Position numbers and translations under genes: made by a program. This document shows positions 1 through 64,000 of a DNA stretch of 64,000 nucleotides, in pieces (the first letter of the stretch is position 1; each line of letters starts with the position of its first letter). Source of the stretch: Natronorubrum halophilum. Lineage in GTDB: Archaea; Halobacteriota; Halobacteria; Halobacteriales; Natrialbaceae. Under the pieces are notes generated by a model. It searched no databases and was not told where the DNA came from. It saw only the letters and a program-made list of their open reading frames with translations. The DNA lies in the NCBI RefSeq assembly GCF_003670115.1, contig NZ_QQTY01000001.1, positions 1 through 64,000 on the forward strand. Reading direction: 5' to 3'.

Positions 1-26
1 CGCGCGCCTCTTGATCGAGGCGCGCG
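1..26. repeat. Perfect 10-bp inverted repeat (strong GC hairpin)
   Basis: Bases 1-10 (CGCGCGCCTC) are the exact reverse complement of 17-26, with a 6-base spacer. In RNA this would be a very stable stem-loop. It lies 92 bp beyond the stop of the bluB gene, which is transcribed leftward, and at the very edge of the window. It could serve transcription termination for bluB or for a gene outside the window. There is no adjacent T-tract, so a terminator role is only a guess. Bases 27-118 hold nothing else I can identify. Confidence 0.5.
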
Positions 27-118
27 CTCGAGCCGGCCACTGTGGACGATCGATCTATGGAACAGACACGGGGAATCCAACTGGGACAGGACCGCGGCAA
101 ATGCAGATGGGACGGTCT

Positions 119-817
119 TTAGCTGCTGTCCGACGAAACGAACGCTTCGCCGTCGGTCTCGGTCGACTCGGTGGCATTCCATCGTTCGTCGTGGACGAGC
201 GGTTCCACCTCGAGTCGGTCACGCCATCCCTCCTGTTGGAGCACAGGTTCGTCCGGAAAGCCGCCCTCCGGGTAGCCGAGACAGAGATACGCGACCGGCT
301 TGACGTGTGGCGGGATGCCGAGTACCTCCTGGACCTCGTAGGGATAGAGCACGCTCACCCACCCGACGCCGACGCCCTCCGCTCGCGCGGCCAGCCAGAG
401 GTTCTGCACTGCGAGACAGGTCGAGTAGACGTCCGTCCGCTGCATCGAACTCCGACCGAGGACGTGGGGCGCGCCCCGCGTCGGATCGCAAGTCACGCAG
501 ATGTTGACCGGTGACTCGCGGATCCCCTCGAGCTTTAACGCGGCGAACGTGGACTTCCGTGGCTCCGCGTAGCCTTCGCGGGCGGCCGCAATGGCGCGGT
601 CGGCGATTTCGGCGATCTCGGTTTTCGTCCCCTCGTCCCGAACGACCACGAGGTCCCACGGTTGCGAGAACCCGACGCTCGGAGCGTGGTGGGCGGCCCG
701 AACGAGTCGCTCGAGGACGTCCCCGGGGATCGGATCGCCCCGAAATCGACGGATGTCGCGGCGGGCGTAGATCGTCTTGTAAACCGCATCTCGCTCTTCC
801 GCGGTGAATGAAGTCAC
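119..817 (-). CDS. bluB: 5,6-dimethylbenzimidazole synthase BluB-like flavoprotein
   Basis: A 232-residue nitroreductase-fold protein. Members of the BluB family fragment reduced FMN with O2 to make 5,6-dimethylbenzimidazole, the lower ligand of cobalamin. Visible signatures are the N-terminal ARRDIRRF (FMN phosphate contact, about residues 19-26), VGFSQPWD, and the BluB-typical stretch MQRTDVYSTCLAVQNLWLAA followed by GVGVGWVSVLYP. An upstream ATG at 904 would add 29 residues. I chose the GTG at 817 because a TATA-like ggataaag (842-849, read on the minus strand) lies about 29 bp before it, the spacing of haloarchaeal leaderless genes, and the extra residues do not look like BluB. No other cobalamin gene is adjacent. 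A generic nitroreductase is the main alternative. Confidence 0.85.
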   Translation of the reverse strand: MTSFTAEERDAVYKTIYARRDIRRFRGDPIPGDVLERLVRAAHHAPSVGFSQPWDLVVVRDEGTKTEIAEIADRAIAAAREGYAEPRKSTFAALKLEGIRESPVNICVTCDPTRGAPHVLGRSSMQRTDVYSTCLAVQNLWLAARAEGVGVGWVSVLYPYEVQEVLGIPPHVKPVAYLCLGYPEGGFPDEPVLQQEGWRDRLEVEPLVHDERWNATESTETDGEAFVSSDSS

Positions 818-849
818 TGTTTCAGCAGTGAAACCAAAATTGGATAAAG
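814..849 (-). promoter_or_regulatory. bluB core promoter with an inverted repeat over the start site
   Basis: Read on the minus strand, a TATA-like CTTTATCC (842-849) lies about 29 bp before the GTG start. TCACTG(814-819)-N6-CAGTGA(826-831) is a perfect 6-bp-arm inverted repeat covering the predicted transcription start and the start codon. That is a typical place for a repressor operator. The TATA assignment fits known haloarchaeal promoters; the operator function is inference. Confidence 0.45.
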
Positions 850-975
850 ATAGTGATCGGATACTCGCAAAAACCGACGACGGTGCAGCCACCGGACACG
901 ACACCCGCGGTAGCTGGCGAAGTCGGTAAAACCGGACGTCGGAGCCGACGAGGCCACGTCGCCTGGGAGGGGGCG

Positions 976-1332
976 TTAGGAGTCGGTCTGCTCCGACAGG
1001 GTAAGGTACGGCGCGACGACTTCTCGGGAAACTGCTGATTTTACGAGTTCCGTCTCTTCGTCGTACTCGACGAGGTCTGCATCGGTCAGGTGTGGTAGGT
1101 GATTGTGATAGAGATCGACCAGGACCCGTTCGTACCAGTCGTACGACGGCTCTCCCTCTTTGAGCGCGATGAACTCGGCGAGATCGCCGAGGGGAATCGC
1201 AACTGGCTTCTGCGTTAAATAGGCGAGCGCGTGCTTTCGCCGTGCCGCTGAAAAGGCGGCGAAGAGTGTTGTTGACGTAATTTCTGAGGAATACTGCTCT
1301 CCATCGTCAGGGATGCGTGTTTCGGGTGTCAT
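976..1332 (-). CDS. DUF7344-type winged-helix protein
   Basis: A 118-residue acidic protein. It has the layout of the haloarchaeal DUF7344 family: an N-terminal helix-turn-helix segment (LFAAFSAARRKHALAYL, about residues 23-39), an AEFIALKEGE helix, then YERVLVDLYHNHLPHL and a beta-wing DADLVEYDEETELV. These proteins are thought to be DNA-binding regulators, but targets are unknown. I chose the ATG at 1332 (MTPETRI) over a start 7 codons upstream because family members begin near this point. A second member of the same family lies at 59896-60309. Confidence 0.75.
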   Translation of the reverse strand: MTPETRIPDDGEQYSSEITSTTLFAAFSAARRKHALAYLTQKPVAIPLGDLAEFIALKEGEPSYDWYERVLVDLYHNHLPHLTDADLVEYDEETELVKSAVSREVVAPYLTLSEQTDS

Positions 1333-1488
1333 GGAACCTCCGTACTTCACCACGTGGCTCTCGGTAGCCAGTCGTTCTCGAGCGCCAACTCAGTAGAGTA
1401 CGAATATCGATACACACGGAATACACATAGCCTTTGTTGTAGCAAACTCAATCAGAAAACAAACTATCCGTCTTTCTGACCGAATCGG

Positions 1489-1710
1489 TTACTCTTCGAG
1501 GATTGTGGGATCGAACGTCGAGTCGTCGTTCGAGCGCTTCGCTTCGATCGTCACCGTCCAGTTCGGCGCATCCGAGACGGGGGTCATAATTTCCCACGTG
1601 TCCGCAACCGTCGCACCGCAGGCAAACGCGTCGATAATCAACGTCTCTAGGTCGTGCTCGAACGCCTCAGTCGCTTCAGCGCGGGTTTCGGGGAGGTTAT
1701 CAGAATCCAT
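1489..1710 (-). CDS. Conserved haloarchaeal hypothetical protein, 73 aa
   Basis: A 73-residue acidic protein starting MDSDNLPETRAEATEAF and ending NDDSTFDPTILEE. It contains a predicted helix (FEHDLETLIIDAFACGAT) followed by beta-prone DAPNWTVTIEAKRS. No catalytic motif or membrane segment is visible. The frame extends upstream to 1833, but that part is arginine-rich and unlike a haloarchaeal protein, so the ATG at 1710 is preferred. Function unknown. Confidence 0.6.
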   Translation of the reverse strand: MDSDNLPETRAEATEAFEHDLETLIIDAFACGATVADTWEIMTPVSDAPNWTVTIEAKRSNDDSTFDPTILEE

Positions 1711-1843
1711 GATGGCAGACTCAGCCGACCGAGACGACTCGATCGCTTGCCGCTGAGAGAACAGCGACGAAGATAACCGTGTCGCCACTGTGATACGGCT
1801 CCTCGTCGCTCGAGAGGGTAAATTTCGTCCCACCGACCGTCGC

Positions 1844-2692
1844 TTACTCGAGCGTCTCGGCCGGGTCGATGACCTCGCCAGTCTCGGGATAGACGCCGAC
1901 CTGATCGCACAGGTCTGTCATCGGGCACGCCTCGGGATCGTCCAGACAGGCTGGCTTGCGCGCCGTACAGTACTCGCGGCCGAACTGGATCGTCGCCGTG
2001 TGGGCGAAGCCGCACTTCGCCGCGGGAACGTCTCGCTCGAGAACGGCCCGAACGCCCTCGTGGTCCGCGTCCGGCGGTGCGATCCCCATGCGGCGATAGA
2101 TCCGGTGGACGTGCGTGTCGACCGGAAAGACGCCGCCGCGACCGCCCGCAAAGAGCAGGACGCAGTCGGCGGTCTTGGGTCCGACGCCGCGGACGGAGAG
2201 GAGCGTCTCGCGCACCGCCGACGGCTCCTCGTCTTTGACGTAGGCGTCGAACTCGGCGGCGGAGCCGAACGTCTCGAGGACCCACTCGGCGGTGTCGATG
2301 ATCGTCTCCGACTTCTGGTTGTACAGCCCCGCGGAACTGATCGTCTCGGCGAGTTCCGAGCGCTCCGCGCTCGTGAGCGAGTCGGCGAGGTCGACGTCGC
2401 CCTCGCTCGCATCGTCTGACTCGTGTCGAAACCCGGCGTCGCCGTATCGCTCGATAAGGGCGTCGTGAGCCGGTTGGCTCGCCTTGTCGCTGGTGTTCTG
2501 GCTCAGGATCGTTCGAACGAGACAGGTGAAGGCGTCCTGCCCGCCGTACGTCTTCTGCCAGTATCGCTCCCCCAGTCGGTCGACGACCTCCTCCGCGCGG
2601 GTATCCGCGGTCGCGGGGTCGAATTCGGCTGCGACGCCGCCACCGTCCGTTCCACCGCTGATGTTGATGGTCGGCTCCGAATCGTCGCTCAT
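1844..2692 (-). CDS. nth: Endonuclease III (DNA glycosylase/AP lyase)
   Basis: A 282-residue Nth-family enzyme that removes oxidised pyrimidines and nicks the abasic site in base-excision repair. The helix-hairpin-helix VRGVGPKTADCVL (about residues 168-181) carries the catalytic lysine. FPVDTHVHR carries the catalytic aspartate. The C-terminal 4Fe-4S loop is present as CTARKPAC, EACPMTDLC. The spacing between the second and third cysteines is six residues rather than the two of E. coli Nth. The N-terminal 40 or so residues are an acidic extension. The start ATG at 2692 is the first in frame that keeps the acidic N-terminus. Confidence 0.95.
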   Translation of the reverse strand: MSDDSEPTINISGGTDGGGVAAEFDPATADTRAEEVVDRLGERYWQKTYGGQDAFTCLVRTILSQNTSDKASQPAHDALIERYGDAGFRHESDDASEGDVDLADSLTSAERSELAETISSAGLYNQKSETIIDTAEWVLETFGSAAEFDAYVKDEEPSAVRETLLSVRGVGPKTADCVLLFAGGRGGVFPVDTHVHRIYRRMGIAPPDADHEGVRAVLERDVPAAKCGFAHTATIQFGREYCTARKPACLDDPEACPMTDLCDQVGVYPETGEVIDPAETLE

Positions 2693-2792
2693 ACGGTACC
2701 CTCGAGGTCACGGAACAAAACCGCGACGGACCGCGGTCTGTGGAGTCGGTATCAGCGTCGGTCAAAAATCAGGAACGGTTGCCGGTGATCGA

Positions 2793-3197
2793 TCAGGCCC
2801 GCGTTCTGGTCGTCTCGGGAGCGGTCCGACGGTCCTTCGCCCACGAGCCGATCGCGCCGCCCAGCGCGCCGGGGATGGCGTGGAACGCGAGCATGAGCAA
2901 GCCGAGGACGAGCACGCCGAACGTCGGGACGACACCCGCGAACAGCAGTGTCGTAAACCCTGCAATAGCTAACAGGATGAGCGATCCGAAGACGGTTGCG
3001 ATACCGCCGTGGATCGCGCCGGAACTCACCGTTCCGCCGACGAGGTATCCTGCGGTGAGACCGCCGAGAACACCGATTACGCCCCAGTATGATACGACGA
3101 CCGAGGTATCCGACCCCGCGTAAATGAGGCCGCTGATGACCCCCAGCGCGAGAGTTACGGCGAATCCGATTATGACAGCTGACCATTTAATGTCCAT
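2793..3197 (-). CDS. DUF5518-type integral membrane protein
   Basis: A 134-residue protein with four hydrophobic segments (about residues 5-25, 32-55, 64-88, 92-115) rich in Gly/Ala, and a short charged C-terminus (AKDRRTAPETTRTRA). This is the pattern of the haloarchaeal DUF5518 family, whose function is unknown. The ATG at 3197 (MDIKW) is favoured because a TATA-like TTATATCC on the minus strand (about 3223-3232) lies about 30 bp upstream, giving a leaderless mRNA. The stretch 3198-3475 contains this promoter and no other gene that I can see. Confidence 0.7.
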   Translation of the reverse strand: MDIKWSAVIIGFAVTLALGVISGLIYAGSDTSVVVSYWGVIGVLGGLTAGYLVGGTVSSGAIHGGIATVFGSLILLAIAGFTTLLFAGVVPTFGVLVLGLLMLAFHAIPGALGGAIGSWAKDRRTAPETTRTRA

Positions 3198-3475
3198 GAT
3201 CAAGTACTAGTACGCTGTCAGAGGATATAATCCAATCTCACGACGTTCGAGTAGTTCACTAAACGCAGATAGTACGGCCCCTAACCCAGATAACCGGCAG
3301 TATTCTGATATCGTCACCGACAATTCATACGTCGCCATCATCGACGAGCTTACGGATCGATTACCTGTTGGGAGTCGGTCGGATCGCGACTGCTCACTAT
3401 CGAGTCCGATCGAAGCGGAAGTCGACTCGCCTACGGGCGGGTCAGGTACCCTACCCGATCGGATCCGGCGGGTGC

Positions 3476-4093
3476 TCAGCCCAGAAGGTTATTGAGGGAC
3501 ATTCCGATAAAGAAGACGATCACGACTTCGGTGACGATCCACGAATGAGTGTTCATCCAGTTTCGAACCTTCGGAAGGAAGGTTTCCGCGCGCTCGCCGA
3601 AGGCGACCAGAACGAGCGATGGAAGGGCCAAAATCAGGAGCGTGAGGGAGATGAACGGGACGGCGTCCGTCCACGGGGCGTCACGGGCCGCAAGATAGGA
3701 ACCGACCGAGACCGACGTGAGAACGTCCGTCGGAAAGAATCCGAGCAGGAGGAAGCCGAACCTGAACGAAAACCGCGGCGTCGCAGCGCCGAGTTTCCCC
3801 ATCCACCGAGGCGGTTCCGACTCGTCCCTAGTTCGGTAGGTGTGTACCATCGCGAGCAAGAGAGCACCCAGAATAATCGCGCTGACCGTCGTATTCGACG
3901 TGCCCTGACCGATGGCACCGACGCCGAGCACGTATGCAATCGTGACGACGAGCGTGATCGAAAGCGCCGCGCCGCCGACGAACGCGGCGGAGTTCCGCCG
4001 CCAGTTCTCGCTCGTCGCGAGAAAGATGGCGCTCAATATCTGCGGCCCGGCGACCATGACGAACACCAGCGGCAGAACCTCGAGAAAGCTCAC
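3476..4093 (-). CDS. GAP-family (Sap-like) six-helix membrane protein
   Basis: A 205-residue protein starting with GTG (MSFLEVLPLVFVMVAGPQIL). It has six hydrophobic spans, a cytoplasmic-looking linker HTYRTRDESEPPRWMGKL near residue 85-105, and FGFLLLGFFPTDVLTSVSVG in the middle. This matches the GAP/Sap family of small-molecule or lipid exporters, known mostly from mycobacteria. The substrate here is unknown. Upstream bases 4094-4384 hold a TATA-like element near 4280-4287 on the minus strand and no convincing gene. Confidence 0.65.
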   Translation of the reverse strand: MSFLEVLPLVFVMVAGPQILSAIFLATSENWRRNSAAFVGGAALSITLVVTIAYVLGVGAIGQGTSNTTVSAIILGALLLAMVHTYRTRDESEPPRWMGKLGAATPRFSFRFGFLLLGFFPTDVLTSVSVGSYLAARDAPWTDAVPFISLTLLILALPSLVLVAFGERAETFLPKVRNWMNTHSWIVTEVVIVFFIGMSLNNLLG

Positions 4094-4384
4094 GGCTCGG
4101 TCACCCGAGCGCCGTTCTTCGGTTGCTGTACGGGAACGAGCGACTGCGAGACGGCGGCACTATCGAGCGGGCAGCGCGGGCGGGGGAACCGCCTTCGCCT
4201 CTGTAGCGGAGTAGTATCGATCATCGACTTGTGACTCTGGTTGGTATCGGCCGTCCATCCGGAGTTGGACGGAAAACAGGATAAAGCTTGACCGGGTAAG
4301 CGCCCCCTTCTTCGACATCGGTTCGTCGATCTCTCGCGTGCCGACTTCCGTGGGCACTCGAACGCCTCGAGCGCACCGACGGGA

Positions 4385-4798
4385 TCACTCGACGGTGATC
4401 GTCACGGTCGCCTCGGCCCCGCCAGCCAGCGCGTCGACGAGGTCCCGGTCGAACCCCGCGGCCGCGAACGGTGCGTCGTTCACGATCGTCCGATCGTCCA
4501 CGTAGTCGCTCGTGCGACCCACGGCACTGCGCTCGTTCGTCAACTCGAGGTCGGGGTCGCCGTGTCCCGTTACCGAGTCCCTACAGCCGCCGGCTTCGAT
4601 CGTGACCGTGATCGTCGCGTCCGAATCCTGGCACGCCTCGACGAACGCCGGATCGAAGTCTGCCGGCGCGCGATCGGCGTCGATCGCGAGAATGCAGTCC
4701 CCGGCCGGGGTGAGATAGTCGTCGGTCGTCACCTCGAACGTGCTCGCGTGTTCGGCGCGCACGTTCTCGTGTCCTCGAGCGCGGATGACTTCCTCCAT
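4385..4798 (-). CDS. DUF371 family protein
   Basis: A 137-residue archaeal DUF371 protein. It begins MEEVIRARGHENVRAEH, followed by STFEVTTDDYLTPAGDCI and the acidic AIDADRAPADFDP, the family's most conserved block. The end is beta-rich (AEATVTITVE). Function is unknown; a role related to DNA or nucleotide handling has never been shown. The start at 4798 matches the family N-terminus better than the in-frame ATG 11 codons upstream. Confidence 0.8.
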   Translation of the reverse strand: MEEVIRARGHENVRAEHASTFEVTTDDYLTPAGDCILAIDADRAPADFDPAFVEACQDSDATITVTIEAGGCRDSVTGHGDPDLELTNERSAVGRTSDYVDDRTIVNDAPFAAAGFDRDLVDALAGGAEATVTITVE

Positions 4799-4862
4799 GT
4801 ACACCGCTTCGTTGCCGGGCGGAAAACGCACTCGAATCGCGATTTGGCGTCAGACGCTCGAG

Positions 4863-5231
4863 TTACGACCGGGATCGATAGCCCGCACGAAGTTCGTCGA
4901 CGCTACGCCCGATCAGGACGCCGAAGACGACGAGGAGAAGTATCGGGACGATTCCGAACCCCCACTCCTCGGTCACTGTTCCCATCGCAACGCCGGCGAG
5001 TATCGAGAGCACGGCGGCTCCGACCGCAAAGAGCGCCACGCCGAGTCGAAGCGGCGAGCCGGTTTGCCGGGCGAGGACGTACTGAGGCAGTCCGATCCCG
5101 ACGGCGAGGTAGATCGCCAGCCCGATCGGCGACCCGCCGAGAATCGCAACACTCTCGGTGGCCGCGCTCGCGACGGCAGCGAGACTGATGGCGAGGAGGA
5201 GCAATAGTCCGACAACTCGCGATTCGTTCAC
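4863..5231 (-). CDS. Small integral membrane protein, unknown function
   Basis: A 122-residue protein with four predicted membrane helices (about residues 6-26, 30-50, 62-84, 92-110) and a charged tail (SVDELRAGYRSRS). The start codon is GTG. No family I recognise. It lies 64 bp upstream of the DUF371 gene on the same strand, so the two may be cotranscribed. Confidence 0.55.
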   Translation of the reverse strand: MNESRVVGLLLLLAISLAAVASAATESVAILGGSPIGLAIYLAVGIGLPQYVLARQTGSPLRLGVALFAVGAAVLSILAGVAMGTVTEEWGFGIVPILLLVVFGVLIGRSVDELRAGYRSRS

Positions 5232-5289
5232 GGAGTAACGTTCATACAGAGTGACAATATTCGTTTCGGTCGCTATCCGCCGACGGCGC

Positions 5290-6633
5290 TCAGACCAGAC
5301 TCGCGCCGTCGAAGTCGCCGCGACTGTAGTCGATGTTCATGAGGTCGAGGATCGTCGGCGTGATATCGAAGAGGTCGGCGTCGCCGATCGTCGCCTCGGT
5401 GTGGTCGATGTACAGCGAGGTGTCGTCGAAGCTGTGCATGCCGTTTCGCGGGCCGCTGGTGAAGATCTCGGAGTCGGCCTTGAAGCCGGATTTGAGATCG
5501 AAGCCCTTGTTCGGAATCGCGACCAGATCCGGCGCGATATCGTCGTGATCGCCGCGGAACGCCGCCTCTTTCTCGACGACGCGCTCGACGACCTTGTTGC
5601 CGTCCGGTCCCTCGAGCGCCTCGAGTTCGGCCTTGAGTTCGTCGCGAACCTCGTCGTACTCCGACTCGGGGACGGAGCCGCGGGGTTCGCGCCCCTCGAG
5701 GTTGATGTAGAATCGACCGGGGATGAAGGAGTACGCCGTGGTTTCGTCGGCGATATCGTCCAGTTCCTCGGGGTCGTCGGTCCGGAAGGAGAGCCACCCC
5801 TCCTCCAGTAGCCACTGGTTGAAGTGGACCTCATAGTCGAGGCTCGTAAAGCCGTGATCGGAGGCGACGATCATGGTGACGTCTTCGGGCAGCGCCTCGC
5901 GAAGCTGCCCGATGTAATCGTCGAGTTTCCGGTAGAATTCGATGAACTCGTCCTTGAACTCGCCGTCGCGCTCGTAGTCTTTGAACAGGAAGTGGTTGAC
6001 CCGGTCGGTCGTCATGAAGACGCCGAAGAACAGGCCCCAATCGTCCTCCTCGATGTAGTGTTCGAACGCCTCGAAACGGGCATCGAGGGTCGCGTGAGCG
6101 TCTTCGATGAACTCGGTTTTGTCGCCCTGGTGGCCGAGTTTCGGGTTGACGTCGATTCGGTAATCGAGCGTCTCGAGGTAGTCGCGAACGTCGTCGGGGT
6201 AGGCTGCTTTGTCGAGACCGGGCGAGAGAAAGCCCGAGACCATCCGCTGAACGTTTCGCTGCGGCGGGAAGGTGACGGGGACGTTCATCACGGTCGCCTG
6301 TCGTCCCTCCTCCTGAACGCGGTCCCAGACACGGTCGGCCTGGACCTCGCGTCCCATCGGGACGTAGGTGTCGTAGGTGCCGACCTCGCGGTCTTGAAAG
6401 CCGTAGACGCCCGTTTCGCCGGGATTCATCCCGGTCGTCAGCGACGGCCAGCAGGCGCTAGATTCGGGCGGAACGATGCTCGAGATCTCGCTCGCCGTGC
6501 CCTCTGCAGCGAGCGCGGCGAAGTTCGGAAACAGTTCCTCGTTCTCCGAGAGGAGACTATACGGCACGCCGTCGATCCCGATAAATGCGACTCGGGGGTT
6601 TCCGTCGCCCCGTAATCGATCGAACAGACCCAT
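5290..6633 (-). CDS. Alkaline-phosphatase-superfamily phosphodiesterase/nucleotide pyrophosphatase
   Basis: A 447-residue protein of the type I phosphodiesterase/nucleotide pyrophosphatase branch. Near the N-terminus it has VAFIGIDGVPYSLL, with the metal-binding Asp. The nucleophile region is PPESSACWPSLTTGMNPGE, DRVNHFLF supplies metal-binding Asp/His, IVASDHGFTSLD supplies the Asp-His pair, and RNGMHSFDD the last His. Such enzymes cleave phosphodiester or phosphate-ester substrates using two zinc ions. The natural substrate is unknown. No signal peptide is seen, so it should be cytoplasmic. The start MGLFDRLRGDG at 6633 is preferred over an upstream ATG. Confidence 0.8.
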   Translation of the reverse strand: MGLFDRLRGDGNPRVAFIGIDGVPYSLLSENEELFPNFAALAAEGTASEISSIVPPESSACWPSLTTGMNPGETGVYGFQDREVGTYDTYVPMGREVQADRVWDRVQEEGRQATVMNVPVTFPPQRNVQRMVSGFLSPGLDKAAYPDDVRDYLETLDYRIDVNPKLGHQGDKTEFIEDAHATLDARFEAFEHYIEEDDWGLFFGVFMTTDRVNHFLFKDYERDGEFKDEFIEFYRKLDDYIGQLREALPEDVTMIVASDHGFTSLDYEVHFNQWLLEEGWLSFRTDDPEELDDIADETTAYSFIPGRFYINLEGREPRGSVPESEYDEVRDELKAELEALEGPDGNKVVERVVEKEAAFRGDHDDIAPDLVAIPNKGFDLKSGFKADSEIFTSGPRNGMHSFDDTSLYIDHTEATIGDADLFDITPTILDLMNIDYSRGDFDGASLV

Positions 6634-6870
6634 GGACGGACGTTGTTCGACCGCATACAAGAAGGTTCGTTTCGAGACACTCCGTTGAGAAGGACTGCTA
6701 CCAGTTCACGTGCGTTCCGCGTCGGAGTGATCCGGCTCACTGAAAGACGTCAACGGATCGATACCAGTAGTCGAACGTAGCGATCCAGCGGGTGCGAGCA
6801 ACCGCGTCGAGAGAAACCTCGAGTAGCGAATGCAGATGCGACCGCGACCAGTGCTCGAGGAGGCCGATGC

Positions 6871-7005
6871 TTAGTCTTCGGTCCCGTCCCGTTCGATCGA
6901 TTCGAAATTCGTGGGGATGACCGTCAGGTGGGCCATACCGATACCGGATTCGACCGCGTCATCTACCGTAGCGGACGTTCGTGCGGACGGGTTGGTTGCT
7001 GCCAT
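6871..7005 (-). CDS. Putative 44-aa microprotein with its own promoter
   Basis: A 44-codon frame (MAATNPSARTSATVDDAVES, then GIGMAHLTVIPTNFESIERD). It is acidic, as haloarchaeal proteins are. On the minus strand a TATA-like TTTTATT (7033-7039) lies about 31 bp upstream of the ATG, the exact leaderless spacing. A 6-bp-arm inverted repeat (7048-7064) sits just beyond it. I recognise no family. The in-frame extension to 7140 is less likely because it would cross the promoter. The rest of 6634-7203 shows no other gene. Confidence 0.4.
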   Translation of the reverse strand: MAATNPSARTSATVDDAVESGIGMAHLTVIPTNFESIERDGTED

Positions 7006-7030
7006 AACGAGTTCATCTAGTACGCCGCTA

Positions 7031-7064
7031 CGAATAAAATTACCCATGCTCATAATGCATGAGC
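7031..7064 (-). promoter_or_regulatory. Promoter with flanking inverted repeat for the 44-aa microprotein
   Basis: Minus-strand TATA-like TTTTATT (7033-7039) about 31 bp before the ATG at 7005. Immediately upstream is GCTCAT(7048-7053)-N5-ATGAGC(7059-7064), a perfect inverted repeat in the position where archaeal activators or repressors bind next to the BRE/TATA. Confidence 0.4.
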
Positions 7065-7203
7065 GTCCGTCGGCGCATAACTCCAGCGTATCCGGTGACA
7101 CCGTGTACTCTGAGCGTCTCAGCGAGACCGCAGTGAACACCGATATCGAGAACCGTCGCCCGGTAGACGGACGTAGTGGCGCGTAGAAAGTCAGCCGCTG
7201 CCG

Positions 7204-7734
7204 TTAGAAGTTCTCTTCGTAGAGGTCCTGGGCGTGCTCGATCGCGTCGTAGGCGGCCTGTTTGTCCTCCCAGCCCTGCGTTTCGACTTCCTTGCCCTCC
7301 TCTAAGTTCTTGTAACTCGAGAAGAACTCGTCGATCTCGTCGAGTTGCTGTTGGGTGATGTCTTCGAGGTTCTCGATGTGGTCGTATCGTGGATCCTCGG
7401 ACGGAACGGCGATGACCTTGTCGTCTTGCTCGCCGTCGTCGTCCATCTTCATCAGCGCGACGGGGCGCGCTTCGATGACGCAGCCGGGGAACGTCGCATC
7501 CTCGACGAGGACGAGCACGTCGAAGGGATCCTCGTCGTCGTAGTACGACTGCGGAATAAATCCGTAGTCGCTCGGATAGTGGACGTTGCTGTGCAGCACG
7601 CGGTCGAGTACGACCCCGGGGACGTCCTTATCGTACTCGTACTTGTTTCGCTCCCCTTTGAGACATTCGACGACCGCATAGATCTCTTCGGGTGGGTTCG
7701 GTCCAGTCTCGAGGTCTTCCCAGAGGTTGACCAT
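7204..7734 (-). CDS. ppa: Inorganic pyrophosphatase (type I)
   Basis: A 176-residue soluble family I pyrophosphatase. It hydrolyses PPi to two phosphates and so pulls nucleic acid, tRNA-charging and lipid synthesis forward. Diagnostic pieces are ERNKYEYD near residue 30, YPSDYGFIPQSYYDDEDPFD (Mg2+-binding Asp cluster) and EDPRYDHIENLEDI. The length is normal for the family and the sequence is strongly acidic. ATG at 7734. Confidence 0.97.
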   Translation of the reverse strand: MVNLWEDLETGPNPPEEIYAVVECLKGERNKYEYDKDVPGVVLDRVLHSNVHYPSDYGFIPQSYYDDEDPFDVLVLVEDATFPGCVIEARPVALMKMDDDGEQDDKVIAVPSEDPRYDHIENLEDITQQQLDEIDEFFSSYKNLEEGKEVETQGWEDKQAAYDAIEHAQDLYEENF

Positions 7735-7941
7735 GTACCGGACACTCGACGGTCGATCAAAAAGTACTTTCGTAATCGTGTGTCATATTCAATCCGACCG
7801 TTACCAGAGACCACCGAGACGAGATCCGGACACGCACCACCAGTATCCGGCTACGTAGGGCCCGTTCGGCGCTTTGCCGGTCGTGCGGAAACGAGAAAAT
7901 AGTTGGTAAGTCTTAAATAGTCTGGTGACATTTACAAAGCT

Positions 7942-8301
7942 ATGTCAGAGGCACAATCAATCACCGGCGAACAGAGTATTGCACGCGAACTCACCGCGTT
8001 CCAGAACAACATCCTCGTCATCCTCGCCAAGGAGCCGATGTACGGACTGGCGATCAAGCGCGAACTCGAGGAGTACTACGGGACCGAAGTCAACCACGGC
8101 CGACTCTACCCGAACCTCGACGAACTCGTCGATCTCGGGCTGGTCGAGAAGAGCGAACTCGACAAGCGAACCAACCAGTACTCGCTGACCGACGACGGCT
8201 ACGACGCCGTCCTCGACGGCATCGAATGGTCGCTCTCGAAGGTCGTTACGGGCGACGACCGCGCGGACGAGATCAACGAGATAGTCGAGAACAGCTACTG
8301 A
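7942..8301 (+). CDS. PadR-family transcriptional regulator
   Basis: A 119-residue winged-helix protein. LTAFQNNILVILAKEPMYGL is the PadR N-terminal signature, with IKRELEEYYGTEVNHGRLYP as recognition helix and wing, then LDELVDLGLVEKSELDKR and a short C-terminal helix. PadR proteins repress or activate in response to small molecules; the target here is unknown. A TATA-like cttaaata (about 7912-7919) about 27 bp upstream of the ATG suggests a leaderless mRNA. The gene is isolated on the plus strand between ppa and DUF7108. Confidence 0.88.
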   Translation: MSEAQSITGEQSIARELTAFQNNILVILAKEPMYGLAIKRELEEYYGTEVNHGRLYPNLDELVDLGLVEKSELDKRTNQYSLTDDGYDAVLDGIEWSLSKVVTGDDRADEINEIVENSY

Positions 8302-8324
8302 ACGCGACACCACCACCGTTTTCG

Positions 8325-8966
8325 CTACCGAACCTGTTCGTCAGGAACGGGTTCACCGGCCGTCTCGTACACGAGCGCGATCGATTCCCCGATCGCGTCT
8401 CGTTGTGCCGCTGACGGCCACGCGTTTCTCACGACGTACTCCGTCCGAAACTCCTCGAGTTCGTCGCCCGTCAATTCCTCGATCCGTTTCGCGTAGTGGT
8501 TGCCGGTAAAATCTGCGAGCAGCGTTGCGTTGTCGCCGTGGATATCGCCGTGGCGCTCCCGCACGTCCGCGACGAGTTCACGGTTGTGTGCATCGACCGT
8601 CTCCCAGTCGTCGGGATCGCCCGACCCCTCGAGTCGGATCTCGACCGCGCGCGAGATGTCGTCGACGCGGTCGGTCCTGATCACGCCGTCCTCGTGCCAC
8701 TCGTCGGGGTGGAGCACGAGGACGTCGTCGCCGTCGTCGTCGCGGATACGCGCGGTGAAATCGTGGTCCTCGAGGAGTTCCGTGCGCCGTTCCGCGTGGA
8801 CTCGAGCCTCGTTCTCGTCGGGCACCGTCCGCTTGAGTCGGGTAAGTCGTTCGGCCTCGTCGACGACATCTGCGGGAAGGCCGTCGCTCTCGGATTCGTC
8901 AGTGCCGCCCCCGGCGCTGCCGTTCGCTTCGGCGGAACCGGCCAGCGATTCGTTCGAGTCGGTCAT
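8325..8966 (-). CDS. DUF7108 family protein, rnhA partner
   Basis: A 213-residue acidic protein starting MTDSNESLAGSAEANG. A disordered Ser/Gly/Asp-rich N-terminus (to about residue 35) precedes a helical ADVVDEAERLTRLKRTVPDE segment. Next come the conserved core DDVLVLHPDEWHEDGVIR and the C-terminal NAWPSAAQRDAIGESIALVY. Proteins of this kind are found directly downstream of rnhA in haloarchaea and are annotated DUF7108 with no known role. The 59-bp gap to rnhA suggests one transcript, and thus perhaps a part in RNA:DNA hybrid handling, which is only inference. Confidence 0.75.
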   Translation of the reverse strand: MTDSNESLAGSAEANGSAGGGTDESESDGLPADVVDEAERLTRLKRTVPDENEARVHAERRTELLEDHDFTARIRDDDGDDVLVLHPDEWHEDGVIRTDRVDDISRAVEIRLEGSGDPDDWETVDAHNRELVADVRERHGDIHGDNATLLADFTGNHYAKRIEELTGDELEEFRTEYVVRNAWPSAAQRDAIGESIALVYETAGEPVPDEQVR

Positions 8967-9025
8967 GCAGGTCCGTACGTACTCGAGGGCTTTTCCCTTG
9001 CTGGTCTCGCGGCTCGGTGGCCACC

Positions 9026-9619
9026 TCAGCCCTGGTCGAGCGCCTCGTTTGCGAGCCCGTCCGCCCGGTTGTTGACCTCTCGAGGGATGTGCTCCAGCGT
9101 CCAGTCGTCGAACCCGGCGAGGATCTCGCGGACGGTCACGCGCTTCTCGCGCAGCTCCGGGTTGTTCGTATCGTACTCGCCGCGGACCTGCTTGACGATC
9201 AACTCGGAGTCGCCGCGCACGTGGATTTCGTCGTAGCCGTAGTCGCGAGCGGCCTCGAGGGCCGTGAGCAGCGCCTCGTACTCGGCCTGATTGTTCGTCA
9301 TCGTGCCGATCCGCTCGCCGCCCTCGGCGACGATGCCGTCGCCGGTGACGATCACCCAGCCGGTCGCTGCGGGGCCGGGATTCCCCCGGCACGCGCCGTC
9401 GAAGTAGACGTGTGCGCGGCCGCCGTCCTCTCGCAGCAGCGCCTCGAGATCCTGCGGGCTCTCTCCCTGAATCACGACCTTGTCGTCGTACGCGACGGCC
9501 GTCGCGCCACCGCGACTCGCACGCCACCGTTCGTGGTCCGTGTTCCCGGACTCGACGGTCACGCCCGCCTCCTCGAGTCGCTCTCGAGCCGTCTCGACGT
9601 CGCACTCGATAACCGGCAT
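9026..9619 (-). CDS. rnhA: Ribonuclease HI
   Basis: A 197-residue protein. The C-terminal RNase H domain (about residues 65-197) has the four catalytic acidic residues: Asp in VYFDGACRGNPGPAA, Glu in MTNNQAEYEAL, Asp in VRGDSELIV, Asp in NNRADGLANEA. It cleaves RNA in RNA:DNA hybrids such as Okazaki primers. The N-terminal 65 residues (MPVIECDVETARERLEEAG) form the extra module typical of haloarchaeal RNase HI. A minus-strand TATA-like ACTTTATCC (9645-9653) lies about 30 bp before the ATG at 9619, so the mRNA is probably leaderless. Confidence 0.95.
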   Translation of the reverse strand: MPVIECDVETARERLEEAGVTVESGNTDHERWRASRGGATAVAYDDKVVIQGESPQDLEALLREDGGRAHVYFDGACRGNPGPAATGWVIVTGDGIVAEGGERIGTMTNNQAEYEALLTALEAARDYGYDEIHVRGDSELIVKQVRGEYDTNNPELREKRVTVREILAGFDDWTLEHIPREVNNRADGLANEALDQG

Positions 9620-9746
9620 TTGTGGCTGTTCTCGACCAGAGCCGGATAAAGTCTTTCCGGTTCCAAATCGTAAATCTCGCATGCTACGCTCTGTCGGCAC
9701 CGATATCGGGTGATTAGCCTCAGTTGGAGAAAACGCCCACCAAGAA

Positions 9747-9754
9747 TTTATATA
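9747..9754 (+). promoter_or_regulatory. TATA box of the TFB gene
   Basis: The sequence tttatata is an excellent haloarchaeal TATA element. Its centre is about 31 bp before the ATG at 9782, so transcription is expected to start at or within a few bases of the start codon. Confidence 0.75.
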
Positions 9755-9781
9755 CGATGGTGATACTACTATAAAAGTGCG

Positions 9782-10744
9782 ATGACACGGTCCACCCGCC
9801 AGCGGGAGCGAACACACGAGACGGACGAGACCGAGGATCAGGAAGGGGTTCGTGCGTGCCCTGAGTGTGAATCGGATAACCTGGTGAAAGACTCCGACCG
9901 GGGTGAGCTCATCTGTGAAGACTGTGGGCTCGTCGTGGAGGAAGAAAAAATCGATCCCGGTCCTGAGTGGCGGGCGTTTAACCATCAGGAACGGCAGGAA
10001 AAGTCCCGGGTCGGTGCGCCGACGACCCAGACGATGCACGATAAGGGACTGACCACTACGATCGACTGGAAGGACAAGGACGCATACGGCCGCTCTATCT
10101 CCTCGAAAAAGCGCAGCCAGATGCACCGACTGCGCAAGTGGCAAGAGCGCATCCGAACGAAGGATGCGGGGGAGCGTAATCTGCAGTTCGCGCTCAGCGA
10201 AATCGATCGAATGGCATCCGCACTGGGCGTTCCGCGCTCGGTTCGCGAGGTCGCATCCGTTATCTACCGGCGCGCGTTGAAAGAAGACCTCATCCGCGGT
10301 CGCTCGATCGAGGGCGTTGCGACGTCCGCGCTGTACGCTGCCTGTCGCAAGGAAGGTATCCCACGTAGTCTCGAGGAAATCTCGGAAGTCTCTCGTGTCG
10401 AACGCAAAGAGATCGGTCGCACGTATCGGTACATCTCGCAGGAACTCGGCCTCGAGATGCGCCCCGTCGACCCGAAAAAGTACGTCCCCCGCTTCTGTTC
10501 CGAACTCGAACTCTCCGAAGAGGTCCAGACGAAGGCCAACGAGATCATCGAGAAGACGGCCGAGGAAGGGCTGCTCTCGGGCAAGTCACCGACTGGCTAC
10601 GCCGCCGCCGCGATCTACGCTGCATCGTTGCTCTGCAACGAGAAGAAGACCCAGCGCGAGGTTGCGGACGTGGCCCAGGTGACCGAGGTAACGATTCGAA
10701 ACCGGTACCAGGAGCAGATCGAAGCGATGGGGATCCACGGGTAA
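9782..10744 (+). CDS. tfb: Transcription initiation factor TFB
   Basis: A 320-residue archaeal TFIIB homologue. It bridges TBP-bound promoter DNA and RNA polymerase and sets the start site. The N-terminal zinc ribbon has [10 protein letters not shown] and LICEDCG. The B-reader/linker region (about residues 55-110) includes [20 protein letters not shown]. Two cyclin-fold repeats follow (about 115-205 and 210-305), with the second ending in [19 protein letters not shown], the DNA-reading helix-turn-helix. Haloarchaea carry many TFB paralogues with different promoter preferences; which one this is cannot be told from sequence alone. Confidence 0.96.
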
Positions 10745-10886
10745 GCCGTCCGCTCGCCAGTTCTCCATTTTTACGTGCGTCACTTCAGAGATCCAGCGAC
10801 TGCAAAGCAGCCGGTGACCGACCGGAGGAGAGTCCATCCCCTGTCCCGGTACGGACTCCGGTGCTGTGCGACATTCGCGGGCGACG

Positions 10887-11543
10887 CTACTCTTCCGTGC
10901 CGACGCTGATGACCTGCAACAGCGAGTAGACCGGGACGCCCTCGAGTTCCTCGAGGCCTTGCTTGTCCGCGAGGACGACGCACGCGAGGGGCTCGCCGCC
11001 TTCAGTGCGAATGGCCTCGATGGTCTCGCGCATCGTGGTCCCGCTGGTGACGGTGTCGTCGACGACGTAACATTCGCGGTCGCGGATCCCGGCGAAGTTC
11101 CGCGAAAACGTGCCGCCGAGTTCCTCGATATCGCCTTCCTCCCACTGGTGTTTCGCGGGCGTATAGGTCCCCAGATCCGTCTCGAGTTCGCGCGCGACGA
11201 GCGTAGCGATCGGACCGCCGGCTTTCTCGATTCCGATGGTTAGATCGACGCCTTCGCCGTGTTTAGCGAGCATATCGGCCATCGCTTCCGCGATCGCGCT
11301 CATTCGTTTGCTGTCTCGACCGATTGCCGACCAATCGACGTGGATATCCTGGGGTCCGCCGATAGGTCCGTCGGCCGCCCCCTGTTCCGGCTGATCCGAC
11401 GGCTGCGTCGTCGCACCGCTTCGCTCGACGAGCCAGCTCGCCGTCTCTCGAGAGACGTTCAGTTCGTCCGCGATCTCGCCTTTCGACAGTCCCCGAGTCG
11501 TGAGTTCGGCTGCACTCTCGATCAAGTCGTCGACGTTTTTCAT
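10887..11543 (-). CDS. gfcR: GfcR, phosphoribosyltransferase-like regulator of sugar catabolism
   Basis: A 218-residue protein joining an N-terminal helix-turn-helix (LTTRGLSKGEIADELNVSRE, about residues 14-33) to a type I PRTase fold. The latter has ECYVVDDTVTSGTTMRETI as the PRPP loop and VDLTIGIEKAGGPIATLVA. In Haloferax volcanii GfcR, once annotated as orotate phosphoribosyltransferase-like (PyrE2), activates glycolytic genes. A minus-strand TATA (11566-11574) lies about 27 bp before the ATG at 11543, so I prefer this start to the in-frame extension upstream. An 8-bp palindrome CGAATTCG (11551-11558) sits between the TATA box and the start. A KDG-aldolase-like gene at 14085 is a plausible pathway neighbour. 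Confidence 0.88.
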   Translation of the reverse strand: MKNVDDLIESAAELTTRGLSKGEIADELNVSRETASWLVERSGATTQPSDQPEQGAADGPIGGPQDIHVDWSAIGRDSKRMSAIAEAMADMLAKHGEGVDLTIGIEKAGGPIATLVARELETDLGTYTPAKHQWEEGDIEELGGTFSRNFAGIRDRECYVVDDTVTSGTTMRETIEAIRTEGGEPLACVVLADKQGLEELEGVPVYSLLQVISVGTEE

Positions 11544-11679
11544 ATGCGTTCGAATTCGAGCGCCGTTTTTATAGTCGTATCGTCGTCGATCGAGGAACCG
11601 GTCGCCGCTGCACTCGAGAACGCGCACTCGACGACTCGCACTGAAAACGGTTATCTGCCTCCTCCTGCCAGTAACTATC

Positions 11680-12978
11680 ATGGAGCGGTACGATCTCGTC
11701 TATCAGCTGTACGACGAGTACGACACGGAGACGCTACGGGAGTATCAGGCGTTCGTCGACGTCTTTCCGGCGATCGACTCTCGAGTCGCACTGGAGCACT
11801 GGCAGGGTGCAACCGAGGAACTCGAGGAGCGAAAGGACGAAATCCGATCCGGGTTTGCGGCGGGCGAGACGTTCGCCGAGGTCGCCTCCCGCGCCAATCG
11901 AGATCAAGCCTTTACCGCGCTGGATCTCGAAGCCAAGTACGGTCGCGCGGTGAACGTTCTCGTCCTCGACGTCGATGAAACGCTTCGTTCGGCGGGCGGG
12001 ACGGACAACGAGATTCCGCGCGACACCCTGCACGTGCTGACGGAGTTCCACGAGGCCGGCGTGCCCATCGTCATCTGTACGGGCCAGACCCTGGAGAACG
12101 TCAAAGGGTTCGCGATTCAGGGCCTGGGCAGCGAGATCGTCCACTCGGGCGACCTCTCGATCGTCTACGAGGCCGGAACGGGCGTGTTCACGCCGGGTCA
12201 CGGCGCGCAGACGAAGCAACTGCTCTACGAGGACCTGGAGGAAGCGATCCGGAACGTCTTCGACGACGTGCGCTCGCGCGTGCTTCCAGAAGCCCCCGAG
12301 GACCTTCGGCGCGGCTGTCACCTGCAGGGCAACGAGTTCAACGTCACGATGAAGCCGAATTACGAAACCGGCTCCACGAAGGCCCGGGAGACGATCGACG
12401 CGGCGCTGGTCTACCTGATCGACCTGCTCGCCGACGCCGTCGGTGTCGCACTCGAGTTGAACGGGACGGACGGGAGCGACGATCGGGAAGACGGTACCGG
12501 CAGCAGGGAGATCGACGACGAGACGGTCGTCGACTGGACGCGCGCGTTCTACGCCGATCAGGATCCGGAGATCAGGGCCGTCCTCGAGGGCGAAGGAGCC
12601 TATCCCGATCTCGACTCGGAGGCGGTTCCCGGAGCGCTTTCGGACGTCTTAGAACGCATCGACGTGGCCTACTACGAGGCCGATGCGGCCGAGATCGGAA
12701 GCCTCGAGTTGAACAAGGTCGTCGGCGTCGAGCGTGCGTTCGACGTCCTGGACGTCGACGATCCGTTTGCCCTCGTGATGGGCGACTCCAAGAGCGACCT
12801 GCGCGTGATGAAGTGGGTCGACGAGATCGACGCGGGCATCGCGGCCGCGCCCGAACACGCTTCTCAGGATACCCTAGAGCACGTCCTCAGGACGGACGAA
12901 CTCGTCTTCGATCGGGGGAAGAGCGTCGACGTTCTGCGGACGGTGTTTGCGCTGAATAGATTGGCACGGCTCGAGTGA
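11680..12978 (+). CDS. HAD-superfamily hydrolase with N-terminal helical extension
   Basis: A 432-residue protein. Residues 1-85 form a helical region (ALEHWQGATEELEERKDEI). The HAD core follows: motif I VLVLDVDETLRSAG (nucleophile DxD), motif II IVICTGQTLENV, lysine in SLELNKVVGVERAF, and motif IV LVMGDSKSDLRVM. Between them is a long cap containing RGCHLQGNEFNVTMKPNYE and an acidic, probably disordered stretch (about 265-285). It should be an aspartate-based phosphatase, possibly on sugar phosphates. Substrate unknown. The gene is divergent from gfcR with 136 bp between them. Confidence 0.75.
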   Translation: MERYDLVYQLYDEYDTETLREYQAFVDVFPAIDSRVALEHWQGATEELEERKDEIRSGFAAGETFAEVASRANRDQAFTALDLEAKYGRAVNVLVLDVDETLRSAGGTDNEIPRDTLHVLTEFHEAGVPIVICTGQTLENVKGFAIQGLGSEIVHSGDLSIVYEAGTGVFTPGHGAQTKQLLYEDLEEAIRNVFDDVRSRVLPEAPEDLRRGCHLQGNEFNVTMKPNYETGSTKARETIDAALVYLIDLLADAVGVALELNGTDGSDDREDGTGSREIDDETVVDWTRAFYADQDPEIRAVLEGEGAYPDLDSEAVPGALSDVLERIDVAYYEADAAEIGSLELNKVVGVERAFDVLDVDDPFALVMGDSKSDLRVMKWVDEIDAGIAAAPEHASQDTLEHVLRTDELVFDRGKSVDVLRTVFALNRLARLE

Positions 12979-13308
12979 CCGCGAGTCGCGGACGGATCGC
13001 CGATGACACTGATCGCGGTCCCGGAATCAGTACCTCCCGTACTGACCGTCACCGACTGTGAAATACTGCCTTAAACGGCTGGAATACAAAGGCCTGCTCA
13101 TCAACGGCGTTCACGCCGTATCAAGTGACAGCACGATCCGAGCGGGAGTGCACGGGCTACCGAACGTAGTACGAATGCCAACGGGTGCTCTCGCCGCCAA
13201 AGAGTGGATCTGCGAGATACATATGAGACGATTCGAGTCCACACATCACCACGACAGCGGCACCGTTCGCCAACCGGACTCGAGCGTTCCGTACGAGGTG
13301 ATCGATCC

Positions 13309-13986
13309 ATGACGACGATCGCAGAACTCTCGCTCTCGACCGACGAGTTCGCGCTCGCGGAGACGCTCCGGCAACTGCCAGCGATGGAGGTCCGGGTCGA
13401 GAGCGTCGTCGCCGAAGGGCCGGCTCGAACGGTCCCGCTCGTCTGGTTCTCGAACGTCGACCCGGACGAACTGCAGCAGGTGCTCGGCGACGATCCGACC
13501 GTCGACGAGTACCAGTGTCTCCTCGAAGATACCGACGACGAGGAGTGGTTCTATCGGCTCCAGTACGGCGAGGACGTCAGTTCGGTCTGTGGTTCGGTGT
13601 ACACCAACGGCGGCACGGTCCTCGACGCGCAGATCACCGACGATCAGTGGACACTTCGACTCCTCTTTCCGCACCGCGAGGAGCTCTCGGAAACCGTTTC
13701 GGCCATCGAAGCGCAGGGCGTCCGCGTCGACGTCCGGCGGATGGTCGAAGCCGGACAGGACGAAGACCTTGAGACGACAGCGGCGTTGACCGAGCCACAA
13801 CAGGAGGCGATTTCCGAGGCCTATCGCCAGGGCTACTACGACGTTCCGCGCGAGATCTCGCTCGAGGAACTGGCGAACGAGCTCGGGATCTCCCATCAGG
13901 CGCTTTCGGAGCGACTCAGGCGAGCGAACCGCGTCCTCGCGAGCGAACAGTTAAACGAGTCGGGAGGAGAGTTGGCGACCGAGTAG
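13309..13986 (+). CDS. HTH-10 (Bat-like) transcriptional regulator
   Basis: A 225-residue protein of the bacterio-opsin-activator-like group. The N-terminal alpha/beta domain (MTTIAELSLSTDEFALAETL, about residues 1-150) is followed by the C-terminal HTH-10 domain: GYYDVPREISLEELANELGI and SHQALSERLRRANRVL (about 180-210). This group regulates many haloarchaeal stress and metabolic genes. The ATG at 13309 overlaps the stop of a short upstream frame in the ATGA manner. It is a paralogue of the gene at 28795-29466. The 330 bp upstream hold a 6-bp perfect hairpin (13104-13119) and no clear gene. Confidence 0.88.
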   Translation: MTTIAELSLSTDEFALAETLRQLPAMEVRVESVVAEGPARTVPLVWFSNVDPDELQQVLGDDPTVDEYQCLLEDTDDEEWFYRLQYGEDVSSVCGSVYTNGGTVLDAQITDDQWTLRLLFPHREELSETVSAIEAQGVRVDVRRMVEAGQDEDLETTAALTEPQQEAISEAYRQGYYDVPREISLEELANELGISHQALSERLRRANRVLASEQLNESGGELATE

Positions 13987-14084
13987 CGATCGTTTCGTCG
14001 CTCAGGGAGCCGAGAACGTCGGAGGCGGCTCACCCCACACTTGCGCGGTCGTCTTCTATACACGTCCACGACGGAGGAACGCCC

Positions 14085-14999
14085 ATGGCAGATCACGATC
14101 CCGGTGTCGACGATCCGCTGGGGCTCCACGGCGTCGTTCCCCCGACGATCACCGCATTTCACGACGACGAGTCGGTCGACTACGAAACCACGGCCGAACA
14201 CGCCCGCTTCGTCGTCGACCGGGGCGTCCACGGCGTCTTTCCGCTCGGAACCAACGGCGAGTTCCCGCTCCTGACGGGCGACGAACGCGAGGGCGTCGTC
14301 AAGGCCGTCGTCGACGAGGTCGGTGACGAGGTACCCGTCATCGCCGGCGTCGGCGCGCCGAGCACCTACGAGACCGTCGCTCACGCCGAACACGCCGAAT
14401 CCGTCGGTGCCGACGGCATCGTCGTCGTGACACCGTACTACTATCCGCTCGACCACGACGCCGCCGTCGCGCACTACCGACGCGTCGCCGACGCCGTCTC
14501 GCTTCCGGTCTACGTCTATCACATCCCGAGCAAGACCGGCAACGAACTGTCGCTTGAGACGCTCGCGGATATCGCGCAGATCGACACCGTTGCCGGCATC
14601 AAAGACTCGAGCAAGGACGTTCCCTGGCTCGCTCAGGCCATCGACGCCCATCCCGAGTTGACCTTTCTGGTCGGCTCCGACTCGCTCCTGTTTACGGGCC
14701 TCGAGATCGGCTGTTCGGGGATGGTGAGCGCCGTCGCGAACGTCTTCCCGGAGCTCGTCGTCGACTGTTATACCGCCTACGACGAGGGGGACGAAGCGCG
14801 CGCTCGAGAGCTGCAGAGCCGGGTCTTCGAGGTTCGCGACGCGTTCAAAACTGGCGGCGCGTACATGTCCGGCGTCAAGACCGCGCTTCGAACGCGCGAG
14901 TTCGACGCCGGTCCGTTGCGAAGTCCGCTTCGACGCAAAGACGACGAGTCGGCGGCGGCGATGCGAGAGGAACTCGAGGGCGTGCGGGGTCTGCGTTGA
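14085..14999 (+). CDS. Dihydrodipicolinate synthase/KDG-aldolase family enzyme
   Basis: A 304-residue class I aldolase (TIM barrel). GVHGVFPLGTNGEFPLLTGD is the substrate carboxylate-binding region, VYVYHIPSKTGNEL carries the catalytic Tyr, and TVAGIKDSSKD the Schiff-base Lys. The family includes DapA, N-acetylneuraminate lyase and the 2-keto-3-deoxy-gluconate aldolases of the haloarchaeal semi-phosphorylated Entner-Doudoroff pathway. I favour a KDG-type aldolase because of the sequence style and the nearby GfcR, but this is inference. A TATA-like ttctatac (14054-14061) sits about 28 bp before the ATG. Confidence 0.8.
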   Translation: MADHDPGVDDPLGLHGVVPPTITAFHDDESVDYETTAEHARFVVDRGVHGVFPLGTNGEFPLLTGDEREGVVKAVVDEVGDEVPVIAGVGAPSTYETVAHAEHAESVGADGIVVVTPYYYPLDHDAAVAHYRRVADAVSLPVYVYHIPSKTGNELSLETLADIAQIDTVAGIKDSSKDVPWLAQAIDAHPELTFLVGSDSLLFTGLEIGCSGMVSAVANVFPELVVDCYTAYDEGDEARARELQSRVFEVRDAFKTGGAYMSGVKTALRTREFDAGPLRSPLRRKDDESAAAMREELEGVRGLR

Positions 15000-15219
15000 C
15001 CGTCTGAAGGCGTCCCGATACGTCCGTTCGAAGGCCTTCGGACCGTCCGCACCGTCCGTGGACCGCCGGCCGCACTAATCGCCCGTTCCTCGCACGGGGT
15101 CACCCGCAGTCAGCCGTGTAGTGTGATCTACCCCGTGCCAACGTGCGTCGCTCGTCGGTTGTGGGTCCACGGCGATCGAGACCGAAGTCACTATTCTCCC
15201 GCCGTTCCTATCGTGACGC

Positions 15220-15759
15220 GTGACCGACTACGACGCCGTCGTGTACGATCTCGATGGAACGCTCGTCGATCTCGACGTCGACTGGAACGCAGTCGCCGCG
15301 GATGTCATCGAGGTGTACGAAACCGCGGCCGTCGAGCCGCCGAGCGACGATCTCTGGGAGCTACTCGAGAGCGCGAGCGACGTCGGGCTGTCCGCCAACA
15401 TCGAAGCGGCAATCGCCGGCCACGAGCGCGAGGGAGCCACGACCTCGCCGCGGCTGGCTCACGTCGACGAGTTGCTCGAGCGGTCGATCCCCGTCGGCGT
15501 CTGCTCGCTCAACTGCGAGGCGGCCTGTCGGATCGCCCTCGAGCGACACGACGTCGCCGACGCGGTCGATGCCGTCGTCGGTCGGGATACGGTCGCGATG
15601 CAAAAGCCGGCCCCGGAGCCGCTGCTCGAGACGGTTCGCAAACTCGACGCCGACCCCGAGCGAGCGCTGTTCGTGGGTGACTCCGAGCGAGATCGGCTGA
15701 CGGCAAAACGAGCGGGCGTGGCGTTCGAGTTCGTCGGCGATGGTCCGTCCGGCGTGTAA
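15220..15759 (+). CDS. HAD-superfamily hydrolase (phosphoglycolate-phosphatase-like)
   Basis: A 179-residue single-domain HAD enzyme with a small helical cap. Motif I is VVYDLDGTLVDLD, motif II VGVCSLNCEAA, the lysine lies in AMQKPAPEPLL, and motif IV is LFVGDSERDRLTAKRAG. It probably dephosphorylates a small metabolite such as phosphoglycolate or a sugar phosphate. The start codon is GTG (15220). The 220 bp between this gene and the aldolase contain nothing recognisable. Confidence 0.8.
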   Translation: MTDYDAVVYDLDGTLVDLDVDWNAVAADVIEVYETAAVEPPSDDLWELLESASDVGLSANIEAAIAGHEREGATTSPRLAHVDELLERSIPVGVCSLNCEAACRIALERHDVADAVDAVVGRDTVAMQKPAPEPLLETVRKLDADPERALFVGDSERDRLTAKRAGVAFEFVGDGPSGV

Positions 15760-15772
15760 GTGGTCGGTTGAA

Positions 15773-16009
15773 CTACGTGTCTTGTTTTCGTTTCGCGTAC
15801 GCGAAAACGGCGACGGCCGTAACGAACCAGATCGGAGCCCCGACGCGGACGGCGAACTCGGCCCGAGCGCCCCAACTCGGTAGATCGGCGCTCGCCGAGA
15901 GCAGGGCGACGATCGGCGCGCCGACGAGAATCGTCACGACGAAGGTGGTCTGCATTACCCAGCCGTAGTCGACACCCTCGGGCGTGGTCGTTTCGACGGG
16001 TTCTGGCAC
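15773..16009 (-). CDS. DUF5822-type two-helix membrane protein
   Basis: A 78-residue protein with two membrane helices (about residues 18-40 and 53-72) joined by a polar loop (SASADLPSWGARAEFA), and a basic end (AKRKQDT). It matches the pattern of haloarchaeal DUF5822 proteins, of unknown function. I chose the GTG at 16009 (VPEPVETTTPEGVDYGW) because the upstream residues up to 16060 are basic and atypical. It converges with the HAD gene, with 13 bp between the stops. Confidence 0.6.
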   Translation of the reverse strand: MPEPVETTTPEGVDYGWVMQTTFVVTILVGAPIVALLSASADLPSWGARAEFAVRVGAPIWFVTAVAVFAYAKRKQDT

Positions 16010-16185
16010 GGCTGATAGTCGCGGCTCTCCCCTCTTAACTGGCGCGGATATCGCCCTCACGCGGATGGATCACGCCACGGAAGGGAACGATCACCCGTTC
16101 GTCGAAACCGTCAATCGACCTCCGTATCGGTCCGTACGCCGCCGGAGAACGGTGCCGTTTAATCCTCGGCGACGAAGGTGTATGT

Positions 16186-16998
16186 ATGCCCACCGTTCGG
16201 GATCTCAGAGCGAAGGCGGGCGACGAACCGATCACGATGCTTACGGCCTACGACGCGCCGACGGCCGAAATCGTCGACGACGCCGGCGTCGACGTTATTC
16301 TCGTCGGTGACAGCGTCGGCAACGTCGTCCTCGGTCACGAGACGACGGTCCCCGTGACCGTAGACGGTATCGCCCACCACGTCGGCGCCGTTTCGCGCGC
16401 CGTCGACGACGCGCTGGTCGTCGCCGACATGCCGTTTCTGTCGTTCGGTGTCGACGAGACGGACAGCCTCGAGAACGCCGGACGGATGCTCAAAGAGGAG
16501 GGCGCACAGGCGGTCAAACTCGAGAGCGGTCCCCACACCGTCGACCTCACCGAAAAGATGGTCCGGCTCGGGATTCCGGTGATGGCCCACCTCGGGCTAA
16601 CGCCCCAGCACGTCAACCAGTACGGTGGCTACCCCCGACAGGGGACCGATCAGGAGGCCGCCGAGCGCATGCTCGAACTCGCGATCGAACACGAGGAGGC
16701 GGGCGCGTTCTCGCTCGTCTTGGAACACGTCCCCTCGAACTTGGCGGCCCGGATCACCGAGGAGTTGGACGTCCCGACCATCGGAATCGGTGCCGGCCCC
16801 GACTGCGACGGACAGGTGCTCGTCTTCGACGACGCCGTCGGCATCAGCGAGTGGACGCCCTCGTTCTCGAAGCAGTTCGGAAACGTCCGCGAAGAGATGG
16901 AAGCCGCCGTCGACGACTACGTCTCGGCCGTCGAATCCGAAACGTTCCCCGGTGACGCACACAGCTACGAGGAGCGCGACCTTGAGGATATTTACTGA
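16186..16998 (+). CDS. panB: 3-methyl-2-oxobutanoate hydroxymethyltransferase
   Basis: A 270-residue PanB. It transfers the hydroxymethyl group of methylene-tetrahydrofolate to alpha-ketoisovalerate, giving ketopantoate for CoA synthesis. Seen are ITMLTAYDAPTAEIVDDAG, ILVGDSVGNVVLGHETT (Mg2+ Asp), VADMPFLSF (second Mg2+ Asp), AQAVKLESG, VMAHLGLTPQHVNQYGGY and VPTIGIGAGPDCDGQVLV (catalytic Glu replaced by the usual variant region). Length is normal. A TATA-like gtttaatc (about 16157-16164) lies about 26 bp upstream. It stands alone rather than in a CoA operon. Confidence 0.95.
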   Translation: MPTVRDLRAKAGDEPITMLTAYDAPTAEIVDDAGVDVILVGDSVGNVVLGHETTVPVTVDGIAHHVGAVSRAVDDALVVADMPFLSFGVDETDSLENAGRMLKEEGAQAVKLESGPHTVDLTEKMVRLGIPVMAHLGLTPQHVNQYGGYPRQGTDQEAAERMLELAIEHEEAGAFSLVLEHVPSNLAARITEELDVPTIGIGAGPDCDGQVLVFDDAVGISEWTPSFSKQFGNVREEMEAAVDDYVSAVESETFPGDAHSYEERDLEDIY

Positions 16999-17100
16999 AA
17001 CGACGGTATCGTCGCCGGCGAGCGGGACGACACGCCTATCGCGCAGACCCGATCGCGTGACGGTGACGCGACCGGTCGTGTGCTCTCTCGTCCAGTTCTC

Positions 17101-17892
17101 TCAGTTCGGTTCCTGGCGCTCGAAGACGATATCGAGGAACTCGCTCACTGCGGCGTTGAACGCCGTCGGTTGCTCGAGCATCGCCAGATGTGCCGCATCC
17201 TCGAACTCGGCGAGCCAGGCGTCGTCGATCTCCTCGGCGAGGTACTCGTGATACCACGGCGGCGTCAACTGGTCGTACTCCCCGTAGGCTGCGAGCGCGG
17301 GCGTGTCGATCGAGGGCAGTTCGTCGCGAACGTCGAACTCGTGGCAGGTCAGAAAGTCGCGGCGCGTAACCGCCCGTCCGGTCTCGCGGAGCTGTGTCAT
17401 CGACTCCTCGCGGAGGTCGGGATCGGGGTCGTGGAAGAGCCGATCCGGCCCGTGGAGGAACTCGACGGCGCGCTCGAAGTCGGTTTCGAGCCACTCGAGC
17501 AGGTCGTCGAGGACGCCGAGTCGCGCACCGGTTCCGAGAAGGATCGCTGCAGCGGGGTCGAACGAGCGCTTGAGGAGGATGTGCAGAACGACCGCACCGC
17601 CCAGCGAGTTTCCCACGAGGATTCGACTGTCGGTCTCGTCGACGACGGCCAACACGTCGTCGGCGTAGGCTGAGAGCGTCGTGTACCCGGGACTGGCGTC
17701 GACGTCCTCGGAGCTGCCGTGTCCGCTGAGGTCGAGCGTAACGATCGGGTGTCGGTCGACGAGTTCGTGCTGTGCCTTCCAGACGTCGTGCGAGCCGCCG
17801 CTCCCGTGGACGAAACAGATCGGTGGCCCGTCTCCGCCGCGGTCGGCGACCTCGTAGGCCGTGTCCCGGCCGTGGTGTGTGACCGTCTTCAT
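17101..17892 (-). CDS. Alpha/beta hydrolase
   Basis: A 263-residue single-domain hydrolase. The oxyanion region is ICFVHGSGGSHDVWKAQ, the nucleophile elbow is ILVGNSLGGAVVL, the acid is in AAYGEYDQLTPP, and the His is in EDAAHLAMLEQP. Together they form a Ser-Asp-His triad. The substrate is not predictable; the closest style is haloarchaeal esterase/haloperoxidase-type proteins. A minus-strand TATA-like ACTTTAAGCC lies about 27 bp before the ATG. Confidence 0.85.
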   Translation of the reverse strand: MKTVTHHGRDTAYEVADRGGDGPPICFVHGSGGSHDVWKAQHELVDRHPIVTLDLSGHGSSEDVDASPGYTTLSAYADDVLAVVDETDSRILVGNSLGGAVVLHILLKRSFDPAAAILLGTGARLGVLDDLLEWLETDFERAVEFLHGPDRLFHDPDPDLREESMTQLRETGRAVTRRDFLTCHEFDVRDELPSIDTPALAAYGEYDQLTPPWYHEYLAEEIDDAWLAEFEDAAHLAMLEQPTAFNAAVSEFLDIVFERQEPN

Positions 17893-18122
17893 ACGCGTTC
17901 AAACGAGCGGAACCGGCTTAAAGTCTCGAGTCAGCTCACATCGGTGCTCGGACCGTCCGATGCGCTCCGAAGACGCCGTCCTGGCGCGTAGTTTCGCGCC
18001 GACGAATGCACGCGGAGGCTTGAACTGCGAACAACGCTCTTTTCCTCGATCCCGACGCCGTCCCCGATTCAGCTAGCGAAAGGCATATATACTTTGGACG
18101 CTTACTTTGGGTTAGTAATAGT

Positions 18123-18371
18123 ATGACACTCGAACAATTCACCAGGAAGGAAGGGCAGGTAGCCCGCACGTACGACTACGATGGGGGGTCGGTGCTGGCC
18201 GTCGATTTCGGGGCCGACGAAACCGATGCCTCGGTCGACCTCGTCGACGACACGGTAATCGTTGTCGTCGGTGACGAACAGTACGACTTCGATCTTCCCG
18301 ACGGTGCAGACGACGCGCACACGTTTATCAAAAACGGCGTCCTGACTGTCGAGATGGAGGGCGATCTATGA
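18123..18371 (+). CDS. DUF7127 family protein, small HSP20-fold-like partner of Cdc48
   Basis: An 82-residue acidic protein of alternating beta strands ([42 protein letters not shown]), resembling an alpha-crystallin/Hsp20-like fold. Proteins annotated DUF7127 occur before AAA-ATPase genes of the CDC48 type in haloarchaea. The last four bases (ATGA, 18368-18371) overlap the cdc48 start, so translation is likely coupled. A TATA-like catatatac (18084-18092) lies about 35 bp upstream. A role as cofactor or substrate adaptor of Cdc48 is inference from the coupling. Confidence 0.75.
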
Positions 18372-20632
18372 AACTTACTGTCAAGCCACTGAAACAGAAG
18401 GACGCCGGGCGCGGACTGGCCGCGATCGACCGCGTCTCGATGCGCGAACTCGACCTCGAGAACGGTGACTACATCGTTATCGACGGGAAGGGGGACAACC
18501 AGGCCGTCGCGCGCGTCTGGCCCGGTTACCCCGAAGACGAGGGGCGGGGGATCGTCCGAATCGACGGTCGCCTGCGACAGGAGGCCGACGTCGGCATCGA
18601 CGACCGCGTAACGGTCGAACCCGCGGACGTCAGTCCCGCCAAGTCGGTCACCGTCGCGCTTCCACAGAATCTCCGCATTCGCGGGGACATCGGTCCCCTC
18701 GTGCGTGACAAACTGAGCGGACAGGCCGTTACCGAGGGCCAGACGGTACCGTTCTCGCTCTCGTTCGGTCCGATGGCCAGTTCCGGCCAGTCGGTGCCGC
18801 TGAAGATCGCGAGCACCTCGCCGAGTGGAACCGTCGTCATCACGGACTCGACGAGCATCGAGATCTCCGAGACGCCGGCCGAGCAGGTTAGCTCCCCCGG
18901 CGGTGCGTCCACGGACGGCGTTCCGAACGTCACCTACGAGGACATCGGCGGCCTCGACAGCGAACTCGACCAGGTTCGCGAGATGATCGAACTGCCGATG
19001 CGCCACCCCGAGCTGTTCCAGCAGCTGGGTATCGAGCCGCCGAAGGGCGTTCTCCTGCACGGCCCGCCGGGCACCGGGAAGACCCTGATGGCCAAGGCCG
19101 TGGCCAACGAGATCGACGCCCACTTCGAGACGATCTCCGGACCGGAGATCATGTCGAAGTACTACGGCGAGAGCGAGGAGAAGCTCCGTGAGGTCTTCGA
19201 GGAAGCCGAGGAGAACGCGCCCGCGATCGTCTTCATCGACGAACTCGACTCCATCGCCGCAAAGCGTGAAGACGCCGGCGGCGACGTCGAACGGCGCGTC
19301 GTCGCGCAACTGCTCAGCCTGATGGACGGCCTGGAAGAGCGCGGTCGCGTCACCGTCATCGCGGCGACCAACCGCGTCGACGACATCGATCCCGCGCTCC
19401 GCCGCGGCGGTCGCTTCGACCGCGAGATCGAAATCGGCGTCCCGGACAAGGGCGGTCGCAAGGAAATCCTGCAGGTACACACCCGCGGGATGCCGCTCTC
19501 GGAGGCCGTGGATCTCGATCGCTACGCCGAGAACACGCACGGATTCGTCGGCGCCGACCTCGAGTCGCTCGTCCGCGAAAGTGCGATGAACGCACTGCGT
19601 CGCATCCGTCCCGACCTCGATCTTGAGGAAGAGGAGATCGACGCCGAAGTGCTCGAGTCGCTCGAGGTCTCCGAAGGCGACTTCAAGGAGGCACTCAAGG
19701 GCATCCAGCCCTCCGCGATGCGCGAGGTCTTCGTCGAAGTGCCCGACGTCACCTGGAACGACGTCGGCGGACTCGGCGACACGAAAGAGCGCCTCCGCGA
19801 GACGATCCAGTGGCCGCTCGACTACCCGGAGGTGTTCGAGGCGATGGACATGCAGGCCGCCAAAGGCGTCATGATGTTCGGTCCGCCGGGGACCGGGAAG
19901 ACGCTGCTCGCCAAGGCGGTCGCCAACGAGGCCCAGTCGAACTTCATCTCGATCAAGGGCCCCGAGCTGCTGAACAAGTACGTCGGCGAGTCCGAGAAGG
20001 GCGTCCGAGAGATCTTCGAGAAGGCGCGGTCGAACGCACCGACCGTGATCTTCTTCGACGAGATCGACTCCATCGCCGGCGAACGCGGCCAGCGACAGGG
20101 TGACTCCGGCGTCGGCGAACGCGTCGTCTCCCAGCTGCTGACCGAACTCGACGGCCTCGAGGAACTCGAGGACGTCGTCGTGATCGCCACGACCAACCGA
20201 CCCGACCTGATCGACTCGGCCCTGCTCCGTCCCGGACGGCTGGACAGGCACGTCCACGTGCCGGTCCCCGACGAGGACGGCCGCCGGAAGATCTTCGAGG
20301 TCCACACCCGCAACAAGCCCCTGGCCGACGCGGTCGACCTCGAGTGGCTCGCCGGCGAGACGGAGGGTTACGTCGGTGCCGACATCGAAGCGGTCACTCG
20401 CGAGGCCTCCATGGCCGCCAGTCGCGAGTTCATCAACTCGGTCGATCCCGAGGAGATGGGCGACACCATCGGCAACGTCCGCATCAGCAAGGAGCACTTC
20501 GAACACGCGCTCAACGAGGTCCAGCCGAGCGTGACTCCCGAGACGCGCGAGCGCTACGAGGAGATCGAAGAGAACTTCCAGCAGGCGGAACCGACCCAGG
20601 AACAGGACCAGCTCGGACGGACGTTCCAATAA
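18368..20632 (+). CDS. cdc48: CDC48/VAT-type AAA+ ATPase
   Basis: A 754-residue archaeal p97/VAT homologue that unfolds proteins for the proteasome. The N domain (1-185) has the double-psi barrel starting [20 protein letters not shown]1 has Walker A GPPGTGKT at residue 232, [13 protein letters not shown] as Walker B, and [15 protein letters not shown]2 has Walker A GPPGTGKT at residue 505, [13 protein letters not shown], and [17 protein letters not shown] with its arginine fingers. The C-terminal tail is acidic and Gln-rich ([17 protein letters not shown]). It is translationally coupled to DUF7127. Haloarchaea have several paralogues; this one has the full VAT layout. Confidence 0.97.
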
Positions 20633-20980
20633 GCGTCGATCGCTGCGGGCCGGTCGCGGCCACAGCCGGCGTTCGTCGCCGACGTTTCACCGAGGATTAC
20701 GATCGCGATCGGCTGCCGATGATGCGGAGCGCGAATCCGCGCTCTCGTCGTCGATGGCGGTCTCGAGGGTGACTACTTCTCTTTCGTATCGTTCGTTTAT
20801 GCGTACGTCGAACGCCCGTTGAGCGCTCTCGAACCCGCCGGTTCTCGTGCGCGCGAAACGCGCAAATCGTCGCGAACGCGGGGCGAGGATTCCTCGCGCC
20901 CGCGAGTCAGGCGCATATTTCGCTCTTGTCGATACGAAACAATCAATGTCTCGAATCCGGAATGAACGCGTGAAGAACGG
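20633..20980. other. Intergenic region without a recognised gene
   Basis: This 348-bp stretch between cdc48 and the VTT protein has no frame that looks like a haloarchaeal protein. It contains an imperfect GC-rich hairpin around 20881-20901 (gggcgagga/tcctcgcgccc) that could end the cdc48 transcript. The plus-strand AT-richer part near 20905-20950 may hold the promoter of the next gene. Confidence 0.4.
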
Positions 20981-21493
20981 ATGATCGACTCCCTGATCGA
21001 CGCCAGTTTCTCGTTCCTGCTCGCGTTCGGCTTACCGGCGGTGTTCGTGGTCTTCGTCTTCAAGGGTGCGATCGTCGGTAAACCCCTGCCGACCTCGGTC
21101 TTTCTCCCCGGGTACATCTTTGCGATATCGGCCTCGCGCCGAACGATCGCGCTCGTCGTCCTGGTCGCCTCGCTCGGCTACACCTGCGGGCAGGTGCTCG
21201 TCTACGCGATCGCCGCCCGCTGGGGGATTGAGGGGGTCCGATCGCTGCCAGGCGTAACGATCTCCGACGAGCAGGTGGCGCGATCGAACCGGCTGTTCCG
21301 GCGGTACAGCGGGGCCGGAATCTTCGTCACCAACTTGGTGCCGTACGTCGGGAGTTTCATCCTCATTCCGGCGGGGATCGCCTCCTATCCGCTCGGCCGA
21401 GCGACGGTGTACGCGTTCGTGTCGACGGTGCTGAACTACGTGCTCATCGTCTGGATCGTCGTCGGGTCCGTCCAGTTCGTCGCCGGGCTCTGA
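20981..21493 (+). CDS. VTT/DedA-like integral membrane protein
   Basis: A 170-residue membrane protein with about five hydrophobic spans. The family-type segments are FVFKGAIVGKPLPTSVFLPG (re-entrant loop region near residues 26-45) and RYSGAGIFVTNLVPYVGSFI, where a conserved small-residue/Pro-Gly loop is expected. DedA/VTT proteins act in lipid scrambling or undecaprenyl-type carrier recycling. The exact role in archaea is unknown. Shorter than bacterial DedA (about 200 residues), so the call is moderate. Confidence 0.65.
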   Translation: MIDSLIDASFSFLLAFGLPAVFVVFVFKGAIVGKPLPTSVFLPGYIFAISASRRTIALVVLVASLGYTCGQVLVYAIAARWGIEGVRSLPGVTISDEQVARSNRLFRRYSGAGIFVTNLVPYVGSFILIPAGIASYPLGRATVYAFVSTVLNYVLIVWIVVGSVQFVAGL

Positions 21494-21555
21494 TCGGCGG
21501 CGCAGCGAGTGTTGCCGGTTGCGCGTCTCGCGGGCGAAAAATCGAGCCGGTCGGA

Positions 21556-22035
21556 TTACGAGGTCACTTCCGCCGATTTCGCCTCGAGTTCCTCGAGCAC
21601 CTCCTCTGCGTGTCCCTCCGGCGAGACGCCCTCGTACACGGCCTCGATACGACCGTCGGGGCCGACGAGGTAGGTGTTTCTGAAGACGCCGTCGAAGGTG
21701 TTTCCGAACATCTGCTTTTCGCCGTAGGAGTCGTACAGCGTCGCGACCTCGCCGAGTTCGTCCGAGAGCAGGTCGAACTCGAGGTCGTACTCTTCGGCGA
21801 AAGAATCGATGTCGTCGACCGGATCGTCGCTGATACCGACGACGGAAGCGTCGTAGTCGGCGAAGCGCGATTGCGAATCGTTGAACTCGCAGGCTTCGGT
21901 GGTGCACCCGTCGGTGTTCGCACGCGGGTAAAAGTACAGGACGAGTCGCTCGCCCTCGAAATCGGATCGGCGGACGATATCGCCGTGCTGGTTTGGCAGT
22001 TCGAACTCGGGTGCTTCGTCGCCGACGTCGAGCAT
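21556..22035 (-). CDS. bcp: Peroxiredoxin, Bcp/PrxQ type
   Basis: A 159-residue thiol peroxidase. YFYPRANTDGCTTEACEFND contains the peroxidatic Cys, with the resolving Cys five residues later, the hallmark of the atypical two-Cys Bcp group. VVGISDDPVDDIDSFAEEYD and the FRNTYLVGPDGRI strand complete the fold. It reduces H2O2 and organic hydroperoxides using thioredoxin-like donors. ATG at 22035. Confidence 0.93.
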   Translation of the reverse strand: MLDVGDEAPEFELPNQHGDIVRRSDFEGERLVLYFYPRANTDGCTTEACEFNDSQSRFADYDASVVGISDDPVDDIDSFAEEYDLEFDLLSDELGEVATLYDSYGEKQMFGNTFDGVFRNTYLVGPDGRIEAVYEGVSPEGHAEEVLEELEAKSAEVTS

Positions 22036-22203
22036 GGCCGTGTGTTAGCGACGGTCGATGTATGTGTTGTGATTCCGCTCGGTCACACGGCGGACGTCTC
22101 GCAGCCGGTCGAATACGTCGAACGAATTCGTAGAAAAGCCGTCGAACGAACCCGTCGAACCGACTATCGAGAACGGGACGAACTCGAGGCGAAGGGATGG
22201 CGG

Positions 22204-23208
22204 TTACTCGAGCGGTTCGGCCGCTTCCTGATCGACGAGCGGCGTCGCGTTTTGCTCGGGAAGCGTCACGACGTCGTCGGTCGAGAGCGAATACTCGCGG
22301 TCGTCGACGCCGAGGATCGAGCCGATGTCTCGGGTGATTTTGACGGTCACGCGGTCGACATCGTCGGCTCCGTCGGCGTCCGGTCCGGAACCGGTGGCGT
22401 CGGCGTCCGACTGCGGATCCGCAGTCGATGTCGAATCCACGTTCGATGAATCATCGATCGTCGGCCCGTCGCCTCCCATGACGTCCGCGGGAGTCACACC
22501 GCTCGAGTCGTCGCCGGAGTCGCTCTCGGCTCCCACTCCCCCGTCAGCCGCGGCGGTCGACTCGGTATCTGCCGGCGGGTCCTGCGGTGGCACCGGCGGT
22601 GTCTCGTCGGCCGTCGTTTGACCGGGCACCGAGTCCAACCCGGTCGCGGGTTCGGAGTCGCCGTCCGGATCGGGCTCGGAACGGCGGTCGTCGGAACCTG
22701 GCGGACTCGGATCCCGGGACCCGGACTCGGATACACCCTCGCGTGCCCCGCTACCTGTCTCCGTCTCCGGTCCGCGCTCGGACGCGGTTTCAGCGTCGGC
22801 CCCCGCTGCAGCCTCGGTGTCGACGCCCTCTAAGACGTCGAGCACTCGAGACTTGTTCGAGCCGATGCGTTCGACGAGGTCGTCGAAGAGGTCGGCCTCC
22901 TCGGCGGTCAGGCCCTCGTCGTCGGCCGCCATGCCGGCCGCGGCGAGGCTGGCCTGTTTGACGAGTTTCCCCATCCGGCGCTCGTAGATCGCCTCGACGA
23001 CGTCCTTGGCGGTCTCGATCTCGTCGGTGAGCCGGCTCACTTCCGGCGACGAGAAGGGATCGTCGGCCTGCTCGGCGACGCGGTCGCGTTCGTCCTCGAG
23101 GGTGGCGATGTACTCGCCGACCTCCTGGTAGAACGAGGGGCGCAGGTTCTGGAGGCTGTCCTTCTGGCGCTCCTTGCTCTGGACCGAACGCAACTCGTCT
23201 AAATTCAT
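22204..23208 (-). CDS. GINS subunit of the replicative helicase complex (GINS51/15)
   Basis: A 334-residue archaeal GINS. The alpha-helical A domain (residues 1-130) includes MNLDELRSVQSKERQ, SFYQEVGEYIATLEDERDRV and the YERRMGKLVKQA helix. An acidic, disordered linker runs from about 135 to 280. The small B domain forms the end (DRVTVKITRDIGSILGVDDR, YSLSTDDVVTLPE). GINS links MCM to the rest of the replisome. The linker is far longer than in Methanogens but usual for halophiles. Its ATG overlaps the priS stop (ATGA, 23205-23208), which couples their translation. Confidence 0.88.
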   Translation of the reverse strand: MNLDELRSVQSKERQKDSLQNLRPSFYQEVGEYIATLEDERDRVAEQADDPFSSPEVSRLTDEIETAKDVVEAIYERRMGKLVKQASLAAAGMAADDEGLTAEEADLFDDLVERIGSNKSRVLDVLEGVDTEAAAGADAETASERGPETETGSGAREGVSESGSRDPSPPGSDDRRSEPDPDGDSEPATGLDSVPGQTTADETPPVPPQDPPADTESTAAADGGVGAESDSGDDSSGVTPADVMGGDGPTIDDSSNVDSTSTADPQSDADATGSGPDADGADDVDRVTVKITRDIGSILGVDDREYSLSTDDVVTLPEQNATPLVDQEAAEPLE

Positions 23209-24380
23209 TCTTTTTCCTTCTCAGCTCTGCCGCGTGCCATCAAGAACACGGCAACGTACTCTGGTACTGACTGGTCACCCTCCGCGACCGTAAAACTATC
23301 CCCGCCGAGTTCGACCTCGCCGCCGTCGGTGACGTCGACCGTGATCTCGTGACCCCGAAACGTCTCTGGAACGGCATCGTCTAGCGGATCGAAGCCCGCT
23401 ATCTCGTCGCGCTCGAGTCGCACCGTCTCCAGTCCGCTCCCACCGTGGAGGCTCCCCGGGAGACGGATGAGCCGATTCGTGTCGGTGGTTACGGGCTCGT
23501 CGATCGGCGCGTTGTCGCGCTCGACTGCCTGGTCGGCGAACCGTTCCGCGAGCTGGGCAACCGCGGTGTGGACGGTGACGTTGCCCGCCTCGAGTTGCTC
23601 GCGGTTGTTGCGTGCGGCGTTGAGCGTCGCCGTCGCCTTCCCCTCGCCGATCCCGTCAAACTCCTGAAGGCGCGCCAAGGCGCCGGCCTCTTCGAGGGCG
23701 AGCAGGTCGTCGATGTAGTCCATCAGGTGGGCGTGCGTGCGGGCTCCCCAGCCCCCCTCGATCTCGAGCGTTCGTCGCTCCGTCGGCGTCTTTCGGCCGA
23801 GCCCGGCGACGGTTTCGGTCTCGATCAACTCCTCGAAGTCCAGCCCGATGCCGCGAACGTAGTCGACGATCTCGCGGCGGTGCTCTCGTTCCAGGTGCAG
23901 AACGTTCTCGTCGCGGACGTGGACGTGATAGCCGCGACCGCCCGAGAAGACGATCTCGAGGTTCTCGAAGCCGAAATCGCTCTCGAGGAACTCGAGGAGT
24001 CGGAGGAGCGCGTCCTTACACTTCGCGAGCATCTCGGCGTAGGAGTCCTCGCCGAGGGTCACGCTCGGCAGGTGATCGGCGTCCAGGTCGAAGACGAGAT
24101 CGGCGGACTGCCAGTCCTTCTCAGCCATCGAACTCGCGCCGGGGTCGCAAAAGCGACCCGCGGAGAAGTAGACGTGTTGTGGACGTTTCCGAACGAGGAA
24201 CTCCGAGATATCGCCTAGTTCGAGCAGCGAACGGTGGCGGACCATCGTCGTCTCGGGGCCTTCCGTCCAGGGGATGAACCCCCACTCGCGTTCGTTGGCC
24301 GCGGGTGGCGGCGTAATCTCCGTCCGCCGGTAGTGATCACGAAATCGCCCTCGAAGATAGGCTCTCGTTCGCTCCTCCAT
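23205..24380 (-). CDS. priS: DNA primase small (catalytic) subunit
   Basis: A 391-residue archaeal/eukaryotic-type primase. It lays RNA/DNA primers for replication together with PriL. The catalytic motifs are DLVFDLDAD (two metal-binding Asp), IVFSGGRGYHVHVRDE (nucleotide binding), and the later TNRLIRLPGSLHGGSGL loop. The zinc-stem region near VYFSAGRFCDP carries a cysteine. A minus-strand TATA-like GTTATACT (24408-24416) lies about 32 bp before the ATG. Transcription runs priS then GINS51, a widely conserved archaeal pair. Confidence 0.96.
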   Translation of the reverse strand: MEERTRAYLRGRFRDHYRRTEITPPPAANEREWGFIPWTEGPETTMVRHRSLLELGDISEFLVRKRPQHVYFSAGRFCDPGASSMAEKDWQSADLVFDLDADHLPSVTLGEDSYAEMLAKCKDALLRLLEFLESDFGFENLEIVFSGGRGYHVHVRDENVLHLEREHRREIVDYVRGIGLDFEELIETETVAGLGRKTPTERRTLEIEGGWGARTHAHLMDYIDDLLALEEAGALARLQEFDGIGEGKATATLNAARNNREQLEAGNVTVHTAVAQLAERFADQAVERDNAPIDEPVTTDTNRLIRLPGSLHGGSGLETVRLERDEIAGFDPLDDAVPETFRGHEITVDVTDGGEVELGGDSFTVAEGDQSVPEYVAVFLMARGRAEKEKE

Positions 24381-24534
24381 GCGCCTCGGGTAGTCGTCGG
24401 TCGGGGAGTATAACCCTGCCGAATGGTCGGCTTCGCGGGATGACGCCTCGAGGGGAGACCAGCGGGACGGCGATGCGTCGGTCTCCGGAACTGCGAATCC
24501 GACGCTAACTGGAGCGGAGTCCCTCGAGCGCCGG

Positions 24535-25011
24535 TCAGCGCCGCATCAGTTCCGAGATCTTGTCGGTGATGCCGACGTCGGTGCCGAGTTTGAGGTAGTA
24601 GGCGTCGCCGCCGTCCTCGTAGTAGTCGTCGATGCGGCGTTTGATCTCGAAGCCGAGGTGTTCGTAGAACTGGAGGGCGTTTTCGTTGCTCGTCCGCGCG
24701 TGACACGTGATCGTATCGTGATCCTCCGCTACGCGCGCGACGAGTTGCTTTCCGATCCCTTCGCCGCGGATCTCGGGGGAGACCGCCAGAAAGAGAATGT
24801 AGCCGTCGCGTCGAACGGCAGCGAAGCCCACCAGTTTCCCGTCCTGTACGTAACAGTGAACCTTGGAGCGGCGGTAGGCATTCGTAAAGAAGTTCTGTCG
24901 CTGTTTGAGGACGCCTTCCCGACGGTTGATCTCCTCTTTGAGCTGCCAGGCTTCGTCGACGAAGTCGTCACTCCCCGGCGTGACGACGCGACTGTCGATA
25001 TTGACGCTCAC
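24535..25011 (-). CDS. GNAT N-acetyltransferase (RimI-like)
   Basis: A 158-residue GNAT-fold protein. LFLAVSPEIRGEGIGKQLVA is the acetyl-CoA pyrophosphate-binding motif A, and SNENALQFYEHLGFEIKRR is the C-terminal motif. This resembles RimI/Naa10-type N-terminal protein acetylases. The GTG start at 25011 is supported by a minus-strand TATA-like AATTATATTG (25034-25043) about 27 bp upstream. It lies upstream of priS-GINS51 on the same strand with a 154-bp gap containing the priS promoter, so it need not be in the same transcript. Confidence 0.85.
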   Translation of the reverse strand: MSVNIDSRVVTPGSDDFVDEAWQLKEEINRREGVLKQRQNFFTNAYRRSKVHCYVQDGKLVGFAAVRRDGYILFLAVSPEIRGEGIGKQLVARVAEDHDTITCHARTSNENALQFYEHLGFEIKRRIDDYYEDGGDAYYLKLGTDVGITDKISELMRR

Positions 25012-25249
25012 TAGCTCTCCCTACCATCGTCGCCAATATAATTCCACCGGCAGTCGTTGATTCGGAACGTCAGCCGCGAGTACTATCGCCGCCATCGGTG
25101 GTGATCGCCGTTCCGCTTCGACAATCGTTCGACGGTGACTGTCCGTGACTCGCGATTCAATCGGTGAACAGTTGACGCGTAGCGCTGACGGACGCCGGGA
25201 ATCGACGGGCATACGACGCCGGTAGTCGAAGGCGTTGACAACGATCGCG

Positions 25250-25726
25250 ATGACACAGGAACGAGGCCGACGGTTCGAACTCCAGGATCACACGGCCGAC
25301 ATCGCCGTCGAGGCGGCCGGCGACTCGCTCGAGGAGGTCTTCGCCGCCGTCGCCGACGGGCTGGCGGCCGCCTCGTGCGACGAAATCGCCGCGGAGACGG
25401 GCGAGGTTTTTTCGCTTTCGGTAACCGCGGAGAGCCGTGAGGCCCTGCTGTTCGATTATCTGGACGAACTGATTTACCTGCGAGACGTCCGCGCGGAACT
25501 GCCGGTCGATCACCGCGTCGAGACGATCGGAAGACCGACGGATCGGCGGGACGGTGAGGATACCGACGCCGACGACTGGTCGCTCGAGGCCAGCGCCCGC
25601 GGCGTCCCCCTCGCCGAACTCGACGCCCGCGAAGTGAAGGCCGTGACGTACTCCGAGATGCGACTCGAGCGCGCGTCCGGAGCCGACGACGAGGACTGGG
25701 AGGCGTACGTCGTCTTCGACGTGTGA
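25250..25726 (+). CDS. Archease
   Basis: A 158-residue archease, the activator that lets RtcB catalyse many turnovers of RNA ligation and speeds its guanylylation. Seen are ELQDHTADIAVEAAGDSLEE (metal-binding Asp near the start), the acidic LLFDYLDELIYLRD core, and the C-terminal VKAVTYSEMRLE and EAYVVFDV, which ends in the conserved Asp-Val. I chose the ATG at 25250 over a TTG five codons upstream. It sits 118 bp ahead of rtcB on the same strand, the natural functional pair. Confidence 0.93.
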   Translation: MTQERGRRFELQDHTADIAVEAAGDSLEEVFAAVADGLAAASCDEIAAETGEVFSLSVTAESREALLFDYLDELIYLRDVRAELPVDHRVETIGRPTDRRDGEDTDADDWSLEASARGVPLAELDAREVKAVTYSEMRLERASGADDEDWEAYVVFDV

Positions 25727-25844
25727 CGGCCCCGTCTTCGATCGATCGAGACCACCGGCGAACACCGGCGGCGACGGCGAACCCGAGCGGGGAACCCGGA
25801 CGCAGAGACGAACATCTTTGACCGTCGGGACGCGAGAGTCGCGT

Positions 25845-27317
25845 ATGAGCGATACCACGTTCGACGCCGACGGCATCACGCTCGAGAAAGTGCGTGAGTA
25901 CGTCTGGGAGATCCCGCGGGAGGGCGACATGCGCGTTCCGGCGCGAGTGCTCGCGAGCGAAGCCCTTTTAGAGGAGATCGAGGACGACAAGACCCTCGAG
26001 CAGATCAAAAACACGACTCACCTGCCCGGAATCACGAAGCACGCGATCTGTATGCCCGACGGCCATCAGGGCTACGGCTTCCCGGTGGGTGGCGTCGGCG
26101 CGCTCGACGCCGAAAACGGCTGCATCTCGCCGGGTGCGGTCGGTTACGACATCAATTGCGGCGTCCGAATGATGCGGACGAACCTGACCTACGACGAGTT
26201 ACAGGGCCACGAGGAGGAACTCGTCGACTCGCTGTTCACCAACGTTCCGTCGGGGCTCGGCGGCGGTGGCATCGTCGAAGCCGGCGTCGACACGATTGAC
26301 GAGATCCTCGCCCGCGGCGTCGACTGGGCGCTCGAGAACGGTCACGCCGTCGAGGAAGATCTGCTCCACTGCGAGGACGAGGGGATGCGCGAGGGGGCGG
26401 ACCCCGAGAAGGTGAGCCAGAAGGCCAAAGACCGCGGCAAGAACCAGATCGGATCGCTCGGATCGGGGAATCACTTCCTCGAGGTCCAGCGCGTCACCGA
26501 CGTCTTCGACGAGGACGTCGGCGCGGCGTACGGCCTCGAGGAGGACCAGATCGTCGTCCTGATCCACTGCGGGTCGCGCGGATTGGGCCACCAGACGTGC
26601 AACGACTACCTGCGAAAGATCGAGAAGCAACACCAGGGGCTGTTGAATCAGCTCCCGGACAAGGAACTCGCGGCCGCGCCCGCGGGCTCACAGCTCGCCG
26701 AGGATTACTACGGGGCGATGAACGCGGCGATCAACTTCGCGTGGGTCAACCGGCAGCTGATCATGCACCGGACGCGAAAGGTCTTCGAGCGGGTCTTCGA
26801 TCGGTCGTGGCGGGAGATGGAGATGGATCTCCTGTACGACGTGGCACACAACATCGCGAAGAAGGAGACCCACACGGTCAACGACAACGGCGACGAACGG
26901 GAACTCTACGTCCACCGCAAGGGCGCGACGCGGGCGTTCCCCGCGGGCCACCCCGAGGTCCCGTCGGCCTACCGCGACGTCGGTCAGCCGGTGATCATCC
27001 CCGGCAGCATGGGCGCTGGCAGCTACGTCCTCCGAGGCGGCGAGCACTCGATGGATCTCACCTTCGGCTCGACGGCCCACGGTGCCGGCCGACTGATGAG
27101 TCGCACGCAGGCCAAAGACGAGTTCTGGGGCGGCGACGTCCAACAGGACCTCGAGGACCAGGACCAGATTTACGTCAAGGCCCAGTCCGGTGCGACCATC
27201 GCGGAGGAGGCCCCCGGCGTCTACAAGGACGTCGACGAGGTCGTTCGCGTCTCGGACGAACTCGGCATCGGCGACAGGGTGGCGCGGACGTTCCCCGTGT
27301 GTAACATCAAGGGATAG
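25845..27317 (+). CDS. rtcB: RNA-splicing ligase RtcB
   Basis: A 490-residue RtcB that joins 2',3'-cyclic-phosphate (or 3'-phosphate) and 5'-OH ends with GTP, the ligation step of archaeal tRNA splicing. Metal ligands are visible in VGYDINCGVRMM (Asp, Cys), GSLGSGNHFLE (Asn, His), VLIHCGSRGLGHQ (His) and FGSTAHGAGRLMSR (His, guanylylated region). Length matches intein-free RtcB, and there is no intein in the usual insertion sites. The ATG at 25845 (MSDTTFDADG) is preferred over a TTG upstream. Confidence 0.97.
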   Translation: MSDTTFDADGITLEKVREYVWEIPREGDMRVPARVLASEALLEEIEDDKTLEQIKNTTHLPGITKHAICMPDGHQGYGFPVGGVGALDAENGCISPGAVGYDINCGVRMMRTNLTYDELQGHEEELVDSLFTNVPSGLGGGGIVEAGVDTIDEILARGVDWALENGHAVEEDLLHCEDEGMREGADPEKVSQKAKDRGKNQIGSLGSGNHFLEVQRVTDVFDEDVGAAYGLEEDQIVVLIHCGSRGLGHQTCNDYLRKIEKQHQGLLNQLPDKELAAAPAGSQLAEDYYGAMNAAINFAWVNRQLIMHRTRKVFERVFDRSWREMEMDLLYDVAHNIAKKETHTVNDNGDERELYVHRKGATRAFPAGHPEVPSAYRDVGQPVIIPGSMGAGSYVLRGGEHSMDLTFGSTAHGAGRLMSRTQAKDEFWGGDVQQDLEDQDQIYVKAQSGATIAEEAPGVYKDVDEVVRVSDELGIGDRVARTFPVCNIKG

Positions 27318-27495
27318 TTCGGGATCGGGGTCTCGTTTCCGCCGCCGATACGCGATCGTCATGCCCCGGGGAGCGAGGAGAAGACGGTGCAGCGCTCGCG
27401 TTCAGACGGGGTTATCGGTATCGAGGCGGCGGACGATCGGGACGGACGGTGTCAAGAGCGAACTGCTGAGTAGTGAGGATCCGTACGGCAGTCGT

Positions 27496-28359
27496 TCACT
27501 CGCCGATAAATTTGGAGACGGACGTAGTCACCTTCTCCTGAGCCTCCGGTGAGAGGATATGCTTCTCCCCATCCAGTACCGCCGTCTTTGAGAGGCCGGG
27601 TAGGTGGGAACGGGCGCGAGGGACGATCGTCTCGGGCGGGAAAAACGGATCGTGCTCGGCGACGAACAACGCGACTGGTGCGGTGAATCCGCCGAGTTCG
27701 TCAGCAGCGGCGGTGGGGAACTCCCGCTCAAGGTTCACGTTCCGCAGTGAAGCGGCGATAGTCTCTCGCACGATCGGATCGGGATCGGGACGCGTGACCA
27801 TCGCGGTGAGTGTCCGATCTAACAGCCACTCGAACCCGAGGAAACGGTACAGTATTGCGGGAAAACCGACTTTCATCACCGGGATGATCGGGCCGGTCCC
27901 GAATCCTGCCGGAACGACCAGTACCGCGCTTTCGATTCTCTCTGGTGCGAGCGCACCGGTTCGGAGGACGATGCCGCCGCCGTAGGAAGTGCCGATCATC
28001 GGAGCCGCCTGGACGTCGAACGCATCGAGGAGGTCGACGACCCACTCACCGTACTCATCCCCTCCTGGATCGACCTGCGTCTCGTCGCTGTATCCTGGTT
28101 GCCCGATGGTGTCCGGTGCAATCAGTCTGTATTCTTCAGCGAGATCGCTGTACCAATCCAGTGTCAGCGGATTCGTGGCGTTCCCCCCGTGGAAGACGAC
28201 GACTGGCTCTCCGTTTTCCGGTCCCGCTAAGAGGACGTGCGTGTCACCATGCCGCGTCTCGACGTATCGCTCGTCGACTTCGATTCCGAGGTTCTCGACG
28301 GCGGTGGTGTAGACCTCCTCCATCGCCCGTCTCCCAGCCGATGAACGATACATGGACAT
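27496..28359 (-). CDS. Alpha/beta hydrolase
   Basis: A 287-residue hydrolase. The oxyanion strand is VVVFHGGNATNPLTLD, the nucleophile elbow APMIGTSYGGGIVLR, the acid is in FVAEHDPFFPPE, and the His in DGEKHILSPEA. The cap region carries a hydrophobic segment (GTGPIIPVMKVGFPAILYRF), perhaps membrane-associated. Substrate unknown. A minus-strand TATA-like ACTTTATCG (near 28389) lies about 30 bp before the ATG at 28359. A second in-frame ATG lies two codons later. Confidence 0.82.
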   Translation of the reverse strand: MSMYRSSAGRRAMEEVYTTAVENLGIEVDERYVETRHGDTHVLLAGPENGEPVVVFHGGNATNPLTLDWYSDLAEEYRLIAPDTIGQPGYSDETQVDPGGDEYGEWVVDLLDAFDVQAAPMIGTSYGGGIVLRTGALAPERIESAVLVVPAGFGTGPIIPVMKVGFPAILYRFLGFEWLLDRTLTAMVTRPDPDPIVRETIAASLRNVNLEREFPTAAADELGGFTAPVALFVAEHDPFFPPETIVPRARSHLPGLSKTAVLDGEKHILSPEAQEKVTTSVSKFIGE

Positions 28360-28515
28360 GAGGCGTTCTGGGGGTTGTCAGGATCGATAAAGTACGTGTT
28401 GGTGATACGGCTCCCGTCCGCTGCCATTTCGAGCGAGTCACGCTCGAGGAACCGAGTCGATAGCGATTACCTCCCGTCTACGGCGAGGGTTCCGGCGTCC
28501 GCGCCGGAGCGGCGA

Positions 28516-28734
28516 TCATTTCAGCCGAAACGGATTGTCGTCGTCCTCGTCGCCGTCCGTTTCGTCCTCGCTCTCGTACGGTTTCCGCGCCGTTATCGTC
28601 ACCGTCGCCTCTGGGGTGTCCTCGTCGGCCCACGGGCTGTCGTACGCCGAAATCTCGAGATCGGTGATATCCCACCCCTCCTCCTCGATGAGTTCCACGA
28701 GGCGACGCTGGTCGTCGAGCATGTCCTCGTCCAT
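28516..28734 (-). CDS. Small acidic hypothetical protein, 72 aa
   Basis: A 72-residue protein starting MDEDMLDDQRRLVELIEEEG, with a beta-like middle (WDITDLEISAYDSPWADE, TPEATVTITARKPYE) and a strongly acidic end (DETDGDEDDDNPFRLK). No family recognised. It follows the Bat-like regulator gene by 60 bp on the same strand and is probably cotranscribed with it. A 156-bp gap separates it from the hydrolase gene downstream. Confidence 0.6.
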   Translation of the reverse strand: MDEDMLDDQRRLVELIEEEGWDITDLEISAYDSPWADEDTPEATVTITARKPYESEDETDGDEDDDNPFRLK

Positions 28735-28794
28735 ACCGTCCCATTCGAGGGTGATCCGGGTAGTTCTTCCGCCGATCCGCTCGAGCGACCGACG

Positions 28795-29466
28795 TTATGC
28801 GCTCTCGTCTTCCTCTTTCCCGACGTCGATTACTTCCTCGACGAGCGTCCGGTGGGCGCGTCGCAGCCGTTCGGACAGCGCCTGGTGGGAGATGTCGAGT
28901 TCGTTCGAGAGGTGCTCCATGTCCATCTCGCGGGGGATCTGGTAGTAACCGCGCTCGAGGGCTTCGACCAGCGTCTCGTACTGGGAGTCGGTCAGGCCGT
29001 ACCGGCTGTGGCGGTTGTCCTCCATCTGGTGGATCTTCCGAATGTCGATCGTCAACCCCTGCTCGGTCGCGAACTCGTAGGTACTCGAGAGCGAATCCCG
29101 TTCGGGAAAGAGGACGCGAAACCGCCACTGCTGGCCCTCGACGCTCGCGTCGAGCACCGTCGCCTTCTCTTCGGTTAACAGATGTATCATGACGGTGACG
29201 TTGTCGACCCAGTTCAGCCGATAGAGGCGCTCGTCGTCGAGGTCGGTCAACAGTTCGTACTCCTCGACGCTCGGATCGTCTTCGAGGAGGGCGTCGAGTT
29301 CCGCCAGCGTCGACTCGTCGCCGGCGAACCAGACGTACGGCATCACGTGGCCGGGGTCGTACGCGACGACGCGTTCGATCTCGACATCGAGGTCTTCGGT
29401 CGCCTCGAGCGTCTGACAGAGTGCAAACTCCACCGCGGGAACGGTCAGTTCGGCGATCGTACTCAT
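28795..29466 (-). CDS. HTH-10 (Bat-like) transcriptional regulator
   Basis: A 223-residue paralogue of the protein at 13309-13986. The N-terminal domain begins MSTIAELTVPAVEFALCQTL. The C-terminal HTH-10 domain contains GYYQIPREMDMEHLSNELDI and SHQALSERLRRAHRTL. Such regulators usually act on nearby genes or stress operons; its target is unknown. The start MSTIAEL at 29466 lines up with the paralogue and is preferred over an upstream ATG at 29490. Confidence 0.88.
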   Translation of the reverse strand: MSTIAELTVPAVEFALCQTLEATEDLDVEIERVVAYDPGHVMPYVWFAGDESTLAELDALLEDDPSVEEYELLTDLDDERLYRLNWVDNVTVMIHLLTEEKATVLDASVEGQQWRFRVLFPERDSLSSTYEFATEQGLTIDIRKIHQMEDNRHSRYGLTDSQYETLVEALERGYYQIPREMDMEHLSNELDISHQALSERLRRAHRTLVEEVIDVGKEEDESA

Positions 29467-29633
29467 GACCGTTCCCTCCACGTCCATCACAAAGAGTAAC
29501 CGATTCCGTCGGCCATCAATCCGTTGTCAAGTAACGGTGAGCGTCCACAGTCCCCCAGTTCCGAAACCAAAAACGGTTACGAGACGTGCGAACACCCGGC
29601 GCGTTTAAGCGGATCCGACTGCAATCTGGTGGT

Positions 29634-30641
29634 ATGCTCACCGACGAGTTCGGACGCGAGGTGACCGGGGTCCGAGTCTCGCTCACCGATCGGTGTAACT
29701 TTGACTGTGTTTACTGTCACAACGAGGGGCTGGGCGACACCCGCGGTCCGATGGATCCACAGAACGACGAGATGTCGGCCGACGACGTCGTTCGGTTTCT
29801 CGAGGTGGCCGCCGAGTTCGACGTCGACGCCGTCAAGTTCACCGGCGGCGAGCCGATGCTCCGACAGGATCTCGAGGAGATCATCGAACGAACACCCGAT
29901 CAGATGGAGGTCTCGCTGACGACCAACGGCAGCTTCCTCCCCGGGCGCGCCGAGGCCCTCGTCGACGCCGGTCTCGAGCGGGTCAACGTCTCCCAGGACG
30001 CGCTCGATCCGAAGGACTTCGCCGCCATCACCAAGAGCGGTGCCTACGACAAGGTCCTCGAGGGGGTCGAGGCCGCCCTCGAGGCGGGATTAGATCCAGT
30101 CAAACTCAACATGGTCGTCTTCGAGCACACCGCGGGTTACGTGCCGGAGATGGTCGACCACGTCGCCGAGAACGACGGCCTCCAGCTCCAGCTGATCGAG
30201 TACATGCCCGAACTGACCGGCAAGCCGGAGTGGAACATCGACATTCAGCGAGTTCACGACTGGCTCGAGGAACGGGCCGACGAGGTCGAACACCGGGAGA
30301 TGCACGATCGGAAGCGCTACTGGATCAGTACCGACGAGCGGAGTTCCTCGTCGGACGACGCCGGCGGCGGGATGGTCGAAATCGTCGATCCGGTCGAGAA
30401 CCCGACGTTCTGTGCGAACTGCCACCGCGTCCGGGTGACCCACGAGGGCTACCTGAAGGGCTGTCTCAACCGGAACGACGACCTCAAACCGATGGGCGAG
30501 ATGACGAAACCCGAGATTCGGGAGGCGTACCGCGAGGTCGTCGCGAACCGGGTCCCCTACTACGGCGAGTACATGGTCAAAAACGGCGACGACGAGTGGG
30601 AGGTCAACGACAAGTACATCGGAGAGTACGCCGAGATCTGA
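29634..30641 (+). CDS. moaA: GTP 3',8-cyclase MoaA (molybdenum cofactor)
   Basis: A 335-residue radical-SAM enzyme that starts molybdopterin synthesis by cyclising GTP. The SAM-binding cluster motif is [18 protein letters not shown] (Cx3Cx2C), the SAM-contact motif [14 protein letters not shown], and the second cluster [20 protein letters not shown] (Cx2Cx13C). The protein ends KYIGEYAEI and lacks the C-terminal Gly-Gly found in bacterial MoaA. The ATG at 29634 is about 30 bp after a TATA-like gcgtttaagc and is preferred over a GTG 16 codons upstream. Confidence 0.93.
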
Positions 30642-30734
30642 CGCGAACGACTCGTTTTCCGGGCCCAGCCGCCGGCTCATTGCCTCACCGATCAGCGCCT
30701 TCGTGACCGTCTGGAATATCCTAATGCCGGCGGA

Positions 30735-31262
30735 TCAGGACCGTTGTGTGCCGAGCCCGACCGTGAACAGAACGGCGGCGAGCAACAGCAACACGGCGGC
30801 GGCGACCGGCTGACTGCCGCCGCCGACGAGATAGACGGCGTAGCCGACGGTCCCCGACAGCAATCCGACCGTCAGACTCGAGACGGCGTGGACCGCCTCG
30901 AGCCGGCTGGTTCCCGCCTCCCGGCCGAGTTGTGCGCCGAGGTCGACGGCGCTGTGGCCGAGGTCCCACGCCACGACGGTCGCCATCGTCCCGATGACCG
31001 TCGGTTCGACCGCCGTCTGCTCGAGGCCGCCGACGACGAGCCCCACGAAGAGCAGTACGGCACCGGTGTCGAGCGCTGGCGGACTGACGCGGACGAGTCC
31101 GACAACGAAGACGACGGCCCCGACGGAGCCGACGGCGAGGCCGACGGTCGTTCCCGCGCCGACCGCGAGAAGGGCGAGCAAGACGCCCGCGGCGGCCACC
31201 CCGCTGAGGATCAGGGTGGGCCGTCGAGTCACCGTCTCACCGCCGGCTTCCGCCGCGGTCAT
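30735..31262 (-). CDS. DUF7519-type integral membrane protein
   Basis: A 175-residue protein starting MTAAEAGGETVTRRPTLIL, with five to six hydrophobic spans and an amphipathic ATVVAWDLGHSAVDLGAQLG segment. It is the third and last gene of the DUF4129/DUF58/DUF7519 operon. Its ATG overlaps the preceding stop (31259-31262), so translation is coupled. This family is found only with DUF58 clusters in haloarchaea as far as I know. Function unknown, presumably a membrane subunit of the same complex. Confidence 0.75.
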   Translation of the reverse strand: MTAAEAGGETVTRRPTLILSGVAAAGVLLALLAVGAGTTVGLAVGSVGAVVFVVGLVRVSPPALDTGAVLLFVGLVVGGLEQTAVEPTVIGTMATVVAWDLGHSAVDLGAQLGREAGTSRLEAVHAVSSLTVGLLSGTVGYAVYLVGGGSQPVAAAVLLLLAAVLFTVGLGTQRS

Positions 31263-33271
31263 CGTCGACCACCCGCGTGTCGTGCGATGGCCGTATCGAG
31301 AGTGTCGTCGTCGGGCCAGTCGATGACCGGGGTCCGCGCACGCTCGAGGTCGACCCGTCGAAGGTGCCGAGCGACGCGCGCCAGTTGGTGACCCACGGTT
31401 CGATCGGCCGTGGGATCCGGACTGACGACCGTTACCGGATGGCCGTGTGCCTCGAGTTGGCGGGCGATACCGACGCTGCCGTCGTCGCAAAGCGGCGTCA
31501 GGAAGATGATCTGCGTATCGCTCGGAAGCCGCCGCCGGATCCGTCGGAGCTGTCTTCGCCACCGACACTCGTGGTCCGGCGGGAGCGTCGCGAACTGGGG
31601 ATGCGTCGCCAGCGCCTCCTGGAACCGGACCTCGTGGTGGCGACCCGACGCCGGCGGGAGCCAGCACGGGTCGGTTCCCGACGGGTCAGTTTCATCCCAG
31701 ATGAGCGGGCCGATCGCGGCGAGACCGACGGTTTCCCCCGCCGCGAACAGGGACGCGCCGATCCGCCCCGCGGCGTCGACGGATCGATCGACGGCGTGGG
31801 CCGCATCGGGTGTTGGCGCGCGGTAGGCCGCCAGTCGAGCGTCGACCAGCACGACCACGCGAGCGGCCCGCTCCTCGTGGAACTCGAGGGTGGCGAGTTC
31901 GCCGGTCTTGGCGTGGCGATTCCAGTCGACTCGGTTGAGCGGATCGCTCCGCCGGTACTCCCGAACGGAGTGGATCGTCGTCCCGGAACCGCCGTCGACC
32001 GTCCGCACTCGGCCGGCGAACGAGGTCGTGGCCGCCCGAAGCGGAACTGCCGTGGCGAGCGGACGCATCGACGGCTCACAGACGACCGTCGTCTCCGCGT
32101 CGATGAGGAACTCGCGTTCCGTCGATCGCGAGAGGTCTCGGGCGAGCACGAGCGCTGGATCGAACTCGTGACTGCCCCGTCGAGCCGTGACGGTGTACTC
32201 GAGCGTGACGGCCTCGCCGGGTCGAAGCGCGGTTCCGAGCCGACTCGAGCCGTCGGTGACGGCCAGACTCGCGGGGACGCCGTCGACGATCCGGAGATCG
32301 GGAACGAACGCGTCGCTCTCGTTCTCGATCGTGAGGACGACCTCGAGTTCGTCGCCCGGTTCCGGGTCGTCATCGCTCACCGACCGCTCGAGGGAGAGGT
32401 CGAGTTCGGGGGGCTCGAGCGCGCGAGCGAAGCCGGCGTAACCGACGCCGACGACGCCCGCGAGGACGACGGCGGGGGACTCGGCGACTGCCCCGACGCC
32501 GACGGCGAAGAGTGCAACGGCACCGATACCGGTCCAGTGGTCGGTCGAACGCCGCCGACGGGGTTCGACGCCGTCGACAGAATCGGTCGTCGTCCGCGTC
32601 TGTAGCTGGGGGTTCGACCCGGATCCGCCCGCTCGAGTTCGATCGTACGGGTCCCCGCGCACGTCCGGATCGTATTCGTACTCGGGAAGCGGACGATCGC
32701 CGTCGGCAGCCGACCGATCGTTTCGGATCGCGGTAATGGCCCGTACGGTGTGACGAACGTTGGACTGAAACGCGGTTTCGCCATCGCCGCTGACGACTGA
32801 CGCGAGGCGGGTTCGGAGCGACCGCGTCGGAGTCTCGAGACTGTCGGAGAGGAAGGCGGCTGCGATCGGATCGTCGGTCCACGTGCCGTCCTCGAGCCGA
32901 CGGCTGGCCTGGTCGGTCGAGTCCCCCTCGAATCGGGTCAGGGCGGCGACTGCAGCCGACTTGAGTGCGATGGTGAGCCGACGGCCGTTGGCGACGTAGC
33001 CCGTCATCGGCTCACGGAACTCGTCGGCTGCAGCCGAAAGCGATCGACCGGGAGCGGGGACCCCGCTTCGCCGTTCGGGGTCAGGAGTGTCGGTTCGAGA
33101 ACGGGTGTTGTACCCGCGAGTGAACGCGGATAGTCCGATCCCGACGGCGAGGAGGCCGACGAGCACGATGGTCCCCCGAGCCATACTGAACTCGAGTGCG
33201 CCCGCACTGACGGCGAGCGCACAGAGGAGGACGGCGATCCCGAGCGAGACGGCGACGCGGCGGGCGTTCAT
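31259..33271 (-). CDS. DUF7269-DUF58 fusion membrane protein
   Basis: A 670-residue protein. Residues 1-175 have two N-terminal membrane helices and a cytoplasmic helical block (YVANGRRLTIALKSAAVAAL, DGTWTDDPIAAAFLSD), matching the haloarchaeal DUF7269 family. After an acidic linker (about 180-235) comes a second pair of helices (about 245-280). A beta domain follows (GDELEVVLTIENESDAFVPD), then the DUF58 core REYRRSDPLNRVDWNRHAK and a VWA-like VVVLVDARLAAYRA. DUF58 proteins work with MoxR ATPases in protein assembly or maturation. I see no GTG or ATG at the junction, so the two parts appear truly fused. Coupled by ATGA overlaps at both ends. Confidence 0.8.
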   Translation of the reverse strand: MNARRVAVSLGIAVLLCALAVSAGALEFSMARGTIVLVGLLAVGIGLSAFTRGYNTRSRTDTPDPERRSGVPAPGRSLSAAADEFREPMTGYVANGRRLTIALKSAAVAALTRFEGDSTDQASRRLEDGTWTDDPIAAAFLSDSLETPTRSLRTRLASVVSGDGETAFQSNVRHTVRAITAIRNDRSAADGDRPLPEYEYDPDVRGDPYDRTRAGGSGSNPQLQTRTTTDSVDGVEPRRRRSTDHWTGIGAVALFAVGVGAVAESPAVVLAGVVGVGYAGFARALEPPELDLSLERSVSDDDPEPGDELEVVLTIENESDAFVPDLRIVDGVPASLAVTDGSSRLGTALRPGEAVTLEYTVTARRGSHEFDPALVLARDLSRSTEREFLIDAETTVVCEPSMRPLATAVPLRAATTSFAGRVRTVDGGSGTTIHSVREYRRSDPLNRVDWNRHAKTGELATLEFHEERAARVVVLVDARLAAYRAPTPDAAHAVDRSVDAAGRIGASLFAAGETVGLAAIGPLIWDETDPSGTDPCWLPPASGRHHEVRFQEALATHPQFATLPPDHECRWRRQLRRIRRRLPSDTQIIFLTPLCDDGSVGIARQLEAHGHPVTVVSPDPTADRTVGHQLARVARHLRRVDLERARTPVIDWPDDDTLDTAIARHAGGRR

Positions 33272-34266
33272 TCGTCCTCACCCCGCCGGCGCTCGTCGTC
33301 GGTGTCGTACCGCTTTTTGTGGGGCTCGTCGGCGGTGGCCCCCTCACGCAGTTGCTGTCCCGTCGAGTCGGCGTACTCGGTCTCGATCCGGCGAAGCACC
33401 GCGATCGCTCGCTCCTCTCGCTCCGCCGTCGTCGACGCGTCGCCGTACCTGACGTCTTCGAACAGCCGTGTGAGTTCGTCGACGTGTTCGCGGTCCATCC
33501 CGGCGTCGACGGCGGCTCGAGCGAACTCGCGTGGCGTACTCGAGTCGGGGCGGTCGACCTCGAGAGGCTGGGTCATCTCCCGCCACGCGCGATAGACCGC
33601 GTTGTCGAAGTCGGCCGCGTCCTCGAGTCGGTCCGCCGCCGCTCCCGCAGCAGTGCCGACGGCGGCGGTCGTTTCGGTCGGAGCCTCCGCTTCCGCCTCG
33701 GTGGATCCGGACCCGAGCACGCCGGAGTCGTCCGCGCTGCGCGAGAGGAACAACCCGCCGAGGAAGATTGCTGTAACCACCGCCAGTACGGCGAACAGCG
33801 GGCCGGTCGAGACCGGACTGTCGTCGCCGTCTCCGGACGATCCGCCGTCGCCCGCCGGCTCGCTTCCGTTGCCCACGCCGGGCGGTTCGGACGGCACTTC
33901 TGCCTCGCTTCCGAACAGCGAGAGGACCTCTACGAGGATGTATCCGAGTGCGACCGCTACGACGAGAACAACGAGTCCGATGGCGATCAGTTTGACCGCC
34001 TCGCGTCGATGCGCGAGGAGGTACCAGACGAGCGCGAGCGCGAGGAGGACGATCACGATGGCGGCCAGAACCTCGAGAAACGGCGGGACGCCGCCGTCGC
34101 CCGTCGCGGGCGGTGGCTGACCGGCACCGCCGTCGCCGCCCGCCCCGCCGCCGGTACCGCCGGGGTCGGTCTCGAGCGGTGAACGAACGGTTGCTGCCGC
34201 TAGCGCGATCGCGACGATCGCCCCGACCACGACGACCAGTCGGACGAGTGGATTGGATTCGGTCAC
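33268..34266 (-). CDS. DUF4129 domain membrane protein
   Basis: A 332-residue protein with an N-terminal helix (VRLVVVVGAIVAIALAAATV), a Gly-rich outside loop, two central helices (about 65-115), an acidic loop, a fourth helix (about 155-175) and a cytoplasmic C-terminal DUF4129 domain (FDNAVYRAWREMTQPLEVDR, STPREFARAAVDAGMD, LTRLFEDVRYG). Families of this layout resemble the C-terminus of transglutaminase-linked membrane proteins. The GTG start is supported by a minus-strand TATA-like CTTTTATTATCG (34292-34303) about 32 bp upstream. First gene of the three-gene operon. Confidence 0.82.
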   Translation of the reverse strand: MTESNPLVRLVVVVGAIVAIALAAATVRSPLETDPGGTGGGAGGDGGAGQPPPATGDGGVPPFLEVLAAIVIVLLALALVWYLLAHRREAVKLIAIGLVVLVVAVALGYILVEVLSLFGSEAEVPSEPPGVGNGSEPAGDGGSSGDGDDSPVSTGPLFAVLAVVTAIFLGGLFLSRSADDSGVLGSGSTEAEAEAPTETTAAVGTAAGAAADRLEDAADFDNAVYRAWREMTQPLEVDRPDSSTPREFARAAVDAGMDREHVDELTRLFEDVRYGDASTTAEREERAIAVLRRIETEYADSTGQQLREGATADEPHKKRYDTDDERRRGEDE

Positions 34267-34487
34267 CGGTTAGCGGGAGCTACCGGCCCGTCGATAATAA
34301 AAGAATACCATCACGATCGCAGGCGGAACGACACATCGCACGGCGACAACGCCGTTTTTGGACGTTGTTCTGTGGTTCGAGCGCCGCGAACTCTCGGCAC
34401 ACTCACCCCGAGAACCGACTGTTACGTTCGACCGGACGTCGCTGCTGGGGTGTCACCTCGTCCCGTCGTCGCCACCTTTCGTTGCGC

Positions 34488-34542
34488 TTAAGTACCCGTC
34501 GGCGGTAGAATCGGGTACGATACGTGTAGGGGACCAGTCCCC
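34488..34542 (+). promoter_or_regulatory. Candidate promoter and hairpin upstream of tRNA-Ser/rps13
   Basis: The TATA-like gcttaagta (about 34487-34495) should start transcription near 34520. A perfect 5-bp stem GGGGA-CCAG-TCCCC (34529-34542) follows within the presumed leader, 32 bp before the tRNA. The rest of 34267-34573 holds the divergent DUF4129 promoter and no gene. Confidence 0.45.
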
Positions 34543-34573
34543 GAGTCCACAGGGGCGATGATAAAGAAACGGT

Positions 34574-34655
34574 GTTGTGGTAGCCAAGCGGCCCAAGGCG
34601 CATGGTTGCTAACCATGTGGCGTCAAGCCTCCGGGGTTCAAATCCCCGCCGCAAC
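34574..34655 (+). tRNA. tRNA-Ser(GCT)
   Basis: An 82-nt class II tRNA. The acceptor stem GTTGTGG pairs with CCGCAAC (one G-U). The anticodon stem CATGG/CCATG encloses the loop TTGCTAA with anticodon GCT, reading AGC/AGU serine codons. A long variable arm (about 34615-34632) and the T arm CCGGGGTTCAAATCCCCG follow. No intron, and CCA is not encoded. It lies at the head of the rps13 operon. Confidence 0.95.
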
Positions 34656-34665
34656 GTCGGATATG

Positions 34666-34714
34666 CTGGCGAACTCTCGCCAGTATTCAACTACGCTGGC
34701 GCGCTTGTGCCAGC
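34666..34714 (+). promoter_or_regulatory. Two tandem hairpins in the rps13 leader
   Basis: CTGGCGA-ACTC-TCGCCAG (34666-34683) is a perfect 7-bp stem with a tetraloop. GCTGGCGC-GCTT-GTGCCAGC (34695-34714) is an 8-bp stem with one G-U. Both start with the same CTGGCG. They lie between the tRNA 3' end and the rps13 ATG. They could be processing signals for tRNA release or a regulatory leader for the ribosomal operon. Confidence 0.5.
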
Positions 34715-34756
34715 CACGTTTGCAACGCGCGCACACCAGACACACATACACGACAC

Positions 34757-35284
34757 ATGAGCGAGGAAGAACCTCAAGAACAACAGGACGACGAAGATCT
34801 TCAGTACTTCGTCCGCATCGGGCAGACAGACCTCGATGGGACGAAGTCCGTCGAGCGCTCGCTCTCGGAGATGAACGGGATCGGTCGACGAACCGCCCGA
34901 CTCATCGCCGACGAAGCGGGTGTCGACCGGACAGCGACGTTCGGTCGACTCGACGATGACGTCATCGACGGCGTTGTCGAGATCGTAGAGAACTACGCTG
35001 GGAACGTTCCGGACTGGCTCAACAATCGCCAGTCGGACTTCTACACCGGGGAAACGACTCACGAGATCGGTAACGATCTCCAGTTGACCCGCCAGCACGA
35101 TATCAACCGGATGAAGATGATTGACTCGTACAAAGGCTCTCGCCACAAGCGCGGACAGAAGGTCCGCGGACAGCGAACCAAGTCCACCGGTCGTACGGAG
35201 GGCACCATTGGAGTCAACGTCGAAGAGATCCGCGAAGAACAGGCAGAAGAAGCTGCCGCCGCCGAAGAGGAGGATGACGAATAA
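34757..35284 (+). CDS. rps13: 30S ribosomal protein S13
   Basis: A 175-residue uS13, located in the head of the small subunit where it contacts the large subunit and tRNA. YFVRIGQTDLDGTKSVERSL, MNGIGRRTARLIADEAGVDR and YKGSRHKRGQKVRGQRTKST are family hallmarks. Acidic N- and C-terminal extensions are halophile features. Its stop overlaps the rps4 start by one base (TAATG). First protein gene of the cluster. Confidence 0.97.
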   Translation: MSEEEPQEQQDDEDLQYFVRIGQTDLDGTKSVERSLSEMNGIGRRTARLIADEAGVDRTATFGRLDDDVIDGVVEIVENYAGNVPDWLNNRQSDFYTGETTHEIGNDLQLTRQHDINRMKMIDSYKGSRHKRGQKVRGQRTKSTGRTEGTIGVNVEEIREEQAEEAAAAEEEDDE

Positions 35285-35805
35285 TGCCGCTCGGAACCGA
35301 CACCAAACAGTACGAGACGCCGAATCACCCCTATCAGGGTGAACGTATTGCCTCCGAGCACTCCCTCCTCGACCGCTACGGCCTCTCGAACAAAGAAGAG
35401 CTCTGGCGAGCACAGTCCGAACTTCGCTCCTACCGGCGCGAGGCTCGAGACCTGCTCGGCCAGGCCCAGGACGACGAGACCGTCATCCGCCGCTCCGAGG
35501 ACTTCCTCGGTCGGCTCAAACGCGTCGGCATCCTCGACGAAGGCGACGAACTCGGTGACGTGCTGTCACTCGAGATCGAGGACGTCCTCGAGCGCCGACT
35601 CCAGACGGTCGCCTACCGCAAGGGACTAGCGAACACGCCACAGCAGGCTCGGCAGTTCATCGTACACGGGCACGTCGTGATCGGCGACCAGCGCCAGCGC
35701 ATCCCGTCGTACGTCGTCGACGTCGACGAGGAGGACCTCGTCGCGTTCGACGAGAACAGTCCTCTCGCGGACGATCTCCACCCGGAACGAGCGGAGGGTC
35801 AATAA
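35284..35805 (+). CDS. rps4: 30S ribosomal protein S4
   Basis: A 173-residue archaeal/eukaryotic-type uS4 that nucleates assembly of the 30S body. [20 protein letters not shown] is the typical N-terminus. The S4 RNA-binding domain includes [20 protein letters not shown] and [20 protein letters not shown]. Overlaps rps13 by one base and ends one base before rps11, so translation is tightly linked. Confidence 0.97.
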
Positions 35806-35806
35806 C

Positions 35807-36196
35807 ATGAGCCAGGACGACGATAAATGGGGCGTAGCCCACGTACACGCATCGTTCAACAACACCGTCATGACCGTGACTGACCTCACGGGCGCGGAAA
35901 CGATCGCCAAGTCCTCCGGCGGGACGGCGGTCAAGCAGAACCGCGACGAGGCGTCGCCGTACGCGGCCATGCAGATGGCCGAGTCCGTCGCCGAAGAAGT
36001 CAAGGCAGCCGGCATCACGGGGCTGCACGTTCGCGTCCGCGGTCCCGGCGGCAACCTACAGAAGTCCCCCGGTCCCGGCGCGCAGGCGACCATCCGCGCA
36101 CTCGCCCGCTCGGGAATCGAGATCGGGCGCATCGAAGACGTGACGCCGGTCCCACACGACGGATCGCGCGCACCGAAAGGCAAGGGCGGCTACTAG
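35807..36196 (+). CDS. rps11: 30S ribosomal protein S11
   Basis: A 129-residue uS11 in the platform of the 30S subunit. [40 protein letters not shown] and the C-terminal [20 protein letters not shown] identify it. It lies one base after rps4 and four before rpoD in the conserved archaeal order S13-S4-S11-RpoD. Confidence 0.97.
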
Positions 36197-36200
36197 ATCC

Positions 36201-36950
36201 ATGACAGAAGAGTACGACGTCGAGTTCGTCGAACGTGAGGAACGTCACGCACGATTCCTCGTCCGCGGTGTCACACCCGCCTTCGCCAACGGTCTTCGTC
36301 GAGCGATGCTCGCCGACGTGCCGACGATGGCGATCGATACCGTCAGGTTCGTCGAGAACTCGTCGGTCATGTTCGACGAACAACTCGCGCTTCGACTCGG
36401 GCTCGTCCCGCTGACGACCCCACCCGAAGGCGAGTTCGCCGAGGACGACACCGTGACGCTCTCGATCGACGTCGAAGGGCCCGCCACAGCCTACTCGGGC
36501 GATCTCGTCTCGAGCGACGATATCGTTCAACCCGCAGACGATAACGTTCCGATCATCGACCTCAAGGACGACCAGCGTCTCGAGGCCGAGGCCGATGCCG
36601 CCTTTAACCGCGGTAAAAACCACGCGAAGCACCAGGGTGCTGTGGCCGCTGGCTACCGGCACCTCCAGCGAGTGGAGGTCGTCGGCGACCTTCCGGAGTT
36701 CGAAGAGCCGGAATCTCGCATTATTCGCGGCGTCATCGAAGAGGACGGCGAGCTCGTGGCGACTAGCGAGTTCGATAACGACCTCTCGAATCGGTACCCC
36801 GGTAAAGAAGTCGAGGTTGAGGACGTTCCGAACGCGTTCGTCTTCAACATCGAGACGGACGGCTCGTTCTCGGCCGAAGAACTGGTCGCGCGAGCCGCGG
36901 ACTCGATCGAGAGTCGGGCGACCGAACTCGAAGACGCAGTACAGTTATAA
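36201..36950 (+). CDS. rpoD: DNA-directed RNA polymerase subunit D (Rpo3)
   Basis: A 249-residue homologue of bacterial alpha and eukaryotic Rpb3; with subunit L it forms the assembly platform of RNA polymerase. [20 protein letters not shown] is the dimerisation motif. [16 protein letters not shown] follows the central domain, and the C-terminus is [20 protein letters not shown]. The protein contains no cysteine, so the 4Fe-4S clusters present in some archaeal D subunits cannot form. Not to be confused with the bacterial sigma factor of the same symbol. Confidence 0.97.
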
Positions 36951-37082
36951 CAATGAACCGACGCCCCCAATCCCGACGCTGCGAGGACGCGTTTGCCGGC
37001 GCCGTGAGCGACGAGACCGGCACGCACTCGCCTATTGGAATCGAAAGGGGTTTGAAGGGGCGACGGATAGACAGAAGTGCGA

Positions 37083-37166
37083 GCAGGGATAGCCAAGTCA
37101 GGCCAACGGCGCAGCGTTCAGGGCGCTGTCTCGTAGGAGTCCGCAGGTTCAAATCCTGCTCCCTGC
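37083..37166 (+). tRNA. tRNA-Leu(CAG)
   Basis: An 84-nt class II tRNA. The acceptor GCAGGGA pairs with TCCCTGC. The anticodon stem CAGCG/CGCTG closes the loop TTCAGGG with anticodon CAG, reading CUG leucine codons. There is a long variable arm (about 37126-37142) and the T arm GCAGGTTCAAATCCTGC. No intron or encoded CCA. A tRNA-Leu at this place, before L18e-L13-S9, is known from the halobacterial S9 operon. Confidence 0.96.
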
Positions 37167-37314
37167 ATCCACTTCTACACCGCCGAACGACAGTCGGTAG
37201 CCGTTCGATCGGACGCGATCGAGCGGCGAACCGGTTCGTTCGGCAGCACCACGATTCCACAATCGGCGAGGCGCTTCCTCGTCTCACCGATCCGACCGCA
37301 TTTGGAGGAAACCA

Positions 37315-37668
37315 ATGAGTAGCAAGACTAATCCGAGGCTCAACGATCTTATCGCCGAGTTGAAGTCGACGTCCCGTCAGACGGACGCCGACGTCTGGCG
37401 AGACGTTGCGGACCGACTCGAGAAGCCCCGGCGCACCCACGCTGAGGTGAACCTGGGCCGTATCGAGCGATACGCACGCGAAGAAGAGACTGTCGTCGTT
37501 CCCGGCAAAGTGCTGGGCTCCGGCGCATTACAGAAAAACGTCACCGTCGCTGCCGTCGATTTCTCGTCGTCAGCCGAGACGAAAATCGACCAGGTCGGTG
37601 ACACAGTACCGCTCGAGCAAGTGCTCGAAGAGAACCCCAACGGATCCAACGTCCGGGTGATTCGATGA
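37315..37668 (+). CDS. rpl18e: 50S ribosomal protein L18e
   Basis: A 117-residue eL18, an archaeal/eukaryotic-specific large-subunit protein. [40 protein letters not shown] and [20 protein letters not shown] match the family. Overlaps the rpl13 start by four bases (ATGA). The 148 bp upstream, after the tRNA, show no gene. Confidence 0.97.
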
Positions 37669-38114
37669 GTATCGCAGAGTTCGACGCGGACGTCGTCGTC
37701 GACGCCCGCGACTGTATCCTTGGTCGCGTCGCCAGCGAAGTCGCACAGCGCGCACTCGACGGCGAACGCGTCGCAATCGTCAACGCCGAAGACGCCGTCA
37801 TCACCGGCGACAGGGAAGATATCTTCGGGACCTACGAAACGCGACTCCAGCTCGGCTCCGACAGAGGGCCGTACTACCCGAAACGACCGGATACGATCTT
37901 CAAGCGCTCCGTCCGCGGGATGCTTCCGTACAAGAAGACGCGCGGTCGAGAGGCACTCGAGAACGTCCGCGTCTATCTCGGAAACCCCTACGAGCACGAC
38001 GACGACCGCGAGGCCGAGATCCTCGAGGATACGTCGCTAGATCGACTTTCGAACATCCGCTTCGTCCACCTGGGCGAAGTGTCCGAACAACTCGGTGCTA
38101 ACGTCACATGGTAA
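37665..38114 (+). CDS. rpl13: 50S ribosomal protein L13
   Basis: A 149-residue uL13. [20 protein letters not shown], the [18 protein letters not shown] loop, and the C-terminal [17 protein letters not shown] are typical. It is coupled to rpl18e by ATGA and overlaps rps9 by seven bases. Confidence 0.97.
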
Positions 38115-38506
38115 CGAACACGAGCGGAAAGAAAAAGACCGCCGTCGCCCGCGCTACCGTCAGCGAGGGCGAGGGCCGCGTCCGAATCAACTCCAAGCCA
38201 GTCGAACTGATCGAACCGGAAATGTCTCGACTCAAGATGCTCGAGCCGTTCCGAATCGCCGGTGAGGACCTGCGAAGCGAGGTCGACATCGACGTTCGCG
38301 TCGAGGGTGGCGGCATTAGCGGCCAGGCAGACGCCGTCCGCACCGCCATCGCTCGCGGCATCGTCCAGCAGTCGAACGACGCCGAACTCCGCGATGCGTT
38401 CATGGAGTTCGACCGCTCGCTGCTGGTCAACGACGTTCGCCAGTCCGAACCGAAGAAGTGGGGCGGCCCGGGCGCTCGGGCACGCTACCAGAAGTCCTAC
38501 CGCTAA
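38108..38506 (+). CDS. rps9: 30S ribosomal protein S9
   Basis: A 132-residue uS9; its C-terminal tail reaches the P-site t[23 protein letters not shown] begins the protein, [20 protein letters not shown] is the core, and the tail [11 protein letters not shown] has the universal basic end. It overlaps the end of rpl13. Confidence 0.97.
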
Positions 38507-38518
38507 GGTGATTCAAAT

Positions 38519-38713
38519 ATGATGGTACCGGTCCGGTGTTTCACCTGTGGCACTGTCGTCGGCGAACACTGGGAGGAGTTCGACGAGCGAGCGAACGAGG
38601 GCGACGAGGACCCCGAAGCGGTCCTCGACGAGCTCGGCGTCGAGCGCTACTGCTGCCGGCGCATGCTCGTCAGTCACACCGACCTCGTCGACGTCGTCTC
38701 ACCATACCAGTAA
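38519..38713 (+). CDS. rpoN: DNA-directed RNA polymerase subunit N (Rpo10)
   Basis: A 64-residue zinc-binding subunit homologous to Rpb10. Zinc ligands are in [13 protein letters not shown] and [12 protein letters not shown]. The protein starts MMVPVRC; the two adjacent ATGs at 38519 and 38522 cannot be told apart, and I kept the first because haloarchaeal homologues begin MMVP. It stabilises the D-L platform. Confidence 0.96.
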
Positions 38714-38714
38714 C

Positions 38715-38900
38715 ATGCAACAGGAACGCCACAACCGCTACGAGAAGGCACGCATCCTCGGCGCGCGAGCGCTGCAGGTGTCCTACGGCGCGCCGGTGTT
38801 GATCGAGACGGACCAGTCCGAACCGATCCTCATCGCCGCCGAAGAGTACGATGCGGGAGTGCTTCCGTTCACCGTCAAGCGGGGGTACGACCGGAAATGA
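38715..38900 (+). CDS. rpoK: DNA-directed RNA polymerase subunit K (Rpo6)
   Basis: A 61-residue homologue of bacterial omega and the Rpb6 core. [20 protein letters not shown] and [20 protein letters not shown] are the conserved region, ending [12 protein letters not shown]. The ATG at 38715 follows the rpoN stop after one base. Its final ATGA overlaps the enolase start. Confidence 0.96.
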
Positions 38901-40108
38901 CGCTGATTACCGACATCCGACTCCGACGAATCCTCGACTCGCGGGGGAACCCGACGGTCGAGGCCGATGTCGTTACCGAAAGCGGCGGATTCGGCCGCGC
39001 TGCAGCACCGAGCGGTGCCAGTACGGGCGAGTACGAAGCCGTCGAGCGACCGCCGTCCGAGGCGATCGCCACGGCTCGCGAACACGCCGTTCCACGGCTC
39101 GTCGGCGAGGCCTACGCGGGCAACCAGCGCGAAGTCGACTCGATCCTGCGCGCGGCCGACGGCACGGACGACTTCTCCGAGATCGGCGCGAACAGCGCGG
39201 TTGCGATCTCGATGGCCGCTGCGAAAGCCGGCGCTGACGTGCTCGGCGCGCCGCTGTTCCAGCACCTCGGTGGTGCGTTCCGCGGTGAGAACTTCCCGAT
39301 CCCGCTCGGTAACGTCGTCGGCGGCGGCGAACACGCCGCGGACGCGACCGACATTCAGGAGTTCCTCGTCGCCCCCGTCGGCGCACCGAGCATCGAGGAC
39401 GCCGTCTTCGCCAACGCCGCCGCACACGACGCCGTCGCGGACCTCCTCGAGGAACGCGATATCGCCTGCGGAAAGGGCGACGAGGGCGCGTGGGCGCCGT
39501 CGATCGACGACGGCGAGGCGTTCGAGATCGTCGACGAGGCGGTCTCGCTGGTCGAAGACGATGTCGGGTTCAGTATCGGCTTCGGACTCGACGTCGCGGC
39601 CGCCGAACTGTACGACGACGACTCGGAAACCTACGAGTACGAGTCCGCCGGCATCAGCCGCGACACGGACGAGCAGATCGAGTACATCGCCGATCTGGTT
39701 CGGGAGTACGATCTGGTCTACGTCGAGGATCCCCTCGACGAGAACGACTACGATGCCTTCGCCGACCTCACCGACGAGGTTGGCGACCGGACGCTGATCT
39801 GCGGCGACGACCTGTTCGTCACGAACACCGAACGGCTCGTCGAAGGCATCGACCGCGGCGCGGCCAACAGCATCCTGATCAAGCCGAACCAGATCGGGAC
39901 GCTGTCGGACGCCGTCGACGCGATCGAACTCGCGACGCGGAACGGCTACGACTCGGTCATCTCCCACCGTTCGGGCGAGACCGAGGACACGACGATCGCA
40001 CACCTCGCCGTCGCGACCGACGCACCCTACATCAAGACGGGTGCCGTCGGCGGCGAGCGAACCGCCAAGCTCAACGAGCTCATCAGAATCGCAGACGACG
40101 CGACATGA
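38897..40108 (+). CDS. eno: Enolase
   Basis: A 403-residue glycolytic enolase converting 2-phosphoglycerate to phosphoenolpyruvate. [16 protein letters not shown] and [15 protein letters not shown] form the mobile loops. [17 protein letters not shown] and [10 protein letters not shown] bind Mg2+. [18 protein letters not shown] holds the catalytic Lys, and [18 protein letters not shown] and [19 protein letters not shown] the substrate residues. Embedded in the ribosomal/polymerase operon by ATGA overlaps at both ends, as in other haloarchaea. Confidence 0.97.
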
Positions 40109-40920
40109 CAGACAACGACGCAACCCAGGAAGGGCTCGACGCTGCCGAAGACGAGATCGACGAGGAGCCAGCCGAAGGCGCTGGCCCCGCCGCCGATCCC
40201 GAGGAAGACGTCGAGCCAGCTGACGAACAGCCCGCCGACGCCGACGCCGAAGAGGCCGAGGCCGACGCAGAACCAGTCACGGACGAGGAGCCCGAAGACG
40301 AGGGGCCGACCCTCGACGACGACGTGATGTCCGACGAGGAGGCCGACCTGCTCATCCCCGTCGAGGACTATCTCGGTGCCGGTGTCCACATCGGTACCCA
40401 ACAGAAGACCACGGACATGGAGCGGTTCATCCACCGCGTCCGAACCGACGGTCTCTACGTGCTCGACGTCTCGAAGACCGACAGCCGCATCCGTACGGCC
40501 GCGGACTTCCTGACGAACTACGATCCGGAGCAGATCCTGGTCACCTCGAGTCGCCAGTACGGTCGGTTCCCGGCGGAGAAGTTCGCCGAAGCCGTGGGCG
40601 CTCGCGCCCGCACCGGTCGCTTCATCCCGGGCACCCTGACGAACCCGAAGTACGACGGCTACATCGAACCCGACGTCGTCGTCGTCACCGACCCGATCGG
40701 CGACGCCCAGGCCGTCAAGGAAGCCATCACGGTCGGCATCCCGGTCATCGCGATGTGTGACTCGAACAACCAGGTCAGCAACGTCGACCTGGTCGTCCCG
40801 ACGAACAACAAGGGTCGAAAGGCCCTGTCGGTCGTCTACTGGCTGCTCGCCAACGAAGTCCTCGATCGACGCGGCGCGGAGCCGTCGTACTCGCTCGAGG
40901 ACTTCGAGAGTATGGTCTAA
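40105..40920 (+). CDS. rps2: 30S ribosomal protein S2
   Basis: A 271-residue uS2. The N-terminal 75 residues are an acidic, low-complexity halophile extension ([19 protein letters not shown]). The S2 fold follows: [60 protein letters not shown] and [20 protein letters not shown]. The start ATG overlaps the enolase stop (40105-40108). Confidence 0.96.
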
Positions 40921-41081
40921 GTTCGCTTCAACGCTGTTCGTTTTTCTCGTCGGTGCCCGGAGGGCGAGCGCCCGCTGCGTTCGCGGGTCGCTCGAGCAAC
41001 GTCTCGGAACGGATTCCAGCGGTTCAAAACGCGACGCGCGCTGAGCAAAGGAGTTACGTGGGAACCGCACGAACGACGACT

Positions 41082-41204
41082 ATGCTCGATTCCGTATTCG
41101 AATTTGAAGAGGAGAAGATGCCGCTTCTGGTCAAGTTCGCGACGGTGGCGCTGATCGTCATCTTCGCGGTCGGGATTCCGTATCGCGTTCTCGTCGGGTT
41201 CTGA
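41082..41204 (+). CDS. 40-aa single-span membrane protein
   Basis: A 40-residue protein (MLDSVFEFEEEKMPLLVKF, then one hydrophobic helix ATVALIVIFAVGIPYRVLVGF). The acidic N-terminus is probably cytoplasmic. It follows rps2 by 161 bp on the same strand. The halobacterial S9 operon in Haloarcula is reported to include a putative membrane protein gene, but whether this is its homologue cannot be judged here. Function unknown. Confidence 0.5.
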   Translation: MLDSVFEFEEEKMPLLVKFATVALIVIFAVGIPYRVLVGF

Positions 41205-41223
41205 GGCACCGTTCCGGCGCTCG

Positions 41224-42186
41224 TCACGACGATGTCGCGTTCTCGAGGCAGCGCTCGTAGACGGCGCGGAGGCGGGCACCCATCTCGTCGATCCCGTATC
41301 CGGTGATTCGCGCCCTCCCGTCCGAGGGCTCGGCGGTCTCGAGCACGTCGGCCAGTCGGTCGCGGAGGGCGGCGTCGTCCGCGACGTAGGAGTTTTCGAC
41401 GTCCGCGAGCACCTCTCGAGCGAAGCCGACGTCGCGCGAGACTACCGGCGTGTTACAGGCGGCGGCCTCCTTGATCGTCATCGGCCCGCTCTCGAACCGC
41501 GACGTGATCAGGACGGCGTCAGCAGCGTTCAGATAGTACGGCACGTCCTCGTAGGGCTGATTGGCGACGGTCCGGAGGCTGACCTCGCCCTCGAGGCCGT
41601 CGACGACGCGGTTCGCCAGCGGGTAGTTCTTCTCCTCGCGTGAGGGGGCGTAGGGAAAGAGGACGATCCGCTCGTCGGTCGTCCAGCCGACGTGCTCGCG
41701 CGCCTCGGCTCTGGAGATGGGGCGGAACTGCTCGGTATCGACCGGAAAGGGGACGACGCGACAGGACCGGTCGACGCGGTCGGCCATCGCGTTCGAGGGG
41801 ACGACGACGCGATCGGCGCGAGCGGCGAACCGCTCGATCAGCGGTGCGAACGGATTGTCGCGATACTCCCCGCCCCAGAGCGTACAGACGACGGGTAACT
41901 CGGTTCGCGGGAGCGCCGACGCTGCGACGGCGAAGGGGGCGGTGAGCCCGTAGTTGGCGTGAACGAGGTCGTAATCGCCGCGGGCTTCCCGAAGCACGTG
42001 CGGGAGATATCGCGCGTAATCGAGCGGCGTCCGCCGCCTGACGTCGTCCTCGAGCGCGCGGTGTTCGCTGGGGACGGGGAGGGTCGTCACCTCGACGTCG
42101 ACACGCTCGAGGGCCGTCATCTGGCTCTGATAGAAGCTTCGCCAGTCGGTCGTGGTGAGGCTCAGAACGCGCATTGTCGTCGTCAT
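41224..42186 (-). CDS. GT4-type glycosyltransferase
   Basis: A 320-residue GT-B glycosyltransferase. The N-terminal acceptor half includes DYDLVHANYGLTAPFAVAAS. The donor half includes VLFPYAPSREEKNYPLANRV and the EX7E-type FESGPMTIKEAAACNTPVVS. It probably adds a sugar to a lipid-linked or polymer acceptor at the cytoplasmic face. Its ATG shares one base with the upstream gene's stop (TGATG at 42188-42184), so the two are coupled. An internal ATG four codons later (MRVLSLTTTDW) is an alternative start. Confidence 0.85.
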   Translation of the reverse strand: MTTTMRVLSLTTTDWRSFYQSQMTALERVDVEVTTLPVPSEHRALEDDVRRRTPLDYARYLPHVLREARGDYDLVHANYGLTAPFAVAASALPRTELPVVCTLWGGEYRDNPFAPLIERFAARADRVVVPSNAMADRVDRSCRVVPFPVDTEQFRPISRAEAREHVGWTTDERIVLFPYAPSREEKNYPLANRVVDGLEGEVSLRTVANQPYEDVPYYLNAADAVLITSRFESGPMTIKEAAACNTPVVSRDVGFAREVLADVENSYVADDAALRDRLADVLETAEPSDGRARITGYGIDEMGARLRAVYERCLENATSS

Positions 42187-43364
42187 CAGTTCGAAATCGG
42201 CCCGCTGTGTTCGTCCGCATCCGGCCCGGGCCCGCCCCGCTCTCGAACCGCTGACGCCGGTTCGTCGGCGGTCTCGAATGGCTGCGTCTGTTCACTGGCG
42301 TCTGCGACGAGTTCAGTCGGTTCACAGACATCCTCGAGAAGCTGGCTGACCACGTACTCGCTGACGTCGACCGTCTCATCGAGGAGGGTTTCGCGCCGGT
42401 TCTTCCACGTTTCCGCGGCGTTCGGATCTCGGCAAATCCGTTCGATGGCGTCGATGCCGTCGGCTTCGTGGCTCGTATGGAACGACTGGACGAGTCCGTA
42501 CTCCTCGAGTTGCTGGAATTTCCCCATTTCGTTCGACCCCGCGAACGGACTGATGCGAACGGTCGGCGTCCCGAGAACGCCGGCCTCGAGCGTGGTCGTT
42601 GCGACCTCGCCGACGACGATGTCGGCGAACGCGAGCAGGTGGTGAAACGCCGCCGGTGGGACCGGAAGCGACTCGCTGCCGCTCGGAATCGATCCATCGC
42701 TCTCGTCGGAGACGTACACCCGTCCGTCGGCCCCGAGCACGTCGACGATCTCTCGGCGCCCCTCGGAAGAGATTCCCTGCTTCCCGACATCGTGGTTGCC
42801 GTTCCACGCGCCAAAACGGAGGACCGCGTACCGTTCGTCGGGGTCGACGCCGTTTCGCCGCAGGACCGACGGATCGGGTTCGAACCGATCCGGATGGAGG
42901 TACGCGAGTTCGTGATAGCCCGGGTAGGTACCGTGATTGTCGCCGTACTCCTCGCGGAAGCTTTCGGGGGTGTAGAGCGCGTCCGCGAACGGGAGAGTCA
43001 GTCGGTTGCCGGCGTTGATCGCCGTCTCGGTGTCGATGTACACGTGGCTCTCCGCGCCGACTAACGTGGCAACGTGGGTCGCGGCGATGCCGTGGCTGCT
43101 GACGATGTACGCCGGATCGATGGCGAGCGCCCGTCGAAGAAGCCGCAGTTCGTAAGACAGCTGTGTCAGCCCCAGCCCGAGCCAGCTATCGGGCTCCCCA
43201 CAGAGCAGTTCGTGATCGATGTCGTAGGCGTCGAGGAGTCGCCCGGTAACCCCCTTTTCGCGGGCGAACACGTACACGCCGTGTCCCGCGGCCTCGAGTT
43301 CGCGGACGACGTGCTTGAAGAAGTGGACGTTCGCCGCGTGCTGGATCGTGATGATGATATCCAT
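42186..43364 (-). CDS. DUF354 family GT-B-like protein
   Basis: A 392-residue protein starting MDIIITIQHAANVHFFKHVV, the DUF354 signature, followed by RELEAAGHGVYVFAREKGVT, YIVSSHGIAATHVATLVGAE and a C-terminal half with FADIVVGEVATTTLEAGVLG and TPTVRISPFAGSNEMG. DUF354 proteins have a UDP-sugar 2-epimerase/GT-B fold and are found in archaeal surface-polysaccharide loci. The last 50 residues are acidic and disordered. The start at 43364 fits the family better than the ATG at 43388. Confidence 0.8.
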   Translation of the reverse strand: MDIIITIQHAANVHFFKHVVRELEAAGHGVYVFAREKGVTGRLLDAYDIDHELLCGEPDSWLGLGLTQLSYELRLLRRALAIDPAYIVSSHGIAATHVATLVGAESHVYIDTETAINAGNRLTLPFADALYTPESFREEYGDNHGTYPGYHELAYLHPDRFEPDPSVLRRNGVDPDERYAVLRFGAWNGNHDVGKQGISSEGRREIVDVLGADGRVYVSDESDGSIPSGSESLPVPPAAFHHLLAFADIVVGEVATTTLEAGVLGTPTVRISPFAGSNEMGKFQQLEEYGLVQSFHTSHEADGIDAIERICRDPNAAETWKNRRETLLDETVDVSEYVVSQLLEDVCEPTELVADASEQTQPFETADEPASAVRERGGPGPDADEHSGPISN

Positions 43365-43469
43365 TCGTACTAGCTCGAATAAATACACTCAGTTGACACG
43401 CATTACTATCGGAGCGTTAGAACCGTACCCGCTCTCGAAAGTCCGATAACTGTTGTATAAATTATATTT

Positions 43470-43484
43470 CAACTGTTTCAGTTG
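43470..43484. repeat. Inverted repeat next to AT-rich promoter of the DUF354/GT4 pair
   Basis: CAACTG(43470-43475)-TTT-CAGTTG(43479-43484) is a perfect inverted repeat. AACTGTT also occurs at 43448-43454 in front of an AT-rich stretch gtataaattatattt (43455-43469). On the minus strand this stretch can act as the TATA of the DUF354 gene, with a leader of about 70 nt. Operator function is inference. Nothing else is seen in 43365-43569. Confidence 0.4.
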
Positions 43485-43569
43485 GAGCGACAGTGCGCAA
43501 AAATCGCCGTTGACCGCCGGTTCGAGCCGCATCACGACCGTCGAGCATCGTCGATCCGAAGACGGCTCG

Positions 43570-44496
43570 TTACGACGGCGAAACCGTTTCGAGCAGTTCA
43601 TCGACCAGTTCGGCCGCGTCGACGGCCGTCCTGGCGAACACGTACGTCACCGGTTCGATCCCGAACGCGCCCCGGTGATAGGCGACTCGTGGGACGCCGC
43701 CGCGTTCCTCGAACCGGTTCCGAAGGTGCTCGCCGCGATCGTCGTAGTCGGCGTCGAACTCGAGGGGATCCATCCCGCGCGAACGGGCCGCTTCGAGGAT
43801 TCCGTCGTCGGTCGCGATGTTGATCGCGCCCCTGATTTCGGGATCGACTGTACTGGCAGCGAGGACGGCCGTTGAGACGTGTTTCGACGCTCCGAACTCC
43901 GGGTTCGCGGGGATCTCGATCCGCCGCCCCATCGCGTAGATTCGGCCCGGAATCGCCGCGACGTCGGTCTCGTCCCGCGCCTCGGGAAGTGCCATCCCAA
44001 CGTTGGTGCCGACGCTCGGAACGGCCGACGCCATCCCGGGAATCCCGGCCAGCGTTCGTGCCGCCGTTCGCACGTTCGCGAGCACGTCCCGCTCGGCCCG
44101 CACGTCCGGATCGAGTCCGCGAACGCAGAGATCACAGCCCAGTCCCTGGAGCGAGGGCATCTCTTCCTCGTGGAGTGCACAGATCGGCCCGCGGTCCTCG
44201 AGGCTGCGGACGAGCGCGAGGAGTTCGGCCAGCGCGTCGTAGCCATCCATCTCGCTGCTCGAGAGACCGTCGGCGATGCGGTCGACCGTGGCGACGGTTT
44301 CGGGGTCGTCGCGAAAGCGATCGTCGCCGCCGCCCTCGCCGCTGACGTACTTGCTGACGGCGGCCTGGGTAACGCCGAGATCGGCCGCGATCTCCTGTTG
44401 AGTCATACCGCGGTCGGCGAGTCGAGTCGCGAGCATGGCGCGTACCGTCGGAAGAAACCGATCGACGACGAGTTCGCTCGGCAGGACGAGAGACAT
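43570..44496 (-). CDS. ThiR-type regulator (HTH plus ThiN domain)
   Basis: A 308-residue protein. The N-terminal helix-turn-helix (RGMTQQEIAADLGVTQAAVS, about residues 29-48) is followed by a cysteine-bearing stretch (GPICALHEEEMPSLQGLGCD, LCVRG). The C-terminal ThiN-like thiamine-phosphate-binding domain (about 150-308) has VGTNVGMALPEARDETDVAA, NPEFGASKHVSTAVLAA and GIEPVTYVFARTAVDAAELV. In archaea, proteins with this layout repress thiamine genes using thiamine phosphate as ligand. No thiamine gene is adjacent here. The start at 44496 is set by the TATA element 27 bp upstream and by the HTH N-terminus. Confidence 0.83.
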   Translation of the reverse strand: MSLVLPSELVVDRFLPTVRAMLATRLADRGMTQQEIAADLGVTQAAVSKYVSGEGGGDDRFRDDPETVATVDRIADGLSSSEMDGYDALAELLALVRSLEDRGPICALHEEEMPSLQGLGCDLCVRGLDPDVRAERDVLANVRTAARTLAGIPGMASAVPSVGTNVGMALPEARDETDVAAIPGRIYAMGRRIEIPANPEFGASKHVSTAVLAASTVDPEIRGAINIATDDGILEAARSRGMDPLEFDADYDDRGEHLRNRFEERGGVPRVAYHRGAFGIEPVTYVFARTAVDAAELVDELLETVSPS

Positions 44497-44515
44497 ACGA
44501 CCGCGTAGCGCGGAC

Positions 44516-44532
44516 GCCGGCTTAAATCCGGC
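44516..44532 (-). promoter_or_regulatory. thiR TATA box inside an inverted repeat
   Basis: On the minus strand GATTTAAG forms a TATA element about 27 bp before the ATG at 44496. It is framed by GCCGG(44516-44520)-cttaaat-CCGGC(44528-44532), a perfect inverted repeat. A regulator bound here would block TBP, so autorepression by ThiR is plausible but untested. Confidence 0.45.
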
Positions 44533-44653
44533 TACTACCGGCGAACGGGGACGTTTCGGTCGCACTCGAGCGCGGGACTCGTCGAACCGGGTCGGTCGGC
44601 TGAGACGACGTCGAGAAGATAGCTATTAACCGCCGTCGTGCGAACGGCCGGAT

Positions 44654-45640
44654 ATGGCAGTCTCGAGCGCTCCCGGCAAGGTGTACTTATTCGGGGAGCA
44701 CGCGGTGGTCTACGGCGAACCCGCCGTCCCGTGTGCCATCGAGGTACGGGCACGAGTCGGCGTCGAGCAACGAGCGGACAGCAAACTGCGGATCCACGCC
44801 GAGGATCTCAGTCTGGACGGCTTCACCGTCGAATACGGCGGCACGGCTGATGGTCCACCGGACGTGGACGTCCAAGAGTCCCTGCTCACCGCGGCGATGG
44901 GATACGTCGACGGCGCGATCGAGCAGGTCCGAGACGTCACCGGTGAGGGGGACATCGGCTTCGACGTGACGATCGAGAGCGACATCCCGCTGGGTGCGGG
45001 CCTGGGCTCGTCCGCAGCGGTCGCGGTCGCCGCGATCGACGCCGGGACTCGCGAACTCGGCACGACGCTCGACGTGAACGAACTCGCGGAACGAGCCTAC
45101 CAGACCGAGTACGAGGTACAGGGCGGACAGGCCTCCCGCGCCGACACGTTCTGCTCGGCTACGGGCGGAGCCGTCCGCGTCGAAGGCGACGACTGTCGAT
45201 CGCTCGAGGCGCCCGACCTTCCCATCGTGATCGGGTTCGACGGCGGTGCCGGCGACACCGGCGAACTCGTCGCGGGCGTTCGGAGCCTGCGCGAGGAGTA
45301 CGAGTTCGCGGCCGACACGGTCGAGTCGATCGGAGATATCGTCCGGAACGGCGAAGAAGCGCTCGCAGCGGGCGACATCGAGGAGCTTGGCCGCCTGATG
45401 AACTTCAACCACGGCCTCCTCTCGGCGCTCGGCGTCTCCTCGCGATCGCTCGACTCGATGGTCTGGGCGGCCCGCGACGCGGGAGCCGACGGTGCGAAAC
45501 TGACGGGGGCCGGCGGCGGCGGCTGTATGGTCGCACTCGATGAAAGCGACGAGACCGAAACGGCGCTATCCTACACGCCGGGCTGTGAGGAGACCTTCCG
45601 CGCGGAACTCGCCGAAACCGGGGTGGAACGACTCGAATGA
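44654..45640 (+). CDS. mvk: Mevalonate kinase
   Basis: A 328-residue GHMP kinase that phosphorylates mevalonate for isoprenoid lipid synthesis. VSSAPGKVYLFGEHAVVYGE is the N-terminal motif, SDIPLGAGLGSSAAVAVAAI the ATP-binding loop, GGQASRADTFCSATGG the catalytic Asp region, and GAKLTGAGGGGCMVAL the third motif. A TATA-like ctattaa lies about 28 bp upstream. Its stop overlaps the ipk start (ATGA). Confidence 0.97.
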   Translation: MAVSSAPGKVYLFGEHAVVYGEPAVPCAIEVRARVGVEQRADSKLRIHAEDLSLDGFTVEYGGTADGPPDVDVQESLLTAAMGYVDGAIEQVRDVTGEGDIGFDVTIESDIPLGAGLGSSAAVAVAAIDAGTRELGTTLDVNELAERAYQTEYEVQGGQASRADTFCSATGGAVRVEGDDCRSLEAPDLPIVIGFDGGAGDTGELVAGVRSLREEYEFAADTVESIGDIVRNGEEALAAGDIEELGRLMNFNHGLLSALGVSSRSLDSMVWAARDAGADGAKLTGAGGGGCMVALDESDETETALSYTPGCEETFRAELAETGVERLE

Positions 45641-46389
45641 TCGTCCTGAAACTCGGCGGCAGCGTCATCACCGACAAGGACCGGCCCGAAACGCTCGACG
45701 GCGAGGCGCTCGAGGTGGCCGCCGATGCGATCGCGGACGCGCTGCGAGACGGGACCGACGTGCTCGCAGACGGTCTCGTGATCGTCCACGGCGGCGGCAG
45801 TTTCGGCCACCACAACGCCAGCAAGCACGGCGTCAGTACGACCGAGGGAACGCACGACGCCGCCGCGGCGGTCGAGATTCACGGCGCGATGAAGACGCTG
45901 AACCAGTTCGTTCTGCGCCGACTCCTCGAGCGCGACGTTCAGGCGATCCCGGTGCACCCGTTCTCGGCGGCTCATCGCGACAGCGAGGGCGAACTCGAGT
46001 TGCCGACCGGACAGATAGACACGCTGCTTGCCGAGGGGTTCGTCCCGGTCCTTCACGGTGACATGGTCGCACACGCCGGTGCAGGCGCGACCGTCGTCAG
46101 CGGCGACGAACTGGTAGCCGAAGTGGCTCGCGACCTCGCAGCCGACCGGATCGGCCTCTGTTCGACGGTTCCCGGCGTGCTCGATGAGAGCGAGACGGTC
46201 GTCGATCGAATCTCGGCCTACGAAGACGTCGCGTCCGTGCTGGGTGCCAGCGACGCGACCGACGTCACCGGCGGGATGGCAGCGAAGGTTCGGGCGTTGC
46301 TCGATCTCAAGGTCGAAGCGTCGATTTTCGGACTCGAGGGACTGGATTCGTTCCTCGCCGGATCGGACGCGGGCACGAAAATAGAGTGA
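45637..46389 (+). CDS. ipk: Isopentenyl phosphate kinase
   Basis: A 250-residue amino-acid-kinase-fold enzyme that turns isopentenyl phosphate into IPP, the last step of the archaeal mevalonate route. MIVLKLGGSVITDKDRPETL is the N-terminal motif. LVIVHGGGSFGHHNASKHGV contains the essential His that binds the substrate phosphate. VTGGMAAKVRALLDLKVEAS is the C-terminal signature. Coupled to mvk by a four-base overlap. Confidence 0.96.
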   Translation: MIVLKLGGSVITDKDRPETLDGEALEVAADAIADALRDGTDVLADGLVIVHGGGSFGHHNASKHGVSTTEGTHDAAAAVEIHGAMKTLNQFVLRRLLERDVQAIPVHPFSAAHRDSEGELELPTGQIDTLLAEGFVPVLHGDMVAHAGAGATVVSGDELVAEVARDLAADRIGLCSTVPGVLDESETVVDRISAYEDVASVLGASDATDVTGGMAAKVRALLDLKVEASIFGLEGLDSFLAGSDAGTKIE

Positions 46390-46463
46390 TACGTGGTAAA
46401 CAGCGGTGATGCGCGATAAACAGCGCTCGGTTTTACCGGTGGCGCAGGTCCCAACCGCGCCCG

Positions 46464-47372
46464 TCAGAAGTTCGCGATCACCTCGTGGATACAGCCGTCT
46501 GTCGCGTAGTAGCCGCTGTGACCGGAGACGTAGCCGACATCGTGGTCCGTATAGTTCTCCGGCGGGGTTCCGTCGCACCCGTCGTTGCCGATGGCTTCGC
46601 CCAACTCGACGACGCCGTAGGCCCAGTTGAGCACGTCGTCGTCGCCCATCCAGTAGTTGTCGACCCGTCCGGCGGCCGCGGCGATGTCCTCGCCGTAGGT
46701 TCCCGTCGTCGAAACCGATTCGTCGTCGGCCGCGCCGCCCAGCATCGAGACGGACGCGACGTCCTCGAGGCGATCCCACGCGTGGAGGTTCTTCAACGCC
46801 ATGAGGACGACCCGCGCACCGAGCGAGTGAGCGACGTACCGCACCCGAACCCCGGGATTAGCGTTTTTGTACGAGTACGTGAAGTTGGCGAGTTTCGCGC
46901 CGTTTCGCTCGGCGATTTCGGTCGCGTCGTACCAGCCGTGATCCGCGTCCCAGGAGTAGCCGACGATCGGCTGCTGGTAGCCTTCGGTGGTAAACGTCGA
47001 CGCCGCGTCGCCGAAGGTACAGACCGCCCCCTCGTCGGTGTTGTTCCAGCCGTGGACGAACACGAGCAGTTCCTCGCTCGCAGCCCCGTGAACGCCGGGG
47101 ATATCATCGCCGGCGTACTCGACGTTGTGAACGTCGTTCCCGTCGGTGAGGTGAACGCCGCCGGACGTGTCGAAGTGATCGCGAGTCGTCACGCGTGGAA
47201 ACGTCCACGGCGGATCGTCGCACCCTTCCTTCTTGTCGCCGGCGGCCGCAGTCGACGACCCCGCGATGAGGGCACCAGCGCCCGCGACTATCCCTCCCGA
47301 AGATCGGAGGACGGTACGTCTCGAGACGGACGAATCGTGCCTGTTAGTATCAACCGTGTCTTGGTCAGACAT
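46464..47372 (-). CDS. Tat-exported alpha/beta hydrolase
   Basis: A 302-residue protein. A Tat signal DSSVSRRTVLRSSGGIVAGA (twin Arg at residues 18-19) ends near AGSSTAAAGD, so the mature enzyme is extracellular or lipid-free in the pseudoperiplasm. The hydrolase core has LLVFVHGWNNTDEGAV, the nucleophile elbow VRYVAHSLGARVVLMAL, and the late His near VGYVSGHSGYY. Four cysteines suggest disulphides. Upstream DNA (47373-47460) is unusually AT-rich with several TATA-like motifs. It faces against the isoprenoid/rnj genes and interrupts their usual order. Confidence 0.83.
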   Translation of the reverse strand: MSDQDTVDTNRHDSSVSRRTVLRSSGGIVAGAGALIAGSSTAAAGDKKEGCDDPPWTFPRVTTRDHFDTSGGVHLTDGNDVHNVEYAGDDIPGVHGAASEELLVFVHGWNNTDEGAVCTFGDAASTFTTEGYQQPIVGYSWDADHGWYDATEIAERNGAKLANFTYSYKNANPGVRVRYVAHSLGARVVLMALKNLHAWDRLEDVASVSMLGGAADDESVSTTGTYGEDIAAAAGRVDNYWMGDDDVLNWAYGVVELGEAIGNDGCDGTPPENYTDHDVGYVSGHSGYYATDGCIHEVIANF

Positions 47373-47616
47373 GCATCTCGTAACCTCAACCCAGTAAATA
47401 ATTAATGTTTATATTGTTTATACTAATCTAAATATAGGTAACCGCACGGTGTTCGATAGCTCTTGGGAGGGGGTCGTACGACTCCACCGCGTGTCGTCTC
47501 CGCACGGAGACGGATCGAGCTGTCGGGAGCGCCGACACCTCATCGGCGTTCGACGTCGAGGGCCGCCCGTTCGTTGTTTCCCGCCACCGTCGCCGCGGAC
47601 GCAAAAACCCACGGAG

Positions 47617-47830
47617 TTTATACCGTACCGGTGTGTACAGCTACGTAGCGAAACCCGCGGGCAAGTGCGTTCGGGGCTCACGGCGGTGTCGTGGGCCACT
47701 CGGAGGCGATTTCCTCCCCGTGCGCATAGCGGGATGGCCGACGCGCTGTAAGACGCCGGGGCCGCACAACCGGGAGTCCGCGGACCGTTTCGATGAGAGA
47801 CCGTACACACGGCTTTCAGTACAACGAACC
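47617..47830 (+). ncRNA. Candidate structured leader or small RNA before RNase J
   Basis: TTTATA (47617-47622) is a strong TATA box that predicts a transcript start near 47645, leaving about 185 nt before the rnj ATG, very long for this organism. CC(G)GTGTGTAC (47628-47638) can pair with GTACACACGG (47803-47812). Inside are GGAGG-N6-CCTCC (47702-47717), GTGCG/CGCAC (47720-47724 with 47763-47767) and the palindrome GTCCGCGGAC (47776-47785). The 5' arm of the outer helix lies before the predicted start, which weakens that helix unless transcription begins upstream. I recognise no known RNA family. Function unknown. Confidence 0.4.
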
Positions 47831-49183
47831 ATGGAAATCGAAATCGCAACAATCGGCGGCTACGAAGAAGTCGGACGGCAGATGACTGCCGTGCGTGCTG
47901 GCGACGACGTCGTCATCTTCGACATGGGTCTCAACCTCTCGCAGGTACTGATCCACGACAACGTCGAAACCGAGCGGATGCACAGTCTGGATCTGATCGA
48001 CATGGGTGCGATCCCCGACGACCGGATCATGAGCGACCTCGAGGGCGACGTGAAAGCGATCGTGCCGACCCACGGTCACCTCGACCACATCGGAGCCATC
48101 TCGAAACTGGCCCACCGGTACAACGCTCCCGTCGTCGCGACGCCGTTTACGATCGAACTCGTCAAACAGCAGATCGAGGGCGAACAGAAGTTCGGCGTCG
48201 AGAACGACCTGGTCAAGATGGACGCCGGCGAGACGATGTCGATCGGCGACTCCGGCAAGGTCGACCTCGAGTTCGTCAACGTGACCCACTCGATCATCGA
48301 CGCGATCAACCCGGTCCTCCACACGCCCGAGGGCGCGGTCGTTTACGGACTGGACAAGCGTATGGACCACACGCCCGTTATCGGCGACCCGATCGACATG
48401 GAGCGCTTCCGTGAGATCGGCCGCGAAGGCAAGGGGGTTCTCTGCTACATCGAGGACTGCACGAACGCGAACAAGAAGGGCCGAACCCCGAGCGAGAACG
48501 TCGCTCGAGAGCACCTTCGGGACGTCCTCTACAGCATGGAGGACTACGACGGCGGCATCGTCGCGACGACGTTCTCGAGTCACATCGCGCGGGTGACCTC
48601 GCTGGTCGAGTTCGCGAAGGACATCGGCCGCCAGCCGGTCTTGCTCGGGCGCTCGATGGAGAAGTACTCCGGCACCGCGGAGCGACTCGACTTCGTCGAC
48701 TTCCCGGACGACCTCGGCATGTTCGGTCACCGGAAGTCGGTCGACCGCACCTTCAAGCGGATCATGAACGAGGGCAAGGAGAACTTCCTCCCCGTCGTCA
48801 CGGGTCACCAGGGCGAGCCGCGCGCGATGCTCACCCGGATGGCTCGCGGCGAAACGCCGTACGAACTGGACGACGGCGATAAGGTCGTCTTCTCCGCGCG
48901 CGTCATTCCGGAGCCGACCAACGAGGGCCAGCGCTACCAGGCGGAGAAACTGCTCGGTATGCAGGGCGCTCGAATCTACGATGACATCCACGTCTCCGGT
49001 CACATGAACCAGGAGGGCCACTACGAGATGCTCGACGCGCTCCAACCCCAGAACATCATCCCCGCCCACCAGGACCTGAAGGGTCTGTCGGGCTACGTGA
49101 ACCTCTGTGAGAGCGAGGGATACAAAATGGGCCGAGACCTGCACGTCTCGCGTAACGGTAACCTCATCCAGCTTGTCGACTGA
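47831..49183 (+). CDS. rnj: Ribonuclease J
   Basis: A 450-residue archaeal RNase J, a zinc-dependent 5'-3' exonuclease of the MBL/beta-CASP family acting in RNA decay. The signature [10 protein letters not shown] (about residues 77-86) binds zinc. The beta-CASP region contains [36 protein letters not shown] and [17 protein letters not shown], and [18 protein letters not shown] closes the active site. The ATG at 47831 ([15 protein letters not shown]) matches the family; in-frame codons upstream belong to the leader. One base separates its stop from the idsA ATG. Confidence 0.96.
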
Positions 49184-49184
49184 T

Positions 49185-50234
49185 ATGACGACCCCAGAGG
49201 CACGAGAAGAGGCGGTGCTCGAGGCGGTCCGCAAGCGCCGCGAGCAGGTCAACGAGGCGATTCCCGAGGAGCTTCCGATCCAGCAACCCGAACGACTCTA
49301 CGAGGCGTCGCGGTATCTCCTCGATGCGGGTGGGAAACGGCTTCGTCCGACGGTCTTGCTCACGACGGCAGAGGCGCTCGTCGACGCCGAACCGCTGAGC
49401 GAGGACTATCGGGCGTTCCCGACGCTGGACGCGGAGACGATCGACGTCATGGACGCCGCCGTCAGCGTGGAGGTTATCCAGTCGTTTACCCTCATCCACG
49501 ACGACATCATGGACGACGACGACCTCCGTCGCGGCGTCCCCGCCGTCCACAAGGAGTACGACCTCGAGACGGCCATTCTCGCCGGTGACACGCTCTACTC
49601 GAAGGCGTTCGAGATCATGCTCGAGACGGGTGCGGAGCCTGACCGAGCCGTCGAAGCCCTCGGCGTCCTCGCGAGGACGTGTACGAAGATCTGCGAGGGT
49701 CAATCCCTGGACGTCACCTTCGAGACTCGCGCGGACGTCACGCCAGAGGAGTACCTCGAGATGGTCGAGCAGAAGACCGCAGTGTTGTACGCCGCCTCGG
49801 CGTGCCTCCCCGCGATTTTGCTCGGTGCCAACGACGACACGATCGAGGCCCTCTACGGCTACGGGCTCGACGTCGGCCGCGCGTTCCAGATTCAAGACGA
49901 CGTCCTCGACCTGACCGTTCCGAGCGAGAAACTCGGCAAACAGCGCGGGAGCGACCTCGTCGAGAACAAACAGACGCTGATCACCGTCCACGCTCGCGAC
50001 CAGGGCGTCGACGTCGGGGGACTGGTCGAAACGAACGACGTCGACGCCGTCACCGAGGCCGAAATCGACGACGCCGTCGCCGAACTCGAGACGGCCGGTT
50101 CGATCGACTACGCGAACGAGACGGCCCGTGACCTCGTCGCACGGGGCAAAGAGCGTCTCGAGGTCCTTCCGGACAACGAGGCTCGCGACCTGCTCTGTGA
50201 GCTGGCGGACTACCTGATCGAACGCGGCTACTAA
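49185..50234 (+). CDS. idsA: Geranylgeranyl (or farnesylgeranyl) diphosphate synthase
   Basis: A 349-residue trans-prenyltransferase that elongates IPP/DMAPP units into C20 (or C25) chains for archaeal lipids. DAGGKRLRPTVLLTTAEAL binds IPP. VEVIQSFTLIHDDIMDDDDL contains the first Asp-rich motif, and AFQIQDDVLDLTVPSEKLGK the second, followed by QRGSDLVENKQTLI. Chain length cannot be decided from the residues near the first motif. Transcribed after rnj. Confidence 0.95.
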   Translation: MTTPEAREEAVLEAVRKRREQVNEAIPEELPIQQPERLYEASRYLLDAGGKRLRPTVLLTTAEALVDAEPLSEDYRAFPTLDAETIDVMDAAVSVEVIQSFTLIHDDIMDDDDLRRGVPAVHKEYDLETAILAGDTLYSKAFEIMLETGAEPDRAVEALGVLARTCTKICEGQSLDVTFETRADVTPEEYLEMVEQKTAVLYAASACLPAILLGANDDTIEALYGYGLDVGRAFQIQDDVLDLTVPSEKLGKQRGSDLVENKQTLITVHARDQGVDVGGLVETNDVDAVTEAEIDDAVAELETAGSIDYANETARDLVARGKERLEVLPDNEARDLLCELADYLIERGY

Positions 50235-50574
50235 TCGGCTTCTCGCCGCTTTTCTCCCGAGACGACGTGCTGACGTGTGTCTCGGTCGACTTCGTGTCGT
50301 GAGTGTGTCTGACCGAGGAGCCGTCGGCACAGTGCAACGGCTACACCGACTTGCAGGCTTTGAGGACGAGTTCCGGATCGTCGACGAGTTCGTAATCGTG
50401 TGCGCGCCTTTCCCGTGGCCGCGTCCCGCCCACGTCTGCTTGATAATCGAGAGGAACCGAAGAAAACGGATATTCGGGGTAAACTGGCTACAACGTACGA
50501 TCCCGGGCGACTTACATCGGCACTCCGGGGTGGGCCCGGTCGATCAAATCGGTCGTGTCGGCAGTATCGCCGGG

Positions 50575-50670
50575 GCACCGAACGTCCATTGCAGGGACGC
50601 ACTGAACGTCCATTGTGGGGACGCACCGAACGCACGTTGCGGGGACGCGCTGAACGCACATCGCGGAGGT
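50575..50670 (+). repeat. Four 24-bp tandem repeats upstream of gltX
   Basis: Units start at 50575, 50599, 50623 and 50647, each near GCACCGAACGTCCATTG followed by yGGGGAC. Units 1-3 are close copies and unit 4 is diverged at its end. The array ends 29 bp before the gltX ATG. Exact 24-bp phasing with no drift in length means it could encode Arg-Thr-Glu-Arg-type repeats, but the frame has no good start and is unlike haloarchaeal proteins. A protein-binding array or repeated RNA leader element is more likely. The rest of 50235-50699 shows a possible weak terminator (hairpin plus cttttctccc, 50237-50258) and nothing else. Confidence 0.75.
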
Positions 50671-50699
50671 TTTGGGCCGGGACCGAATACGTCTCGGTA

Positions 50700-52448
50700 A
50701 TGGACGACGAGTTACGAGAGCGTGTCGAGCGTGAGGCGGAGAAACACGCGCTGTTGAACGCGGTCAAACACGAGAGCGACGCCGACGTCGGTGCGATCAT
50801 GGGACCGCTGATGGGCGACAATCCGGACTTTCGCCAGCACGGCGACGAGATTCCGGGTATCGCGGGCGGCGTCATCGGCCGGGTCAACGACCTCCCGTAC
50901 GAGGAAAAGCGCGAGCGACTCGAGGACCTCGCTCCCGAGGAACTCGCGGAGATCGAAGCCGAAGACGAGGAAGACGAACACGACCTCCCCGACCTACCCA
51001 ACGCGGACGACTACGACGAGGTCCGGATGCGCTGTGCGCCGAACCCGAACGGGCCGTGGCACGTCGGCCACGCCCGGATGCCCGCCGTTATCGGGAGCTA
51101 CAAGGACCGGTACGACGGCTGGTTCTGCGTCCGCTTCGACGACACCGATCCCGAGACGAAACGACCGGACCTCGACGCGTACGACGCGATTCTCGAGGAC
51201 CTCGATTACCTCGGCTTCGAACCCGACGCGATCTACAGGGCGAGCGACCGCCTCGAGATCTACTACGAACACGCCCGCGAACTGATCGAGATGGGCGGGG
51301 CCTACACCTGCTCGTGTTCGGGCGAGGAGTTCTCCGAACTGAAGAACAACGGCGAGCCGTGTCCCCACCGCGACAAGGACGCCGAAACCGTCCGCTCGGA
51401 GTTCGAGGACATGATCGCCGGCGACTACGAGAGCGGCGAGATGGTCCTGCGGGTCAAGACCGATATCGAGCACAAGAACCCCGCGCTGCGCGATTGGGTC
51501 GCGTTCCGGATGATCGATACGCCCCATCCTCGCGAGGAAGCCAGCGAGTACCGCTGCTGGCCGATGCTCGACTTCCAGTCGGGGGTCGACGACCACCTGC
51601 TCGAGATCACCCACATCATCCGCGGAATCGATCTGCAGGACTCCGCGAAACGCCAGCAGTTCGTCTACGACTACTTCGGGTGGGAGTACCCCGAGGTCGT
51701 CCACTGGGGTCACGTCCAACTCGACGCCTACGACGTGAAAATGAGCACCTCGACGATTTCGGAGCTGATCGATCAGGGCGAACTCGACGGCTGGGACGAC
51801 CCGCGCGCGCCGACGCTCAAGAGCCTCCGCCGGCGCGGGATTCGCGGCGAGGCCATCGTCGAGTCGATGATCGGCCTCGGAACCTCGACGACCGACGTCG
51901 ACCTCGCGATGAGCACGGTCTACGCGAACAACCGCGAGCTGATCGACGACGAGGCCGACCGCCGATTCCTCGTCCGCGAGGGCAATCAGGTTCCTCTCGG
52001 CGGGAGTCCGCCCGACCAAGCCACCCCGCCGCTTCACCCCGACCACGAGGAGCGCGGCGTCCGGGAGATTCCCGTCGGCGACTCCGTCATGCTCGAGCCC
52101 GAGGACGTCCCCCGGCGCGAGGAACGCGTCTGGCTGAAGGGACTGGGCTGTTTCCAGTTCACCCGTGACGTCCTCCAGTACACCGGCGAGGACCTCGAGG
52201 TCGTTCGTGAAGGCGACGTCGACGTGGTTCACTGGGTCCCGGCAGACGATCGCGTCCCCGTCCGAATGCGGACGATGGAGGGCGACGTGCGTGGCCACGC
52301 GGAGCCGGGGGTCGCCGACCTCGAGGCGGGCAAGCTCGTCCAGTTCGAACGGGTCGGGTTCGCGAGAATCGATCGACACGAAGACGATAGTACCGATGAA
52401 GACGGTGCCGACACCGGCGAAACCGTCGTGTACTACGCCCATCCCTGA
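50700..52448 (+). CDS. gltX: Glutamyl-tRNA synthetase (archaeal type)
   Basis: A 582-residue class Ic synthetase; in archaea lacking GlnRS it charges both tRNA-Glu and tRNA-Gln, the latter then being amidated. The helical N-terminal region (1-100) has DADVGAIMGPLMGDNPDFR. The HIGH motif appears in CAPNPNGPWHVGHARMPAV. A zinc-type CSCSGEEF and EPCPHR follow. The KMSKS loop is degenerate (DVKMSTSTISELI). The C-terminal anticodon-binding beta-barrels complete it. The ATG at 50700 agrees with the family start; the upstream frame reads through the repeats. Confidence 0.96.
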   Translation: MDDELRERVEREAEKHALLNAVKHESDADVGAIMGPLMGDNPDFRQHGDEIPGIAGGVIGRVNDLPYEEKRERLEDLAPEELAEIEAEDEEDEHDLPDLPNADDYDEVRMRCAPNPNGPWHVGHARMPAVIGSYKDRYDGWFCVRFDDTDPETKRPDLDAYDAILEDLDYLGFEPDAIYRASDRLEIYYEHARELIEMGGAYTCSCSGEEFSELKNNGEPCPHRDKDAETVRSEFEDMIAGDYESGEMVLRVKTDIEHKNPALRDWVAFRMIDTPHPREEASEYRCWPMLDFQSGVDDHLLEITHIIRGIDLQDSAKRQQFVYDYFGWEYPEVVHWGHVQLDAYDVKMSTSTISELIDQGELDGWDDPRAPTLKSLRRRGIRGEAIVESMIGLGTSTTDVDLAMSTVYANNRELIDDEADRRFLVREGNQVPLGGSPPDQATPPLHPDHEERGVREIPVGDSVMLEPEDVPRREERVWLKGLGCFQFTRDVLQYTGEDLEVVREGDVDVVHWVPADDRVPVRMRTMEGDVRGHAEPGVADLEAGKLVQFERVGFARIDRHEDDSTDEDGADTGETVVYYAHP

Positions 52449-52496
52449 GCCGAGAACGGGTTACCAAGCGATCGCTCGAGTCCACAGCGGACGGCG

Positions 52497-52781
52497 TTAT
52501 TCCGTATTTGCGTCCGTGTTCGAGTCCGTCTCCGGTTCCGGTTCTGGCGCCGTTTCTGTACTGATCTCCGCTTCCGGCCCTCCCTCCGTATCCGTATCCG
52601 TCTCCGTTTCCGGCGCGACTCGCTCGACTTCAGTGCTGCCACACGACGGGCACGTCTCCTGCTCGCTGTAGAATCCTTCGTCGCAGTTTCGACAGCGGTA
52701 CGTGACGCCGTCGTCGCGTGCGGACACCGCCTCCTGTTTGAATCGCTCGACCTTCTCGCCGAGCCGTTCGAACATGCTCAT
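52497..52781 (-). CDS. Zinc-ribbon protein with acidic tail
   Basis: A 94-residue protein. MSMFERLGEKVERFKQEAVS forms an N-terminal amphipathic helix. A zinc ribbon VTYRCRNCDEGFYSEQETC, PSCGS (two CxxC pairs) follows, and the last 40 residues are a Glu/Thr/Pro acidic tail. Such proteins are common and uncharacterised in haloarchaea. The start at 52781 is set by the minus-strand TATA-like GTTTATACG (52804-52812) about 27 bp upstream. Confidence 0.75.
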   Translation of the reverse strand: MSMFERLGEKVERFKQEAVSARDDGVTYRCRNCDEGFYSEQETCPSCGSTEVERVAPETETDTDTEGGPEAEISTETAPEPEPETDSNTDANTE

Positions 52782-52894
52782 AGCGGTCATATCGTCCCGA
52801 AAACGTATAAACACCGACACCGGAGACCGTCACTGCTTCCGCCCGCGGGTCGTTCGACCGACCTTGACCGATATCTCAGCCGGCTTCGTCGGCA

Positions 52895-53065
52895 CTACCC
52901 GCCCTCGAGCAGATCGTCGCCGCTATCCGTTATCGGATCGGCGACAACGCCGTCTCGCCGACCGAGCACGCGAGCGTGGGCGGCACAGACCAGTCGGTTG
53001 TCGGCCCACGGGACGTGAAGCTCGATGGTGGCGGGCCGTTCGCAGTCGGTTTCGGTGCAGTCCAT
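52895..53065 (-). CDS. 56-aa Cys-rich small protein
   Basis: Translating the minus strand from the ATG at 53065 gives MDCTETDCERPATIELHVPW, then ADNRLVCAAHARVLGRRDGV and an acidic tail ending in a TAG stop at 52895. Two cysteines (residues 3 and 8) plus Cys-x2-His later in LVCAAHA look like a metal-binding (CxxxxC...CxxH) site. Haloarchaea have many such small zinc-finger-like proteins. No function is known. It is close to the other zinc-ribbon gene on the same strand. Confidence 0.6.
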   Translation of the reverse strand: MDCTETDCERPATIELHVPWADNRLVCAAHARVLGRRDGVVADPITDSGDDLLEGG

Positions 53066-53149
53066 AGCTCTCCGTACGAGTGCATCGGACTCAGTGTTTG
53101 CGTCGAGTACCGCGACTCGAGGATGACCCGGTCGACAGCTCCGAGCACA

Positions 53150-53635
53150 TCAGAAGACGAACACTGCGACGACGAACGCGAACAGGATCGTGGTCGTCAA
53201 CAGCGCCTGAATCGCCGTCGAAGCGAAGGTCCCGACGGTCGCGTAGACGGCGGAGCGAGCGCTGTGATTGACGTTGCCCTCCCGAAGGAACTCGACCGCG
53301 AAGACGGTTCCGAACAGCCCGACGAGAAGCCCCAGCGGGCCGGTAAGGATCATGAGCACGATAGCGACGACGGCGGCGACGGTGGTGGTCAGCCACGAGG
53401 CACCGCCCGCTCGAGCGGCGATCGATCCGGCGAAGAACTCGGCGAACAGCGTCGTCGCCCCGAGAAGCGTGAGGGCGGCGAGCGTGATCGTTCCCGGTTC
53501 GGTGAAGCCGGAGTGCCACCAGTAGAGGTAGACCCCCGACAGCGAGAGCAATCCGCCCGGAACGAGCGGAACGAGCGTCCCGACGACGCCGCCGACGAGC
53601 AAGGCGATCGCGAGGATGGAGACCGCATCGACCAT
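53150..53635 (-). CDS. DUF456 family membrane protein
   Basis: A 161-residue protein with the DUF456 pattern. The first helix pair includes LLVGGVVGTLVPLVPGGLLS and SGVYLYWWHSGF. A middle helix carries FAEFFAGSIAARAGGASWLT, and the Gly-rich GPLGLLVGLFGTVFAVEFLR precedes the last helix. Function unknown. The start MVDAVSILAIALLVG at 53635 is chosen because the upstream part of the frame is hydrophilic and atypical. Confidence 0.8.
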   Translation of the reverse strand: MVDAVSILAIALLVGGVVGTLVPLVPGGLLSLSGVYLYWWHSGFTEPGTITLAALTLLGATTLFAEFFAGSIAARAGGASWLTTTVAAVVAIVLMILTGPLGLLVGLFGTVFAVEFLREGNVNHSARSAVYATVGTFASTAIQALLTTTILFAFVVAVFVF

Positions 53636-53835
53636 TGTACTCCCCCCGACGGGCGGGTACGGCAAAGGCGTATGGGAAACCGGACTCGAAGCCGCCAGTT
53701 CGGCGTTCGGTAGCTGGCTCGTTCGTCTCATTGACCCGGCCGTCGGTGACCGTTGGAGGAACGATATCGCTTCCCGGAGAGGCGCTCGAGAGATCCGCAT
53801 CTGATGACCGTGTTACACGTAATTGATTCTCCCCT

Positions 53836-54354
53836 TCATCTCGGTTTGGGGCCGGTCTTCGTCGGTCCGGTATCCGATCGCCGGTAGCTCATCGCACTCG
53901 TCGCCCACAGGAGCATCGAGATGAACACCACCTGGACGAAAAACCGAAACCAGAGCGGTGTGGCTACCTTTCCGGCAACGGCGAGGCCCTCCTGTGACGC
54001 GACGACGTTCGCCGGAAACATGGCGACGAGTAGCAACGCCAGTCCGAGACCTGCGTACCGTGCCGTCGCTGGCCGCAACAGTCCGACCGCTCCGAGCAGT
54101 TCCAGGACGCCGGTGACGGTTACCAGCAGTTCGGGATAGGGAAGCACGTCCGGAACCATCCGGACCAGATCGGCTCGAGTACCCGTGAAGTGCGACGCGC
54201 TCGTAAAGACGAACATCGTCGCGAGCGCGTATCGCGCCGCCAGCTTCCACGATTGCAGGGACCGAACCCCGAGAACCCCGAGCGTTCGAAACAGCAGAAG
54301 CGCTCCGATGAGGAGCACGAACGGGACGACAACGTACGGGTGTTCGTGTATCAT
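53836..54354 (-). CDS. DoxX-like membrane protein
   Basis: A 172-residue protein with four hydrophobic spans. The first, VVVPFVLLIGALLLFRTLGV, precedes the DoxX-type region SWKLAARYALATMFVFTSAS, HFTGTRADLVRMVPDVLPYP and TVTGVLELLGAVGLLRPATA. DoxX relatives act in quinone-linked or redox processes, but the role here is unknown. The ATG at 54354 is about 25 bp after a minus-strand TATA-like TTACATACT. The preceding 200 bp between it and DUF456 lack genes. Confidence 0.75.
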   Translation of the reverse strand: MIHEHPYVVVPFVLLIGALLLFRTLGVLGVRSLQSWKLAARYALATMFVFTSASHFTGTRADLVRMVPDVLPYPELLVTVTGVLELLGAVGLLRPATARYAGLGLALLLVAMFPANVVASQEGLAVAGKVATPLWFRFFVQVVFISMLLWATSAMSYRRSDTGPTKTGPKPR

Positions 54355-54489
54355 GCAGAATACAGCACGCAAGAGTATGTAACGGTGTATTCAGCGCTTC
54401 GAGACAGTCGATCCCGTCTCGAGGCAGTACGGGCCGAGACCATCGATTCTCGAGGCCGGAGATGGAAATCCCGATCACACGAGTCTCGA

Positions 54490-55269
54490 TTAGCTGGTAT
54501 CGTTCCGTTCGCGGGCCAGTCGGACCGCCGCGCTCACCTCTCCTCGCCACTGACCCCCGTGGCCCGGGAGCAACACGACGGTGCCGAGGGTCTCGAGTCC
54601 AGCGAGCGACTCGAGCGCCTGTGCACGATCGTCGTTGAACATGGCCATGAGCTGCGGGCCGTCGGCGCGGCCGGTTCGCAGGTCGATCGTCGCAAGCGCG
54701 TCGCCACAGAGAAGGACATCTCGGTCGGGCAGGAACAGCGCGCACGTTCCGGGACTGTGTCCGGGGACGTGAATCACCTGTGGCTGACCCGGAACGTCAA
54801 GAACGTCGCCGTCCTCGAACGTCTCGACCGACTTGACCGGCGGAATCGAACTCCCGCCCGCCCGCCAGAGTTCGACGTACAGTTTCAACACGGGCGGACG
54901 CCACGCGTCCGCGACCATCGAGATGAGGTCGCCCGTCGACTGTCCGCCGTCGGTTCCGCGGACCAATCCGGCGTCGGCTTCGTGAACCAGCACCGGGACG
55001 CCTGCAGTTGCGCGCAGTCGCTCGGCAAACCCGATGTGATCCGGATCGCCGTGGGTCAACACCAGCGCCGCGATGTCGTCGAGTACGTACCCTCGAAGCA
55101 CGAGCCACTCGACGAGTTGGTCCCAGTGCGCCGGCAGCCCCGCGTCGACGACGAGCAACCGTCCGTCCGTCTCGACGACGTACCAGTTGACTCGCTCGCT
55201 CCCGAATCGGTGGACGCCGGGTGCGACCTCCAGGTTCCCATCCACCTGCTGCTCGACGGATTCGTTCAT
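54490..55269 (-). CDS. Metallo-beta-lactamase-fold hydrolase
   Basis: A 259-residue MBL protein. The zinc motif ALVLTHGDPDHIGFAERL (HxxxDH with Gly-Asp-Pro), the later VIHVPGHSPGTCALFLPD and LLCGDALATIDLRTG (Asp ligand), and the last His in VVLLPGHGGQWRGE give a complete dinuclear site. The substrate is unknown; glyoxalase II- or lactonase-like activity is possible. The start MNESVEQQVDGNLEVAPGVH fits the family best. Confidence 0.83.
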   Translation of the reverse strand: MNESVEQQVDGNLEVAPGVHRFGSERVNWYVVETDGRLLVVDAGLPAHWDQLVEWLVLRGYVLDDIAALVLTHGDPDHIGFAERLRATAGVPVLVHEADAGLVRGTDGGQSTGDLISMVADAWRPPVLKLYVELWRAGGSSIPPVKSVETFEDGDVLDVPGQPQVIHVPGHSPGTCALFLPDRDVLLCGDALATIDLRTGRADGPQLMAMFNDDRAQALESLAGLETLGTVVLLPGHGGQWRGEVSAAVRLARERNDTS

Positions 55270-55416
55270 CCCCGTTAATTTAGACGCCACCGTACTTGTA
55301 CTTGGCTGGCGAGCGTCGGCCTGGTGATTGGCTCGCCGACGACGCGTCGGGCAATTGCATCTGTCGCTCTGTCGACCCCGTGAAGTCACACTCGCTCGCT
55401 CGAGCGTCGAACGCGC

Positions 55417-57684
55417 TCACTCGTCGGCGAATCGCGATCGCTCCTCGAGCGCCGCGGCCGACCCGTACCGATCGACCAGCGGACGAACGGCGTCGCCGAG
55501 CGCGCGCATACAGTGGCCCGTCGAGTGGTACTCGAGTCGATCCGCGATGGTCGCCAGATCGCGGCCCTGTAGAGCGCGTAAAACGAGCAGCCGTTCCTCG
55601 CGGTCGGTCAAGTCGACGTCGGCCGGCTTTTCGATACCGTATCGGACGATCAGTTGCCGGAACGGTCCGGGGTCGACGTCGAACAGCCCGGGGCCGTACG
55701 CTGCACCGGCGACGACGCGCCAGTCGTGATCGGATAGCTCGAGCGACGGCGTCGCCGCATCGTCGACCGTCCGCAAGACCGCCCGGGCGACGTCCGGATC
55801 GAGGTTCGACAGCGCGTCGGTACACAGCGCCGCGAAGCGACGAGCGAACCAGTCGGCGTGGCGGTCGTGGAGTTCGGTTCCCGCGCCGGTCGTGGGTGCG
55901 AGCATGAGCGCCGAGTATTCCCCGCTGGCGTCGTTGCGAGTCGTCGAGAGGTGGATCGTTCGATAGCCGTTCTCGCGCCAGAACTCGAGGAGAGCGGGCG
56001 TCGCGCCGAAGCCGGTCCCGAGCCAGTCGACCGAGCCCGAAAACTCCCCGCGGATGCGCTCGAGCAGACGCGAACCGAGGCCGCGCGAGCGGACCGCGTG
56101 GTGGGTTGCGATACGGATGACGCGGAGGCCAGCCGGGTCGCCCGCGGACTCGTCTCGCAACTGGCTCGTGAGGATGTCGGGGAGCATGTTCCCGCGCACG
56201 CGGCCGCCCTCGTACAGCATCGATCGCGTCTCCGGCGAGAGGTTCCCCTCGCGAGCCAGCAGGGCGACGCTCACGACGCGGCCGTCGTGGAGAAGTGCGC
56301 GGGCCTCGAGATTCGGCGCGTCGAGCAGCCGCGCGAGGTCGTTTGGCTCGGTGCGGTAGTGAGCGAGCACGAGCAGGCCGAAGGCCTCCCGGAGGAGCGA
56401 CTCGTCGGCGAGCAGAGCGTTCGGTTCGAGCCGGCGGTACGTCACCGACTCGGGCGTTGCGTCGGCGACCAGTTGTTCGACCGGCGGGCGGGCGTCGAGC
56501 AGCAGGGCGCGAAAGGCCCAGACCTCGAGCGGATCCCCCGCCGCGTAACGGACCGGTTCGACGAGCGTGCGGTCGACCACCTCGTGATCGCTGTCGGCGA
56601 GTCGGTCCCGGAACCGAACCGAGAACCCCCGTCCGGCACCCTCGTAGCCGTGAACCGTCGTCGCGAACGCGATGCGATCGGCCTCGAGCAACGACTCGAG
56701 GACCGAGACCGGAAGCGCCGCAGCCTCGTCGACGACGACGACGTCCGGGGACCCGAGATAGTCGACGGCGTCGGCGGGCTCGAGAAAATGGATGCGGCCG
56801 CCGGCGGCCGTCTCGATGTGGTTTGACTCGACCGTTCCAGTGCGACCCGCAAGCGTCTCGCAGAGTTCCTCGGCGCGGTCGAAAATCTCCGCGGCGTTAC
56901 GCGATTCGGGTGCCGTGACGAGGACGCGTTTTCCAGCGGCGGCGAACGCCCCCGCTGCCAGCCCTGCCGCGCTCGACTTGCCCCGACCGCGGTCGGCCTC
57001 GAGGACGACGGCTCGCGGCTCGTCGCCGTCCTCGAGCAACGACTCGAACGCCTCGACCGCATCGGCCTGATCGTCGGTGAGACAGGCCTCGTAGGCCGCG
57101 GTCGGAAAGCGAGCGTTCAACGGGGGCGTCGGCGTTGCGGGGTCGCCCAGCCGCGGCGCCGGATCCGTCGATCCGTCGTCGACGACTCGGTTCGACTCGA
57201 GGTCGACGATAGCGATTCCGCGGTGTGCTCGAAGCGTCTCGACGAGTCGCTCTCTGAATCGTCCGGTGACGTCCGACAGCGAAAACGGGGGGACGGCGAC
57301 CGATTCGGAGAACTCGCCGCGTCGGTCGGGCCACTCCTCAAGCGGCGGGGTCAGAAGGATCAGCAGTCCGCCGCCGTCGACCGCGCCGACGACTTTGCCG
57401 AGCGCATTCGGTCGGAGTCCGTCGTGAGCGTCCAGAACGACGGCGTCTCGGGTCGTCCCGAGGAGGTCGCCCGCGTTCGCCTGCGGAAGCTGTTCACACC
57501 GGAGACGGTCTTCGGGACCGACGAGCGTCGTTTCGGTAATCGGGATCGGGAGGGCGTCGAGGACCGACTCGAGGGCGTCGTATCCCCGCTCGCGGTCGCC
57601 CGCGAGTACCAGCAGCCGCCGCTCGTTCGCTCGCGTCGCCTCCGCAAACAGCGATTCGGCGAGTTCGACGACGTCAACGTCCAT
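55417..57684 (-). CDS. tmcA: tRNA(Met) cytidine acetyltransferase TmcA
   Basis: A 755-residue TmcA/NAT10 homologue that makes N4-acetylcytidine in RNA with acetyl-CoA and ATP. The N-terminal domain (1-180) is followed by a helicase-like module with Walker A VLEADRGRGKSSAAGLAAG and Walker B VVVVDEAAALPVSVLES. The GNAT domain has RIATHHAVRSRGLGSRLLER. The C-terminal tRNA-binding region contains GIEKPADVDLTDREERLLVL. A minus-strand TATA (57707-57716) lies about 27 bp before the ATG at 57684, supporting this start. Divergent from rpl7ae. Confidence 0.94.
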   Translation of the reverse strand: MDVDVVELAESLFAEATRANERRLLVLAGDRERGYDALESVLDALPIPITETTLVGPEDRLRCEQLPQANAGDLLGTTRDAVVLDAHDGLRPNALGKVVGAVDGGGLLILLTPPLEEWPDRRGEFSESVAVPPFSLSDVTGRFRERLVETLRAHRGIAIVDLESNRVVDDGSTDPAPRLGDPATPTPPLNARFPTAAYEACLTDDQADAVEAFESLLEDGDEPRAVVLEADRGRGKSSAAGLAAGAFAAAGKRVLVTAPESRNAAEIFDRAEELCETLAGRTGTVESNHIETAAGGRIHFLEPADAVDYLGSPDVVVVDEAAALPVSVLESLLEADRIAFATTVHGYEGAGRGFSVRFRDRLADSDHEVVDRTLVEPVRYAAGDPLEVWAFRALLLDARPPVEQLVADATPESVTYRRLEPNALLADESLLREAFGLLVLAHYRTEPNDLARLLDAPNLEARALLHDGRVVSVALLAREGNLSPETRSMLYEGGRVRGNMLPDILTSQLRDESAGDPAGLRVIRIATHHAVRSRGLGSRLLERIRGEFSGSVDWLGTGFGATPALLEFWRENGYRTIHLSTTRNDASGEYSALMLAPTTGAGTELHDRHADWFARRFAALCTDALSNLDPDVARAVLRTVDDAATPSLELSDHDWRVVAGAAYGPGLFDVDPGPFRQLIVRYGIEKPADVDLTDREERLLVLRALQGRDLATIADRLEYHSTGHCMRALGDAVRPLVDRYGSAAALEERSRFADE

Positions 57685-57870
57685 GTACTCGGGTTGGCGT
57701 CTCGAGGGTATAGTAGCCACTGCATCGCAGGATGCACCCGATCCGAGACGACGTAGCTGTGACGGTGGACACTGTTGTGACATTATCGCCACCCCGAGCG
57801 CTTCTCGAGTCCGAATCGGCTTCGGACCGCCCGTGCGGACGCGTCCCACAGCCCCAGCCGTTTGAACACG

Positions 57871-58029
57871 CTTTTAAGGGGGGCAACGCTACTGCGTAGT
57901 ACACCCTACGCGGGGTTGATGATGCTCCTAGCTTCACAGGACTTCCGCCGGAATTGCTTCGGCACGGGGTACCCAGTGCCCCGGACAGCAGGGGAGCGCG
58001 AGCCCACGTGTAGGAGAGGTGAACAACCA
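57871..58029 (+). ncRNA. Structured leader of the L7Ae operon (possible H/ACA-like or L7Ae-binding RNA)
   Basis: A TATA-like cttttaag (57871-57878) precedes about 130-150 nt of leader. It contains GCGTAG-N6-CTACGC (57894-57911) and GGGG-TTGATGATG-CTCC (57912-57928), whose loop has TGATGA, a k-turn/k-loop-like element. GCCG-N9-CGGC (57947-57963) and GGCAC/GTGCC (57961-57980) follow. ACA triplets at 57936-57938 and 57985-57987 follow paired regions, as in H/ACA guides. L7Ae binds such motifs, so self-regulation or a guide RNA gene are both possible. A ribosome-binding GGTGA (58018-58022) precedes the ATG. The part 57685-57870 holds the tmcA promoter. Confidence 0.4.
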
Positions 58030-58392
58030 ATGTCAGTTTACGTAACCACAGACATCCCAGTCGACCTTGCAGAGGACGCCCTCGAGGCCCTCGAGGTCGC
58101 ACGAGACACCGGACGCGTAAAGAAAGGAACGAACGAAACGACGAAGGCGATCGAGCGCGGCAACGCCGACCTCGTCTACGTCGCCGAAGACGTTTCCCCG
58201 GAGGAGATCGTCATGCACCTGCCCGAACTCGCCGACGAGAAGGGCATTCCCGTCGTCTTTATCGAGACGCAGGACGACGTCGGCCACGCTGCCGGCCTCG
58301 AGGTCGGGAGCGCCGCCGCGGCGATCGTCGACACCGGAGAGGCGTCGGACGACGTCGAAGACATCGCTAGTAAGGTCGAGGACCTCGACTGA
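58030..58392 (+). CDS. rpl7ae: 50S ribosomal protein L7Ae
   Basis: A 120-residue L7Ae. It binds kink-turns in 23S rRNA, box C/D and H/ACA guide RNAs, and RNase [24 protein letters not shown] is the RNA-binding block, [19 protein letters not shown] the core, and [20 protein letters not shown] the loop that contacts the k-turn. Start ATG 58030 with GGTGA seven bases upstream, so translation is not leaderless. First gene of the operon rpl7ae-rps28e-rpl24e-ndk. Confidence 0.97.
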
Positions 58393-58403
58393 GGTGATCA
58401 GAG

Positions 58404-58628
58404 ATGAGTGCTGAAGAGGAAGAAAGCGGCTCTACGCCCGCCGAGGTCATCGAGATCGTCGGCAAGACCGGCATGCACGGCGAAGCCATGCAGGTCAAAT
58501 GCCGGATCAAGGAGGGCGAGAATCAGGGACGAATCATCACCCGAAACTGCCTCGGGCCGGTCCGCGAAGGGGACGTACTCCAGCTTCGCGAGACCGCCCG
58601 CGAGGCGGACTCCATCGGAGGACAATAA
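58404..58628 (+). CDS. rps28e: 30S ribosomal protein S28e
   Basis: A 74-residue eS28. [40 protein letters not shown] and [16 protein letters not shown] are the OB-fold family core. The short N-terminal acidic tail (SAEEEESGS) is a halophile feature. It begins 11 bp after rpl7ae, with GGTGA upstream (58393-58397). Confidence 0.96.
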
Positions 58629-58631
58629 CCA

Positions 58632-59051
58632 ATGGTCGAGAAGCGAACCTGCGACTACACCGGGGAGGAGATCGAGCCCGGAACGGGCATCATGTACGTC
58701 CAGAACAACGGTACCGTGCTCCACTTCGTCAACTCGAAGGCGGAGAAAAACTTCAAGCTCGGTCGCGAACCGCGTGACCTCGAGTGGACCGAGGAAGGTC
58801 GTCGCGGCAAGAGTCCGGCCCAGACTGAGACGGTGACCGAGGAGGAAGCCGATCAGGACGAGGTCGTCGACGAAGACGAGGACGAAGACCTCGACGCCGA
58901 GGAAGAAGCCGTCGACGAAGACGAGGACGAAGACCTCGACGCCGAGGAAGAAGCCGTCGACGAAGACGACGGGACCGAATCCGACGGTGACGAGGACGTC
59001 GCCGAGGACGAATCGGACGCCGAAGACGACACAGAAGAGGACGACGAATGA
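58632..59051 (+). CDS. rpl24e: 50S ribosomal protein L24e with repeated acidic tail
   Basis: A 139-residue eL24. The N-terminal 65 residues are the domain: RTCDYTGEEIEPGTGIMYVQ, NNGTVLHFVNSKAEKNFKLG, REPRDLEWTEEGRRGK. Of the four zinc cysteines of canonical L24e only the first remains (C-Y-T and V-N-S-K-A replace the others), so this is the zinc-free form. The last 75 residues are an acidic tail with a 15-residue unit (VDEDEDEDLDAEEEA) encoded by two perfect 45-bp copies (58866-58910, 58911-58955) and a partial third. Its ATGA overlaps ndk. Confidence 0.93.
   Translation: MVEKRTCDYTGEEIEPGTGIMYVQNNGTVLHFVNSKAEKNFKLGREPRDLEWTEEGRRGKSPAQTETVTEEEADQDEVVDEDEDEDLDAEEEAVDEDEDEDLDAEEEAVDEDDGTESDGDEDVAEDESDAEDDTEEDDE
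58866..58972 (+). repeat. 45-bp tandem duplication inside rpl24e
   Basis: Two identical 45-bp units (58866-58910 and 58911-58955) followed by 17 bases of a third. The unit encodes 15 acidic residues and keeps the frame. Perfect identity points to recent duplication by slippage or unequal crossing over. Confidence 0.85.
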
Positions 59052-59512
59052 GCGATCACGAGCGCACCTTCGTGATGGTCAAGCCCGACGCCTTCGCGCG
59101 CGGGCTCGTCGGCACGGTCATCTCCCGACTCGAGGACCGCGGGCTCAAACTCGTCGGTATCAAAGTCGAGACCATGCCCCGCGAGCGCGCCGAAGAGCAC
59201 TACGGCGAGCACGAAGACAAGCCGTTCTACGACGATCTCGTCGACTTCATCACCTCGGGACCGGTCGTTCCGATGGTCTGGGAGGGCCAGGACGCGACGC
59301 GCCAGGTCCGTCAGATGATCGGCGAGACCGATCCGCTCGAGGCCGAGCCGGGGACGATTCGCGGTGACTACGCGCTCGACCTCGGTCGAAACGTCGTTCA
59401 CGCCGCCGACCACGAGGACGAGGGCGCGAACGAGCGGGAAATTTCGATTCACTTCGACGACGACGAGCTGACGGACTACGACCAGCACGACGACGCCTGG
59501 CTCTACGAGTAA
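59048..59512 (+). CDS. ndk: Nucleoside diphosphate kinase
   Basis: A 154-residue NDK that passes the gamma phosphate from ATP to other NDPs through a phospho-His. RTFVMVKPDAFARGLVGTVI is the N-terminal motif, EHYGEHEDKPFYDDLVDF the Kpn-loop side, and GRNVVHAADHEDEGANERE contains the active-site His. The C-terminal end is acidic. Coupled to rpl24e. Confidence 0.97.
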   Translation: MSDHERTFVMVKPDAFARGLVGTVISRLEDRGLKLVGIKVETMPRERAEEHYGEHEDKPFYDDLVDFITSGPVVPMVWEGQDATRQVRQMIGETDPLEAEPGTIRGDYALDLGRNVVHAADHEDEGANEREISIHFDDDELTDYDQHDDAWLYE

Positions 59513-59895
59513 CGGCCGTCGGGCTGACGATTATTTCGCTGTTTGTTCTCGTACCTGCTGGAGTATCACACCTGCCGTCTCATCCGCGTAGCCGCTGTTT
59601 CAACATTTCATCTCCGCTTCGCGTTTTTGACGTCGTGCTTTCCGCTCGTAATTACCGATTTCCCACTCGGAACGAATATCCGTCCTCGTTCGGCTGTGTT
59701 GTCCCGGTGCGAATCGATGTCTCAACGGGATAACGCGGGAGAATTGGTCGAGGTGGTCAGAAACGGTATTCTGTCTCGCACAATCGTATAGATACAATAC
59801 ATGTGTGTTTCTAGGTAGACGTAACATCTAATGTGACGGCTGCAGAAGGGACGGTTGGTGGTTTCGAATGGTAACATACGGTAGGTGGTTTGTGA
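59513..59895. other. Intergenic region without a recognised gene
   Basis: 383 bp, clearly more AT-rich than the flanks. No frame has the acidic composition of a haloarchaeal protein. The translation initiation factor gene often found after ndk in archaea is not here. AT-rich stretches near 59780-59830 may belong to the promoter of the DUF7344 gene. Confidence 0.4.
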
Positions 59896-60309
59896 ATGCG
59901 TGAAACGGAAGGGGAGCCGGCGGAGATTGCAGGCCAGATAACGCCCTCGCTGGACCTGATCTTCGACCTGCTCTCTACCCGGCGGCGGCGGTACGCGCTT
60001 TATTACTTGCACGAACAACCGGACGGCGTCGCAACGATCGAAGAGATCGCGGACGCCATCGTTGCGTTCCAACACGGCGACTCGGATACGGAGCCACAGA
60101 TGGCGAACCTGGAGACCGAAACCGAAGCGGAAGCTGACTCCGAGGAACAGCGCCGGCAGGTTCACATGGAACTCCAGCACACGCATCTACCGAAACTCGA
60201 GGATGCGGGCGTTCTCGAACACGATCAACGCAGCGAGACGGTCCGATACTGGGGCCAGCCGTCGCTCGAGGAGTGGCTCGAACACGCCTACCACAAGGAA
60301 CGATCGTAG
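59896..60309 (+). CDS. DUF7344-type winged-helix protein
   Basis: A 137-residue acidic paralogue of the protein at 976-1332. LDLIFDLLSTRRRRYALYYL and TIEEIADAIVAF form the helix-turn-helix. After an acidic Glu-rich insert (about 62-85) comes VHMELQHTHLPKLEDAGVLE and the wing DQRSETVRYWG. Probably a DNA-binding regulator; targets unknown. It sits 180 bp before the superoxide dismutase gene in the same direction, but the intervening DNA contains a separate promoter. Confidence 0.75.
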   Translation: MRETEGEPAEIAGQITPSLDLIFDLLSTRRRRYALYYLHEQPDGVATIEEIADAIVAFQHGDSDTEPQMANLETETEAEADSEEQRRQVHMELQHTHLPKLEDAGVLEHDQRSETVRYWGQPSLEEWLEHAYHKERS

Positions 60310-60489
60310 GTCGTCGTGAGCGATCCGGGACGCACGGCAGGTTGAAAGGTTTAATGCCTGAACCGTTGTGGAACCACTCGAGGCAGCGAATCACGTGAGG
60401 GGAAGACGATCGGTTATGTGGTATGGTATCGTTTCTCTCCTCAAAACTTAACAGGGCAGATGCAGTGATAACACCACAGGTGAACGCAA

Positions 60490-61092
60490 ATGACTGACCA
60501 CGAACTTCCACCGCTTCCGTACGATTACGACGCGCTAGAGCCATCGCTTTCCGAACAGGTGCTGACCTGGCACCACGATACCCACCATCAGGGCTACGTT
60601 AACGGTCTCAACTCGGCCGAGGAGACCCTCGCGGAGAACCGCGAGTCGGGCGAGTTCGACTCGACGCCCGGTGCTCTCAAGAACGTCACCCACAACGGCT
60701 GTGGACACTACCTCCACACGCTGTTCTGGGAGAACATGTCGCCTAACGGCGGCGGCGAGCCCGAGGGAGAACTCGCAGACCGTATCGAGGAGGACTTCGG
60801 CTCCTACGAGGGCTGGAAGGGCGAGTTCGAGGCCGCTGCCGGCGCTGCCGGTGGCTGGGCGCTGCTGGTGTACGATCCCGTATCCAAGCAACTGCGCAAC
60901 GTTGCGGTCGACAAACACGACCAGGGCGCACTCTGGGGCTCCCACCCGATCCTCGCACTGGACGTCTGGGAGCACTCCTACTACTACGACTACGGTCCGG
61001 ACCGCGGGGACTTCATCGACGCCTTCTTCGACGTCGTCAACTGGGACTCGGCCGCAGACGAGTACCAGAAGTGTCTCGACCACTTCGAGTAA
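60490..61092 (+). CDS. sod: Superoxide dismutase (Mn/Fe)
   Basis: A 200-residue SOD that converts superoxide to H2O2 and O2. Metal ligands: first His in LTWHHDTHHQGYVN (residue 28), His in GHYLHTLFWENMS, and Asp and His in LALDVWEHSYYYDYG. AAGAAGGWALLVYDP is the typical fold region. It has a TATA-like aaacttaac near 60446 and a GGTGA seven bases before the ATG, so it appears to have a short leader with a ribosome-binding site. Mn versus Fe cannot be decided here. Confidence 0.96.
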   Translation: MTDHELPPLPYDYDALEPSLSEQVLTWHHDTHHQGYVNGLNSAEETLAENRESGEFDSTPGALKNVTHNGCGHYLHTLFWENMSPNGGGEPEGELADRIEEDFGSYEGWKGEFEAAAGAAGGWALLVYDPVSKQLRNVAVDKHDQGALWGSHPILALDVWEHSYYYDYGPDRGDFIDAFFDVVNWDSAADEYQKCLDHFE

Positions 61093-61238
61093 CGCCACCG
61101 GCCGTCTACGCGACGACTCGGTAATCCCGACGTTTTTCGACCACCGTCTCCGAGAGCGGCGCAACCGGTCAGTCGAGACGTGGTACACTGTCTGAGGATG
61201 ACACGCACTGTTTTAGTTCTCGGTGGTCGAGTCACCGT

Positions 61239-64000
61239 ATGGCTACGGAACGAGTCGAAAGCGGGGGCCGGCCGCTCGAGCGCGCCTCGAGCACAGTCGC
61301 GGACGAAACGGGCGATACGCACGAATCGGATCGCGACCTCGCGGCCGACCTCCGGCGAGCGGTCGAGGGCGACGTTCGATTCGACGAGTACACGCGGGTG
61401 CTGTACGCGACCGACGGGAGCATTTACGGCGCTCAGCCGGCGGGTGTGGTCTTTCCGCACGATACGGACGACGTCCGCGCGGCGGTCCGCGTCGCAGCCG
61501 ACCACGGCGTACCCGTCCTTCCACGGGGTGCCGGCTCCTCGCTCGCCGGACAGACGGTCGGGCCGGGCTGTCTCGTTCTCGATCTGTCCCGACATATGGC
61601 CGATCTCGGCGAGATCGACCCGGAGGAACGACGAGTCACCGTTCAGCCCGGCGTCGTTCAGGACGACCTCGACGACGCCCTCGAGCCCCACGGGCTCCGA
61701 TTCGCCCCCGACCCGGCATCCTCGAACCGGGCGACGATCGGCGGCGGCATCGGTAACAACTCGACGGGTGCCCACTCGGTCCGCTACGGCATCACGGACG
61801 CCTACGTCGAGGAGTGTGAGGTCGTCCTCGCCGACGGGTCGACGATCCGCACTCGAGACGTCGTTCTCGATAGTCCCGAGTGGGACGCGATCGTCTCGAA
61901 GGACGACCGCGAGGCGGAGATCTATCGAACCGTCCGCGCGATCGTCGAGGACAACGCCGACGAGATCGAGACCCGGTATCCGACGCTCAAACGCTGCGTG
62001 AGCGGCTACAACTTACAGAAAGTGCTGCGGGAAAACGCGGCGGGAGAGGACGTACTCAATCTCTCGAAACTCATCGTGGGCGCGGAGGGAACGCTCGGCG
62101 TCGTCGTCGAGGCCGAACTCGCGCTTGTGACTCGCCCCGAGAAGACCGCACTCACCGTCTGCTGTTACGACGACCTGCTCTCCGCGCTGGCTGCGGTTCC
62201 CGAGGCGCTCGAACTCGAGGCCAGCGCCGTCGAGTTGATGGACGACGAGGTGTTCCGACTGGCGGCCGACTCTCCGGAGTACGCCGAGTACGCGGAACCG
62301 ATTCCCGACGGCACCGCGGCGGTACTGATGGTCGAATTCGACTCGGAAGTGGTCGACGATCTCTCCGCGGCGCTCGAGAACGCGACGGCCCGTCTCGTGG
62401 ACGCGGGAGCCGCGTTCGACTCGCTCGAGGCGCTGACTCCTGACCGACAGGATCGACTCTGGAAGCTTCGAAAGGCGTCGATTCCGCTGTTGATGAGCAT
62501 GGAAGGCGATCCGAAACCGTACCCCTTCGTCGAGGACGCCTCCGTGCCGCCCGAGGAACTCGCCGAGTACGTGGCCGGCTTTCAGGAGATCCTCGCGGAC
62601 CACGATACGACGGCAGCCTACTTCGCACACGCGGGCGTCGGTACCTTGCACATTCGGCCGGTGCTCAACCTGAAAGACGGCGAGGGCGTCGAAAAGATGC
62701 GATCCATCGCCGAGGACGTGACCGACCTCGCGCTCGAGCACAACGGTGCCTTTTCCGGCGAGCACGGCGACGGCCTCGCGCGGACCGAGTTCAACCCGAA
62801 GCTGTACGGTCCCGACCTCTGGCAGGCGTTCAAGGACGTGAAGTCGGCGTTCGATCCCGACTGGCGGATGAACCCCGGGAAGGTCGTCTACCGCGAGGAT
62901 GCGCCCACGGATATCCGCGAACACCTTCGATACGGCCCCGACTACGCCTCGCTCGAACCGCAGACGAAACTCGATTTCGACGACGAGGGCGGCTTCTCCC
63001 ACCTCGTCGAACTCTGTAACGGCTGTGGGACCTGTCGCCAGACCGGCGGTGACGTGATGTGTCCGACCTACCGGGCGACCGAGGAGGAGATCGCGACGAC
63101 CCGCGGGCGGGCCAACCTGCTCCGGGCCGCGATCAGCGGCGAGATCGATCCGGAGGAACTCTACGACGAGCGGTTTCAACAGGAGGTGCTCGATCTCTGT
63201 ATCGGCTGCAAGGGCTGTCAGAGCGACTGTCCGACGGGCGTCGACCTCGCGAAACTCAAAGCCGAGGTCAAACACCAGTACCACGAACGCGAGGGGACGA
63301 GCCTCCGCGAACGGCTCTTCGCGAACGTCGATCGGTTCGCGGCGGCCGGAAGCGCCGTCGCCCCGATCGCCAACCGCGCCACGAGCGTGCCGGGCGCGCG
63401 GACGGTCCTCGAGAAAACGGTCGGGATCGCACCCGATCGGACGCTGCCGACGTTCCGGCGGGAGACGCTGGTCGACTGGGACGAGCAACGTGATTCGCGA
63501 GTCGATCCCGAGGCGGCCGAGGCGGGCGTCGTGCTCTTTCCGGATACGGACACGAACTACTCGAATCCGGCTCTCGGCAAAGCGGCCGTCGAACTCCTCG
63601 AGACCGCGGACATCCACGTGACGATACCTGACCTCGGACCGACCGGGAGATCGGCGTACTCGCAGGGGTTGCTCGACGACGCCGCCGACTGTGGCACCGA
63701 ACTGCTCGAGGACGTCGAGCCGTACCTCGAGCGGGGTTGGTCGGTTCTCTTCGTCGAGCCCTCCGATGCCGCGATGGTCGTCGACGAGTACCGATCGCTG
63801 CTGTCGGGACGCGTCGACGACGACCGACTCGAGCGGCTCGTGGCGAACGCCTACGGCGTGTGCGAGTTCCTCGACAGGCACCGGGTCGACGAACGATTGC
63901 CGTACGACCACGAAGACGGCCGGAGACGGCTGACCTACCACGGCCACTGCCACCAGAAGGCCCGCGGCGCGGACCACCACGCGGTCGGACTGCTGAGACG
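61239..64000 (+). CDS. FAD-linked oxidase/Fe-S oxidoreductase, D-lactate-dehydrogenase-like (partial at right edge)
   Basis: The frame from ATG 61239 (MATERVESGGRPLERASST) stays open to the window end, giving 920 codons so far. The FAD-binding PCMH domain has VLPRGAGSSLAGQTVGPG and SSNRATIGGGIGNNSTGAHS. The C-terminal FAD oxidase domain has AYFAHAGVGTLHIRPVLN and GEHGDGLARTEFNPKLYG. A ferredoxin-like pair of clusters follows (LCNGCGTCRQTGG; LCIGCKGCQSDCPTGVD). A CCG domain starts LTYHGHCHQKA at the edge. This GlcD-plus-GlcF layout fits 2-hydroxyacid (D-lactate or glycolate) dehydrogenases feeding the respiratory chain. A TATA-like gttttag lies about 26 bp upstream. The end and the last cysteines are missing. 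Confidence 0.88.
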   Translation, partial: MATERVESGGRPLERASSTVADETGDTHESDRDLAADLRRAVEGDVRFDEYTRVLYATDGSIYGAQPAGVVFPHDTDDVRAAVRVAADHGVPVLPRGAGSSLAGQTVGPGCLVLDLSRHMADLGEIDPEERRVTVQPGVVQDDLDDALEPHGLRFAPDPASSNRATIGGGIGNNSTGAHSVRYGITDAYVEECEVVLADGSTIRTRDVVLDSPEWDAIVSKDDREAEIYRTVRAIVEDNADEIETRYPTLKRCVSGYNLQKVLRENAAGEDVLNLSKLIVGAEGTLGVVVEAELALVTRPEKTALTVCCYDDLLSALAAVPEALELEASAVELMDDEVFRLAADSPEYAEYAEPIPDGTAAVLMVEFDSEVVDDLSAALENATARLVDAGAAFDSLEALTPDRQDRLWKLRKASIPLLMSMEGDPKPYPFVEDASVPPEELAEYVAGFQEILADHDTTAAYFAHAGVGTLHIRPVLNLKDGEGVEKMRSIAEDVTDLALEHNGAFSGEHGDGLARTEFNPKLYGPDLWQAFKDVKSAFDPDWRMNPGKVVYREDAPTDIREHLRYGPDYASLEPQTKLDFDDEGGFSHLVELCNGCGTCRQTGGDVMCPTYRATEEEIATTRGRANLLRAAISGEIDPEELYDERFQQEVLDLCIGCKGCQSDCPTGVDLAKLKAEVKHQYHEREGTSLRERLFANVDRFAAAGSAVAPIANRATSVPGARTVLEKTVGIAPDRTLPTFRRETLVDWDEQRDSRVDPEAAEAGVVLFPDTDTNYSNPALGKAAVELLETADIHVTIPDLGPTGRSAYSQGLLDDAADCGTELLEDVEPYLERGWSVLFVEPSDAAMVVDEYRSLLSGRVDDDRLERLVANAYGVCEFLDRHRVDERLPYDHEDGRRRLTYHGHCHQKARGADHHAVGLLR

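Follow-up and report, generated by a model that had tools for sequence, protein, structure and literature searches.

A kink-turn hairpin in the 5' leader of haloarchaeal l7ae mRNA as a probable site of autoregulation by L7Ae

What role is played by the structured segment that directly precedes the gene for L7Ae in Natronorubrum halophilum? L7Ae functions in ribosomes, in C/D and H/ACA particles and in RNase P, and because of these multiple roles its dose must be set. In the window analyzed here (64,000 nucleotides of contig NZ_QQTY01000001.1), a first-pass annotation had marked positions 57871–58029 as the presumed leader of l7ae and had offered two explanations for it, i.e., control of L7Ae synthesis by L7Ae itself or a hidden H/ACA guide RNA. 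The features on which our analysis is based are collected in Table 1.

Table 1. Features of the l7ae leader and the adjoining genes (positions within the window)
Feature	Positions	Strand	Remarks
TATA-box-like element TTTTAAGG of the l7ae promoter	57872–57879	+	33 nt upstream of stem P1
TACA, conserved, probable transcript 5' end	57900–57903	+	T 89/95, A 93/95, C 92/95, A 87/95
P1 5' strand CCUACGCG, outer C-helix	57905–57912	+	pairs with 58007–58014; covariation
GGGU, inner C-helix 5' strand	57913–57916	+	pairs with GCCC 58002–58005
Kink-turn bulge strand UGAU-GA	57917–57922	+	L3 = U57920; G1b-A2b = 57921–57922
NC-helix 5' strand GCUCCU-A-GCU	57924–57933	+	pairs with 57987–57997; covariation
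Near-invariant apical loop motif RGGA (AGGA here)	57938–57941	+	G 93/95, G 88/95, A 93/95
Hypervariable apical extension	57942–57986	+	two extra hairpins in the window sequence
NC-helix 3' strand AGCAGGGGAGC	57987–57997	+	covariation
Kink-turn non-bulged strand GA (G2n A1n)	58000–58001	+	A 95/95; G 84/95, A in 11
GCCC, inner C-helix 3' strand	58002–58005	+	CCC 58003–58005 pairs with GGG 57913–57915; G58002 pairs with U57916
Single-nucleotide bulge	58006	+	purine in most relatives
P1 3' strand CGUGUAGG	58007–58014	+	covariation
Shine-Dalgarno AGGUGA	58017–58022	+	complementary to the 16S 3' end of this genome, GGATCACCTCC
l7ae (eL8) coding sequence	58030–58392	+	TIGR03677, E value 1.5e-50, eL8/L7Ae equivalog; probable regulator and regulated gene
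rps28e, rpl24e, ndk	58404–59512	+	NCBIfam matches; downstream of l7ae

The leader sits in the gap between l7ae and tmcA, a divergent gene on the minus strand that encodes tRNA-Met cytidine acetyltransferase. In relatives where both could be measured, the element TTTTA[AT][AG]G precedes P1 by 33–34 nt, and this spacing would place the transcript start probably near 57900–57903, with a leader of about 130 nt. The annotated segment is indeed structured and lies directly 5' of l7ae; its beginning at 57871, however, belongs to the promoter and not to the leader. Stem P1 ends 2 nt before the Shine-Dalgarno sequence, close to it but without overlap. Alignment of the L7Ae encoded in the window reveals the k-turn-binding motif N-E-x-x-K-x-x-x-R and shows that the residues reading GA pairs are retained; in the complex from Archaeoglobus fulgidus, contacts to the G:A pairs are made by the N and E of this motif (PMC6298567). 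Based on their close spacing, rps28e, rpl24e and ndk are probably co-transcribed with l7ae. The C-terminal tail of the L24e product (58860–59040) is long and acidic and includes an internal duplication, in which VDEDEDEDLDAEEEA occurs twice. A reading of the leader as an N-terminal extension of L7Ae was rejected; an in-frame ORF with a TTG codon at 57862 exists, but the differences in length among leaders are not multiples of three.

The leader in the window has a folding energy of -67.9 kcal/mol (z -2.70 versus shuffled sequences). Several hairpins had been annotated in it; folding and covariation point instead to one long hairpin with a variable tip (approximately 57900–58029), and this single extended hairpin accounts for the conservation in a MAFFT alignment of 27 leaders. 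The same leader is present at 80 haloarchaeal loci that were retrieved by L7Ae protein. Since the alignment of 95 loci was fitted to the model, the structure-blind MAFFT alignment of the 27 leaders provides the cleaner covariation test. In the latter, 97.2% of the cells pair and changes on both sides occur in 11 of 21 pairs, a result equalled by none of 500 shuffles, and sliding the pairing partner abolishes the covariation values. Among the 95 diverse loci of the model-fitted alignment, changes on both sides were found in 18 of 21 pairs (0 of 500 shuffles). Moreover, the top column pairs in an unguided covariation scan belong to the proposed structure. The first-pass annotation had named stems that fail to covary as evidence against a functional RNA; this check was run, and the stems covary.

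P1 together with the GGGU/GCCC pairing forms a C-helix of 12 bp, in which G-C, C-G and A-U changes on either side support the pairing register around the bulge at 58006. Thermodynamic prediction indicates that P1 is formed without protein, with a pairing probability of 0.99–1.0. The apical part ranges from 12 to 120 nt across the 95 loci. Large apical insertions of tens of nucleotides or more are present in L031, L004, L017, L116 and L186, all of which retain the core.

The hexamer TGATGA, which was found in only 0.6% of dinucleotide shuffles, is present once in the segment, as had been annotated. It does not form a terminal loop, but rather the 5' strand of an internal loop opposite the GA at 58000–58001. 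This arrangement combines a bulge of 3–4 nt, U-GA opposite GA, and covarying helices on both sides and, judged by these characteristics, UUGAUGA is the bulged strand of a kink-turn-like asymmetric internal loop. The bulge variants across the 95 loci are UGAU, CGAU, UGU, CGU and CAU; that of the window can be read as four bases, or as three if one more U is counted as part of the helix. The U57916.G58002 pair occupies the -1b:-1n position and is replaced by U-A in one related genus. The three-base bulges and the U-A replacement fix the register, so that the outer stem is the C-helix and the apical stem the NC-helix. In halobacterial family f2, e.g., L168, L173, L174, L196 and L207, position 2n has A in place of G (CAAG for CGAG), which should weaken the standard L7Ae contact.

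The leader might also be viewed as a constitutive translation enhancer or stabiliser whose resemblance to an L7Ae site is unused, and a stable 5' hairpin near the start site could indeed shield the mRNA. However, none of the 95 diverse loci deviates at the L3 U, G1b, A2b or A1n, while the stem bases change freely around them, and the element precedes the gene of a k-turn-binding protein in every locus examined. We regard the constitutive role as very improbable.

The second explanation offered for the segment, a hidden H/ACA guide RNA directing rRNA pseudouridylation, has some attractions, in that ACA triplets flank the stems and L7Ae also binds H/ACA RNAs. Furthermore, H/ACA hairpins have been described in H. 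volcanii, and haloarchaeal guides exist for positions 1956, 1958 and 2621 of 23S rRNA (PMC2584109). These hairpins, HP1 and HP2 (PMC2584109; Hvo1 and Hvo2 in PMC4652768), are likewise bound by L7Ae via a k-turn or k-loop, but they are characterized by the opposite k-turn polarity, a guide pocket, an ACA box and rRNA targets, none of which was found in the leader. In archaeal H/ACA hairpins the G:A pairs lie on the GA stem below the k-turn and above the guide pocket (PMC4652768). In the leader, by contrast, the bulge strand is on the 5' side and follows the outer helix, and the G:A pairs therefore stack on the apical helix. Nor does a guide pocket of about 5–8 nt per strand exist between P1 and the k-turn, given that P1 enters the k-turn with only one bulged base. 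The ACA triplets, which had been likened to those of double-hairpin H/ACA RNAs, are at chance level in the segment (4 versus 3.1 expected, P 0.39); the one nearest to the 3' end of the stem (58023) is 9 nt past P1, and no ACA directly follows the hairpin. The conserved unpaired columns are limited to TACA, the k-turn, RGGA and the start region, and the sequence from the stem to the start is variable between genera.

The search for targets led to the same result. We were unable to find in the leader any bipartite complementarity to the 23S 1956 or 1958 sites, or to 2621, for which a presumed target sequence was used. Other matches to 16S and 23S rRNA numbered 44 compared with a shuffled mean of 51, the 23S rRNA being only partial in the assembly. 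The Rfam H/ACA families produced no match to the leader, even at an E value of 10. With the polarity reversed, the pocket missing, the ACA triplets at chance frequency and the known target sites unmatched, the presence of a hidden guide is exceedingly improbable. A scan by guide pattern for an H/ACA guide elsewhere in the genome did not locate one; the first pattern gave 10 matches (1 in the control), while the second gave a single match, at what we read as the start of a coding sequence, with a control that was no lower. Like box C/D k-turns, the leader has a strand resembling box C (UGAUGA), and some relatives also have one resembling box D (CUGA), but the leader is one continuous hairpin with neither a guide nor a C'/D' pair. 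Mimicry of rRNA was also considered and rejected, as UUGAUGA, CACAGGAC, CAGGGAC and other words of the k-turn and loop are absent from the available 16S and 23S sequences.

Control of its own mRNA by archaeal L7Ae through k-turns, which the first-pass annotation had mentioned for some species, has been described in the literature (PMC5539422, PMC6298567). In S. acidocaldarius, L7Ae binds to a k-turn in the 5' UTR of its own mRNA and thereby represses it; upstream l7ae fragments from several archaea, one of them an H. volcanii fragment of about 50 bp, were responsive in a reporter assay (Daume et al. 2017, PMC5539422). The elements of S. acidocaldarius and other archaea have in common with that described here the gene, the position, the UGAUGA and GA strands and a nearby Shine-Dalgarno sequence; the haloarchaeal element differs in its size of about 85–200 nt and its long outer stem. 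According to a legend in the same report, the H. volcanii candidate for the bulge strand is located further upstream. Among Haloferax relatives, a set that does not include H. volcanii, the bulge strand lies approximately 105 nt 5' of the start codon, and a 50-bp construct would therefore miss it. By analogy with these relatives, we infer that the 5' half of the k-turn was not included in the published H. volcanii fragment. Thus, the reporter work seems to have covered a fragment and apparently never the intact haloarchaeal element.

The second published system is the l7ae leader of A. fulgidus, for which the complex with L7Ae has been solved and the ribosome site found to be occluded (Huang et al. 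2019, PMC6298567). It likewise has a GAU-type bulge and tandem G:A pairs, and serves as the published model of an OFF-switch. This leader is unstructured until it is folded by L7Ae, which hides the ribosome-binding site, the Shine-Dalgarno sequence being inside the C-helix. For the haloarchaeal C-helix, in contrast, stability is predicted even without the protein, and the helix stops just short of the Shine-Dalgarno sequence. Both characteristics are points against a translational switch of exactly the published kind in haloarchaea.

Taken as a whole, the covariation, the invariant k-turn nucleotides, the position before l7ae and the two published precedents (PMC5539422, PMC6298567) strongly support the first of the two proposed readings, autoregulation via a k-turn. 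We propose that the segment comprises the 5' leader of l7ae mRNA with a k-turn hairpin to which, in all likelihood, L7Ae binds and so represses its own translation; the repression perhaps extends to rps28e-rpl24e-ndk. Once the rRNA and guide-RNA sites are filled, free L7Ae would bind the kink-turn of the leader. Given the predicted stability of protein-free P1 and the position of the Shine-Dalgarno sequence 2 nt outside it, the block would be a steric one imposed by the kinked, L7Ae-bound hairpin, not by stem formation. The kinked complex would thereby keep the 30S subunit off, and control would operate by kinking and steric hindrance, unlike the change from unfolded to folded in A. fulgidus.

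The same two features, the predicted stability of the stem without protein and the location of the Shine-Dalgarno sequence outside it, would also fit a switch controlled by L7Ae that acts through the leader on the processing, stability or transcription of the mRNA rather than on ribosome access. Moreover, a Shine-Dalgarno sequence is reportedly not strictly required in haloarchaea (PMC8241225). However, translation is the regulated level in the archaea of PMC5539422 and PMC6298567, and the distance between the 3' edge of the stem and the Shine-Dalgarno region is held to a few nucleotides. A switch at a level other than translation is thus improbable, and repression of translation by L7Ae remains the reading that we adopt.

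Two further observations count against the proposed model. One is the A at 2n in family f2, and the other is the RGGA motif of the apical loop, which the model leaves unexplained and the conservation of which nearly equals that of the k-turn among the 95 loci. In 80 of the 95 loci, a distance of 15 nt separates RGGA from the k-turn GA, whereas the remainder of the tip is variable. The two arms are of similar and near-fixed length, in that the NC-helix ends 11 nt from the GA in 93 of 95 loci and P1 ends 13 nt from it in 90 of 95. No covarying partner for RGGA was found in the 95 loci. A switch in which UCCU of the NC-helix 5' strand pairs with the AGGA loop was tried and rejected (longest run, mean 3.61 versus 3.71 permuted; variants, 2.32 versus 3.02 for random loops); as RGGA does not covary with the UCC of this strand, it is not part of a local alternative hairpin. 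With a kink in place, the RGGA loop would come to lie next to the start region and the foot of P1. Thus, we speculate that the leader could be a preformed switch with two arms, in which L7Ae folds the apical arm back against the outer stem of equal length and RGGA docks at the ribosome-binding region, with tertiary docking rather than stem formation causing repression, but we consider this version unlikely and put it forward only tentatively.

A covariance model based on the 27 leaders matched 370 of 391 genomes of the class Halobacteria, representing 79 of 86 genera, nearly always in one copy. One match per locus, ending at the l7ae start codon, was obtained in 95 of the 95 loci searched, and the match ended there wherever its position could be compared with that of l7ae. 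Of the 21 genomes that gave no match, 14 were examined. Ten of these carry a diverged version of the leader, in many cases with UCGUGA; the other four are basal (families f5 and f11), and in them the Shine-Dalgarno sequence is preceded by just a small canonical UGAUGA/GA hairpin. In more distant relatives of the phylum, short UGAUGA hairpins are located immediately 5' of GGAGG. Given the small hairpins in both of these groups, the large leader looks like an enlargement, within the haloarchaea, of an ancestral small switch. No family in Rfam 15 matches the leader, and no L7Ae relative was confirmed in viral contigs.

Autoregulation of L7Ae via a k-turn in the 5' UTR was known, and its enlarged haloarchaeal version is well supported. 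Its covariation-supported structure, which is not in the main text of PMC5539422 or PMC6298567, defines a probable control element of the haloarchaea and points to a shift, in that other archaea have small hairpins folded by the protein and haloarchaea a large one that is apparently preformed; it also brings to light the RGGA loop as a second conserved element beside the k-turn. In l7ae leaders from outside the haloarchaea (L225–L247), the region about 30–70 nt before the L7Ae match often contains a tandem YGATGA-NN-GATGA that adjoins the Shine-Dalgarno sequence; one k-turn would need only one copy.
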